NCBI GenBank assembly: GCA_947177635.1
Contig: CAMWVQ010000021.1
Span: forward strand, 1-41,173
Reading direction: 5' to 3'
DNA from: an uncultured Porphyromonadaceae bacterium
Lineage (GTDB): Bacteria; Bacteroidota; Bacteroidia; Bacteroidales; Muribaculaceae
DNA length: 41,173 nucleotides
Position 1 is the stretch's first letter; every line of letters begins with the position of its first letter. A model generated the notes under the pieces. The model did no database searches, was not told the origin of the DNA, and was given only the letters and a program-made list of their open reading frames with translations. The position numbers were made by a program, and so were the translations under genes. This document shows, one piece after another, positions 1 to 41,173 of this stretch.

Positions 1-1087
1 TCTTGATCTGCATGGGGTAGCCCATCCAGCCGAAGATGTCGATGTTGTCCCATCCCTCCTTGTTGTCGTTGCGGGGGGGGTAGTAGTTGATGCGGACTTT
101 GTGGTAGTAACCGTTGTGGTCGTTGCCTTCGCCGCCGCAGTTTGCGCCGTAGAGGTCGGGCTGCTCTTCGGGAACGAGGATTGACTCCAGGGTGGAGAGC
201 TTGGAAACCTCCTTGGTGCGGAAGTTGGCGGGCTCATCAAGCACGAGGCCGTCGCGGTTGCCGAGGATGTTGGTCGAGAACCAGCCGTTCAGACCGAGGC
301 AACGGGTGCCGATGATGGGGGCGAAACCTGACTTGACGAGGGTCTGGCCGGTCTTGAAGTCCTTGCCTGCGATGGGCATCTTGGTCTTCTCGGCGAGCTC
401 CCACATTGCGGGGATGTCGACGGTGGTGTTGGGGGCGCCCATGATGAAGGGTGCGCTTTCGGTGAGGGCTGCGTAAGCGTAGCACATGGAGGGGGCGATG
501 TGCTCCTTGTCGTCGGCCTTCATGGCTGCCTCGAGCTGGTCGAGGGTCATGTGGATGTTCTCGTCAACGGGTACATAGACCTCGGTGGAGGCGGCCCAGA
601 GGACAACCACGCGGTCAACGCCGTTTTCTTTCTTGAAGTTGCGGATGTCTTCGCGGAGCTGCTCTACCATCTCCCAGCGGGTCTTGCCGACCATGATGTT
701 CTCGCCGTCGAGACGCTTTGCGTAGTTGGGGTCGAAGGCAGCCTTCATAGGCTTGATTGCCTCGAGCTCATCCTTCACGGGGTTGATGTCTTTCTCCTTG
801 AGGACTTCGGCGTGAATGGCCGCCTCATAGGCGTTTGCGGGATATACGTCCCACGCGCCGAAAACGATGTCGTTGAGATCTGCGATGGGAACGATCTCGT
901 TGTATTTGAGGTATTTCTTGTTTTCGCCTTCTCCGACGCGGATTTTGTCGTACTGGGTCATTGAGCCGACAGGCTTGGCCAGACCTTTGCGGGCCATCAA
1001 CACACCGGTCATAAAGGTGCTGGTGACAGCGCCGAGACCAACGACTAATACACCGAGCTTGCCCTCGGCTTTCTTAACGTTACTCAT
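1..1087 (-). CDS. ino1: myo-inositol-3-phosphate synthase (3' end outside window)
   Basis: Partial gene: the start (ATG at 1085-1087) is present and the C-terminus lies beyond the left edge. It would convert glucose-6-phosphate to inositol-3-phosphate with NAD, the first committed step to inositol lipids, in the cytoplasm. The N-terminus shows the Rossmann segment VLVVGLGAVTSTFMTGV. Family segments follow: WAASTEV, NTTVDIPAMWELAE, IAGKDFKTGQT, and the LGLNGWFSTNILGNRDG block. About 362 residues are visible of the usual 430 or so. It lies downstream of the CDP-alcohol phosphotransferase/PAP2 operon but has its own promoter about 110 bases upstream, so inositol phosphate supply and lipid assembly could be regulated separately. 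Family assignment is firm from the motifs; use in lipid synthesis is inferred from the neighbours. Confidence 0.95.
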   Translation of the reverse strand, partial: MSNVKKAEGKLGVLVVGLGAVTSTFMTGVLMARKGLAKPVGSMTQYDKIRVGEGENKKYLKYNEIVPIADLNDIVFGAWDVYPANAYEAAIHAEVLKEKDINPVKDELEAIKPMKAAFDPNYAKRLDGENIMVGKTRWEMVEQLREDIRNFKKENGVDRVVVLWAASTEVYVPVDENIHMTLDQLEAAMKADDKEHIAPSMCYAYAALTESAPFIMGAPNTTVDIPAMWELAEKTKMPIAGKDFKTGQTLVKSGFAPIIGTRCLGLNGWFSTNILGNRDGLVLDEPANFRTKEVSKLSTLESILVPEEQPDLYGANCGGEGNDHNGYYHKVRINYYPPRNDNKEGWDNIDIFGWMGYPMQIK

Positions 1088-1204
1088 TTTAAATAGTATG
1101 GTTTGTTTTTAGTTGGCAACTTTAGAGTTGGAATGATTGGCTGTCGACTGCCGCTTTCGCAGGCAGAGAGATGTGGAGCTGAACGGCCAAAGCAAAATTG
1201 CCCC

Positions 1205-1235
1205 CAAAAGTACGGAGTTATTTCGAACTGTGAAA
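1205..1235 (-). promoter_or_regulatory. Predicted promoter of inositol-3-phosphate synthase
   Basis: On the minus strand TACTTTTG (1205-1212) matches the Bacteroidetes -7 element TAnnTTTG, with a T-rich -33 candidate about 19 bases upstream. It would start a transcript near 1198 and leave a leader of about 110 nt. The rest of the 1088-1447 gap holds an imperfect inverted repeat, GCCATAA (1380-1386) with TTATGGC (1437-1443), around a GC-rich palindrome. This could end the upstream operon, but no U-tract follows. Confidence 0.5.
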
Positions 1236-1447
1236 ATATTTTTGACGAAATATTTGTTTCCTTTCGTGAATAAATGTTTAATCTCGCCCTATTTGGTTAA
1301 AATGAGTTTAATGGGGCGTTTTGGGGTGCTGTGTTGTTAAATTATGTGAAGACTGTTCGCAGGCAAAAATCCGGGATTCGCCATAACGCGACACTTTTAG
1401 CGGGGGCGCCCCCGGAGCAATGTCAGGCCGGGACGCTTATGGCTCGC

Positions 1448-2407
1448 TTAATGTTTGTTAACCTTTGCCGGATTCACATATCGGGCGTAACGGTCGATGA
1501 AACGGGAGAATGCGGGAATCTGCATCAGGCCGTATTCGAAGATGGCGTAGGCAAGGAGGCTGCATAATATGCCGAGCGACACATCGATGATGTAATGGTG
1601 GGAGGTGTAGACGGCTGTGAACCATATGCCTACGGTGATTACGGCGAGGGCGCCCCTTATCCATGCGGGAGATTTGGATTTCATCGCATAGATGAATGCC
1701 ACGAAGGTGTAGGCGGAGTGGAGTGAGGGGACGGCGGCGAAGACATTGGCGTTGCGGCCATAGAGGCCGTGGAAAATGCCCAGTCCGGTCATATCGTCGA
1801 AAGCGCCGAGCCCGGCAACCTCCCCGGGGGTGGTGAGGTCGAGTCCGAAGCCGTGGAGGGCCACATACCATGGGGGCGCGGCCGGATGGATGTAATATCC
1901 GGCGAAGCCTATGAAGTTGACCAGCAGGAAGACAAGGGCGAAATGGAGGTAAATCCTGCGCTGTCCGCCGAAATAGAGCCAAAGGCCGAAAAGAATCGGC
2001 ACAGGTACCCAGCAGAGGTAGAAGAATCCGCCCAGGAAATCAAGCAGGGGGGTGGTGTGGAGGGCGAAGAACTCGTTGGGGGTGAGGCGCGAGCCGTCGG
2101 CGAGGGTGATTCCGAAGAGAGCCTTCTCGGTGTTGTATATCCCCTCGATGTCGACGGGGTTGACCTCGTAGTTGTGGACGATGTTCATCCAGTCATACGA
2201 GATGCCGAAGATGATGAAAGGCAGCAGGGCCACGACCACCTTGCGGGATGTGTGGCAGGCGAAGAAAAGTGCGGCCAGGAGCAGGGCAAGCCAGAGATGC
2301 TCGGTGCGGAACCCTACACACAGGGCTGTCACTGAGAGCCATACGGCGAGGGCGACGACCACGCTTGTCGTCTCGCGGCAAGAGGGAAGTGTCATCCTTG
2401 GGGTCAT
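1448..2407 (-). CDS. PAP2-family membrane enzyme, Aur1-like (candidate inositol phosphorylceramide synthase)
   Basis: A 319-residue polytopic membrane protein with about six hydrophobic segments. It carries the PAP2/Aur1 signatures: YYIHPAAPPWY (171-181), PSLHSA (227-232) and SHHYIIDVSLG (269-279), giving the catalytic His pair and Asp. In yeast Aur1 these residues move phosphoinositol from phosphatidylinositol to ceramide. Bacteroidales make sphingolipids, so transfer of phosphoinositol to dihydroceramide is the best-supported role; a lipid phosphate phosphatase is the alternative. The start at 2407 is chosen because ATG overlaps the stop of the upstream CDP-alcohol phosphotransferase gene (ATGA), which implies translational coupling. 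A longer reading frame to 2632 exists, but its first 75 residues are Arg/His/Pro-rich shadow sequence of that gene. Confidence 0.85.
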   Translation of the reverse strand: MTPRMTLPSCRETTSVVVALAVWLSVTALCVGFRTEHLWLALLLAALFFACHTSRKVVVALLPFIIFGISYDWMNIVHNYEVNPVDIEGIYNTEKALFGITLADGSRLTPNEFFALHTTPLLDFLGGFFYLCWVPVPILFGLWLYFGGQRRIYLHFALVFLLVNFIGFAGYYIHPAAPPWYVALHGFGLDLTTPGEVAGLGAFDDMTGLGIFHGLYGRNANVFAAVPSLHSAYTFVAFIYAMKSKSPAWIRGALAVITVGIWFTAVYTSHHYIIDVSLGILCSLLAYAIFEYGLMQIPAFSRFIDRYARYVNPAKVNKH

Positions 2408-3117
2408 TTCTTCTCTTCTTTCTTGTCGGCGGAGAGGGCTGCGCGGCAGACGCCGACGCGGGCGAACGCGGTGATGTTGGCGAAGAGGGCTATGACGGCC
2501 ATGGCGATTATGAGTATCGTCATCGCGGCGTGGGGGGTGTTGGGGGAGGCCACGCCGGTGATGCCGCAGGCGAGGCAGCCAAGCGAGGTGACCACGACGC
2601 GTTCGGGGCGCTGCATGAAGCCTACCTTGCATTCGATGTCCAGGCCTTCGGCGCGGGCGCGGACATAGCTGACCATGATTGAGCCCACCAGGGCGACGAA
2701 TGTCACAAGCGCACCGATCGGGTAACCTGCCATTATCAGGAAGTAGCTGAGCGCGCCGAGAGTCAGCAGCTCGCAGTAGCGGTCGAGGACGGAGTCGTAG
2801 AGGGCGCCGAAGCGCGACTCCATGTTGCCCAGGCGGGCCACTTGCCCGTCAAGCATGTCGAAGAGCGAGAACAGGATGGTGACGGCGCCACCCCAGGTGA
2901 TGAGGTCGAACCTCAGGTGGGTGGGGTCGATGGCGGCCAGGTAGCCTGCCCACGCGATTATGCAGGCGGCCGCGAGGTTGCCGAGCAGGCCTATGGTCGT
3001 CACTATGTTGGGGGTTACTCCGAGGCGTATCAGAAATTTAACAAAAGGGTTGATGATGAAATAGATACCCTGCTGTATTCCGTCGCGTTTTTTCTTGAAA
3101 GTATTCTTGGCGGTCAT
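2404..3117 (-). CDS. CDP-alcohol phosphatidyltransferase (candidate phosphatidylinositol-phosphate synthase)
   Basis: An integral membrane protein of 237 residues with the full CDP-alcohol phosphotransferase motif DGx2ARx8Gx3Dx3D at residues 90-112 (D90, G91, A94, R95, G104, D108, D112). Such enzymes condense CDP-diacylglycerol with an alcohol or alcohol phosphate. Beside an inositol-3-phosphate synthase and an Aur1-like enzyme, the likely acceptor is inositol phosphate, giving phosphatidylinositol phosphate. Acceptor choice is inferred from context, not readable from the motif. The C-terminal tail is Lys/Glu rich. The gene overlaps both neighbours by 4 bases (ATGA junctions at 3114-3117 and 2404-2407), a sign of a coupled operon. 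A dedicated phosphatase for the intermediate is not seen here and may lie left of the window. Confidence 0.9.
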   Translation of the reverse strand: MTAKNTFKKKRDGIQQGIYFIINPFVKFLIRLGVTPNIVTTIGLLGNLAAACIIAWAGYLAAIDPTHLRFDLITWGGAVTILFSLFDMLDGQVARLGNMESRFGALYDSVLDRYCELLTLGALSYFLIMAGYPIGALVTFVALVGSIMVSYVRARAEGLDIECKVGFMQRPERVVVTSLGCLACGITGVASPNTPHAAMTILIIAMAVIALFANITAFARVGVCRAALSADKKEEKK

Positions 3118-3725
3118 TTGTCGCTTTTGTTTTTCTTCTTTTTCAAGGTCAGCGCGTCGACCATCCTTATGGCGAATGGGTCGAAACGTGTCGGCCGGTA
3201 CACGAAATTCTTCTGCATGACGAAATTCCAGGCCAGGGAGACGATGAGCGACACCGACAACCGGGCGAACGCGAAGATTCCGTCAGGCTTTATCCAATGT
3301 ATGTTGGTGATGAGTTCGAAACGTTGCAGCCCCTGCTCCAGGAGGGTGGTGCCCCCGAGGTTGAGTATGAAGCTGCCTCCCCAGATGAGGAGGTATTTGA
3401 TGGCCACTGCCTTGACCGAGCAGTTGTCGGCCTGGAAGGTGAACTTGTAGTTGACGATGCAGTTTACGATGCCTCCCACCACGAGGCCGATGGCTGTGGC
3501 CAGGAAGGTGCGCATCGGGGCTGACCCCAGGGGGGAGAAGACCCAGGCGTAGAATACGAAACACACCCCCATGTCGGTCCAGGACGCGAGCTGGGATGAG
3601 ACCGAGGAGCGGAGGAAGGTGAAGATGCCTTTCCCGTGAAGAAACTTGTCGGCGACTTTGTTTGACAGTGTCTTTATGCCCATCGGATATTGCAGGAGGT
3701 TGCTTTTACGGTGTTGAAAATTCAC
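3114..3725 (-). CDS. GtrA-like membrane protein
   Basis: A 203-residue protein with four predicted membrane segments. The segment GLVVGGIVNCIVNYKFTFQ is characteristic of the GtrA family, small membrane proteins linked to lipid-linked sugar translocation or polysaccharide modification. Within this operon it might help flip or handle an inositol or glycosyl lipid, which is inference from position. The longest frame starts with GTG at 3725, 9 bases after the ATP-grasp stop. An ATG at residue 16 (3680) is an alternative start. The C-terminus is Lys rich and overlaps the CDP-alcohol phosphotransferase start by 4 bases. Confidence 0.8.
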   Translation of the reverse strand: MNFQHRKSNLLQYPMGIKTLSNKVADKFLHGKGIFTFLRSSVSSQLASWTDMGVCFVFYAWVFSPLGSAPMRTFLATAIGLVVGGIVNCIVNYKFTFQADNCSVKAVAIKYLLIWGGSFILNLGGTTLLEQGLQRFELITNIHWIKPDGIFAFARLSVSLIVSLAWNFVMQKNFVYRPTRFDPFAIRMVDALTLKKKKNKSDK

Positions 3726-3734
3726 TGGATTGTG

Positions 3735-4580
3735 TTACTGTCGACGGTCTTTTATCGCGGCCATCACAGCTTTTGCGATGTTGGTTGCCGCCTCGGCACG
3801 GCATGCCGAGAAGCTGGGCCAGTCGTTGAAGTCGATTATGCTCAGGGAGCCGTCCTCGGCCTGGATGCACTCGCCGCCGTAGACGATGAGGTTCAGCTCC
3901 TTGGCGGCACGGCGGCAGATTGCCTTGAGGGCCTCGTCGGTGCGGCGGGTCTCCTCATCCTTCGGCTTGACGGTCTCGGGCTCGTAGGGGCGGAACCAGT
4001 GGAAGAACGGAGTGTCGGCCACTCCGTAGAATTTCACGAGCTTTCCGGGAAGGTGGCGCGAGATGACGGCCCTCTTGAAGCCGCGCAGGAAGTATTCCTG
4101 AAGCACGTCCTGGGCCTCGGAGGGGGTGCGGACATAGCTGACATCCTCGGCGTGCTGGGCGTGGAAGTCGCCGCGCTTTATCCAGCATTGGCTGAACCCG
4201 AGTTTCTGCAACCGTCCCTTGACAACCTCGTCGGTGTCGACGATGATGCTGGGGGGGTAGGGGATGTTCGAGCCAAGGAGGATGCGGGCCTGGCGCTCGC
4301 GGATGCAGTTCTCGATGCCGTATCCCGAGTTTATGACCAGCTGTCCCTGCTCTTCAAGCGACTGGAGCAGGTCGGTGGAACGGCGCTCGCGGCACATGTT
4401 GATTATCACGGGCTCGGTGACCGCCCCCGAGCAGAATTGCTCCTCGGAGTATATGCGCACCTCGCAGCCGCGTTTACGCAGCTGCTCGGCCACGGTGTTG
4501 AGAATCGTGGCGTCGTTTCCGACATGGTTTGGGGAGAATACCCCGGCTCGCATTATGGCGGCTATCTTGGTGGTGGCCAT
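3735..4580 (-). CDS. ATP-grasp-like enzyme of unknown substrate
   Basis: A 281-residue soluble protein. The N-terminal third resembles a pre-ATP-grasp Rossmann-like domain. WIKRGDFHAQH in the middle supplies a candidate ATP-binding Lys, and the C-terminal IIDFNDWPSFSACR carries the D/N metal-ligand pair expected of ATP-grasp ligases. These enzymes activate a carboxylate through an acyl phosphate and join it to an amine or thiol, or in some cases phosphorylate a substrate. The substrate cannot be read from the sequence. It is the first gene of the operon with GtrA, the CDP-alcohol phosphotransferase and the PAP2 enzyme, so it may modify the inositol lipid or its precursor. The ATG start at 4580 follows its own predicted promoter by about 20 bases. 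Confidence 0.75.
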   Translation of the reverse strand: MATTKIAAIMRAGVFSPNHVGNDATILNTVAEQLRKRGCEVRIYSEEQFCSGAVTEPVIINMCRERRSTDLLQSLEEQGQLVINSGYGIENCIRERQARILLGSNIPYPPSIIVDTDEVVKGRLQKLGFSQCWIKRGDFHAQHAEDVSYVRTPSEAQDVLQEYFLRGFKRAVISRHLPGKLVKFYGVADTPFFHWFRPYEPETVKPKDEETRRTDEALKAICRRAAKELNLIVYGGECIQAEDGSLSIIDFNDWPSFSACRAEAATNIAKAVMAAIKDRRQ

Positions 4581-4603
4581 CGCAAAATCTTTTTTCCAAA
4601 GTG

Positions 4604-4635
4604 CAAAGTTAGCTCATTTCGTGGAAACTCGCAAA
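4604..4635 (-). promoter_or_regulatory. Promoter of the ATP-grasp/GtrA/PIP-synthase/PAP2 operon
   Basis: The minus strand reads TTTG (4632-4635), 20 bases, then TAACTTTG (4604-4611), a near-perfect Bacteroidetes sigma promoter. Transcription would begin only about 15 bases before the ATG at 4580. Confidence 0.75.
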
Positions 4636-4714
4636 TTTTTGTCTGTGGCCTGCGGACGCCGTCGGCGCGGGAGCGAAGAAAGGGGATGCCGCCCGGCGGT
4701 GTCGCGATGGCGGG

Positions 4715-4993
4715 TTATTTCTTTTTGTTCTTTGAGAAATAGTCGTTGTGGATCTTGATTCCGAAGACGGTGGCCGAGCACACGAAGGTTATCAGGTTGG
4801 TGATAATCAGCGGCCAGTTGACAGGGTCGCTCAGGAAGCCCTGGGCCACGAAGAAGGCTGAGCCAAGCCCCATCAGCATGAATGTGGGGAGGGCTATGGA
4901 GTCGGTCTCGCGGGTGCGGATGGTGTAGATGGCCTGGGGAAGGTAGCCGAAAATCATACAGAGGGCAGCTGCGTATCCGATGATGTTGAACAT
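4715..4993 (-). CDS. SemiSWEET / PQ-loop sugar transporter
   Basis: A 92-residue protein of three membrane helices, the normal size for a bacterial SemiSWEET. The PQ-loop motif lies in GYLPQAIYTIRTRETDSIAL near residues 17-36. SemiSWEETs dimerise and carry sugars down their gradient across the inner membrane. It has its own promoter (5083-5112) and is separated from the inositol-lipid operon by that operon's promoter, so co-transcription is not required. Substrate is unknown. A link to inositol or glucose supply for the neighbouring synthase is attractive but only inferred from position. The C-terminus is Lys rich. Confidence 0.88.
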   Translation of the reverse strand: MFNIIGYAAALCMIFGYLPQAIYTIRTRETDSIALPTFMLMGLGSAFFVAQGFLSDPVNWPLIITNLITFVCSATVFGIKIHNDYFSKNKKK

Positions 4994-5082
4994 GGCGGAG
5001 GTATTTTTTTATGGTTTGTCTATATATGGGGCGGAAGCCGTTAGGCCGCTACCGGGTGTGGATGAAAAGTCACACTGGGCTG

Positions 5083-5112
5083 CAAAGTTAACAAATTGCG
5101 GTGACAAAACAA
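5083..5112 (-). promoter_or_regulatory. Promoter of the SemiSWEET gene
   Basis: The minus strand has TTG (5110-5112), 19 bases, then TAACTTTG (5083-5090). It lies downstream of the hairpin at 5161-5186, so transcription of the SemiSWEET gene restarts after that terminator. The leader is about 85 nt. Confidence 0.75.
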
Positions 5113-5154
5113 GTTCACTCGGTGAAAAGGCGGCCTTTTCGGTGGCTGACGGCA

Positions 5155-5641
5155 AAAATAAAGCCGTGACCCTGAAGCCACGGCTTGGTTGGAATTCACA
5201 TGGTTGCAGAAACATCTGATTCAAGCGCATCCGCTCCGGTTTTCGAGAGAGGAGTGAGTTCCGAAAGGATTTTAACGCCGGTAATGAACGCGTTTCATCG
5301 CGAAGCATGGTCACTGTTCCGTTTCTTCTGGCGGCCGGTTCCCCCAACACACATACATATCATCATGAAAACTTCAGCATATTGCCTTGTTCACTATCAC
5401 TATGACAAATTGTCCGGGAGCAGCCCTCGACGGGCTTCGCCGGGGACATGGAGTCAAAAGAACCGAAAGTCAAAGTCCAAGATAAGAAGCCTCGCGGTTT
5501 CCATAAAATTGGAACCGGCCGGCCATGGCCGCCTGCTTCCCGGAGAGAGGTCACCGGAGGTTCGGTGGGGACGGGAATCCCGGAGAGAGAATCGCCTTCC
5601 GGCAGGAGAGAGGGCGCCATGGAAACGGTCCGTTGCCAAAT
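5155..5641 (-). ncRNA. Candidate long structured non-coding RNA with CUCUCUCC repeats
   Basis: The unit has its own consensus promoter (5648-5679) and ends at a hairpin with a U-rich tail (5161-5186), giving a predicted RNA of about 485 nt. It lies between the kinase stop (5788) and the SemiSWEET promoter (5083-5112). No convincing protein is encoded. In the RNA sense, CUCUCUCC occurs exactly three times (complements at 5605-5612, 5582-5589, 5542-5549), with a near copy at 5244-5254. The exact copies are separated by small hairpins: GCC-GGAA-GGC (GNRA-type loop), CGGG-AUU-CCCG and CACCG-N6-CGGUG. A longer stem-loop spans 5411-5448. I looked for RNase P, tmRNA and SRP hallmarks and found none. 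Function unknown; the repeats in exposed linkers suggest a protein- or RNA-binding scaffold. Confidence 0.5.
5161..5186 (-). terminator. Terminator of the candidate ncRNA
   Basis: AAGCCGTG (5161-5168) and CACGGCTT (5179-5186) form a perfect 8-bp stem with a 10-nt loop. On the minus strand the stem is followed by TATTTTTG, a U-rich tail, so it acts on leftward transcription. Confidence 0.65.
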
Positions 5642-5647
5642 CCACTA

Positions 5648-5679
5648 CAAAATTACGGATTTGATTTGAGAAAACCAAA
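5648..5679 (-). promoter_or_regulatory. Promoter of the candidate ncRNA
   Basis: On the minus strand TTTG (5676-5679), 20 bases, then TAATTTTG (5648-5655) matches both promoter elements. The predicted start is near 5641. No reading frame of convincing protein character follows. Confidence 0.65.
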
Positions 5680-5787
5680 ATGTAACGGATTGACTCCTTG
5701 AATTTTAACCAAAACGGCCGTTTTTTAGCATTTCTTTTCCAACGATTCGTTAAAATTAAGAATCCATTCAGACGTCTTGTGGGTGTT

Positions 5788-6996
5788 TCAGGATTGGAGG
5801 GGCAGCTCGATGCGGAAGGTGGTGCCGCGCGACGGCTCCGACCAGGAGACGAAGATGCGTCCTCGGTGATATTGCTCGACGATTCGTTTCGCCAGGGCGA
5901 GTCCCAGCCCCCATCCGCGCTTCTTGGTGGTGAATCCGGGATTGAAGACCGTCTTGTGGTGCTTGCGGGGAATCCCTTTGCCGGTGTCGGTGACAGTCAC
6001 GCAGGCACGGTTGTTGTCGGCGAAGGTGGTTACGGTTATCCCTCCCGACCCCTCCATGGCGTCGACGGCGTTCTTTATGAGGTTCTCCATCACCCATTCA
6101 AACAGCGGCGCGCTCATGTCGACGGGCAAACCCTCGGTGGCAATCTCTGCGGTCAGGTTGATTCGGGAGGATATGCGTGTCTGCATGTAGCCGGTGGCCC
6201 GCGCCACCACATCGTTGAGGTTTTCCCTCTCCATCTTGGGGCGTGAGCCGATTTTCGAGAATCGCGAGGCAATCATCGACAGCCGGTTGACATCCTTGTC
6301 CATCTCCCTGACCATCTCCTCGTCGGTGCCGGTCGAGCGCAACAGCTCGGTCCAGGCCATAAGCGACGATATGGGGGTGCCGAGCTGGTGGGCGGTCTCC
6401 TTCGACAGGCCGACCCAGACCTTGTTCTGCTCAGCCTTGCGGGTGGAGTTTACGGCGAAATAGACGATGGCGATGAACGCCAGCATCACCAGCAGCTGTA
6501 TGTAAGGGTAATAGCTCAGACGTCTGAGCAGCTTGGAGTCATCGTAGTAGAGGTGCTGCAGGTTGTCGGGTGAGATGATTATGTGAATCACGTTGGCCCT
6601 CTTCTCAAGAGAAGACAGCTTGCCGCGCAGGTAAGTCTCGTTGGCGGGTGAAATCACCCATGGGGCGAGGGAATCGACCTCCTCGGGGAGGTCGAAGTTG
6701 CGGTGGAGCAGAATGTTCCCCTCGTCGTCGGTCAGCAGCACCGGTATGGAATGGTTCTGCTCGATTATGCCGAAAAGGAATTCGAGGTTGTCGGGGGAGA
6801 CATCCGGGGCGTCGGGATTCTGGCCTATGTCGGCTATCTGCTTTGTGGCGTCGGCCCATATCTGCATGCGTTCCCGCTCCTGGGCCGAGAGGTCGGCCAC
6901 GAGGCTGTTTGACACAAGCGCGAACACCACCACAACCGTGATGGAGACGACGAAGAAGAGTGCCGTGCCGAAACGTCGGATGTCGTAGATGTTCAT
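5788..6996 (-). CDS. Sensor histidine kinase (orphan)
   Basis: A 402-residue kinase with a membrane helix at 11-30, a periplasmic region of about 130 residues, a second helix near 165-183, then the dimerisation and phosphoacceptor segment ETAHQLGTPISSL with His203. The ATPase domain shows the N box (NLIKNAVDAME), DTGKGIP and GWGLGLALAKRIVEQ. It would sense an extracytoplasmic signal and phosphorylate a response regulator, but no regulator gene adjoins it. It starts 19 bases after xseB and is the last gene of the helicase-DUF3256-xseA-xseB run, so it is probably co-transcribed with the exonuclease VII genes. All catalytic boxes are intact. Confidence 0.9.
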   Translation of the reverse strand: MNIYDIRRFGTALFFVVSITVVVVFALVSNSLVADLSAQERERMQIWADATKQIADIGQNPDAPDVSPDNLEFLFGIIEQNHSIPVLLTDDEGNILLHRNFDLPEEVDSLAPWVISPANETYLRGKLSSLEKRANVIHIIISPDNLQHLYYDDSKLLRRLSYYPYIQLLVMLAFIAIVYFAVNSTRKAEQNKVWVGLSKETAHQLGTPISSLMAWTELLRSTGTDEEMVREMDKDVNRLSMIASRFSKIGSRPKMERENLNDVVARATGYMQTRISSRINLTAEIATEGLPVDMSAPLFEWVMENLIKNAVDAMEGSGGITVTTFADNNRACVTVTDTGKGIPRKHHKTVFNPGFTTKKRGWGLGLALAKRIVEQYHRGRIFVSWSEPSRGTTFRIELPLQS

Positions 6997-7015
6997 CGGC
7001 TTTGAAACGTCGCGG

Positions 7016-7231
7016 TCAGTTCTCGAACTCGTTGAGGATGGTGCGCAGCTCCTCGTCGGTTGCGGTCAGACGGGCGCGGCATTCGGCGATCAGTTCGGTG
7101 GCTCGTCGTGTAAGGGAGGCCAGGCGGTCGATGTCACACTGGTCGCTCTGCATCGTCTTGAGAATCGTCGACAATTCGTCGAAAGCCTCGTTGTAGGTCA
7201 GTTCTTTTACAGGTTTTGCGTTTTCTGACAT
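7016..7231 (-). CDS. xseB: Exodeoxyribonuclease VII small subunit
   Basis: A 71-residue helical protein with the family opening LTYNEAFDELSTIL and acidic coiled-coil character, matching the usual 60-80 residue length. Several copies bind one XseA to form exonuclease VII, which degrades single-stranded DNA to acid-insoluble and then short oligonucleotides in repair. It starts 17 bases downstream of xseA, and the histidine kinase gene starts 19 bases further on. Confidence 0.93.
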   Translation of the reverse strand: MSENAKPVKELTYNEAFDELSTILKTMQSDQCDIDRLASLTRRATELIAECRARLTATDEELRTILNEFEN

Positions 7232-7248
7232 ATGCGGTAAAAATCGGT

Positions 7249-8547
7249 TTAGGGGGTATGGGCGAGGAAAGAGCCGTCGGCGAGGGTGATTTCCAGCAAC
7301 GCGCCAAGTGGGACATCGTTGACCGATGTGACGGCGTGGCCGTCGATGCGGGTGATGGAGTAGCCGCGGGCCAGTGTCGCAGCCGGAGACAGAACCTCAA
7401 GCAGCTTTTCCGAGGCGTCGAGGCGTTCGGCGTGTCTGCGGAGGATGGCCGAACTGGCGGTCGAGAGTGTGCTGGCCACCATGTCGAGGCGAGTCCTCGC
7501 AGGCGCTATCCTGCCTGAGGAGAGTCCGTAAAGGGTGGTGGCGGCCCGTGTCACGGCTCCTTTCGAGCGGTCTACGGCTCCCCGGGCGGCCACAGGCAGC
7601 AGGGCTTCCGCCTGGGCGAGCTGCTCCTTGTCGCCTGAAATCCGCTGGGTGGCGTACTGCACGATTTTGTTGCCGGCTGCCATCAGGGCTCCAAGCACCG
7701 CCTCCCCCTTTCCGATGAGCCATTCGGCCACGGCGGTGGGGGTTTTGAGCCGCATGTTGGCTACCCAGTCGAGGACAGTGACATCGCGCTCGTGGCCGAT
7801 GCCGATTGCGATGGGGAGGGGAAACTGCGCCACTGAGGCGGCCAGCCCGTAATCCTCGAACGCCTGGAGGTCGGAGGTGGCGCCTCCGCCACGGATTATC
7901 ACAACGCCGTCCCACTCATTCGCCTCTTTGGCAATCTCTGCAAGGGCGGCGATTATGGATGCCGGGGCTGAAGCCCCCTGCATCACAGCCGGGAACAGCC
8001 GTGTCTTGAACTTGAGCCGCGACGGGTTGTTGATGAGCTGGTTCATAAAGTCGCCGTATCCGGCGGCTCCGGGGGCCGAGATGACCGCCACGCGCTGGGT
8101 GACAGTAGGCCATCTGAGCGAGCGGTTGTCTTCAAGTATCCCCTCCTGTTGCAGCCTGAGCAGAATCTCGTTGCGCCGCCTGACGAGGTCGCCCATGGTG
8201 TATTCCGGGTTTGCCTCTTGAATCACAAGCGACAGCCCGAATACAGGGTGCATGGCCGCCGACACGCGGAGCATCACTTTCAGGCCGGAGGTGAACTGTT
8301 GTCCGGTTGCTTCCAGGAAACGGCGGCTCAGCGGGCCATAGATGTTGGCCCAGCAGCACCCGCGTATGCGGGCCACCTGTCGCCCCTCCTCATCTTTCTG
8401 GAGCAGCTCCATGTAACAGTGGCCTCCACGGCACGCGACATCCTGCAACTCGGCGGTGATCCAGACATTCTGGGTCGCGGAGTTGTTCATCACCAGGTTT
8501 GAAATCCTCTGGGTCAGCTCAAGGAGGGATATCGGTTTTCCTGTCAT
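7249..8547 (-). CDS. xseA: Exodeoxyribonuclease VII large subunit
   Basis: A 432-residue protein. The N-terminal OB-fold (about 1-105) binds single-stranded DNA and includes VWITAELQDVACRGGHCYMEL. The catalytic region follows, with RVAVISAPGAAGYGDF, VVIIRGGGATSDLQAFEDY and PIAIGIGHERDVTVLDWVA, all hallmark XseA segments. A coiled-coil that recruits XseB occupies the C-terminal part, ending in a small domain (GYSITRIDGHAVTSV). Length is normal. It lies 21 bases after the DUF3256 gene and just upstream of xseB in the usual order. Confidence 0.96.
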   Translation of the reverse strand: MTGKPISLLELTQRISNLVMNNSATQNVWITAELQDVACRGGHCYMELLQKDEEGRQVARIRGCCWANIYGPLSRRFLEATGQQFTSGLKVMLRVSAAMHPVFGLSLVIQEANPEYTMGDLVRRRNEILLRLQQEGILEDNRSLRWPTVTQRVAVISAPGAAGYGDFMNQLINNPSRLKFKTRLFPAVMQGASAPASIIAALAEIAKEANEWDGVVIIRGGGATSDLQAFEDYGLAASVAQFPLPIAIGIGHERDVTVLDWVANMRLKTPTAVAEWLIGKGEAVLGALMAAGNKIVQYATQRISGDKEQLAQAEALLPVAARGAVDRSKGAVTRAATTLYGLSSGRIAPARTRLDMVASTLSTASSAILRRHAERLDASEKLLEVLSPAATLARGYSITRIDGHAVTSVNDVPLGALLEITLADGSFLAHTP

Positions 8548-8568
8548 TTTAAAGAGGGGCGGGGTTGG

Positions 8569-9360
8569 TCACTTCTCCATCACGAGCCGTTTGCCGTTCC
8601 AGTGGAAGGTTATTGACTTGCGTATGGATGACTCGGCTAAGCCGAGGGATTCCTCGGGAATGTAGTCGGGGAGGTTGTTGGTCAGCACCGCTGACTGGCT
8701 TTCGGGGAAATATTCGAGTCTCGCGAGCACGAAAGGCACGGCGTTCTCGACGTCGGCACGCTTCTTCTTCGCGTCAGCCACCATCCAGTCGTCGAGGGTC
8801 GGGACTGTGAACAGCCCCTTTATCTCCTTCCATTCCAGGTCGTAAAAGGTGACGGTAGAGTCCTCAGCCGGAGTTTTCAGCGTGCGCGACAGCATTATCA
8901 CGACGCTCCCCTCGCGCCCGGGCGCGGGAAGCAGGGCGATGGTGTATTCCGACACGGGGGAAGTGGTGAACACGAGTTTCTGCGGAGTCTCCTCGGTGAT
9001 GCGGCATTCCCCGCCGATGAGGTTTTTCGAAGCCTTGTCTGACCCGGCCTTGAAGTAGTCTATCATGTCCATGCGGGTCATCGGGTCGATGGTCGGGAAC
9101 ACCGATGCAGGCGCGCTGACGAAGAGGTCGGCGGCGGTCAGGGGGGCGTCAGCCTCGTGATGGCTCCCGGCCAGCGGGGCTGCGGCTTCATCCGGGGTCA
9201 TCATTTCCACGGAGTCAGCCTCGGCGGTCGTGGCCGCAGGAATCTCCCCGGAAGGGGAGGCTCCTGCGGCACGGAAGCCGAACAAGGCGGTTATGGCCGC
9301 CAGCGCGAGGGTGACCAGCGGGGAAATCCCGCGTGATGTTGTTCTCGGGTAGTTTCTCAT
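8569..9360 (-). CDS. DUF3256 family protein, probably secreted
   Basis: A 263-residue protein with an N-terminal hydrophobic segment (about 15-32) that looks like a signal peptide or anchor, then a low-complexity Ala/Glu linker to about residue 75. The conserved opening of the DUF3256 domain follows (TAADLFVSAPASVFPTID, TRMDMIDYFKAGS). The family is restricted to Bacteroidales and has no known function. It sits 30 bases downstream of the DEAD-box helicase and 21 upstream of xseA, so it is probably part of that operon. No catalytic motif is recognised. Confidence 0.8.
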   Translation of the reverse strand: MRNYPRTTSRGISPLVTLALAAITALFGFRAAGASPSGEIPAATTAEADSVEMMTPDEAAAPLAGSHHEADAPLTAADLFVSAPASVFPTIDPMTRMDMIDYFKAGSDKASKNLIGGECRITEETPQKLVFTTSPVSEYTIALLPAPGREGSVVIMLSRTLKTPAEDSTVTFYDLEWKEIKGLFTVPTLDDWMVADAKKKRADVENAVPFVLARLEYFPESQSAVLTNNLPDYIPEESLGLAESSIRKSITFHWNGKRLVMEK

Positions 9361-9390
9361 ATGGTCTAAGCTCGAAAAATGCCTTTTGGC

Positions 9391-11145
9391 TTATTTGCGG
9401 CGTGATTTCTTCTTGAAGACGGCGTAATGGTCTTCCTCGACTGTCTCGCGGCGCTCCTTGCTGCGGCGGGTGGCGGCGTGGGCGTAGTCCTTGTCGGCCT
9501 CGGCGATTTCGCTGTAAAGGCGTTTGCCGAAGAATTCGGCACCCTTGAGACCGCCCACCACTCGTTTCGCGTCGGATTTCTTGACGTCGAAGAGGGAGTA
9601 GGAGGGCATGAGGTCGATGCGGCCCACGTCAACCCTCTGGCCGGAGACATTCTTGTTGAGGATTTCTATGAGGTTGCCGGCGAAGAAGCCGTCACGCTTG
9701 CCGACATTGACATAGACGCGCGCCATGCCCTTCGAGGCGGTGCGGCGGTCTTTCTCCTCGTTGGTGCGGGGGGCGTCGTTGCGTTCCTTCCGCTCTTTGC
9801 GGTTCTTGGCCGGTTTCTCGTCGATGAAGTCGATTTTGGGCGCGTCCTTGTAGTATTCCAGGAGCCTGCGGAATTCCAGGGAGAGCACGCGCTTGATGAG
9901 GTCTTCCGAAGTCAGCCATCCCAGTTTCTTCATCACCGGCGGGAGGTATTTCTCCATCTCGTTGTCGTCGACCTCGACGCGCTCGATGCGGTCGGCCAGC
10001 GAGAAGAGCTGTTTCTCGATGATATGGTCGGGGGTGGGCACCTCCTTGCGCTCGAAGGTCTTGCCGATGATGCGCTCGATTTCGCGCAGACGGCCTTTCT
10101 CGCGGGAGTGGATGATGGCCACGGAGACGCCCGATTTCCCGGCGCGGCCTGTGCGGCCCGAGCGGTGGGTGTAGACGGCCGCGTCGTCAGGCAGACCGTA
10201 GTTGATGACGTGGGTGAGGTCGTCGACGTCGAGGCCGCGGGCGGCCACGTCGGTGGCCACGAGCATCGTTATGACCCTGTCGCGGAATTTCTGCATCACC
10301 ATGTCGCGCTGCTGCTGCGAGAGGTCGCCGTGGAGCGAGTCGGCGTTGTAGCCGTCGCGGATGAGGTTCTCGGCGATTTCCTGGGTGTCGCGGCGGGTGC
10401 GGCAGAAGATGATGGCGTATATGTTGGGGCTGTCGTCGGCGATGCGTTTCAGGGCGAGGTATTTGTCGCGCGCGTTCACCATATAATATATGTGGCGCAC
10501 GTTTGCCGCCCCTTCGTTGCGGGTTCCGACAACGAACTCCTGGGGATTGTGCATGTACTTGCTGGCGATTCTCGCGATTTCCTTCGGCATGGTGGCCGAG
10601 AACATCAGCATCTTGCGGTTTTCGGGCACATGGTCGAGGATTTCGTTGATGGAGTCGAGGAAGCCCATGTTGAGCATCTCGTCGGCCTCGTCGAGGATGA
10701 CGGTGTGGACATCGTCGAGTTTGACTACCCCACGGTTGATGAGGTCGATGAGTCGGCCCGGGGTGGCCACGATTACCTGCGAGCCGGTCTTGAGGGCGCG
10801 TATCTGGCTCTGTATGCTCGACCCGCCGTAGACCGGAATCACCTTGATGTCGGGCATGTATTTCGAGAAGTCTGCCAGGTCAGACGCGATCTGGAGGCAA
10901 AGCTCGCGGGTGGGGGAGAGGATGAGTGCCTGGGGCTTGTTGAGGTCCGGGTCGAGGCGCTGCAGCACCGGGATTCCGAACGCCGCGGTCTTGCCGGTGC
11001 CGGTCTGGGCGAGGGCGACCACGTCGCCGTCCTCGTTGAGGAGGTGGGGAATCACCCGTTCCTGCACAGGCATGGGGGTTTCAAAACCGAGTTCTTCGAC
11101 AGCTTTTCTTAAAGGCTCGCTGACGCCTAATTCTTCAAATGTCAT
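9391..11145 (-). CDS. DEAD-box RNA helicase with DbpA-type RNA-binding domain
   Basis: 584 residues. All helicase motifs are present: Q motif (FETPMPVQERVIP), motif I AQTGTGKT (46-53), PTREL, TPGR, VILDEADEML, SAT, then in the second RecA domain IIFCRT, VATDVAARGLDVDD and HRSGRTGRAG. A basic linker precedes a C-terminal DbpA-like RRM (ARVYVNVGKRDGFFAGNLI... FDVKKSDAKRVVGGL), as in CsdA/DeaD helicases of ribosome assembly and cold adaptation. The ATG at 11145 (MTFEELGV) is chosen. An upstream in-frame ATG at 11292 would add 49 unlikely residues that read through a terminator and promoter. First gene of the run to the histidine kinase. Confidence 0.95.
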   Translation of the reverse strand: MTFEELGVSEPLRKAVEELGFETPMPVQERVIPHLLNEDGDVVALAQTGTGKTAAFGIPVLQRLDPDLNKPQALILSPTRELCLQIASDLADFSKYMPDIKVIPVYGGSSIQSQIRALKTGSQVIVATPGRLIDLINRGVVKLDDVHTVILDEADEMLNMGFLDSINEILDHVPENRKMLMFSATMPKEIARIASKYMHNPQEFVVGTRNEGAANVRHIYYMVNARDKYLALKRIADDSPNIYAIIFCRTRRDTQEIAENLIRDGYNADSLHGDLSQQQRDMVMQKFRDRVITMLVATDVAARGLDVDDLTHVINYGLPDDAAVYTHRSGRTGRAGKSGVSVAIIHSREKGRLREIERIIGKTFERKEVPTPDHIIEKQLFSLADRIERVEVDDNEMEKYLPPVMKKLGWLTSEDLIKRVLSLEFRRLLEYYKDAPKIDFIDEKPAKNRKERKERNDAPRTNEEKDRRTASKGMARVYVNVGKRDGFFAGNLIEILNKNVSGQRVDVGRIDLMPSYSLFDVKKSDAKRVVGGLKGAEFFGKRLYSEIAEADKDYAHAATRRSKERRETVEEDHYAVFKKKSRRK

Positions 11146-11246
11146 AAATAAAACGAATATGTTGCGTGGTTTCATCCGGGGGCGTATCGCGCGAAACTGT
11201 CGAATATCGAAAATCGGGAAATATCCTCTTCCGGGAAACAATACTG

Positions 11247-11254
11247 CAAAGATA
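11247..11254 (-). promoter_or_regulatory. -7 element of the helicase operon promoter
   Basis: The minus strand reads TATCTTTG (TAnnTTTG). The -33 position is weak (TTTC about 18 bases upstream). It predicts a leader of about 95 nt before the helicase ATG, long enough for cold-shock type control, though no specific element is recognised. Confidence 0.5.
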
Positions 11255-11258
11255 CAAC

Positions 11259-11294
11259 AAATGAGGCCCACGGAAAGCATCGCGGGCCTCATTT
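11259..11294. terminator. Bidirectional terminator between DJ-1 and helicase genes
   Basis: AAATGAGGCCC (11259-11269) pairs with GGGCCTCATTT (11284-11294). U-rich tracts follow on both strands. It lies downstream of the leftward DJ-1/PfpI gene, which it probably ends, and immediately upstream of the helicase promoter. Confidence 0.75.
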
Positions 11295-11377
11295 TTTAAT
11301 TTTATTTTGTAAAGCCGTCGGCGCGGGCCTCAGTTTCCAAGCTCAATGGGCGGCCGCGTCGTGGCTGTGGGGGTGTT

Positions 11378-11950
11378 TCAGAAATAGAAGTTGACACTCT
11401 TGGGGTAGAAGAGCATTCCGGAGCCAACCTCCTGGGCGACAGCCTCTCCCATTGAGTTGGCCACGATGGCGAGGGCGAAGCGCATGGCGGCCGATGGGCC
11501 GTTGGCGGTGATGAGGTTGTTGAGCGCGATCACAGGGGAGTCGCGGCGGATTGCGGCGCCCATGTTTTTCTCGAAGCCCGGGTAGCAGGTGGCTTCCTTC
11601 CCGTCGAGAATCCCCAGCGGGCCGAGGACAACGGCGGGGGCGGCGCATATGGCCGCGATTTTGCCGGTGGCCGACTGGTTGATGAGCAGGGTGTTGAGCG
11701 GGGCGAACTTCGAAAGGTTCTCTGCGCCGGGCATGCCGCCGGGGATGATCAGCCATTCCGGTGTTATGAAATCGGTCTTGTCATAAAGAAGATCGGCGGT
11801 CACGGGTATGCCGTGCGCCCCGATTACGGTGTGGCTGTCGGTGATTGATACGGTCTTGATGTCCATTCCCGCACGGCGCATCACGTCAACAACGGTCAGG
11901 GCTTCTATTTCCTCGAAGCCGGCGGCAAGAAAAATGTAAGAAGTGTTCAT
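11378..11950 (-). CDS. DJ-1/PfpI family protein
   Basis: 190 residues from the ATG at 11950 (MNTSYIFLAAGFEEIEAL, the standard DJ-1 opening). The nucleophile elbow is AAICAAPAVVLG, with Cys about one hundred residues in. The acidic residue of GFEEIE is placed as in DJ-1/YajL, where it tunes that Cys. The family includes glyoxalases, deglycase-like chaperones and thiazole-associated proteins, so an exact reaction cannot be given. A longer frame to 12049 reads across the predicted promoter and is rejected. Single-gene unit with its own promoter and terminator, divergent from apbE. Confidence 0.92.
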   Translation of the reverse strand: MNTSYIFLAAGFEEIEALTVVDVMRRAGMDIKTVSITDSHTVIGAHGIPVTADLLYDKTDFITPEWLIIPGGMPGAENLSKFAPLNTLLINQSATGKIAAICAAPAVVLGPLGILDGKEATCYPGFEKNMGAAIRRDSPVIALNNLITANGPSAAMRFALAIVANSMGEAVAQEVGSGMLFYPKSVNFYF

Positions 11951-12046
11951 GACAAAATCGGTTTTATGTCGGTTGGTTGGAATTAAGCTGTTTATCAGAA
12001 GTACCGGGATGATAGCCTCCCCGGAAGCACGTCTTGTTAGATAACA

Positions 12047-12077
12047 CAAAATTAATCAGATTTGTTCTGAAAAGCAA
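12047..12077 (-). promoter_or_regulatory. Promoter of the DJ-1/PfpI gene
   Basis: On the minus strand TTG (12075-12077), 20 bases, TAATTTTG (12047-12054). It overlaps the upstream region of the divergent apbE promoter, so the two may compete. Confidence 0.65.
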
Positions 12078-12088
12078 GAAAAAATTCA

Positions 12089-12096
12089 TATATTTG
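12089..12096 (+). promoter_or_regulatory. -7 element upstream of apbE
   Basis: TATATTTG fits TAnnTTTG. TTTG at 12061-12064 is 24 bases away, longer than normal, so the -33 box is uncertain. A start near 12103 would fall after the first in-frame ATG (12101), which favours one of the later ATGs at 12119 or 12146 for ApbE. Confidence 0.45.
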
Positions 12097-12100
12097 TGAT

Positions 12101-13168
12101 ATGAAACCTTGTAGATATATGAGTATCCCCCTGATAGGGCGGCTGATGGGTAAGGCCGGGAGTCTCAACCGGGCGGCAATTCCGATGACTGCCGCGTCAG
12201 TCAGCCTGCTCTTGCTGTCAGGATGCTCGCGTGGCGCAGAATGGCGCCGGGCTGATGGAGCCGTGTGGAACACCGTCTACACCATCACCTATGAGTCGGA
12301 GCGTGACATGTCAGACTCGATACAGGAGGTGTTCAGGATGGTGGAGATGTCGCTGTCTCCGTTCAATGACAACTCCCTGGTGTCGCGGGTCAACCGTGGA
12401 GAAACCTCGGAGACCGACACCCTGTTGAGGCGCGTCTTCCTCTTGTCGTCAGATATCTGCCGTCATTCCGGCGGACGGTTCGACCCCACGGTCTCCCCTG
12501 CTGTGAACCTGTGGAAATTCGGCTACACCGGCAAGGTCGGGGCAGACGAGAACTGGGAACCGTCCCGTCAGGAAATAGACAGCGTTATGGAGTATGTCGG
12601 GATTCTCGATTGCAGTGTCGATGAGGATGGCCGAATAGAGAAGAAGCATCCCCTGACCACCTTCAACTTCTCGGCGGTGACCAAAGGGTATGCCTGCGAC
12701 CTGATTGCCGAAATGCTGCTCCGCAACGGGGTTGAGAACTCGATGGTCGAAATCGGAGGGGAGGTCACAGTCAGAGGGAGTAGTCCGCGTGGCGGTCTCT
12801 GGCGTCTGCAGATTGACGCCCCCGTCGAGGATGAGGGTGCGCCGACCCACCGGAGACTCGACACGGTTGATGTCACCGATTGCGGGGTGGCCACCTCCGG
12901 CAATTACCGCAACTACCATCAGAGTTCACGCGGGAGGGTCGGCCACACGATTGACCCCCTGACCGGCGAGCCGTGCTCGAGCCGGCTGCTCTCCGTGACG
13001 GTCATAGCCCCGACCTGCGCCGAGGCCGACGCCTACGCGACTGCGGCCATGGCGTCGCCCGGGGTGGATGCCGCCGACTCCATCCTTTCAGTGGCGGGAT
13101 TGCGGGGCATAATCGTGTATGCGGCCTCTGACAGTGTGGCTCCCTTCTCTGTCAGAAAGGTGGAATAA
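12101..13168 (+). CDS. apbE: FAD:protein FMN transferase (ApbE), lipoprotein
   Basis: Up to 355 residues. Lipobox LLLLSGC near residues 36-42 marks an exported lipoprotein. ApbE covalently attaches FMN to Ser/Thr of redox proteins such as Nqr/Rnf subunits. Motifs: the VWNTVYTITY opening, FDPTVSPAVNLW, the FNFSAVTKGYACDLI helix, MVEIGGEVTVRG, CGVATSGNYRNY and GHTIDPLTGEP with the metal/FAD-binding residues, then ADAYATAAM. The first ATG (12101) lies close to the predicted promoter; 12119 or 12146 are realistic alternatives that keep the signal peptide. A strong hairpin follows the stop. Confidence 0.93.
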   Translation: MKPCRYMSIPLIGRLMGKAGSLNRAAIPMTAASVSLLLLSGCSRGAEWRRADGAVWNTVYTITYESERDMSDSIQEVFRMVEMSLSPFNDNSLVSRVNRGETSETDTLLRRVFLLSSDICRHSGGRFDPTVSPAVNLWKFGYTGKVGADENWEPSRQEIDSVMEYVGILDCSVDEDGRIEKKHPLTTFNFSAVTKGYACDLIAEMLLRNGVENSMVEIGGEVTVRGSSPRGGLWRLQIDAPVEDEGAPTHRRLDTVDVTDCGVATSGNYRNYHQSSRGRVGHTIDPLTGEPCSSRLLSVTVIAPTCAEADAYATAAMASPGVDAADSILSVAGLRGIIVYAASDSVAPFSVRKVE

Positions 13169-13190
13169 TCCTCCCGCCGGCATAAAGCAA

Positions 13191-13216
13191 CAGGGGCTGT
13201 CTCACGACAGCCCCTG
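13191..13216. terminator. Bidirectional terminator after apbE
   Basis: CAGGGGCTGT (13191-13200) pairs perfectly with ACAGCCCCTG (13207-13216) around a CTCACG loop. Moderately U-rich sequence follows on both strands. It ends apbE on the plus strand and the candidate small RNA on the minus strand. Confidence 0.75.
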
Positions 13217-13257
13217 TAGTTTATCTTTAACCTTAAATCTAATACCATGAAAAAACA
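13191..13257 (-). ncRNA. Candidate short RNA, copy A of a hairpin/tail family
   Basis: The minus strand has a TATATTTG -7 element (13263-13270), then an A/U-rich tail containing CATGGTATTAGATTTAAGG and AAAGATAAAC, ending in the strong hairpin 13191-13216. Copy B near 25546-25625 keeps the same layout: GTATTAGA, AAAGATA, a hairpin with GTCG in its apical part, then TTTATGCC. Frames beginning at the internal ATG (MVLDLRL...) run through the terminator and antisense to apbE, and are not credible proteins. Confidence 0.4.
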
Positions 13258-13347
13258 CAGTGCAAATATAGTATTTATACCATCAAAACATCCCCGGGAG
13301 GGAAAGGTTCAGCGGGAAACTCGGTTTAACTTTCTTTAACATCGGGA

Positions 13348-13380
13348 AGTTTTCGTGCCTCGCGAAAACTGCCTACCTTT
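13348..13380 (+). promoter_or_regulatory. Response-regulator promoter with inverted repeat
   Basis: TACCTTT (13374-13380) is a near -7 element, with TTTC about 19 bases upstream. Between them is a perfect inverted repeat, AGTTTTCG (13348-13355) and CGAAAACT (13363-13370) with a 7-base centre, positioned like an operator inside the promoter spacer. Confidence 0.45.
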
Positions 13381-13471
13381 ATGTCGCGAAATCCAAATCG
13401 CGTGACAAAAAGTGTGTAAACGTCTCCCGAGGCACAATTACCGCGGGATACCTTATATTATATATAGAGCA

Positions 13472-14179
13472 ATGAGAATCAGAATTCTTGTGATTGACGA
13501 CGAGGAATCTTACTGCGAGATTCTAAAATATAACCTCCAGCGTGAAGGATATGAGGTGGACACAGCCGAGTCTGCCGAGGACGCGTTGCGCCTCGATCTG
13601 TCGATTTACCAGCTTATGATAGTCGACATAATGATGGAACGGCTGAGCGGATTCGACTTCGCAAAACGTGTGCGCAACAACCCTGCCACCGAGAACACCC
13701 CGATAATCTTCTGTTCGGCCCTGAACGGGGAGGACGACACGGTGATGGGGCTGAACATCGGCGCCGACGACTACATAACCAAGCCCTTCACCATCGGCGA
13801 AGTCATCGCCCGCGTAAGGGCGGTGTTGCGCCGTACCCAGGCTTCGCAGCAGGTGGCTTACAACGCCTCACAGAGCAATTACGAGCCGGACATCACGTTC
13901 AAGACCCTGCGCCTTGACCGCAACAACAAAATCTGTTACATAGACGGAAAGGAAATAGTGCTGACCAAGAAGGAGATACAGCTTCTGCTCTTCTTCCTGA
14001 CCCACCGTGAGAGGATTCACTCGCGCGATGAAATCATGAACCAGGTGTGGGGCAACCAGGAGGTCTCCAACAGGGCCATCGACACCAACATAACCCGCTT
14101 GCGCCAGAAAATCGGACAGTATGGCGAGCATATCGTCACCCGTCTCGGTTTCGGCTATGGCTTCAAGGCTGAAATCTGA
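13472..14179 (+). CDS. OmpR/PhoB-family response regulator
   Basis: 235 residues from ATG 13472. The receiver has the acidic pair at D9/D10, phospho-acceptor D52 (MIVDIMM), and the switch Lys in DDYITKPF. The C-terminal winged helix shows LTKKEIQLLLFFLTHRE and AIDTNITRLRQKIG, ending GFGYGFKAEI, as in OmpR. It would bind DNA when phosphorylated by the kinase encoded 2 bases downstream. An upstream in-frame ATG at 13412 would add 20 unlikely residues and is not used. An inverted repeat in its promoter suggests self-regulation. Confidence 0.93.
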   Translation: MRIRILVIDDEESYCEILKYNLQREGYEVDTAESAEDALRLDLSIYQLMIVDIMMERLSGFDFAKRVRNNPATENTPIIFCSALNGEDDTVMGLNIGADDYITKPFTIGEVIARVRAVLRRTQASQQVAYNASQSNYEPDITFKTLRLDRNNKICYIDGKEIVLTKKEIQLLLFFLTHRERIHSRDEIMNQVWGNQEVSNRAIDTNITRLRQKIGQYGEHIVTRLGFGYGFKAEI

Positions 14180-14181
14180 CA

Positions 14182-15759
14182 GTGGACACCAACAAGACTA
14201 ACACGACGGCCATCAAATACCGCTTCCCGGGCAAAGGAAAACTGAGATACCAGCTCAAGCTGTTCATCATCTCGATAGTCTGCCTTTGGGGAGTGGTCGG
14301 CGTGTTCGCCGGACTCGAATACCGCAATGTGAAGCGCTACCGCGTGGAATCGCTGGCCAGCAGCGTCGACCTCGCTGTGGGCAATATCCTCGCGGGCCAC
14401 GACGACGGGCGCGACATGCGCCCCTTTATGTCGTTCCTCGAGAGTTATCTTGAGGATTCTCCGCTTAAAGGGATGAGCATGTCGATATATGACGCCGGCA
14501 CCGGCCGCCTGCTGTATTCCCACGGCCCCTCTATAAACGAGGTTCCCGCCGCAGCCATAGGCAAGGAACCCAATCTCAGGGCCGACGGCACCCGCTCATT
14601 GCAGATTTTCAACATCCGCCTCAAGGATGGCCGTAAGATTTTCCTCTACAACAAGGGGGAGTCGGCCGACGGCGAAATCATCATCCACACCTACCTCCCC
14701 CAGTCGGGAGAGGTCGACAACGCGCTGACAATCGGTTCCACATTCTGGCTTATAGTGCTGTTTGTGGGGCTTGTCGGGACGGTGGTGGCCTGGGTGGTGA
14801 CCGCCCACCAGGCGAAGAACATCACCCTCCTCCACGATTTCGCGTCGCGAGCCGCCTCCGACAGGGAGTTCATTCCGATGGGCGACTTCCCGAAAGATGA
14901 GATCGGCGACATATCGCGCCAGATTGTGGCCATATACAATGCCCGCATGCAGGCGAATGTGCGCCGCGAGCGGGAGCATGTCATCGCCCTCAAAGCAACC
15001 GAGGAGAAGAACAACCTCAAGCGGATGATGACCAACAACATCTCCCACGAGCTGAAAACCCCTATCGGAATCATCCGCTCATACCTCGAGATGATTCTGT
15101 CAAACCCCGACATGAGTGCCGACGAGCGCAATTACTTCCTCGGGAAGGCGCAGAGCAATGTCGAGCGCCTTGTCTCGATGATGAACGACCTCTCGACGAT
15201 GACGCGTCTCGAAGAGTCAAACGGCAAGATTCCTATTTCAGACATCGACTTCCACGACCTTGTGTTCTCGCTTGCCGAGGATTTCACACAAAGCGGACTG
15301 CTCAAGTCGATGGACTTCCGTTACAACATACCCCTCGACTGCCATGTCTACGGCAACGGGGAGCTGCTTATCGGCATGATTTCCAACCTTGCCAAAAACG
15401 CCGTGGCCTACTCCCAGGGAACGGAAACCGGAGTGGCGCTCATAGGCCGTAACGAGAATTTCTACACCTTCTCGTTCTATGACAACGGCGTCGGAGTCGG
15501 GGAGGAGCATCTGGGCCACCTTTTCGACCGTTTCTACCGTATCGACACCGGCCGCTCCCGCAAGGTCGGCGGCACCGGCCTCGGATTGCCCATCGTCAAG
15601 AGTGCCGTCAACACGATGGGAGGCAGTATCACCGTGCGCAACCGCCGCGGAGGGGGGCTTGAATTCATCTTCACCCTGCGCAGGGTCAAGGAGGGGGTGG
15701 CGCCACAGCCCACGGCGGAAGGCAACCCCGCTCCGGCGTCAGAACCTTCCGGGGTGTAA
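14182..15759 (+). CDS. Sensor histidine kinase partnered with the upstream regulator
   Basis: 525 residues, GTG start 2 bases after the regulator stop. Membrane helices near 24-44 and 185-207 flank a periplasmic sensor of about 140 residues. A HAMP-like linker (about 208-260) follows, then His289 in NNISHELKTPIGII and an ATPase domain with NLAKNAVAYSQ, DNGVGVG and GGTGLGLPIVKSAV. A Pro-rich tail ends the protein. The pair is transcribed toward PorW/PorX, 108 bases upstream. Signal and target genes unknown. Confidence 0.93.
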   Translation: MDTNKTNTTAIKYRFPGKGKLRYQLKLFIISIVCLWGVVGVFAGLEYRNVKRYRVESLASSVDLAVGNILAGHDDGRDMRPFMSFLESYLEDSPLKGMSMSIYDAGTGRLLYSHGPSINEVPAAAIGKEPNLRADGTRSLQIFNIRLKDGRKIFLYNKGESADGEIIIHTYLPQSGEVDNALTIGSTFWLIVLFVGLVGTVVAWVVTAHQAKNITLLHDFASRAASDREFIPMGDFPKDEIGDISRQIVAIYNARMQANVRREREHVIALKATEEKNNLKRMMTNNISHELKTPIGIIRSYLEMILSNPDMSADERNYFLGKAQSNVERLVSMMNDLSTMTRLEESNGKIPISDIDFHDLVFSLAEDFTQSGLLKSMDFRYNIPLDCHVYGNGELLIGMISNLAKNAVAYSQGTETGVALIGRNENFYTFSFYDNGVGVGEEHLGHLFDRFYRIDTGRSRKVGGTGLGLPIVKSAVNTMGGSITVRNRRGGGLEFIFTLRRVKEGVAPQPTAEGNPAPASEPSGV

Positions 15760-15867
15760 TAATCAGGCCCTCCGGGCCGTTATTACTAAGGTGGCCATGT
15801 AAGCGTCTCCGGCGGCTTCTGCCCCAGGAGGCTGCCACAGGCCCGTCTCAAACAATTTACACAGGAT

Positions 15868-18800
15868 ATGACGAAACCCGGCGCACCGAAACTTCTGTTG
15901 TTGCTCTTGGTCGCGGTTGCTGTCGCAGCCGCCGCGCTGTCGTCATGTTCACCCAAGAAAAACAACGCCGCCACGAGGAGGTATCAGGCCTTCATCACCC
16001 GTTACAATATCTATTACAACGGCGATACCCACTACAAGGAGACCTTGAAGGAGATGGAGGAGGGGTATCAGGATGACTACTCATCCTTGCTGCTGATTCA
16101 TCCCGCCGTCGCGCGCGGCAACACCAAGGCCCCGCAGCCAGCCGGCAACTTCGACCGCTCGATAGAGAAGGCCCAGAAGGCCATCCAGCTCAGGTCGATA
16201 AAGAAGAAGCCGAAAAAGCAGGCCGGCAAGTCGTCAGACCCGGCCTACAAGGAGTGGATGAAGCGGGAGGAGTATAACCCCTTCCTTCACAACGCCTGGA
16301 TGATGATGGGGCGCAGCCAGTATCTCAACGGGGATTTCCTCGGGGCCGCGTCGACATTCTTCTACATCTCGCGCCATTTCTCGTGGCTGCCGGCCACCGT
16401 CACCGAGGCTCGCCTCTGGGAGGCTCGATCTTACCTGGCCATGGACTGGCTTTTCGAGGCCGAGACCATACTGCGCCGTATAAAGCCTGAAGCCGACCTT
16501 GTAAATGGCGAACTCAAGGGGCTGTATTACACCACAGAAGCTGACCTGATGATAAAGGAGCAGGAGTGGGAGAAGGGGGCGGAGATGCTGCGCAAGGCCA
16601 TCCCGCATGTCTCCAAGGCCCAGCGCACGCGTCTCAACTTCCTGTTGGGGCAAGTGTATTCACGGGCCGGGAAAAAGGAACTGGCATACAAGGCGTTCCA
16701 GGCATCGGGAAGCAGCTCGTCGGCATCATACCGCACCAAGTTCAATGCCCGAATCAAACAGAGCGAGGTATTCACCGGCGAAGACATCTCCAAAGAGGTG
16801 GGTGCCCTGCGCCGTATGACCCGCTATGACCGCAACAAGGAATACCTCGACCAGATATATTACGCCATAGGGAACCTCTATCTCTCGCGCCGCGACACGG
16901 CCAGGGCGATTGAGAATTACGAGCTTGCGGTTGAGAAATCGACCCGTTCGGGCATCGACAAGGCGATGGCGCAGCTGACCCTCGGCGGCCTTTACTATGA
17001 CCGGCGGCTGTATGCCAAGGCGCAGCCCTGCTACTCCGAGGCGTTGCCGGTGATTCCCGACAACTATCCGGGTTATGCCGGGCTGAAACGCCGCAGCGAT
17101 GTGCTCGACGAGCTGGCCGTGTATTCCCAGAATGTCGAGCTGCAGGACTCCCTGCTCCGCCTGGCGGCGATGACTCCCGAACAGCAGATGGAGGTCATCG
17201 ACAAGCTTATCGCCGATCTGAAGGAGAAGGAGAAGAAGGAGGCCGAGGCTGCCGCCCGGGAGGAATTCATGGCCAACAGGGGGCAGGACGGTCTGCAGGA
17301 CCAGAACAACCAGGTGTTCACGATGAACACCGGCGATGATTCGTGGTACTTCTACAACACGGCGACGAAGAATGCCGGCCGCACCGAGTTCCAGCGCCGG
17401 TGGGGCAACCGAAAGCTGGAGGATGACTGGCGCAGGCGAAACAAGCAGACATTCAGCTTCAACGATTTCGGCTCCGACACCTCTTCCCCGGAAGAGGCTC
17501 CCGCCGATGATGACGCGCCGTCTGACTCCATCCCGGCTCCCGACCAGGAGGCGTTGCAGAAGGAGAACGACCCGCATTTCCCCGAATACTATCTCAGGCA
17601 GATTCCCAAGACCGACCTCGAGAAGCAGACGGCCAACGACATCATCCAGGAGGGGCTTTACAACATGGGTGTCATCCTGAAAGACAAGATGGAGGATTTC
17701 CCGGCCGCCGAGACCGAGTTCGAGACATTGCTGCGCCGTTACCCCGACAACATCTACCGTCTGGACGCGTATTACAACATGTATCTGATGTATATGCGCG
17801 CCGGAGACCTGGCCAAGGCGGAGAGATACCGCCAGCTAATCCTCTCTGATTTCCCCGACACGAAGTATGGCCTGGCCCTGCGCGACCCCGACTATATCGG
17901 TTCGCTAAGGAGGATGCAGGAGATGGAGGGGAAACTGTATGACGACGCGCTTGACGCCTATCTCGAAAACCGTAATTCAGAGGTCCATTCCCTCTATTCG
18001 ACTGTCAGCAAGGATTTCCCGCTTAGCAAGCTGATGCCGAAATTCATGTTCCTGGAGGCTTTGGCGTATGTCACGGACCGCAAGCCCGAGGAGTTCAAGC
18101 AGACCCTTATGGAGCTTCTGGAGCGGTATCCCAACACCGACCTGACGGAGTTCGCCTCATCATACCTAAAGGGGCTTGCCCAGGGACGCAAGCTGCAACA
18201 CGGGGTCTCCAACATGAGGGGCATGCTGTGGGACACCCGTCTTGGGAACGACTCCATACCTTCCGACACGACGGAACTCAAGTTTGACCTTGACCCGTCG
18301 CAGAGGCAGTTGCTCGTGTTGCTCTTCCCCACCGACGAGATAAACCCCAACGCATTGCTGTTTGAGGTTGCCCGCCATAATTTCTCCTCCTTCGTGGTCA
18401 AGGATTTCGACCTCGAGCAGATGAACTTCGGACGCCTCGGTCTCCTTATAATAAAGGGATTCTCTAATGTCAGCGAGATAAACCATTACCTGAAGGTGAT
18501 GTACTCCTCCTCTCAGTTCGAGTTGCCTCCGCAGGTGAGGCCGGTGGTCATATCGGTAAACAATTTCGACACCCTGTTGCGCGGGGGAGGCTCATTCGAC
18601 GAGTACTTCAGGTATATGCGCGACAAGACATACGAGGACACCCAGGAGAGGGTGCTTCCGTCCGAGTTCTTCGAGCACGAGCCTCCCGGGGTGGCTCCGG
18701 AAGGGTATGAGGATGAATACCCAGCCCCGGAAGAATCCGTTCCTGAGGCAGCTCCCGCTCCCCACCCGGAAGTGGAGCCTGAACCTGAACCCGGACCTGA

Positions 18801-19011
18801 GCAAAAGCCGGAACCCGAACCTGAGCAAAAGCCGGAACCCGTCCCCGCTCCGGAACCTGCGCCGGAGGCCCCGAAGCCCTCGCAGACAACTCCTCCTGCG
18901 GCACCTGCACAGCCGACATCTCCGGCTGTCCCGGCGAAGCCTGCACCCATCGTTCCGTCACTCCCCGACTACCCCGAAGGGTCTGAGGGGGATGACCCGT
19001 TGTTAGACTGA
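15868..19011 (+). CDS. porW: PorW/SprE-like TPR lipoprotein of the type IX secretion pathway
   Basis: 1047 residues. A hydrophobic signal ends in a lipobox-like LSSC near residues 24-27. TPR-type helical pairs fill about 60-450 (e.g. AWMMMGRSQYLNGDF, RLNFLLGQVYSRAGK) and 590-760. Acidic, Pro-rich linkers lie at about 530-575 and a Pro/Glu-rich tail from about 945 to the end. The opening with RYNIYYNGDTHYKETLKEM matches PorW/SprE, which in Porphyromonas and Flavobacterium links the outer-membrane translocon to the rest of the machine. The gene stops 7 bases before porX, which supports the call. Whether a complete type IX system exists here cannot be seen. Confidence 0.85.
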   Translation: MTKPGAPKLLLLLLVAVAVAAAALSSCSPKKNNAATRRYQAFITRYNIYYNGDTHYKETLKEMEEGYQDDYSSLLLIHPAVARGNTKAPQPAGNFDRSIEKAQKAIQLRSIKKKPKKQAGKSSDPAYKEWMKREEYNPFLHNAWMMMGRSQYLNGDFLGAASTFFYISRHFSWLPATVTEARLWEARSYLAMDWLFEAETILRRIKPEADLVNGELKGLYYTTEADLMIKEQEWEKGAEMLRKAIPHVSKAQRTRLNFLLGQVYSRAGKKELAYKAFQASGSSSSASYRTKFNARIKQSEVFTGEDISKEVGALRRMTRYDRNKEYLDQIYYAIGNLYLSRRDTARAIENYELAVEKSTRSGIDKAMAQLTLGGLYYDRRLYAKAQPCYSEALPVIPDNYPGYAGLKRRSDVLDELAVYSQNVELQDSLLRLAAMTPEQQMEVIDKLIADLKEKEKKEAEAAAREEFMANRGQDGLQDQNNQVFTMNTGDDSWYFYNTATKNAGRTEFQRRWGNRKLEDDWRRRNKQTFSFNDFGSDTSSPEEAPADDDAPSDSIPAPDQEALQKENDPHFPEYYLRQIPKTDLEKQTANDIIQEGLYNMGVILKDKMEDFPAAETEFETLLRRYPDNIYRLDAYYNMYLMYMRAGDLAKAERYRQLILSDFPDTKYGLALRDPDYIGSLRRMQEMEGKLYDDALDAYLENRNSEVHSLYSTVSKDFPLSKLMPKFMFLEALAYVTDRKPEEFKQTLMELLERYPNTDLTEFASSYLKGLAQGRKLQHGVSNMRGMLWDTRLGNDSIPSDTTELKFDLDPSQRQLLVLLFPTDEINPNALLFEVARHNFSSFVVKDFDLEQMNFGRLGLLIIKGFSNVSEINHYLKVMYSSSQFELPPQVRPVVISVNNFDTLLRGGGSFDEYFRYMRDKTYEDTQERVLPSEFFEHEPPGVAPEGYEDEYPAPEESVPEAAPAPHPEVEPEPEPGPEQKPEPEPEQKPEPVPAPEPAPEAPKPSQTTPPAAPAQPTSPAVPAKPAPIVPSLPDYPEGSEGDDPLLD
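18796..18843 (+). repeat. 24-bp tandem repeat in the PorW tail
   Basis: Two 24-bp units (18796-18819, 18820-18843) differ in only the last two bases and encode PEQKPEPE/PEQKPEPV. In frame, so copy-number change would lengthen the Pro/Glu-rich tail without a frameshift. Confidence 0.85.
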
Positions 19012-19018
19012 TTGAGAA

Positions 19019-20560
19019 ATGAGCGAATACAATATCCTCTGGGCCGATGACGAGATAGACCTCCTCAAGCCCCACATACTTTTCCTGAAATCGAAAGGCT
19101 ATGAGCCTGTCACGGTCAACAATGGCCGCGACGCGCTGGAGCTTGTCGCCTCGCGCCCGTTCGACCTGGTGATTCTCGACGAGAACATGCCCGGACTTAC
19201 AGGTCTTGAGACTTTGCAGAGGGTGAAGGAGATTTCCCCCCAGACTCCGGTGATTATGATTACCAAGAGTGAGGAGGAGAACATCATGGACCAGGCTGTC
19301 GGAAACAATATCGCCGACTACCTGATCAAGCCTGTCAACCCGATGCAGATTCTGATGTCAATCAAGCGCAACCTCCACGGCGGCAAGCTTGTCAGCGAGA
19401 CCGCCACGGATGCCTACCGCAGGGAGTTCCCCGAGATTTCCCGGATGATTGACACCGCGTCATCCATCGAGGAGTGGTATGCCGCTTACGAGAAGCTGAC
19501 CGGATGGGAGCTGCGCCTGGCGTCGACCGACACCAACATGGATGAGATGCTCAAGATGCAGAAGACCGATGCCGACGCGGCCTTCTACAAGTTCGTCAAA
19601 CGCAACTATGAGGAGTGGGTGACCACCGACAACCATCCGCTGATGTCGCCCCAGGTGTTCAAGTCGGCGGTGTTCCCCCCGCTCGAAAACGGGGAGAAGC
19701 TGTTCTTCATAGTGATAGACAACTTCCGCCTCGACCTCTGGCTTTCGATAAAACCGGTCCTGGCGGAATACTTCACCTTCGAGGAGTCGCTTTACACCTC
19801 GATACTCCCCACCGCCACCCAGTATGCCCGCAACTCAATCTTCTCCGGACTGATGCCCGCCGACATCGCGGCGATGTTCCCTCATCTGTGGGTCGACGAG
19901 GATGAGGAAGAGGGGAAAAACCTCAACGAGAGCGAGCTGGTTGCCACCCAGTTCGACCGTTACCGCCGGAAATGCCGCTTCTCATACAACAAGGTAAATG
20001 ATTCCGCCGGAGGTGAGAAACTCCTCAGGGAGTTCGCCAACCTCAAGCAGAACGACCTCAACATAGTGGTGCTGAACTTCATCGACATGCTCTCCCACGC
20101 CCGTACGGAAAGCCGGATGATACGTGAGCTTGCCCGCACCGATGCGGCCTACCGCTCGCTGGCCGAGTCGTGGTTCCGCCATTCCTCTGCCCTTGAGCTG
20201 TTCAAGATGATAGCCCAAGCGGGGTGGAAGGTGGTTGTCACTACCGACCACGGAACGATACGCGTCGACAAGCCGGTGAAGGTGGTCGGAGACAAGAACA
20301 CCAACACCAACCTGCGTTACAAGGTGGGTAAGAACCTCGGCTACAAGGCCGGGCAGGTATTTGAAATCAAACGCCCGCGCCAGTTCGGCCTCCCCTCACC
20401 GAATGTGTCCTCGACTTACATCTTCGCGGGCAACAACGATTTCTTCGCATATCCCAACAATTACAACTATTACGTGCAGTATTACGCTGACACGTTCCAG
20501 CACGGAGGCATCTCAATGGAGGAGATGCTGATACCGCTGGTGACCCTTACCCCGCGATAA
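19019..20560 (+). CDS. porX: PorX, response regulator with PglZ effector domain
   Basis: 513 residues. The receiver domain (1-120) has D54 as phospho-acceptor (VILDENMPG), T82 and K104. A helical linker leads to a C-terminal PglZ/alkaline-phosphatase-like domain with [23 protein letters not shown] and [11 protein letters not shown], the metal-binding landmarks. In Porphyromonas and Flavobacterium, PorX controls type IX secretion genes and machinery, and its PglZ domain has been reported to cleave oligonucleotides. It directly follows porW (7-base gap) and precedes tsaE (19 bases). A dedicated PorY kinase is not adjacent unless the kinase at 14182 plays that part. Confidence 0.95.
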
Positions 20561-20579
20561 ACACAACAGAATACAGAAT

Positions 20580-21017
20580 ATGGTTCACGAAATAAGAATA
20601 CCCGACATCGCCTCCCTTCCCGAGGCTGCCCGCCAGCTCGTGTCGCTGATGGGAGACCAGACCGTCTACGCCTTCCACGGAGAGATGGGGGCGGGAAAGA
20701 CCACATTCATCCGCGCGCTCGTGGAGCAGCTTGGCGTTGATGCCGAGGAGGCCAATTCCCCCTCATTCTCGATTATCAACGAGTACCGCTCCGAGACTAC
20801 CGCCGAACTGATTTACCATTTCGACCTCTACCGCCTGGAAAGCGTGGAGGAGGCATTGGAGATTGGTGTGGAGGACTACTTCGACTCAGGCGCGCTCTGC
20901 CTGCTCGAATGGCCCGAGCGCATCGAGCCGCTCCTGCCCGACGACACCGTGGTTGTGAAAATCACGGTTGACCCTGCCGACAACTCCCGTCTCCTCTCGG
21001 TCAACATCCCCGACTGA
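20580..21017 (+). CDS. tsaE: tRNA threonylcarbamoyladenosine biosynthesis ATPase
   Basis: 145 residues with Walker [11 protein letters not shown] (34-43), [18 protein letters not shown] and [13 protein letters not shown], the family hallmarks. TsaE works with TsaB and TsaD to place t6A at position 37 of ANN-decoding tRNAs. Length is normal. It lies between porX and birA with gaps of 19 and 9 bases, so it is probably in the same transcript. Confidence 0.95.
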
Positions 21018-21026
21018 TCCGCCGGG

Positions 21027-21866
21027 ATGATACTCCATTTCAGCGAACTCGCGTCGACCAACAGTTACCTCCGGGAGAACCTCGGGGGGATGCCGCAATA
21101 CGCCGTCGTGACCGCCGGATTCCAGACCGCCGGGCGCGGGCAGCGCGGCAACGGCTGGGAGTCGGAGCCGGGTGCCAACCTGCTCTTCTCGATGCTTTAT
21201 TATCCCCCGGAGTGGTTGTCCCCCTCCCGCCAGTTCCTGATTTCGAAAGCTGTGGCGCTGGCGGTGGCCGAGACGGTTGACCGCCTGCTCGACGGCTTCC
21301 CCCATCCCGAGGTCTGCATCAAATGGCCCAACGACATCTATGTCGGCGACCGTAAGATTGCCGGCATCCTCATAGAGAACTCCCTCCAGTCCGCCGCCTC
21401 AATCGCCCACTCCATAATCGGGGTAGGCCTCAACATCAACCAGCGCGAATTCCGCTCCGGCGCCCCCAACCCCGTCTCGGCCATCCATTTCACCGACCGC
21501 GAGACCCCGTTGGAGGATGTCACCCTCCTGCTGCGCGACACCCTCGCCTCCCGATTGGAAAAAATGCAACAGGAGTTTCATCCCGCAAGGGAATCAACTC
21601 CTGTGTTGAATGAAGATTATTTTTCCCGTCTTTGGCGTAGGCGCGGGTTCCATCCTTATATTGCTCGCACAGCCTCAATTGAGGCTTCTCCCACGGCAAT
21701 AAAACCGAATGACCCCGACTGTCAGGATTGTTTTGATGCCGAGATAGTGGATGTTGCTCCTGACGGATTGCTGACTGTCAGACTTCGTTCCGGACAGTTG
21801 CGAGCGTTCAGTTTCAAAGAAATTGTCCCGGTATTGCCTAAGAAGAATTCGGATATATTTCTGTGA
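21027..21866 (+). CDS. birA: Biotin--[acetyl-CoA-carboxylase] ligase
   Basis: 279 residues, catalytic form without an N-terminal DNA-binding domain. The opening FSELASTNSYL, the biotinyl-AMP loop GRGQRGNGW and KWPNDIYVGDRKIAGILIE are typical, as is the C-terminal domain AEIVDVAPDGLLTVRLRSG. It joins biotin to acceptor carboxylases in the cytoplasm. Oddity: the first about 178 codons are strongly GC-ending, while codons after about 21556 are AT-richer, like the island that follows, yet the frame is intact. The stop lies 7 bases from the convergent stop of the next gene. Confidence 0.93.
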   Translation: MILHFSELASTNSYLRENLGGMPQYAVVTAGFQTAGRGQRGNGWESEPGANLLFSMLYYPPEWLSPSRQFLISKAVALAVAETVDRLLDGFPHPEVCIKWPNDIYVGDRKIAGILIENSLQSAASIAHSIIGVGLNINQREFRSGAPNPVSAIHFTDRETPLEDVTLLLRDTLASRLEKMQQEFHPARESTPVLNEDYFSRLWRRRGFHPYIARTASIEASPTAIKPNDPDCQDCFDAEIVDVAPDGLLTVRLRSGQLRAFSFKEIVPVLPKKNSDIFL

Positions 21867-21873
21867 TTCTAAT

Positions 21874-22746
21874 TTAGAAATTATATCCTACCGAGACTTG
21901 AAACAGGTCTTGCCTTGACCTGACTAATCCTTTGGGACGATTGGTCATTCCCAATGAATAAGATAAACCAAGTTGTAGTCGATCGAGATTCGCTTTGATA
22001 GCGAATCTCCAATAGGCATTGAACCGATTGAAATCCAAATGCTCCCCAATAATCGTGTTGTTGTTCACATTTCCGATATAATAAAAGGTGTCTTGTTGTA
22101 ACTCGGTGTTAAACTGGTTTGAATATTGGCTTATCTGCAGATCAATGACAGGTCCGGTTAGAAATGTGAGAGTCGTTCTTCCGCCAAGGCGACTTTGATA
22201 GCCAAGTAATATAGGGATGCGTGTGTTCAGCGTCCACCGCGTGTTAAAGTGTGAAATAGATTCTGAGCGAGTTACAGCTGAACTGTGGCCTATCCAATTG
22301 AGTGCTAATTCGAGAACTGGGTTGAATATGAATTGTGGGTTGAGTTCAATCATTGAGGAGAATCCAACACTGACTCCAGATGATTTGTCATAGAGAGATA
22401 GGTTGTCTCCGTAGAGTCGTGTGTCGGTAGGTAAGAGGAGGTCATAAGTCATGTAAATGTTGAATAATCCGGGCTTGTGGCTGTTAGTGGCATTTCTCCT
22501 CTCGGTGTCAAGTAGGAATGGTTCTTCATCTGAGGATTTGGTATCAATCTCATATGGAAAGATGTACCGTTTGGTGCCATCTGTGAGATGCATGTACAAT
22601 GCGCCGTCTTCATCGGTCTGGTAAATTTGGCCTTTTAATACAATGCCGTTCTGTAAAGTTATGAGGTCCATCGCAACAGAGTGAGAGCACCCCCAGATGG
22701 ATGCAATCACCAGCAATAGTACTCGTCTGATGATATTAGTGGTCAT
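21874..22746 (-). CDS. Predicted outer-membrane beta-barrel protein, unknown function
   Basis: 290 residues. Signal peptide at about 1-25, then a short domain (MDLITLQNGIVLKGQIYQTDEDGALY...) resembling a small beta-barrel nucleotide/RNA-fold-like repeat seen in some Bacteroidetes exported proteins. The remainder alternates hydrophobic and polar residues in beta strands and ends in VSVGYNF, with the terminal aromatic typical of outer-membrane barrels. It lies in the AT-rich island, convergent with birA. A specific ligand or function cannot be named. Confidence 0.6.
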   Translation of the reverse strand: MTTNIIRRVLLLVIASIWGCSHSVAMDLITLQNGIVLKGQIYQTDEDGALYMHLTDGTKRYIFPYEIDTKSSDEEPFLLDTERRNATNSHKPGLFNIYMTYDLLLPTDTRLYGDNLSLYDKSSGVSVGFSSMIELNPQFIFNPVLELALNWIGHSSAVTRSESISHFNTRWTLNTRIPILLGYQSRLGGRTTLTFLTGPVIDLQISQYSNQFNTELQQDTFYYIGNVNNNTIIGEHLDFNRFNAYWRFAIKANLDRLQLGLSYSLGMTNRPKGLVRSRQDLFQVSVGYNF

Positions 22747-22770
22747 TTTTTGATGATGTAAGTGAGTATT

Positions 22771-22824
22771 AGGGGAGGTGTGTCAAATTCAGAGCAGTGA
22801 GGATTGGATTGACACACCTCCTCT
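22771..22824. terminator. Stem-loop between lipoprotein and beta-barrel genes
   Basis: GGAGGTGTGTCAA (22774-22786) pairs with TTGACACACCTCC (22809-22821), extending to 16 pairs with a G-U. The loop is 22 bases. A clear U-tract is missing on either strand, so it may be a processing or attenuation hairpin for the lipoprotein-barrel pair. Confidence 0.5.
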
Positions 22825-22849
22825 TTGAAATGCAGAATGTCTAATGGCA

Positions 22850-23215
22850 TTATTCTGTGAATTCAATCACAGTGCCTGTTGCGATAGCCTTGTTTTTGGA
22901 GTGGATGAGATAGAAGGCATTCTTGTATGTGATGTTGACATTGATGATTGCCCTGGATTTTCCTGTCAGGTCGGCATTGTTGTACATATCGGACATAGCC
23001 GCTTGACCTAATGATTTTTTGGATAGACCGCCGAATCCAAACCAATAGTTTTGGGTGCTTTCTCCTTTTACGGTTCCAATGACCTTGTAGTTTTTCTTGG
23101 CGAGCACGACCTCTGTCTGGGCTACATTTTGATTGTAAGTTGAGCTCCGGCTAACGCCACAGCTTGTGCAAAGTATGCCGAGACATACGATGCAAAGTAG
23201 AATCAACTTTTTCAT
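22850..23215 (-). CDS. Small lipoprotein, DUF6567-like
   Basis: 121 residues. Signal peptide MKKLILLCIVCLGILCTSC ends in a Cys suited to lipidation. The mature part contains VVLAKKNYKVIGTVKGEST, GFGGLSKKSLGQAAMSDMY and a final ATGTVIEFTE. I associate this pattern with a Bacteroidetes lipoprotein family (DUF6567), from memory only. Probably an envelope lipoprotein. It lies upstream of the beta-barrel gene in the same direction, about 100 bases apart with a stem-loop between. Confidence 0.7.
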   Translation of the reverse strand: MKKLILLCIVCLGILCTSCGVSRSSTYNQNVAQTEVVLAKKNYKVIGTVKGESTQNYWFGFGGLSKKSLGQAAMSDMYNNADLTGKSRAIINVNITYKNAFYLIHSKNKAIATGTVIEFTE

Positions 23216-23269
23216 AAGTTGTCGAATGTTGCCGCCGGACTCCCCTCATTGGCCATTAGATTGGTTCAT

Positions 23270-23368
23270 AAAAAAAGCGTGAGAGCCGTATCTATTGCTC
23301 GTCCCGCTTCTTGAGGCTCTGGCATGTGCCCATCTGAGTAGAACGAGCAACGCGGAGCCTCACGCTGA
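23270..23368 (-). ncRNA. Candidate ~100-nt small RNA with end-pairing stem
   Basis: On the minus strand the region folds into an outer stem AGCGTGAG/CTCACGCT (complement of 23359-23366 with 23276-23283), an inner stem TTGCTCGT/ACGAGCAA (23343-23350 with 23295-23302), and a 4-bp GGCA/TGCC hairpin (23321-23330). The outer stem is followed directly by a 7-U tract. Upstream, TATATGTC with TTG 19 bases before it is a plausible promoter. TGAGGCTC (23312-23319) can pair instead with GAGCCTCA (23355-23362), an alternative fold. There is no convincing coding frame. It could be a stand-alone small RNA or a large terminator. SRP-type GGAA motif not seen. Confidence 0.5.
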
Positions 23369-23405
23369 TATGACATATATGCATACAACAGAATCAAACA
23401 AGGCA

Positions 23406-23627
23406 ATGAAACCTATATTAATTGTTGTATGGATGAAATCATACCCGAAAGGCGCCTATCGTTGCCTTGTTCTCGACTCAGATTTTGAAACTGCCAGATT
23501 TCAAGAAGCCTTGAACAAGCGCTTTGATAAACGCTTTATAATATGTCTGCTTCCCTCCCGCCGCCAGTCAGAGGCTCCGGAAGTTATGCGAGGCAAAGTT
23601 AATGAATTAATTACAATCTCGCAATAA
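23406..23627 (+). CDS. Small hypothetical protein, uncertain
   Basis: 73 residues from ATG 23406 (MKPILIVVWMKSYPKG...), or longer from 23370. It reads as a soluble alpha/beta-like stretch with an ordered hydrophobic start and ends before the ATPase promoter. No recognisable motif. The longer upstream frame runs through the structured RNA region and is unlikely to be used. Included because composition is not obviously a shadow, but it may be non-coding. Confidence 0.3.
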   Translation: MKPILIVVWMKSYPKGAYRCLVLDSDFETARFQEALNKRFDKRFIICLLPSRRQSEAPEVMRGKVNELITISQ

Positions 23628-23735
23628 AAAAGTGATTGACCTATGAGACAAATCCAGAGAGGATAGGATTCAAGTAATGTTCTCAAGGATATAACGGTTT
23701 TTTAGAGGAGTTATGGTTATCCCATTTGTTTTTGC

Positions 23736-23743
23736 TATATTTG
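23736..23743 (+). promoter_or_regulatory. -7 element of the ATPase cassette
   Basis: TATATTTG matches TAnnTTTG. The -33 position is only TGG-like. Predicted start near 23750, about 16 bases before the ATPase ATG. The hairpin RNA and the small frame lie upstream. Confidence 0.5.
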
Positions 23744-23765
23744 TGGGAAATAAACTGATTGCATT

Positions 23766-24911
23766 ATGGAACGTTTGAAAATACAGAATCTTGGCCCCAT
23801 AGGATGCGCTGATATTGAATTTGGCGATTTGACTTTTTTTGTCGGCCCGCAGGCAAGTGGGAAAAGTATCGCTCTGGAAGCAATGAAGTTAATAGAGGAT
23901 CGCGACAGTATCATCGAGACTCTTGATAGATATAATTACATATTGGGCCACAATGCCAAGAAGATTTTAAATGTGTATTTCGGGGAAGGAATGGATGGAA
24001 TATGGAGGAATAATACATATTTGGAGCTAGACGGAATGGAACTTACTTTGACAAAACTTTCAAAAAATTCCTCAGGGAAAGAGAGTTCAGTGTTTTATGT
24101 GCCTGCTCAAAGAATAGTGTGTATGGGGGATGGTTTCCCGAAATTTTTCAGTGATTTTTCCTTTACGACTCCTTATGTGTTGCGTGAATTTACCGAGACG
24201 CTGCGAACTTTCTTCCAATTTGGGTTAGCAGGTAAAGATAAATTATTTCCTATACGGGAACGTCTTAAAGGGAGTCAAAAGAAATCATTTGACAAAAATA
24301 TATTTCATCAAGGTGAAGTAGTTATGGCAGAAGTGTCTGGTCAAAAAAAGATGCTTCTGTCAGTAGATGGTATGCGAGTCCCATTTATGGCGTGGAGCGC
24401 GGGCCAAAAGGAATTTATGCCTTTGTTGCTGGCTTTTTACTGTCTTTCGGGTCCTCCTTCAAAAGTCGTGAAACGAGACCGGTATAAAACTGTGATAATC
24501 GAAGAACCTGAGATGGGATTGCATCCTCAGGCCATCGTAAGCGTATTGCTTCAGATTTGTGAATTAGTGGAAGATGGATATCGTGTTGTGGTATCTACCC
24601 ATTCATCGTTGTTGCTGGAATATGCATGGGCTTTTAATACATTGCAGAACAATAGCAAACGTTTTCATAAGGCTTTATGCACAATGTTCAAGGTCAAAGA
24701 AGATTCTCCTGTCGGCAAAATGCTTGAAAAAATCAGGAATAAGTCGGTGAAGACATATTTTTTCTCGCGCCAAAATGATGGAAAAGGAGTGAAAACCATT
24801 GATATAAGCTCTTTGGATGTCGCTTCCGATGAACCTTCTCTTGCGGAGTGGGGTGGGATAGCTGAATTTTCGGCTCGAGTGAACAATGTGGTTTCAGAAT
24901 ACTTGGATTGA
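23766..24911 (+). CDS. AAA/ABC-type ATPase (OLD/SMC-like), first gene of candidate defence cassette
   Basis: 381 residues. Walker A GPQASGKS (27-34), ABC signature-like WSAGQKEF (210-217), Walker B VIIEEPEMGLHP (243-254) and H-loop STHSS (277-281) define an AAA_15/OLD-type ABC ATPase. There is no Toprim domain, so it is not a full OLD nuclease. Such stand-alone ATPases pair with a nuclease or toxin partner in several phage-defence systems. Its stop is followed after one base by the partner ORF, so the two are co-translated. AT-rich codon use differs from the backbone. Confidence 0.85.
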   Translation: MERLKIQNLGPIGCADIEFGDLTFFVGPQASGKSIALEAMKLIEDRDSIIETLDRYNYILGHNAKKILNVYFGEGMDGIWRNNTYLELDGMELTLTKLSKNSSGKESSVFYVPAQRIVCMGDGFPKFFSDFSFTTPYVLREFTETLRTFFQFGLAGKDKLFPIRERLKGSQKKSFDKNIFHQGEVVMAEVSGQKKMLLSVDGMRVPFMAWSAGQKEFMPLLLAFYCLSGPPSKVVKRDRYKTVIIEEPEMGLHPQAIVSVLLQICELVEDGYRVVVSTHSSLLLEYAWAFNTLQNNSKRFHKALCTMFKVKEDSPVGKMLEKIRNKSVKTYFFSRQNDGKGVKTIDISSLDVASDEPSLAEWGGIAEFSARVNNVVSEYLD

Positions 24912-24912
24912 T

Positions 24913-25419
24913 ATGGGTGATAAAAAAGCAAAAACCAGGACTCTTTGGGAAATTTGTCAAGAGCATAACATTCTAAAAGAGTTTAGTTCATCAGGATTGG
25001 GGGCATTGAAGAAAGGGGAACGTAAGTGCATAAAAGTGCCTGTCTCGCGTTTGATTGGATGCAGCGTTGCTCTTGATGAGGCAGCCAAAGAAAAGTGTCC
25101 GAATGAGAATCGGTGGGATTATGTGATGGACTATAATGGATTCGCGTTTTTTATAGAAATCCATCCTGCATCTACCTCTGAAATAAATTGCGTTGTGCAA
25201 AAGGTTGATTTCGTGAGGAAATGGTTGTCGGATAAAGAACCCCAAATATTGGACTTGCCACAAAAAGAAGCAGGCGCAAGAAAGTTCTATTGGATTTCAT
25301 CAGGAGGAACGGATTTACGAATAACTCCTGGTTCGCCACAGGCTCGGAAATTGGTTTCTAAGCATATCGTGCCGGTTGGAAAGGTCTGGGATTATGTTAA
25401 GATATTTGGCAAAAATTGA
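24913..25419 (+). CDS. Partner protein of the ATPase, possible PD-(D/E)xK-like nuclease variant
   Basis: 168 residues from ATG 24913, one base after the ATPase stop. The core RWDYVMDYNGFAFFIEIHPA (residues 67-86) places D69/D73 and E82-x-H84 on two adjacent strands, the geometry of PD-(D/E)xK nucleases but with His for the usual Lys. STSEI and a helix with KVDFVRKWL follow. Basic C-terminus. If catalytic, it would be the effector gated by the ATPase. Another possibility is a non-enzymatic adaptor. I do not recognise a named family. Confidence 0.6.
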   Translation: MGDKKAKTRTLWEICQEHNILKEFSSSGLGALKKGERKCIKVPVSRLIGCSVALDEAAKEKCPNENRWDYVMDYNGFAFFIEIHPASTSEINCVVQKVDFVRKWLSDKEPQILDLPQKEAGARKFYWISSGGTDLRITPGSPQARKLVSKHIVPVGKVWDYVKIFGKN

Positions 25420-25545
25420 TTTGTGGATAGCGAGTGTCATTCGACATCAATAAAGTTATATTTGTGATATGACTTGCTCCGGAGTGGTATGCAAAACGTG
25501 CTTAAGTGTGAGTATGGCTATGAATTGACCGTATGGCATAAAACA

Positions 25546-25625
25546 AGAACGGGGCGTCAGTCGCGACGGCCCGTTCTCTGGGATAATGATGTATCTTTTA
25601 TTTACTTTGCTCTAATACTTATGAA
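25546..25625 (-). ncRNA. Candidate short RNA, copy B of the hairpin/tail family
   Basis: The minus strand carries GTATTAGA, AAAGATA, then a long hairpin: AGAACGGGGCGTC (25546-25558) and GACGGCCCGTTCT (25565-25577), 13 bp with one mismatch. TTGTTTTATGCC follows on the minus strand. The layout matches copy A near 13191-13257. A TAACTTTG -7 element at 25704-25711 points toward it. The plus-strand 66-residue frame here has no protein character. Nothing else is seen in 25420-25835. Confidence 0.4.
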
Positions 25626-25837
25626 TTGTAGACTGTGTTTCTTGAGGTATGGTGATTTAAGTGCTATTAACTAACTTGGTGGTAACCCTTTCGGATTATG
25701 TCTGCAAAGTTAATGCGCTGATATTACGTTGCTGTTACAGCGGGTGTACAATTTCGAGACATTTGGATTATTAACCAATATTAACAGAAACCGAGTTATT
25801 TCTAACCTTAATTAGGTGATATTTCGTTTCAGGGTTG

Positions 25838-25868
25838 TTGAGAATCCATTGGAAATTGGTTAATTTTG
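25838..25868 (+). promoter_or_regulatory. Promoter of the OmpA/TPR lipoprotein
   Basis: TTG (25838-25840), 20 bases, TAATTTTG (25861-25868): a strong consensus promoter, with a predicted start about 20 bases before ATG 25895. Confidence 0.8.
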
Positions 25869-25894
25869 CATCAGAAGAATAAAATAACATTAAG

Positions 25895-27592
25895 ATGTCA
25901 ACCTTAAACCGCTTTTCGGGTTTCGCGCTTGTCGCAGGCGCCACCCTGATGATGCTCACCGGTTGCAGCAAGAAGCTCAACCAGTTCCAGGCCGATTATT
26001 TCTCGGTGAATCCCAATCCGCTGGAAGTCACCGGCGACCGTGTCCCCGCGACCGTCACCGCCCGTATCCCGGCGAAGTTCTTCGTGAAAAACGCCCAGGT
26101 CACAGTGACCCCCTACCTCTGTTTCGAGGGGGGCGAGGTAAGCTCCCAGCCTTATTCCTTCCAGGGTGAGAAGGTGCGTGGCAACGCCCCGGTCATCAAT
26201 TATGAGAACGGCGGGACGGTTACCATCCCCGTGATGTACAATTATTCGCCGGAGATGCTCAAGTCTACCCTCCAGCTCGCTTTCAACGTTACGCAGGGCA
26301 ACAAGCAGTATGTGCTTCCCCGTGTGACCGTGGCTGAGGGTGTGGTGGCCACAGCCGCGCTCGCTGATGCCCGCACTGTCAATCCCGCCCTGGCTCCCGA
26401 CAAGTTCCAGCGCGTGATCAATGAGAAATACAACGCCGACATCCACTTCCTGATCAACCAGGCAAACATACGCGACGCCCAGACCAAGTCGGCCGAGATG
26501 ACCGCTCTTAACCAGCAGATTCTCGCCGCCAAGGGTGACTCGACCCGTCAGATTGAGGAAATCAACATCTCCTCATACGCCTCTCCCGAAGGCTCCCTCG
26601 ACTTCAACACCCGCCTGGCAGAGAAGCGTGAGGCTACTACCACCGACTTCATGAAGGGGCGTCTCAAGAAAGACAATGTCACCGAGTTCGGCGAACTTAC
26701 CGCCAATTTCACCCCTGAGGACTGGGAAGGATTCCAGAAACTCGTCGCTGCCAGTGATATTCAGGACAAGGAGCTGATTCTCAGCGTGCTGTCGATGTAC
26801 AAAGATCCTGAGCAGCGTGAGAAGGAAATCCGCAATCTCTCCTCGATATTCGACCAGCTCGCCGACCAGATTCTTCCCCAGCTCCGCAAGAGCCGCATCA
26901 CCGCCTCCATCAACGTAATCGGCAAGAGCGACGAGGAAATCCTGAAATATTTCGAGAATGACCCCTCGAAGCTGTCGGTTGACGAAATCCTCTACGCGGC
27001 CACCCTCTACGACAACAACGCAGACAAGATGAAGGTCTACAACAAAGCCGCCGAGCTTTATCCCAACGACTACCGCGTCTACAACGACCTCGGCCTCACC
27101 CAGTATGTGGCCGGCGACTATGACGGTGCCCGCTCCAACTTCAACCAGGCTGCCCGTCTCAATCCTGCCGCCGCCGAGCCCCAGATGAACCTCGGCCTGA
27201 TTTCGCTTGTCAACAAGGATTACCGCATCGCCAACCAGAAATTCGGTTCGGCTGCCGGCGTCGATGAGCTTGGCGACGCTATGGGAACCTATTACCTGAT
27301 GACCGGCGATGCCCAGTCGGCAGTCAAGGCTTTCGGACAGGCCAAGAGCAACAATGCCGCCCTCGCCCAGATTCTCACCAAGGATTACAGCAAGGCCAAG
27401 TCTACACTCGGGGCTATCAACAACCCTGACGCGATGACCTACTACCTCACCGCCGTTCTCGGTGCGCGCACCAACAATGACAAGATGGTCAGCTCAAACC
27501 TCCGTCAGGCTGTGAAACTCGACCGCACTCTCGCCACCCGCGCGATGAACGACCTTGAGTTCAAGAACTTCAACCTCTCGACTATTCTTTAA
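25895..27592 (+). CDS. TPR lipoprotein with OmpA-like segment
   Basis: 565 residues. Lipobox LTGC near residues 21-24. The N-terminal half is beta-rich. The centre has EINISSYASPEGSLDFNTRLAEKRE, an OmpA-like peptidoglycan-binding pattern. The C-terminal third holds TPR pairs (YRVYNDLGLTQYVAGDYDGA, AAAEPQMNLGLISLVNKDYR). Probably an abundant periplasm-facing envelope protein, given its consensus promoter and highly GC-ending codons. It resumes the backbone composition after the AT-rich island and is followed by a strong terminator. Confidence 0.75.
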   Translation: MSTLNRFSGFALVAGATLMMLTGCSKKLNQFQADYFSVNPNPLEVTGDRVPATVTARIPAKFFVKNAQVTVTPYLCFEGGEVSSQPYSFQGEKVRGNAPVINYENGGTVTIPVMYNYSPEMLKSTLQLAFNVTQGNKQYVLPRVTVAEGVVATAALADARTVNPALAPDKFQRVINEKYNADIHFLINQANIRDAQTKSAEMTALNQQILAAKGDSTRQIEEINISSYASPEGSLDFNTRLAEKREATTTDFMKGRLKKDNVTEFGELTANFTPEDWEGFQKLVAASDIQDKELILSVLSMYKDPEQREKEIRNLSSIFDQLADQILPQLRKSRITASINVIGKSDEEILKYFENDPSKLSVDEILYAATLYDNNADKMKVYNKAAELYPNDYRVYNDLGLTQYVAGDYDGARSNFNQAARLNPAAAEPQMNLGLISLVNKDYRIANQKFGSAAGVDELGDAMGTYYLMTGDAQSAVKAFGQAKSNNAALAQILTKDYSKAKSTLGAINNPDAMTYYLTAVLGARTNNDKMVSSNLRQAVKLDRTLATRAMNDLEFKNFNLSTIL

Positions 27593-27607
27593 TCAGAACT
27601 GAATAAT

Positions 27608-27648
27608 GATTGGGACGCGGCCTGTATGACACAAGGCGCGTCCCAATC
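27608..27648 (+). terminator. Terminator of the OmpA/TPR lipoprotein
   Basis: GATTGGGACGCG (27608-27619) pairs perfectly with CGCGTCCCAATC (27637-27648), followed by TGTTTTAT. The downstream nuclease gene starts 12 bases later at 27661. Confidence 0.75.
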
Positions 27649-27660
27649 TGTTTTATCGAT

Positions 27661-28641
27661 ATGGCTCAACGAACACCATCATCAGGCTCCTCCTTTCGCC
27701 AGTCTTCATCGGCGCGGCGCCCCGCATCTGCTCCCCGCCGTCCGGCGGCTAAGCGAGCAACGCGCCAGGCGTCAGCGTCGGTTTCTTCCGTCCGCGGAAA
27801 AAGTGGCTCCAAGTCACCAATGTCGGGCGGAGTGCGCAACCTCGGCATAATCCTGATACTCGCCGTGGCGGCAGTCATCGCTTATCTTGTGGCCACGGCC
27901 CGAAACTTGGGTGACACTCCGGGCGGGAAGGTCGCCACCACCGCCGAAAAGCTTCAGGAGGTGAGGAATCCGGCTGGCCTGCGGGAGGAAATCGTGCGCT
28001 ACACCGGCATGACCGTGTCTTTCAACAGCGACACCCATCAGCCCAACTGGGTGGCCTGGGAACTGCTCGACAGTGAGGTCACGGGTGAGTCGGGGCGCGA
28101 ACCCGGTTTCCTTGTAGACCCCGAGGTTGATGGCTGCGCGTTGCCCGATGACTACCGGCTGACCGGTTTCGACCGGGGGCATATGGCTCCGGCGGGGGAT
28201 ATGAAATGGCATCCTCAGGCGATGCGCGAGTCTTTCTACATGACCAACATCTGTCCGCAGGCGGGAGACTTGAACAGGGGAGCATGGAAGAAACTTGAGG
28301 AGAAATGCCGCCAGAGGGCAAAGGCAGACAGCGCGCTGATTATCATATGCGGCCCTATGTTTGACAAGTCAGGCCCCTCCGCAAGAATCGGAGCAACGGG
28401 AGTGGCAGTGCCGCAGAGCTTCTTCAAGGTGATTCTCGCCCCATTTGTCGAGCATCCGTGGGCCATCGGCTTCATAATGCCCAACGGGTATGTGGCCGGC
28501 GGCATGCAGAAAGCGGCTGTCTCGGTCGACAAGGTGGAGGAGCTTACCGGTTATGATTTCTTCTCGGCGCTACCCGACTCAATCGAGGCAGACATAGAGT
28601 CGCGCTGCGATTTCAACGCCTTCTCGCATGTGCCCCGCTGA
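27661..28641 (+). CDS. DNA/RNA non-specific endonuclease (NucA/EndA family), membrane-anchored
   Basis: 326 residues from ATG 27661 (MAQRTPSSG). A Ser/Arg/Pro-rich cytoplasmic tail of about 55 residues precedes a membrane helix (about 59-79), then the extracytoplasmic nuclease domain. The beta-beta-alpha metal signature DRGHMAPAGDM carries the general-base His. FYMTNICPQAGDLNRGAW supplies the metal-binding Asn. It would cut single- and double-stranded nucleic acid in the periplasm, for scavenging or uptake. A frame starting at 27610 runs through the terminator and is rejected. Confidence 0.92.
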   Translation: MAQRTPSSGSSFRQSSSARRPASAPRRPAAKRATRQASASVSSVRGKSGSKSPMSGGVRNLGIILILAVAAVIAYLVATARNLGDTPGGKVATTAEKLQEVRNPAGLREEIVRYTGMTVSFNSDTHQPNWVAWELLDSEVTGESGREPGFLVDPEVDGCALPDDYRLTGFDRGHMAPAGDMKWHPQAMRESFYMTNICPQAGDLNRGAWKKLEEKCRQRAKADSALIIICGPMFDKSGPSARIGATGVAVPQSFFKVILAPFVEHPWAIGFIMPNGYVAGGMQKAAVSVDKVEELTGYDFFSALPDSIEADIESRCDFNAFSHVPR

Positions 28642-28730
28642 GGCCTGATTTTGCAGACCTGGTGAAAACATTGTTGCCGCCGTGACGGTTATATAGGAAC
28701 AAACATAACTGTTTCAAACCTGTAAAAACT

Positions 28731-29318
28731 ATGGCAACAAAAAAATCCATCAAGGGAACCCAGACTGAAAAGAATCTGGTTACGGCTTATGCCGCCGAAT
28801 CGATGGCTTACTCACGCTACACTTACTATGCAAAACAGGCCGACAAGGAGAAGTATTTCCCCATCGGCGAGATTTTCCGTGAGACGGCCGACAATGAGCT
28901 TCATCACGGCAAGGTGTTCTTCAAATACCTCGAAGGGGGAAATGTGGAGGTGGCCCTGGGCATCGACGCCGGAATCGTCGGCGACACCGCATCCAACCTT
29001 GAGACCGCGATGAAGGAGGAGGAGAACGAAGGTGTGAAGCTTTACACCAAGGCCGCCGAGGTGGCCGACAAGGAGGGCTTCCCCGAAATAGCATCCCATT
29101 TCCGCGCTATCGCCGAGGTCGAGGAGCACCACAGGAAACGTTTCGCCCGCTACCTGAAGCAGGTCAAGGATGGTACCGTCTGGAAGCGCGACCACTCCAT
29201 CGAGTGGAAGTGTCTTGTCTGCGGTTACATCACCGAAGGCAAGGAACCACCGGAGGAATGTCCCGGCTGCGACCATCCCCGCGAACATTACATGGCGATG
29301 GATGAGGCCGACGAATAA
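28731..29318 (+). CDS. Rubrerythrin
   Basis: 195 residues. A four-helix diiron domain (ESMAYSRYTYYAKQAD, ETADNELHHGKVFF, EVEEHHRKRFARYL) is followed by a C-terminal rubredoxin-like iron centre (KCLVCGY ... CPGCDH). Reduces hydrogen peroxide with electrons from a rubredoxin, protecting this anaerobe from oxygen. Normal length and all ligands visible. The 28642-28730 leader contains a weak TTATATAG -7 element; no strong regulatory element is seen. Confidence 0.95.
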   Translation: MATKKSIKGTQTEKNLVTAYAAESMAYSRYTYYAKQADKEKYFPIGEIFRETADNELHHGKVFFKYLEGGNVEVALGIDAGIVGDTASNLETAMKEEENEGVKLYTKAAEVADKEGFPEIASHFRAIAEVEEHHRKRFARYLKQVKDGTVWKRDHSIEWKCLVCGYITEGKEPPEECPGCDHPREHYMAMDEADE

Positions 29319-29347
29319 GCTCAACGGCAGCAAGCCCGATTGGGCGA

Positions 29348-29393
29348 AAACAACAACAGGGGACGCGCCCAAGCGCGTCCCCTGTTGTTGTTT
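29348..29393. terminator. 20-bp bidirectional terminator between rubrerythrin and der
   Basis: A perfect 20-bp stem (29348-29367 with 29374-29393) with a 6-base loop. A-rich on the left and U-rich on the right in each sense, so it ends both convergent transcripts. Confidence 0.9.
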
Positions 29394-29429
29394 CGTGGAG
29401 GGATGGCAGGTTGACCATTCTTGACGCGG

Positions 29430-30746
29430 TTACTTCTCGCGCATGAAGATGGCCACCGGGGTGCCGTTGAAGTCCCATGTGTCGCGGAGCTTGTTCTCGA
29501 GGAACCGGCGGTATGGCTCTTTGACCCACTGCGGGAGGTTGCAGAAGAATATGAATGTAGGTATCTGCGCCCCCTTGAGCTGGGTGACATATTTGATTTT
29601 GATGTATTTGCCCTTGTTGGCGGGTGGGGGATACGCGCCGATGGCTTCAAGCATCACCTTGTTGAGCTGAGAGGTCGGAATCTCGCGGCGGCGGTTCTTG
29701 TAGACCTCCACGGCGGTCTCCAGCACCTTGAAGATGCGTTGCTTGGTCAGGGCAGAGCAGAAGATGATGGGGAAGTCGGTGAAGGGGGCGAAACGGTTGC
29801 GGATGGCCTGCTCGAAATGCTTCTGGGCCTTTTCAGAGCGGTCTTCGGCGATGTCCCACTTGTTGACACACACCACCAGCCCCTTCTTGTTGCGCTGTAT
29901 CAGCGAGAAGATGTTGGCGTCCTGGGCCTCGATGCCTCGGGTGGCGTCAATCATCAGGATGCAGACGTCGGATGCCTCGATGGCGCGTATGGAGCGGATT
30001 ACCGAGTAATACTCGATGTCTTCGTTTACCTTCTGTTTCTTGCGGATGCCGGCGGTGTCGACAAGGTAGAAGTCGAAACCGTATTTGTTGTATCGCGTAT
30101 AGATGCTGTCGCGGGTTGTTCCGGCGATGTCGGTCACGATGTGGCGGTCTTCCCCGATGAAAGCGTTGATGAGAGACGACTTTCCGGCGTTGGGACGCCC
30201 GACGATGGCGAATTTGGGTATCTCGTCGAGGTTCTCCTGGTCGTCGGTCGGCTCGGGGAGCTTCTTGACGATTTCGTCGAGGAGGTCGCCGGTGCCGTAG
30301 CCGCTGACAGCCGAAACGGGGTAGGGGTCTCCCAGGCCGAGGCTGTAGAATTCGGGGACATTGTAAAGCCAGTCGTTGGAGTCGACCTTGTTGGCGACAA
30401 GAATCACAGGCTTCTTCGACTTTCGCAGGATTTCGGCCACATGGTCGTCAAGGTCGGTGACGCCGTTCATGGCGTCAACCACAAACAGCACCTCGTCGGC
30501 CTGCTCGATGGCGACGGCCACCTGTTTGTTGATTTCCTCCTCGAAGATGTCTTCAGAATTGACGACCCAACCGCCGGTGTCGACGATGGAGAACTCGCGG
30601 CCACACCAGTCGACCTTTCCGTACTGGCGGTCACGTGTGGTGCCGGCGGTGCCGTCGACTATGGCCTGCCTTGATTCGGTGAGGCGGTTGAAGAGTGTGG
30701 ATTTACCGACGTTCGGACGCCCGACGATGGCTACAAGCTGACTCAT
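29430..30746 (-). CDS. der: Ribosome-assembly GTPase Der (EngA)
   Basis: 438 residues with two G domains: [12 protein letters not shown] (8-19), its DTGGW and NKVD motifs, then [12 protein letters not shown] with DTAG and NKWD. A C-terminal KH-like domain follows, with [14 protein letters not shown]. Der is essential for 50S subunit maturation. Length is usual. It has its own promoter after era rather than simple read-through. Confidence 0.96.
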
Positions 30747-30771
30747 ATATCTTTATAAATAGTTGTTTTTG

Positions 30772-30779
30772 CAAAGTTA
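30772..30779 (-). promoter_or_regulatory. -7 element of der
   Basis: The minus strand reads TAACTTTG, within the 75-base era-der gap. The -33 box is weak, so der probably has both its own start and read-through from era. Confidence 0.5.
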
Positions 30780-30821
30780 CGAAATTTTGTCGAGAGTTTT
30801 GGAATCGTGCAGGCCGACGGC

Positions 30822-31814
30822 TCACTCGATGTAGCCGAAAGCCTTGAGCTTGTTCTCGCGGTTGCGCCAGTTGGGCTCCACCTTGACGAAAAGCTCGAGG
30901 AAGACACGCTTTCCGAAGAATGTCTCGATATCCTTGCGGGCTTCTGTGCCGACGCGTTTGAGCATCGAGCCACCCTTGCCGATGAGGATACCTTTCTGTG
31001 AGTCGCGCTCGACATAAATGGCGGCCATGATGTGGATTGCGTTCTCCTTCTCCTCGAATTTCTCGACTATCACCTCCACCGAGTAGGGGATTTCCTTGTC
31101 ATAGTTGAGCAGGATTTTCTCGCGGATGATTTCGGTCACGAAGAAGCGGGCCGGTTTGTCGGTGAGGGCATCCTTGCCGAAATATGGGGGTGAGAGGGGG
31201 AGCAGCTCGACGATGCGGTTCATCAGGTTTGCGGTGTTGAAATTCTCCTTCGCCGATATGGGGAAAATCTCGGCATTGGGGAGGGTTTCTTTCCAACGGC
31301 TGATGATGGCGTCGAGGTCGCCGTTGCCTTTTAACAGGTCTATCTTGTTGATTACCAGCAGTACGGGCATTTTCTGCTTGGCTACCTTCGCGAGGTAGTC
31401 GGCGTTCTTGTCGGGGGTCTCCACAACGTCGGTGACGTAGAGCAGCACGTCGGCGTCGGTGAGCGCTCCCTCGGCGAAGTTGAGCATGCTCTCCTGGAGC
31501 TTGTAGTTGGGTTTGAGTACCCCCGGGGTGTCAGAGAAGACTATCTGGTAGTCAGGGGTGTTGACGATGCCCATGATGCGGTGGCGGGTAGTCTGCGCCT
31601 TCGAGGTTATGATGCTGACGCGCTCACCAACGAGGTCGTTCATCAGTGTCGATTTGCCGACATTGGGGTTCCCGACGATGTTGACGAATCCTGCCTTGTG
31701 GCCCGGTCTGACCTCTCGGTCTTCCTTTAGAAATGTCTTGGCGGCCTCTTCGGGGTTTTCGGTCACGAACGGCTCAAGGGCGTCGTTATGGTGGTTGGAT
31801 AAGATTTCTGACAT
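30822..31814 (-). CDS. era: GTPase Era
   Basis: 330 residues from ATG 31814 (MSEILSNHHND). The G domain contains [16 protein letters not shown], and NKID. The KH domain is at the C-terminus, with GILIGKGGSMLKRVGTEARKDIE. Era binds the 3' end of 16S rRNA during 30S assembly. An upstream ATG at 31838 would overlap the promoter and is rejected. N-terminus is about 40 residues longer than E. coli Era, as is common in Bacteroidales. Confidence 0.95.
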   Translation of the reverse strand: MSEILSNHHNDALEPFVTENPEEAAKTFLKEDREVRPGHKAGFVNIVGNPNVGKSTLMNDLVGERVSIITSKAQTTRHRIMGIVNTPDYQIVFSDTPGVLKPNYKLQESMLNFAEGALTDADVLLYVTDVVETPDKNADYLAKVAKQKMPVLLVINKIDLLKGNGDLDAIISRWKETLPNAEIFPISAKENFNTANLMNRIVELLPLSPPYFGKDALTDKPARFFVTEIIREKILLNYDKEIPYSVEVIVEKFEEKENAIHIMAAIYVERDSQKGILIGKGGSMLKRVGTEARKDIETFFGKRVFLELFVKVEPNWRNRENKLKAFGYIE

Positions 31815-31835
31815 ATGGATTCTGTTTAGGTGTTC

Positions 31836-31843
31836 CAAATTTA
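31836..31843 (-). promoter_or_regulatory. -7 element of era
   Basis: TAAATTTG on the minus strand, positioned just downstream of the fabH terminator stem, whose U-tract (TTTTTGTTT) overlaps the spacer. Termination and initiation are packed into about 40 bases. Confidence 0.45.
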
Positions 31844-31847
31844 AACA

Positions 31848-31875
31848 AAAATAGCACCTTAAAAGATGCTATTTT
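31848..31875 (-). terminator. Terminator of the yceD-rpmF-fabH operon
   Basis: AAAATAGCA (31848-31856) pairs with TGCTATTTT (31867-31875). The minus strand continues TTGTTTAAATTTGG, U-rich. It ends fabH and precedes the era start. Confidence 0.75.
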
Positions 31876-31919
31876 CGTGAAAATTTTCCTTTCTTGGAGA
31901 GATTCTGCGGTTTATGGAA

Positions 31920-32900
31920 TCAGATGCCCCAGACGAGATACATCGAACCCCATGTGAAACCTGCGCCGAAAGCTGTGAGGATGATTTTGTCACCCTTCTT
32001 GAGCTGCCCCTTGAATTCGTCGAGACAGAGGGGAATGGAGGCGGCGGAGGTGTTGCCGTAGTGCTGGATGTTGACCAGGACCTTTTCCGAGGGGATGTTG
32101 GCGCGTGAGCCGACAGCCTCGATGATACGCATGTTGGCCTGGTGGGGCACAAGGTAGTCGATGGTCTCGGCGGTGAGGCCGTTGCGGTTCATGACGTCGA
32201 TGGTGGCGGTGTACATGTCGGTCACCGCGTTCTTGTAGACGTTGCGGCCGTCCTGGAAGAGGAAGTGGCGGCCGGCGTCGAGAGTCTCCTGGGTGGTGGG
32301 CTCGGCGGAGCCGCCGCCCCACATTACGAGGTGCTCCAGTCCGTTTCCGTCAACGTGGAAGACGGCGTCGATAACGCCTACATTCTCTTCTGTCGGCTCG
32401 ACGAGCACGCAGGCGGCTCCGTCGCCGAAGAGGGGGCATGTGGCGCGGTCCTTGTAGTTGACCATCGAAGACATCTTCTCGGTAGCGACCACGATTACTT
32501 TCTTGCGCAGACCGCTCTTGACGTAGGCGGCGGCGTCCTCAAGGGCCACGATGAACCCGGCGCAGGCTGCCTGGATGTCATATCCGTAGGCGTTTTTCAG
32601 CCCTGTGCCTTTGCAGATGATGGAAGCGGTTGAGGGGAAGCGGTAGTCGGGGTTGGATGTGGCGCAGATGAGGAGTTCCACATCCTCGGGGTTGGTGCCG
32701 GTGTCGGCGAGGAGTTTTTCGACAGCCTTTATGCCGAGGAAGGATGAGCCTTCGGGAGTCTTGAGGATACGGCGTTCCTTGATTCCCACGCGGGTGGTGA
32801 TCCACTCGTCGTTGGTGTCGACCATTTCCGACAGCATCTCGTTGTCGAGGATGTCATCGGGGACGTATGAGGCTATCCCGGTTATAGTCGCGTTGAGCAT
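31920..32900 (-). CDS. fabH: Beta-ketoacyl-ACP synthase III
   Basis: 326 residues. Nucleophile Cys113 in QAACAGF, His in VPHQANMRI and Asn in HYGNTSAASIP complete the Cys-His-Asn triad. It condenses acetyl- or branched acyl-CoA with malonyl-ACP to start fatty-acid synthesis. Gene order yceD-rpmF-fabH supports the call; plsX, often between rpmF and fabH, is absent here. Confidence 0.97.
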   Translation of the reverse strand: MLNATITGIASYVPDDILDNEMLSEMVDTNDEWITTRVGIKERRILKTPEGSSFLGIKAVEKLLADTGTNPEDVELLICATSNPDYRFPSTASIICKGTGLKNAYGYDIQAACAGFIVALEDAAAYVKSGLRKKVIVVATEKMSSMVNYKDRATCPLFGDGAACVLVEPTEENVGVIDAVFHVDGNGLEHLVMWGGGSAEPTTQETLDAGRHFLFQDGRNVYKNAVTDMYTATIDVMNRNGLTAETIDYLVPHQANMRIIEAVGSRANIPSEKVLVNIQHYGNTSAASIPLCLDEFKGQLKKGDKIILTAFGAGFTWGSMYLVWGI

Positions 32901-32962
32901 AGTCAGGGGGGTGGTTGGTCAGTCAGGTCAGACTGAAGGTAGAAAGGTGGTATATATAAGTG

Positions 32963-32998
32963 TTGAAAGGCTGCCTTTTCAGGAGGCAGCCCTTTCAA
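32963..32998. terminator. Stem-loop in the rpmF-fabH gap
   Basis: TTGAAAGGCTGCC (32963-32975) pairs with GGCAGCCCTTTCAA (32985-32998), with one bulged base. No U-tract on the minus strand, so it is more likely a stability or attenuation hairpin between L32 and FabH than a full terminator. Confidence 0.5.
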
Positions 32999-33047
32999 AA
33001 AGAGCCGTTACCGGATTCGGAGGGTGACAGTCACCTCTCTTCTTGGT

Positions 33048-33233
33048 TTAGACAACGGCGTCCTTTTCGATGGCGATCTTACCACGGTAGTAGCCACATT
33101 CGGGGCATACGCAGTGGTAAACGTGCCAGGCGCCACAGTTGGGGCAGATGGCCAGGGTAGGCATAGCGGCCTTGTCGTGGGTGCGGCGCTTTGCGGTGCG
33201 GGTCTTCGATTGACGTCTTTTAGGATGTGCCAT
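33048..33233 (-). CDS. rpmF: 50S ribosomal protein L32
   Basis: 61 residues. Basic N-terminus AHPKRRQSKTRTAKRRTHDK, then CPNCGAW and CPECGYYRG, the two zinc-binding CxxC pairs of the zinc-type L32. Normal length. Between yceD and fabH, its usual place. Confidence 0.97.
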   Translation of the reverse strand: MAHPKRRQSKTRTAKRRTHDKAAMPTLAICPNCGAWHVYHCVCPECGYYRGKIAIEKDAVV

Positions 33234-33368
33234 TTTCTTTTTATCGTTTTGTTTTTCTTGTCAGTGATATGTGACTCTTGGCGCGGTTCCGGAATCAGCC
33301 TTTTGAGGGCGGGAGAAGGCCGGATGGCGGGCCTTGCGTCGTTTTGTCCGCGGACAGGGGAGAATGGC

Positions 33369-33962
33369 CTATTCTCCGGAGCCGAGGTTTTTGAGAGCGT
33401 CCCATCTGGGGTCGGTCGGGGTCTGGGTGGAGGAATCCTCCTGAACCTCTCCGGCCTCCATCTCGTCGATTAGCTCCTCCTCAAGGTCGGCGTCCGGGTC
33501 GTCGGGGACGTGGGTGCGGTGCTTCTTGAGCAGCGAGCTCATCGCGCGGTTGCATTTTCCCAGGGGGTGGACATGCTTGATTGGGATGGCCAGGGAGACG
33601 GTGTCGAAAATCATATAGGCGACGTTGAGGTAGTTGTCGCTTTCGGGTATTTCGATGAACTCGTCTGAGTCCTCCTTGTAGGAGTCGCCGTATTTCACCG
33701 TCACGTGGTAGGCTGTCTCAATCGGCAGCTCGAGGTCGTCGAGGCATCGGTCGCAGGCCACGGTAACCGTCCCGTCGCAGGCAAAGGTCAGGTCGTAGAC
33801 TCCGTTGCGGTATGTGACCGTCAGATCAACGGCCACATTGGCGTTGCGGATGTCTGAGCTGTCCATGTTTTCGAAGAGCTCCTTCCCGAGGTCGTAGTGG
33901 AACTCGTGGGTTCCTTCGGGGAGCATCTTCAAGGGGAGCTTAAATTCGCTGAACTTTCCCAC
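33369..33962 (-). CDS. YceD/DUF177 family protein
   Basis: 197 residues from a GTG start at 33962. VACDRCLDDLELPIE is the family zinc-binding-like CxxC segment and SLAIPIKHVHP a conserved core strand. The Asp/Glu-rich C-terminal tail is long. DUF177 proteins co-occur with L32 and influence 23S rRNA processing or ribosome biogenesis. An ATG at residue 13 is an alternative start, but the GTG keeps the family N-terminus. Confidence 0.9.
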   Translation of the reverse strand: MGKFSEFKLPLKMLPEGTHEFHYDLGKELFENMDSSDIRNANVAVDLTVTYRNGVYDLTFACDGTVTVACDRCLDDLELPIETAYHVTVKYGDSYKEDSDEFIEIPESDNYLNVAYMIFDTVSLAIPIKHVHPLGKCNRAMSSLLKKHRTHVPDDPDADLEEELIDEMEAGEVQEDSSTQTPTDPRWDALKNLGSGE

Positions 33963-34058
33963 TTTTCAGGATGATTATGAGTGAATATCAAGCATTTCCA
34001 AACGCTGTCAACGTGCAGGCGCTGCCGCCCGCAAGCTGAATAGCCCGGAAAAACTGTG

Positions 34059-34089
34059 CAAAGTTAGCTATTTTCTTTGTTATTCCCAA
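34059..34089 (-). promoter_or_regulatory. Promoter of yceD-rpmF-fabH
   Basis: TTGG (34086-34089 complement), 19 bases, TAACTTTG (34059-34066): full consensus. Predicted start near 34052, with a leader of about 90 nt. Confidence 0.8.
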
Positions 34090-34159
34090 TATTTGGGGCT
34101 GATTTTTTTATATAGGGATTGACAGCGCCACGGCCTATTTCCCGCTGCCGGTCAAAGCG

Positions 34160-34194
34160 GCCACCCCGGAGGGGGTGATTTCCTCCGGGGTGGC
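34160..34194. terminator. Terminator of the DUF349 gene
   Basis: A perfect 13-bp GC-rich stem (34160-34172 with 34182-34194). U-tract TGGTTTTCTG on the plus strand and CTTT on the minus strand. It lies downstream of the leftward DUF349 gene. Confidence 0.75.
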
Positions 34195-34233
34195 TGGTTT
34201 TCTGTCGTTTGCCGCCGTCGGGCGGGTCAGGGG

Positions 34234-36228
34234 TTATTTGGCGAGCTTGGAGTCGATGAGCTTGATTTTCTCCTCGATGGAGGCCAGGTCATCCTTGATG
34301 CGCTGGATGCGGCGTTCCATCTCGCGCACCATCGAGTCGCCCGACTTGCTCTTTGAGGAGAGGAAGCCGAGGTTGTTCTCGTAGGTCTTGAGTTCGTTGC
34401 GCTTGATTTCGAATGCGCGCAGGATGCGCTCGCGTTCGCGGTAGAGTTTCTGCTCGTCGGCGCCCATCTCGTTTATGACATCCTCGAAGCGTGAGCGGCC
34501 ACCACGGTCGCGGCCGAGGCGGTTGTAGAGGGCGTCACAGGCTGCGCGGTACTCGTCATAGAGTTTGTCTTTCTCGCGCATCGGCACATGGCCGATGGTC
34601 TGCCATTTGGCCTGAAGCTCCTTGACCTTCGGCATCATCTCGGCGCGGTTTGAGTCGAGGGGAATCTCCTTGAGGGCGGCGATGACCTCACGCTTTGCCT
34701 TGAGGTTCACCTGTTCGGCGGCGCGGCTTTCGCTGAGGTTTGCCTTGCGGCTTTCAAAGAAAGAGTCGCAGGCGGCCTGGAAGCGGTGCCAGATGTTGTC
34801 GGAGTGTTTCTTGGGTACGGTGCCGATGGTCTTCCACTCCTTCTGGAGGCGCACAAGCTCGTCGGCGGTCTTCTTCCAGTCGGTGGAGTCCTTGAGGGCC
34901 TCGGCCTTCTCGCAGAGGGCGGTCTTCCTGGCGAGGTTGGCGGCGAGTTCCTCCTTCATCTCGCGGTAGTGCTCGGCCTTGAGGGTGAAGAACTTGTCGC
35001 AGACCGAACGGAAGCGGGTGAAGAGGGCGTTGTTGGCCTTGCGCGAGGCGAAACCGAGTTTCTTCCACTCCTCCTGGGCGGCCAGAATCTGCTTGGTCAT
35101 CTCATCCCAGGCGGCGTAGGTCTTGAGCTGCGAGAAGTCGAGGGCCTCGACGCGTTCGCATATTTCAGTCTTGGCCTTCTCGTTTTCAAGTTCGCGGGCC
35201 TTGCGTTCCTCGAAGAATCCCTGGTATTTCTTGTTGACGAGTGTCGAGGCGTCCTTGAACCGGGCCCAGATTTCCTCGCGTACCTCCTTGGCCACGGGGC
35301 CGGTCTGGCGCCATTCGTCGTGGAGGTTCTGCAGGCGCTTGAACGCCAGGACGATGTCTTCCTCGTCGTTGAGTTTTTCGGCTTCCTCGCAGAGGAGGGT
35401 CTTCAGCTCGAGGTTCTTGCGGAAGTCATAGTCGCGCAGGTCTTTGTTGACCTTGAGCTGGTCGTAGAACTGCTCCACGGCTCCCTGGTAATTCTTCCAG
35501 AGGTCGGTGGCTTCGGTGGCGGGCACTTCGCCGATTTCCTTGAATTCGGCCTGTATCTCCTTGACGCGGGGGAAGGCGCGGTTCACATTGTCGGTGTCGG
35601 CCGATATGGTGTTGAGTTCCTCTATGAGGGCGAGCTTGCGTGTGAGGTTCCGGTTGCGTTCCTCCTCCTCGGCTGCGGCGAGGGCGGCCTTGCGCTCGCG
35701 CACAGTGTTCATCATCGTCTTGAACTCCTCCTCGGCCGGGTCGAGCGCGGGGATGAAGCTGTCGGCCTCTTTCCCCTCGGCGAGGTGGGCGGCGAGTTCC
35801 GCCTCCTGTTCAAGTTTTCGGATTGCATAGAAACGCTGTTTGAGGTGGGCGATTTCATCGCGTGAGATTTCTACGGTCTCATCCACAGCCAGCTTTGTCA
35901 GCCTGGCCATGACATCCTCTTTGGTCTTGATTTCCTCCTCGGCCTGTCGGTCGGGAGTTCCGGCTGCCTGAGCTTCGGTTTCGGCAGGCTCGGCTTCCTC
36001 TGATTCCACGGCGGCCACAGTGTGGTCTGCCTGGAAGGCCTTGTCGGCCAGGATGGCTTCTTCAGCCTCTTCGTTGAACTGCGATTTGCCGGCTGCGGCG
36101 GCTTCCGCCTCGGCGAGGTTCAGGCCTGCGTCGGCGATGGATTGAGATTCAAGGGACTCCACGGGGGAGGCGGGGGTGGTGGAAACCTCGGGCTTGCTTG
36201 CCTCGGGGTTAAGATCACGCGTTTCCAT
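34234..36228 (-). CDS. DUF349 repeat protein
   Basis: 664 residues from ATG 36228 (METRDLNPEASKPE). An acidic Ala/Glu-rich N-terminal region (about 1-130) precedes five tandem DUF349 helical repeats. Conserved motifs include LHDEWRQTGPV, AQEEWKKLGFA, LQKEWKTIGTV and LQAKWQTIGHV, each followed by WxRF-like segments. A coiled-coil of about 80 residues ends the protein. No enzymatic motif. DUF349 proteins are of unclear function; the repeats suggest a scaffold. Separated from other genes by its own leader and terminator. The frame from 36276 adds 16 unsupported residues. Confidence 0.9.
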   Translation of the reverse strand: METRDLNPEASKPEVSTTPASPVESLESQSIADAGLNLAEAEAAAAGKSQFNEEAEEAILADKAFQADHTVAAVESEEAEPAETEAQAAGTPDRQAEEEIKTKEDVMARLTKLAVDETVEISRDEIAHLKQRFYAIRKLEQEAELAAHLAEGKEADSFIPALDPAEEEFKTMMNTVRERKAALAAAEEEERNRNLTRKLALIEELNTISADTDNVNRAFPRVKEIQAEFKEIGEVPATEATDLWKNYQGAVEQFYDQLKVNKDLRDYDFRKNLELKTLLCEEAEKLNDEEDIVLAFKRLQNLHDEWRQTGPVAKEVREEIWARFKDASTLVNKKYQGFFEERKARELENEKAKTEICERVEALDFSQLKTYAAWDEMTKQILAAQEEWKKLGFASRKANNALFTRFRSVCDKFFTLKAEHYREMKEELAANLARKTALCEKAEALKDSTDWKKTADELVRLQKEWKTIGTVPKKHSDNIWHRFQAACDSFFESRKANLSESRAAEQVNLKAKREVIAALKEIPLDSNRAEMMPKVKELQAKWQTIGHVPMREKDKLYDEYRAACDALYNRLGRDRGGRSRFEDVINEMGADEQKLYRERERILRAFEIKRNELKTYENNLGFLSSKSKSGDSMVREMERRIQRIKDDLASIEEKIKLIDSKLAK

Positions 36229-36423
36229 AAAATGTAGAATGATTAGAAATGAGGGGCACAGGGCGACCCGTGTCACATCTCCGGCATGCCTCCGGCCGTC
36301 GGCGCGGTTTGTCCCGCGCGGCGGGTATCGGCTCGCTGCGGCAATAATAACAACGTGAGGCCCTTATAACACACTTACAAGGGGCGGTTTCCCGCCATGG
36401 CGGGGAATCGCGCGTCAAATATA
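36229..36423 (-). promoter_or_regulatory. Long structured leader and -7 element of the DUF349 gene
   Basis: TATATTTG (36416-36423, minus strand) would give a leader of about 180 nt. Inside are the palindrome CCCGCCATGGCGGG (36391-36404) and GC-rich inverted segments. No known riboswitch is recognised. Confidence 0.4.
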
Positions 36424-36541
36424 GCAACAATTTTTTACATTCAGCCCCTTTTCTTGATTTTTTTTCACATAGAGTGGGAGGAAGCGCGTCCCACTGGAGC
36501 CTCCGATTGTGTTTGAGAACGGTGGAATCAGGAAAAATGTT

Positions 36542-36549
36542 TAACTTTG
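36542..36549 (+). promoter_or_regulatory. -7 element of vsr
   Basis: TAACTTTG on the plus strand, about 20 bases before ATG 36571. No -33 match at the proper distance (TTTG is 26 bases away). Confidence 0.45.
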
Positions 36550-36570
36550 AGGAGCCGGAAGAATACAGTC

Positions 36571-37107
36571 ATGGATATATGGAGCAAGGAAAAGCGGTCG
36601 CAGGTGATGTCGCGCATCAGAGGGCGTGACACCAAGCCTGAACTCATAGTCAGGCGTTACCTCTACTCGCGCGGATACAGGTTCCGGAAGAATGTCAAAG
36701 GGCTTCCGGGCACCCCCGACATCGTCTTGCGGAAATACCGCGTGGCGATTTTCGTCCATGGCTGTTTCTGGCATGGCCACGAGGTCGACGGGCGCATTCC
36801 CGACTCGAACCGGGAGTTCTGGCAGGAGAAAATAAGCCGTAACAAGGAGCGTGACCGCCGCAACAAGGAGAAACTTCTTTCCATGGGGTGGTCGGTCATT
36901 ACCGTCTGGGAATGTCAGCTGAAACCGGCTGCGCGACAGCGCACATTGTCGGGCCTTGAATATTACCTGAACCACAATTACCTCCGCTTGCAGAAGATGA
37001 AGCCTGCGCCACGGCCTTATGTGCAGCCGTGTGCCACACAGGATGATGATTCCCGGCTGGCGGCCGAGCCTGCGGCGGATTACGGCGTCAGCGGGGACGG
37101 TATATGA
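36571..37107 (+). CDS. vsr: Very short patch repair endonuclease (Vsr), orphan
   Basis: 178 residues from ATG 36571 (MDIWSKEKRSQVMSRI). Catalytic D50 lies in GTPDIVL, with H63 and H68 in VHGCFWHGHE, all matching E. coli Vsr. Zinc ligands C65, H70 and C115 are present, but the fourth Cys position (E. coli Cys73) is Val72. Vsr nicks beside T:G mismatches arising at methylated CpCWGG-type sites. No cytosine methyltransferase adjoins it. Its last 20 bases overlap the convergent M16 gene. Confidence 0.9.
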   Translation: MDIWSKEKRSQVMSRIRGRDTKPELIVRRYLYSRGYRFRKNVKGLPGTPDIVLRKYRVAIFVHGCFWHGHEVDGRIPDSNREFWQEKISRNKERDRRNKEKLLSMGWSVITVWECQLKPAARQRTLSGLEYYLNHNYLRLQKMKPAPRPYVQPCATQDDDSRLAAEPAADYGVSGDGI

Positions 37108-38323
37108 GTGTCATGGCCCGGGAGGGGGATATGATTTCGCGGGCGGCTTCCTGTAGAGTGGCCGGGGTGACGGCGCGGTAGCGCGGCAGGATATCCTCGA
37201 TGCTCTCGCCGTGGATTTCGGCCAGGGCGAGCGACTGGGCCTTCTGCAACGGATTCATCATTGAGAAAACGCGGTCACTTTCGATACGGTTGACGCAACG
37301 GGCCAGCTCGGCAGAGTCTGCCTCAGACTCGACCAACCGGCTCAGTTCATCATTTATGGCCCGTATGGCAGCTTCCTCCGCCTCCGGGCCTTTGCCGAGG
37401 AGCTTGGCGTTGATGAGCAGCAGCCCCGGATGTTCGGTGCCGAGTATCGACGCGTCTATGTCGGAGAAGAGTTTGCCGGGCATCAGCAGCCGTCGGTAAA
37501 AGCGAGACGACTGGCCGTTGGCGAGTATGTCAGAGATGAGGTCGGCGGCCACATATCCCGGTGATCTGTATCCACCCATCGGGTAGGCGATGGTGATGGC
37601 TGTCTGGGGTACATTCCCGGAAGCCTCGACCAGGCGGGGGGACTCGGGAAGGGGAGGGTCGGCGAAGGTGCGGGGGGCGATTTCCCGGCTGGGGATGTCG
37701 CCGTACCATTTTCCGACAAGCTCACGCAGTCGCTCCGGGGGGATGTTCCCCACGACCGACAGCACGGCGTTGTTGGGGGCGTAATGGCTGTGGAACCACC
37801 GGCGGACATCATCCTGGGTGGTTTTCTCAATGTCGCTGAAATCGCGTCCGATGACGGGGACACCGTAGGGATGGCCGGGATACGCCATCCCGAAAAGCAG
37901 GTGGCCCATGTCGCCGTACGGACGGTTGAGACATACCTCCTTGAATTCCTCCACCACCACCGAACGCTGCACCTCAAGGGCCTTGTCCGAGAAGGCGAGC
38001 GACAGCATCCGGTCACTCTCGAGCCAGAGGGCTGTCTCGATGTTGTGGGCCGGGATTATGTCGTGGAAGCAGGTGAAGTCGTTTGACGTCCAGGCGTTCG
38101 ATGAACCGCCGGCTACCTGCAGCGGCCCGTCGAAGTCGGGGATGTTGGCCGACCCTCCGAACATCAGGTGCTCGAACAGGTGGGCAAGCCCGGTGTGGTC
38201 GGGAGCCTCGTCCCGCCCCCCGACGTCATACAATGTGTTGACCACCGCCATCGAGGCAGTCGGGTTGTAGCTGTGTACAACCCTCAGTCCGTTTGGCAGC
38301 GAGAAACGGTGAGTCTCTGTCAT
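37088..38323 (-). CDS. M16-family zinc metallopeptidase
   Basis: 411 residues. Zinc signature HLFEH (HxxEH) in LAHLFEHLMFGG, with a downstream Glu about 75 residues on (VVVEEFKEVC). The two-domain M16 fold is evident from PNNAVLSVVGNI and RRLLMPGKLFSDIDAS. Length fits one-half pitrilysin-type (MPP beta-like) subunits. No signal peptide, so probably cytoplasmic peptide or transit-peptide turnover. Confidence 0.93.
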   Translation of the reverse strand: MTETHRFSLPNGLRVVHSYNPTASMAVVNTLYDVGGRDEAPDHTGLAHLFEHLMFGGSANIPDFDGPLQVAGGSSNAWTSNDFTCFHDIIPAHNIETALWLESDRMLSLAFSDKALEVQRSVVVEEFKEVCLNRPYGDMGHLLFGMAYPGHPYGVPVIGRDFSDIEKTTQDDVRRWFHSHYAPNNAVLSVVGNIPPERLRELVGKWYGDIPSREIAPRTFADPPLPESPRLVEASGNVPQTAITIAYPMGGYRSPGYVAADLISDILANGQSSRFYRRLLMPGKLFSDIDASILGTEHPGLLLINAKLLGKGPEAEEAAIRAINDELSRLVESEADSAELARCVNRIESDRVFSMMNPLQKAQSLALAEIHGESIEDILPRYRAVTPATLQEAAREIISPSRAMTLIYRPR

Positions 38324-38366
38324 CTTTTTCGTTGGTTGTCGTGTGGCTCTTTATGCGGAAGGCCGC

Positions 38367-39254
38367 TTACTTTTTTGCCACCTTCATGGAGATGATGCGT
38401 ATGTCGTCAAGGGGGCGGTCCTGCGAGTTGGTCTGAGCCTTCTCGATTTTCTCCACAACATCCATGCCGCTTACAACCTCGCCGAAAACAGTGTACTGAC
38501 CGTCGAGATGGGGGGTGCCTCCCACGGAGGCGTAGGCCTTCTTCTGGGCCTCGGTCAGGGTGGCGGGGTTCTCGGCGGCACGTTGTTCGGTGATGGCCAC
38601 CAGCTCATCCTGCAGGGCCTGGAGTGAAGCCTGGTCGCGGTTCTTGCGCAGGGTGATTATCGAGTCGCGGTGCTCCTCGGCGAGCTTGTTGAAAATCTCC
38701 TGCTTGCGGGCCATCTGGAGCTGTTTCTCCATCTGGGCGAGCTGCTGCTCGTTGTAAGCCTTGCCGGTTACGATGTAGAACTGCGAACCTGATGAGCGGC
38801 GCTCGGGGTTGACCTGGTCGCCCTGGCGGGCGGCCGCGAGGGCTCCGCGATGGTGGAAATGGCGGGGATACACGATTTCCGCCTCAAGGGTGTAGTCGGG
38901 GCCTCCCGCTCCGAGGCGGGTGTTCTCGGCGGCGTTTTTCGAGTCGGGGTCACCGGTCTGCACCATAAATTCATTTATGACGCGATGGAAGAGCACTCCG
39001 TCGTAATATTTCTCCTTGACGAGTTTCAGGAAATTGTCGCGGTGGGCCGGGGTGTCGCCGAAGAGGCGCACGCGGATGTCGCCGACAGATGTCTTTATGT
39101 CTACGAGGGCGTCACCCTTCTCGATGACGGGGGCTTCGGATGTTATCTGGGAGGTCATATTGACTTTTGATTTTGTTCTGGAATATGCGTATCCTCCGGC
39201 GAGAGCCACCACGGCGGCTATCACCAGGAGCAGAGAGATGCGTTTTCGGTTCAT
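38367..39254 (-). CDS. Cyclophilin-type peptidyl-prolyl isomerase with helical insert
   Basis: 295 residues. N-terminal membrane anchor (about 6-24), then the cyclophilin fold: FHRV with active-site Arg91, QTGDP, GSQFYIVTGK (156-165) and HLDGQYTVFGEV (249-260). A charged, probably helical insert of about 80 residues (165-244) splits the domain before the HLDGQYTVFG strand. Likely periplasmic folding catalyst. A start at residue 33 would remove the anchor. Confidence 0.9.
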   Translation of the reverse strand: MNRKRISLLLVIAAVVALAGGYAYSRTKSKVNMTSQITSEAPVIEKGDALVDIKTSVGDIRVRLFGDTPAHRDNFLKLVKEKYYDGVLFHRVINEFMVQTGDPDSKNAAENTRLGAGGPDYTLEAEIVYPRHFHHRGALAAARQGDQVNPERRSSGSQFYIVTGKAYNEQQLAQMEKQLQMARKQEIFNKLAEEHRDSIITLRKNRDQASLQALQDELVAITEQRAAENPATLTEAQKKAYASVGGTPHLDGQYTVFGEVVSGMDVVEKIEKAQTNSQDRPLDDIRIISMKVAKK

Positions 39255-39257
39255 TTT

Positions 39258-39635
39258 TCAGATGGCTGAGATGGGGAAGAGCCGCTTGTAGATGCGGCGG
39301 AAGTTGTCGTCGGTGGCGGAAAGCTCCTCGGAGCGTTCCGCATAGTCTGGCCCGTACATATGCCTGAGCATGTCCCCGAGGTAGCGGTGCTCGCGGTCCT
39401 TCTCGATTCCGGCTTTGATCAGGCGGTCGATGTGGGGGGCGAAGGCAGTCGGGTCGATGGCGAAGAGGTAGCGGGCGGCGGAAATAACGAACTGGCCGGT
39501 GAGGTCTACCCTCTCCATGTTCTCGACAAGCCAGGGGAGTTCCGGCTCGATGGTGTCGATATGGTTGGCGATATATTCATATGTGAGAAGCCCGTCAGGA
39601 TCAGCGGAAAGCTTCTTTTTTGCATCTTCTTCCAT
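39258..39635 (-). CDS. Hypothetical protein
   Basis: 125 residues, acidic, helical, without membrane segment. Trp/Pro-containing core ELPWLVENMERVDLTGQFVISAARYL and a C-terminal YKRLFPISAI. I recognise no family. It starts after a -7 element and ends 3 bases before the cyclophilin start, so the two are probably co-transcribed. Confidence 0.75.
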   Translation of the reverse strand: MEEDAKKKLSADPDGLLTYEYIANHIDTIEPELPWLVENMERVDLTGQFVISAARYLFAIDPTAFAPHIDRLIKAGIEKDREHRYLGDMLRHMYGPDYAERSEELSATDDNFRRIYKRLFPISAI

Positions 39636-39692
39636 GGTTCGATGGATAAGGGATTTAACTGTCTAAAGGCAAGATTAAACGATTGCCTGCCG

Positions 39693-39700
39693 CAAAGTTA
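39693..39700 (-). promoter_or_regulatory. -7 element upstream of the hypothetical/cyclophilin pair
   Basis: TAACTTTG on the minus strand, about 60 bases before the start at 39635. The -33 box is weak. Confidence 0.5.
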
Positions 39701-39728
39701 GTATTTTATTTTGAATCCGCCCCGTCTG

Positions 39729-40673
39729 TCAATGTTTTTTCTTTCCGGGGTGGCTTTGTGAAAAGCTGTTCAGCGAGGGGAAAAGCCGCATGGCATTGGC
39801 GTTGACGGTTGCGGCAAGCGCGGCGGGGTTCTCCCTCCTTGTCCCGGCCACCTTCCGGAGTATCTCCTCTATTGGGAGCGGCGACTCGTCGGTCTCCACC
39901 AGCAGGCGGTCAGGGGGAATCAGGGTGACTGCCGCTTCATTGAACTTAGCCCCTATCGAGAAATAGACAGGGTTGCGGCCGGGGGCGTCGAGCAGCTGGG
40001 CGAGCATCTGCGGATTTCCCCTGAACCCGTGGAGAATCCATGGTTGCAGCGGGGCGCAATCTTTCCGCGCCTTCAGCAGCAGGTCGAGGGCCTTCACCTG
40101 GTGGATGACCAGCGGTTTGCCGAATTTCTCGCTGAGCTGTATGTGGCGGCGGAAAATCTCATCCTGGCGGTCGATGGCGGCTCCCCTGAGGCGGTCGAGC
40201 CCGGTTTCCCCTACAGCCACTGTGGCAGGGTCTGAGCCAATCCGTTCAAGCTGCGCGAGGGGTTGCGACATGTCATCGCCTGTCTCCCAGGGGTGGATGC
40301 CGACGGAGTAATGGCCGCTTTTGTCAGGCAACCCGGCGTAGCGGCCGGGGGTGATGGAGAGAATGGATGCGGGGGCCGGGGAGGAGTGGTGGGTGTGGAC
40401 ATCAATGACCCTCGGTGGCGGCACCGGGTCGTAACCCGAGCCGCCCCAGGGGTGACACCTGAGGATGCGCTTTGCGGCGAGCCACAACCCCTTGGCGGGG
40501 CCGTGGATGCGCAGGGCCTCCACGGCGTATTGCGAACAGGTCGGCGTAAAACGGCAACTCCCCGGAAACATCGGGGAGATGCAGAGCTGGTAAAGGCGAA
40601 TCGGCAGAGTCAGAGCCTTTGCCAGCAGGCGCGATATGTGTCGTGAGACGGAGGCCACGGAGAGTGATGTCAC
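39729..40673 (-). CDS. YidD-TatD fusion: membrane-insertion factor joined to a TatD-type hydrolase
   Basis: 314 residues in one frame. YidD (about 17-85): an amphipathic start, [30 protein letters not shown] TatD-like metal hydrolase follows immediately: DVHTHH (91-96), E156 in VGETGLD, H191 in VIHQVKA, H215 in WILHGFRGN and D262 in LLVETDES, the full metal set. YidD promotes insertase function; TatD-type enzymes act as DNases. Usually separate genes. GTG start overlaps rnpA by 4 bases (GTGA). Confidence 0.88.
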
Positions 40674-41071
40674 CGCTTGTCGGGGTCTTTCGGACGCCGG
40701 AAGATTTTGTGGAGCAGCCGCCGCATGGCATTCTCGACTTTGGCGTAAGGTTCGATGGTGTTGCCCACATATACAAAAAGTATGTCAAGCGGGGCTTCCA
40801 GCGACTCCGGGAAATGGTTCTGGCGGTTCAGCCGGTAAGCCTCGCGGATGCGGCGTCTCATCGTGACCCTGTCGACGGCGTGGCGCAGGCGTTTCTTGGG
40901 CACGGAGGCCAGAAACTGCACGGCGTCACCCCGGTAACGGTGGGTGTTCTCCCCCCATACGGCACGGATTGGATATGCCAAGGCTCCCTTCACGTCGCGT
41001 TGCGCGAACAGCCTGTCAATGGCCGTCTGCGAGCAGAGTTTGGTCGGTTTGGGGAGCCTGAAGTCGTTCAA
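40670..41071 (-). CDS. rnpA: Ribonuclease P protein component
   Basis: 133 residues from a TTG start at 41071. Opening [19 protein letters not shown] and the basic RNR-type helix [22 protein letters not shown] are family hallmarks. Binds the RNase P RNA to mature tRNA 5' ends. Slightly long, with a basic C-terminal tail. An upstream ATG is out of frame, so TTG is used. yidD follows with a 4-base overlap, a common neighbour. Confidence 0.93.
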
Positions 41072-41117
41072 GGGGTGGAGCGGGATTGAGGTTAAATCAT
41101 ATGTGGAACGGCCTCTG

Positions 41118-41173
41118 TCAAGCCTCCTTCGCGTTTTCCTCCTTGAGGTAATTCTCGATGGCGGCGGTGATGG
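41118..41173 (-). CDS. C-terminal end of a gene continuing beyond the right edge
   Basis: The minus-strand frame reads ITAAIENYLKEENAKEA and a TGA stop at 41118-41120. In related genomes hemD (uroporphyrinogen-III synthase) precedes rnpA, and the ending is compatible, but 17 residues cannot prove it. It ends 46 bases before the rnpA start. Confidence 0.4.
   Translation of the reverse strand, partial: ITAAIENYLKEENAKEA

Follow-up and report, generated by a model that had tools for sequence, protein, structure and literature searches.

Two trans-encoded small RNAs described in Bacteroides, GibS and FopS, are 145 nt and about 65–70 nt long, respectively, as reported in PMC7366714 and PMC11697453. 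The OLE, ROOL and GOLLD RNAs extend over several hundred nucleotides, comprise several domains and have functions that are presented as poorly understood (PMC12286853). From the order Bacteroidales itself, a candidate structured RNA, Bacteroidales-1 (RF01693), has been put forward (PMC2864571). The structured RNA candidates in a human-microbiome list have lengths of 27 to 219 nt as given there, so that RNAs of about 490 nt would escape that list (PMC8040213).

The locus described here lies on the minus strand of the window, by which we mean the whole stretch of 41,173 nucleotides of Muribaculaceae DNA that was analysed. An earlier note had proposed a stand-alone non-coding RNA at this place, and the promoter, the terminator and the signs of selection on the RNA support that proposal. 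The gene is apparently a real, new, lineage-restricted and structured non-coding RNA of about 491 nt (5154..5644), its start placed from the promoter and its end from the terminator, and its homologs have corresponding ends. They occur in three further species of the genus, here called G008, G004 and G013. All features below are on the minus strand, and values for the four species are given in the order own species, G008, G004, G013.

A conserved unit between a promoter and a terminator

The RNA is preceded by TTTG-N20-TAATTTTG (5648..5679), a strict match to a TTTG/TAnnTTTG pattern that we take to be the Bacteroidetes promoter consensus. With a spacer of 19–21 nt (TTTG-N19-21-TAnnTTTG) the strict pattern matches twice in the 41 kb window against 0.13 expected in shuffles, which bears out the consensus promoter of the earlier note; the second match, at 4604–4635, stands ahead of the gene at 3735–4580. 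The −7 box, TAA(T/C)TTTG, is kept in all four species. Alignment of the four upstream regions further reveals a conserved A/T-rich element (AAAnAAnTnCTAAAA...TTTnGTTAAA, 5704..5737), a candidate site for an activator or transcription factor, which is kept in every species, including G013 despite the different gene upstream of the RNA there.

At the other end, a terminator scan recovers the U-tailed hairpin that had been recognized before, an intrinsic terminator with its stem at 5161..5186 and its tail running to 5154. It is kept in the three relatives, with a double change in 2 of its 12 pairs among the four species; with one such site in the scanned region and 1.9 expected in shuffles, the mere presence of a terminator there carries no significance. 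Downstream of the terminator, the promoter that had been assigned to the next gene is present as the promoter-like TTG-N19-TAACTTTG (5083..5112). The TAACTTTG box lies between the RNA terminator and the next gene in all four species, and a TTG stands 19–21 nt from it in three, the exception being G004. At the level of sequence, the RNA gene has a promoter and a terminator of its own in each of the four species.

Over aligned columns, the RNA of the own species is identical to those of G008, G004 and G013 at 0.83, 0.825 and 0.744 of positions. These values exceed identity at fourfold sites in the two neighbour genes (G008, 0.63 and 0.56; G004, 0.51 and 0.44; G013, 0.58 and 0.43) and, in the two relatives compared, aligned-column identity past the terminator (G008, 0.48; G004, 0.43). 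The 135–137 aligned positions ahead of the RNA have identities of 0.78 and 0.69. The conserved stretch is bounded by the promoter and the terminator, and its conservation is independent of the neighbours on the upstream side: in G013 a biotin-ligase-like gene, as judged from its sequence, precedes the RNA in place of the histidine kinase gene, and promoter, upstream element, RNA and terminator are all kept despite the exchange. An origin as the 3′UTR of the upstream gene was considered and set aside because of this different upstream gene. Most of the conservation resides in a core (about 5330–5523) and a 3′ domain (5191–5262), both absent from the earlier note.

The absence of a plausible protein, as previously claimed, also stands. 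An 85-aa open reading frame at 5363–5620 has no Pfam match, and a long frame common to all four species was not found; a 61-codon frame starting with TTG has the same start and stop in the own species and G008, with diverged sequence, and is shortened in G004. Rfam 15 yields no match for the RNA in the window at gathering score and, at E values up to 10, six matches at the RNA, every one below its cut-off, and the sole match over the homologs' loci, BjrC1505, scores 22.5 bits where its cut-off is 50. Among the titles listed in literature searches on small RNAs of Muribaculaceae, Muribaculum or Duncaniella, none describes this RNA.

A DNA search found the RNA in 4 of the 14 genus genomes, namely the own species, G008, G004 and G013. 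These carriers are the species whose neighbour proteins are the closest among the genus genomes: the protein of the gene at 3735–4580 is 95–98% identical in RNA carriers and 85% in the next genome, and the histidine kinase is 90–93% and 76% identical, respectively. A sequence-only model of the core (R1), applied to 397 family genomes, recovers the four known homologs at 173–198 bits; 38 of these genomes have a match at E up to 0.1, and in 34 of them the match is weak, at 20.6 bits or less. Among 393 genomes of the order, matches at E up to 0.001 number three, two of them from the own species and G004 and the third scoring 20.9 bits; neither G008 nor G013 is among them, possibly lying outside this sample. 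Searches over 40 genomes used stricter filters and can lose weak matches. Of the 34 weak family matches 10 were re-searched and 8 of these viewed as alignments, as was the order match. Several resemble the antisense of ordinary gene starts (ATGAAAA, with a signal-peptide-like reading), and we judge those inspected to be due to chance.

The first DNA search had a match at E up to 1 in 56 of 61 genomes, the best beyond the four true ones at E 0.001, and a profile built from the four RNAs and applied to 48 loci surrounding the neighbour genes, mostly those of relatives, found only the own species, G008 and G004. A pattern scan of genome contigs returned four, three of them apparently those of G008, G013 and G004; the fourth, from Odoribacter (L125), has no match to the model, reads as coding and was rejected. 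Of three scans of viral contigs, two pattern scans found nothing and the third gave one weak match (L129; 13.6 bits over 46 positions). A distant search of phage records also returned nothing, and a plasmid search gave a single 33-nt match at E 0.04.

Predicted folds of the core and its surroundings

When the core is cut out alone (145–180 nt), the same plan is predicted in all four species, consisting of a long closing helix, P1, and two hairpins, P2 and P3. P1 joins CGGUUCUUUUGACUCC (5450..5465) to UGUGUGUUGGGGGAACCG (5336..5353) with 13 pairs that are invariant in the four species. The variable hairpin P2 (GUCC...GGAC, 5412..5447) reads GUCU/AGAC in G013, a C-G to U-A change, and an additional hairpin is inserted beside it in G004 and G013; the two inserts are unrelated in sequence and both form stems. 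The conserved hairpin P3 (5357..5407) is present in all four core folds, and its pairs are nearly invariant. Around the core, an end-to-end helix, P0, is predicted between GGAUUU (5638..5643) and AAAUCC (5267..5272), the latter situated before the 3′ domain; five of its six pairs are invariant in the four species and 95.8% of cells are paired. The 3′ domain (5191..5262) is closed by GGAA(N)UCAC/GUGA(N)UUCC, with eight closing pairs invariant in all four.

The predicted stability of these folds varies among the species. For the isolated core, z is −1.37, −1.41, −2.8 and −2.36, and an equally stable fold is reached by 18, 16, 2 and 0 of 200 shuffles, values that are not significant for the own species and G008. 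At full length, z is −0.81, −2.84, −2.24 and −4.75 with 60 shuffles each; the own full-length fold is not stabler than shuffles, at z of −0.95 and −0.81 in separate runs. The duplex energy of P1 is reached by 12, 7, 5 and 60 of 1000 shuffles.

A long-range helix, PL, is predicted between GCCGGCCGGUUCC (5511..5523), which could alternatively form a local hairpin with 5496–5502, and GGAACCGGCCGCC (5330..5342). It has 12, 12, 13 and 13 of 13 pairs in the four species; G013 shows a C-G to U-A double change, and the one mismatch in the own species and G008 is a pair in G004 and G013. The GGAACCG part of the 3′ strand of P1 is common to PL. The invariant strand GGGGGAACCG can pair either with an inner CGGUUC, forming P1, or with an outer CGGUUC, forming PL, and the two pairings are mutually exclusive. 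As both CGGUUC partners are kept, an exchange between the PL and P1 folds is suggested, although program energies are no proof of it. With the core forced into either state, PL is favoured by 2.8, 3.1, 5.1 and 5.4 kcal/mol; with the full-length RNA forced likewise, the difference is 0.4, 1.0, 0.8 and 5.1 kcal/mol. The own minimum-energy fold, at −167.2, contains neither helix, and the forced folds come to −164.1 with P1 and −164.5 with PL.

Covariation, counted over four sequences only, is too sparse to choose between the folds: the PL version has 3 double-changed pairs and the P1 version 2, numbers that 75 and 177 of 500 shuffles match or exceed, and RNAalifold covariation terms of +1.56 and −0.19 give no support. 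In the named structures 91.9% and 92.8% of cells are paired, compared with at most 50.4% when the pairing partners are slid; this control is biased towards any structure that was built from the same sequences. The pairing of P2 is understated in alignment A5, which places the G004 and G013 insert at the wrong end of that hairpin, and likewise in alignment A3; two P3 stems stand partly out of register in the pairing test, at 66.7% and 75% paired, and the RNAalifold and single-species core folds give the better description of P3. Where stems were placed manually, two positions (P2c of G008 and P7 of the own species) fell on wrong occurrences of short strings, and from that comparison only the pair letters are taken.

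CU motifs, candidate partners and neighbouring genes

The earlier note centred on three exact copies of CUCUCUCC set between mini-hairpins. All three copies are indeed exact, at 5605..5612, 5582..5589 and 5542..5549, and only the last is conserved in the relatives, being invariant in all four species. The three mini-hairpins fare similarly, exact in the own species and absent from all three relatives. The copy number of CUCUCUCC in the four homologs is 3, 1, 1 and 1, and G008 has one shorter near copy, CTCTCC; the segment that holds the two non-conserved copies differs in G008 and G004, and most of it is missing from G013. Because two of the repeat copies and all three hairpins are absent from the relatives, the array is a feature of the own species. 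The near copy of the repeat that had also been pointed out proves to be a second conserved CU motif, CCUCUCUC (5245..5252), likewise invariant in the four species. In these sequences, the conserved state is thus one CU motif before the core and one after it.

Over the whole window, three copies of CUCUCUCC are not unusual (1.98 expected, with 33 of 100 shuffles reaching 3). Within the 491-nt RNA, at least two copies were seen in 0 of 5000 dinucleotide shuffles, and some 8-mer is present three times in 38 of 2000 shuffles of the RNA. As for the claim that the motifs are exposed, it agrees with prediction for 5542–5549, whose probability of being unpaired is 0.66, 0.55, 0.82 and 0.86 against means of 0.37–0.39; 5245–5252, at 0.44, 0.47, 0.34 and 0.27, is not predicted to be especially open. 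One of the two non-conserved copies is predicted to be open (0.71) and the other is not (0.35).

Candidate protein partners were sought in the 14 genus genomes, of which 11 have a completeness of at least 90%. CsrA (PF02599) was found in none of the 14, with E. coli, B. subtilis and T. maritima as positive controls; nor were RRM_1 proteins, the type to which the Bacteroides RNA-binding protein RbpB belongs (PMC11697453), with Bacteroides ihuae among the positive controls. That neither was found in these genomes makes both the comparison with CsrB and a direct comparison with RbpB unlikely to hold.

Turning to possible mRNA targets, the site GGAGAGAG-N7-ATG had 3, 3, 2 and 0 matches in the four genomes against 1, 0, 1 and 1 in controls, an enrichment that is not convincing. 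A second candidate, pairing antisense to start codons (ATCATCATGAAAA, at most one mismatch), had 13, 13, 19 and 10 matches against 1, 0, 1 and 2 in controls and was rejected: in each genome the RNA gene accounts for one of the matches, and many genes begin with ATGAAAA, so that these matches are not evidence. The 14 match sites of ATCATCATGAAAA that were read revealed no convincing shared target, and duplex energies computed at this step do not enter the assessment.

The gene next after the RNA encodes a PQ-loop protein (Pfam PF04193; 4715..4993, outside the RNA) and has no match in the G013 genome. The gene at 3735–4580, which has no Pfam match, follows the RNA in all four species, either directly or after the PQ-loop gene, and this constant position is the main reason for keeping a local role in view. 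Further downstream lie GtrA-like, CDP-alcohol phosphatidyltransferase and PAP2 genes as assigned by Pfam, and we take the protein at the window's left edge to be a myo-inositol-phosphate synthase, judging from its sequence and the gene order. The gene group on the minus strand of window positions 1–4580 resembles the inositol-lipid cluster of Bacteroides (BT_1522-1526), for which a CDP-diacylglycerol-inositol phosphatidyltransferase, a Gtr-A protein and MIPS are described (PMC9246714).

Elsewhere in the window, flanked by genes for ApbE and for a response regulator, lies its only match to the FopS small RNA (RF04319; 13181–13258, minus strand, 64.1 bits against a cut-off of 56). This match occurs in a genus in which proteins of the RRM_1 type, the type of the FopS partner in Bacteroides, were found in 0 of the 14 genomes.

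Possible roles and relation to known RNAs

The reading that we prefer, and to which we give about an even chance, is a stand-alone structured non-coding RNA gene of about 490 nt that is confined to one small clade within a genus and that would regulate in trans. Action in trans is probable and is our inference, whereas promoter, upstream element, terminator, conservation, core fold and upstream independence are each read from the sequence itself. The RNA would owe its cohesion to the folded core and the 3′ domain, which would also display a conserved pyrimidine motif; CUCUCUCC before the core, and possibly also CCUCUCUC in the 3′ domain, would serve as a single-stranded contact, which might either base-pair with purine-rich segments in target mRNAs or hold a protein. 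The GGGGGAACCG strand, together with the two upstream copies of CGGUUC, could act as a switch between two folds. The fullest version of this proposal, that of an RNA born in this lineage whose two exclusive long-range helices make it a switchable regulator or scaffold acting in trans through a pyrimidine contact, in a setting where neither CsrA nor RRM_1 was found, is one we hold only tentatively and consider rather unlikely to be right in every part.

Several other explanations deserve weighing. The RNA might be a cis-acting 5′ leader that ends at the terminator and attenuates the genes after it, with the alternative pairings as the switch, and both the gene that follows it in all four species and the retention of the mutually exclusive PL and P1 pairings would fit such a leader. 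We nonetheless regard it as unlikely, as in all four species a TAACTTTG box separates the terminator from the next gene (with TTG at promoter spacing in three), the gene at 3735–4580 has its own strict promoter at 4604–4635, and the terminator stem, more than 140 nt downstream of the strands engaged in alternative pairing, takes no part in that pairing. An architectural RNA of the ornate kind, which like OLE, ROOL or GOLLD would act as a scaffold or a self-assembling particle and not by pairing with mRNAs, seems to us improbable as well: the families of those three RNAs have no Rfam match here, and the viral scans and the phage search brought up nothing except the one weak match of 13.6 bits. 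What speaks for such an RNA is its size, its several domains, the invariant blocks of the core and the hairpin inserts of G004 and G013, which differ in sequence and both form stems.

A messenger or dual-function RNA is a more doubtful proposition. It would encode a tiny protein, MMICMCVGGTGRQKKRN-x-D-x-ASR (MMICMCVGGT..., 5366–5295), whose frame shares its start and its stop among three of the four species, and in those three species 5 of 7 changed positions, counted manually in alignment A5, fall at third codon positions. That bias is suggestive only, since several other frames were considered alongside this one, and G013 has lost the tail, so that its frame continues to an unrelated end. 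The first ten codons are moreover invariant in all four species even at third positions, which points to the RNA. Titration of a protein in the manner of CsrB, as the earlier note envisaged for the CUCUCUCC array, is very unlikely and went unsupported: the array counts 3, 1, 1 and 1 copies, its scaffold hairpins are absent from the three relatives, and CsrA and RRM_1 were each found in 0 of 14 genus genomes, even though three exact copies in the own species, with 0 of 5000 shuffles having two or more, are unusual for the composition. Least probable of all, to the point of being nearly dismissible, is decayed or chance intergenic DNA without function; occurrence in four species only, and an own fold no better than shuffles, would agree with it, but conservation exceeds that of fourfold sites and of the DNA past the terminator, and the stretch is bounded by promoter and terminator.

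An RNA of 490 nt that is found in one small clade and strongly conserved within it offers gut Bacteroidales a clear and testable example of a large RNA gene that may be young. Its position just upstream of inositol-lipid-like genes likewise makes a link to that membrane chemistry testable.

Among known systems, CsrB and RsmZ carry a repeated GGA motif. The RNA described here resembles them in concept, with exposed copies of a motif set between hairpins, but its motif is CU-rich instead of GGA and the array is not conserved. Bacteroidales-1, although a candidate from the same order, has no match to the RNA at gathering score or at E up to 10, and the Rfam model of FopS has no match at the RNA locus. 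With OLE, ROOL and GOLLD the RNA shares a length of several hundred nucleotides, several domains and a poorly understood function (PMC12286853), but extensive covariation supports those families and is not seen in the four sequences here, and for this RNA no phage link was found and homologs were found in four species only. GibS and FopS differ from it above all in being far shorter than its roughly 490 nt. As far as they are described in PMC7366714 and PMC11697453, they are like it in being intergenic, in having a Bacteroidetes promoter and an intrinsic terminator, and in presenting a conserved motif that is predicted to be single-stranded.
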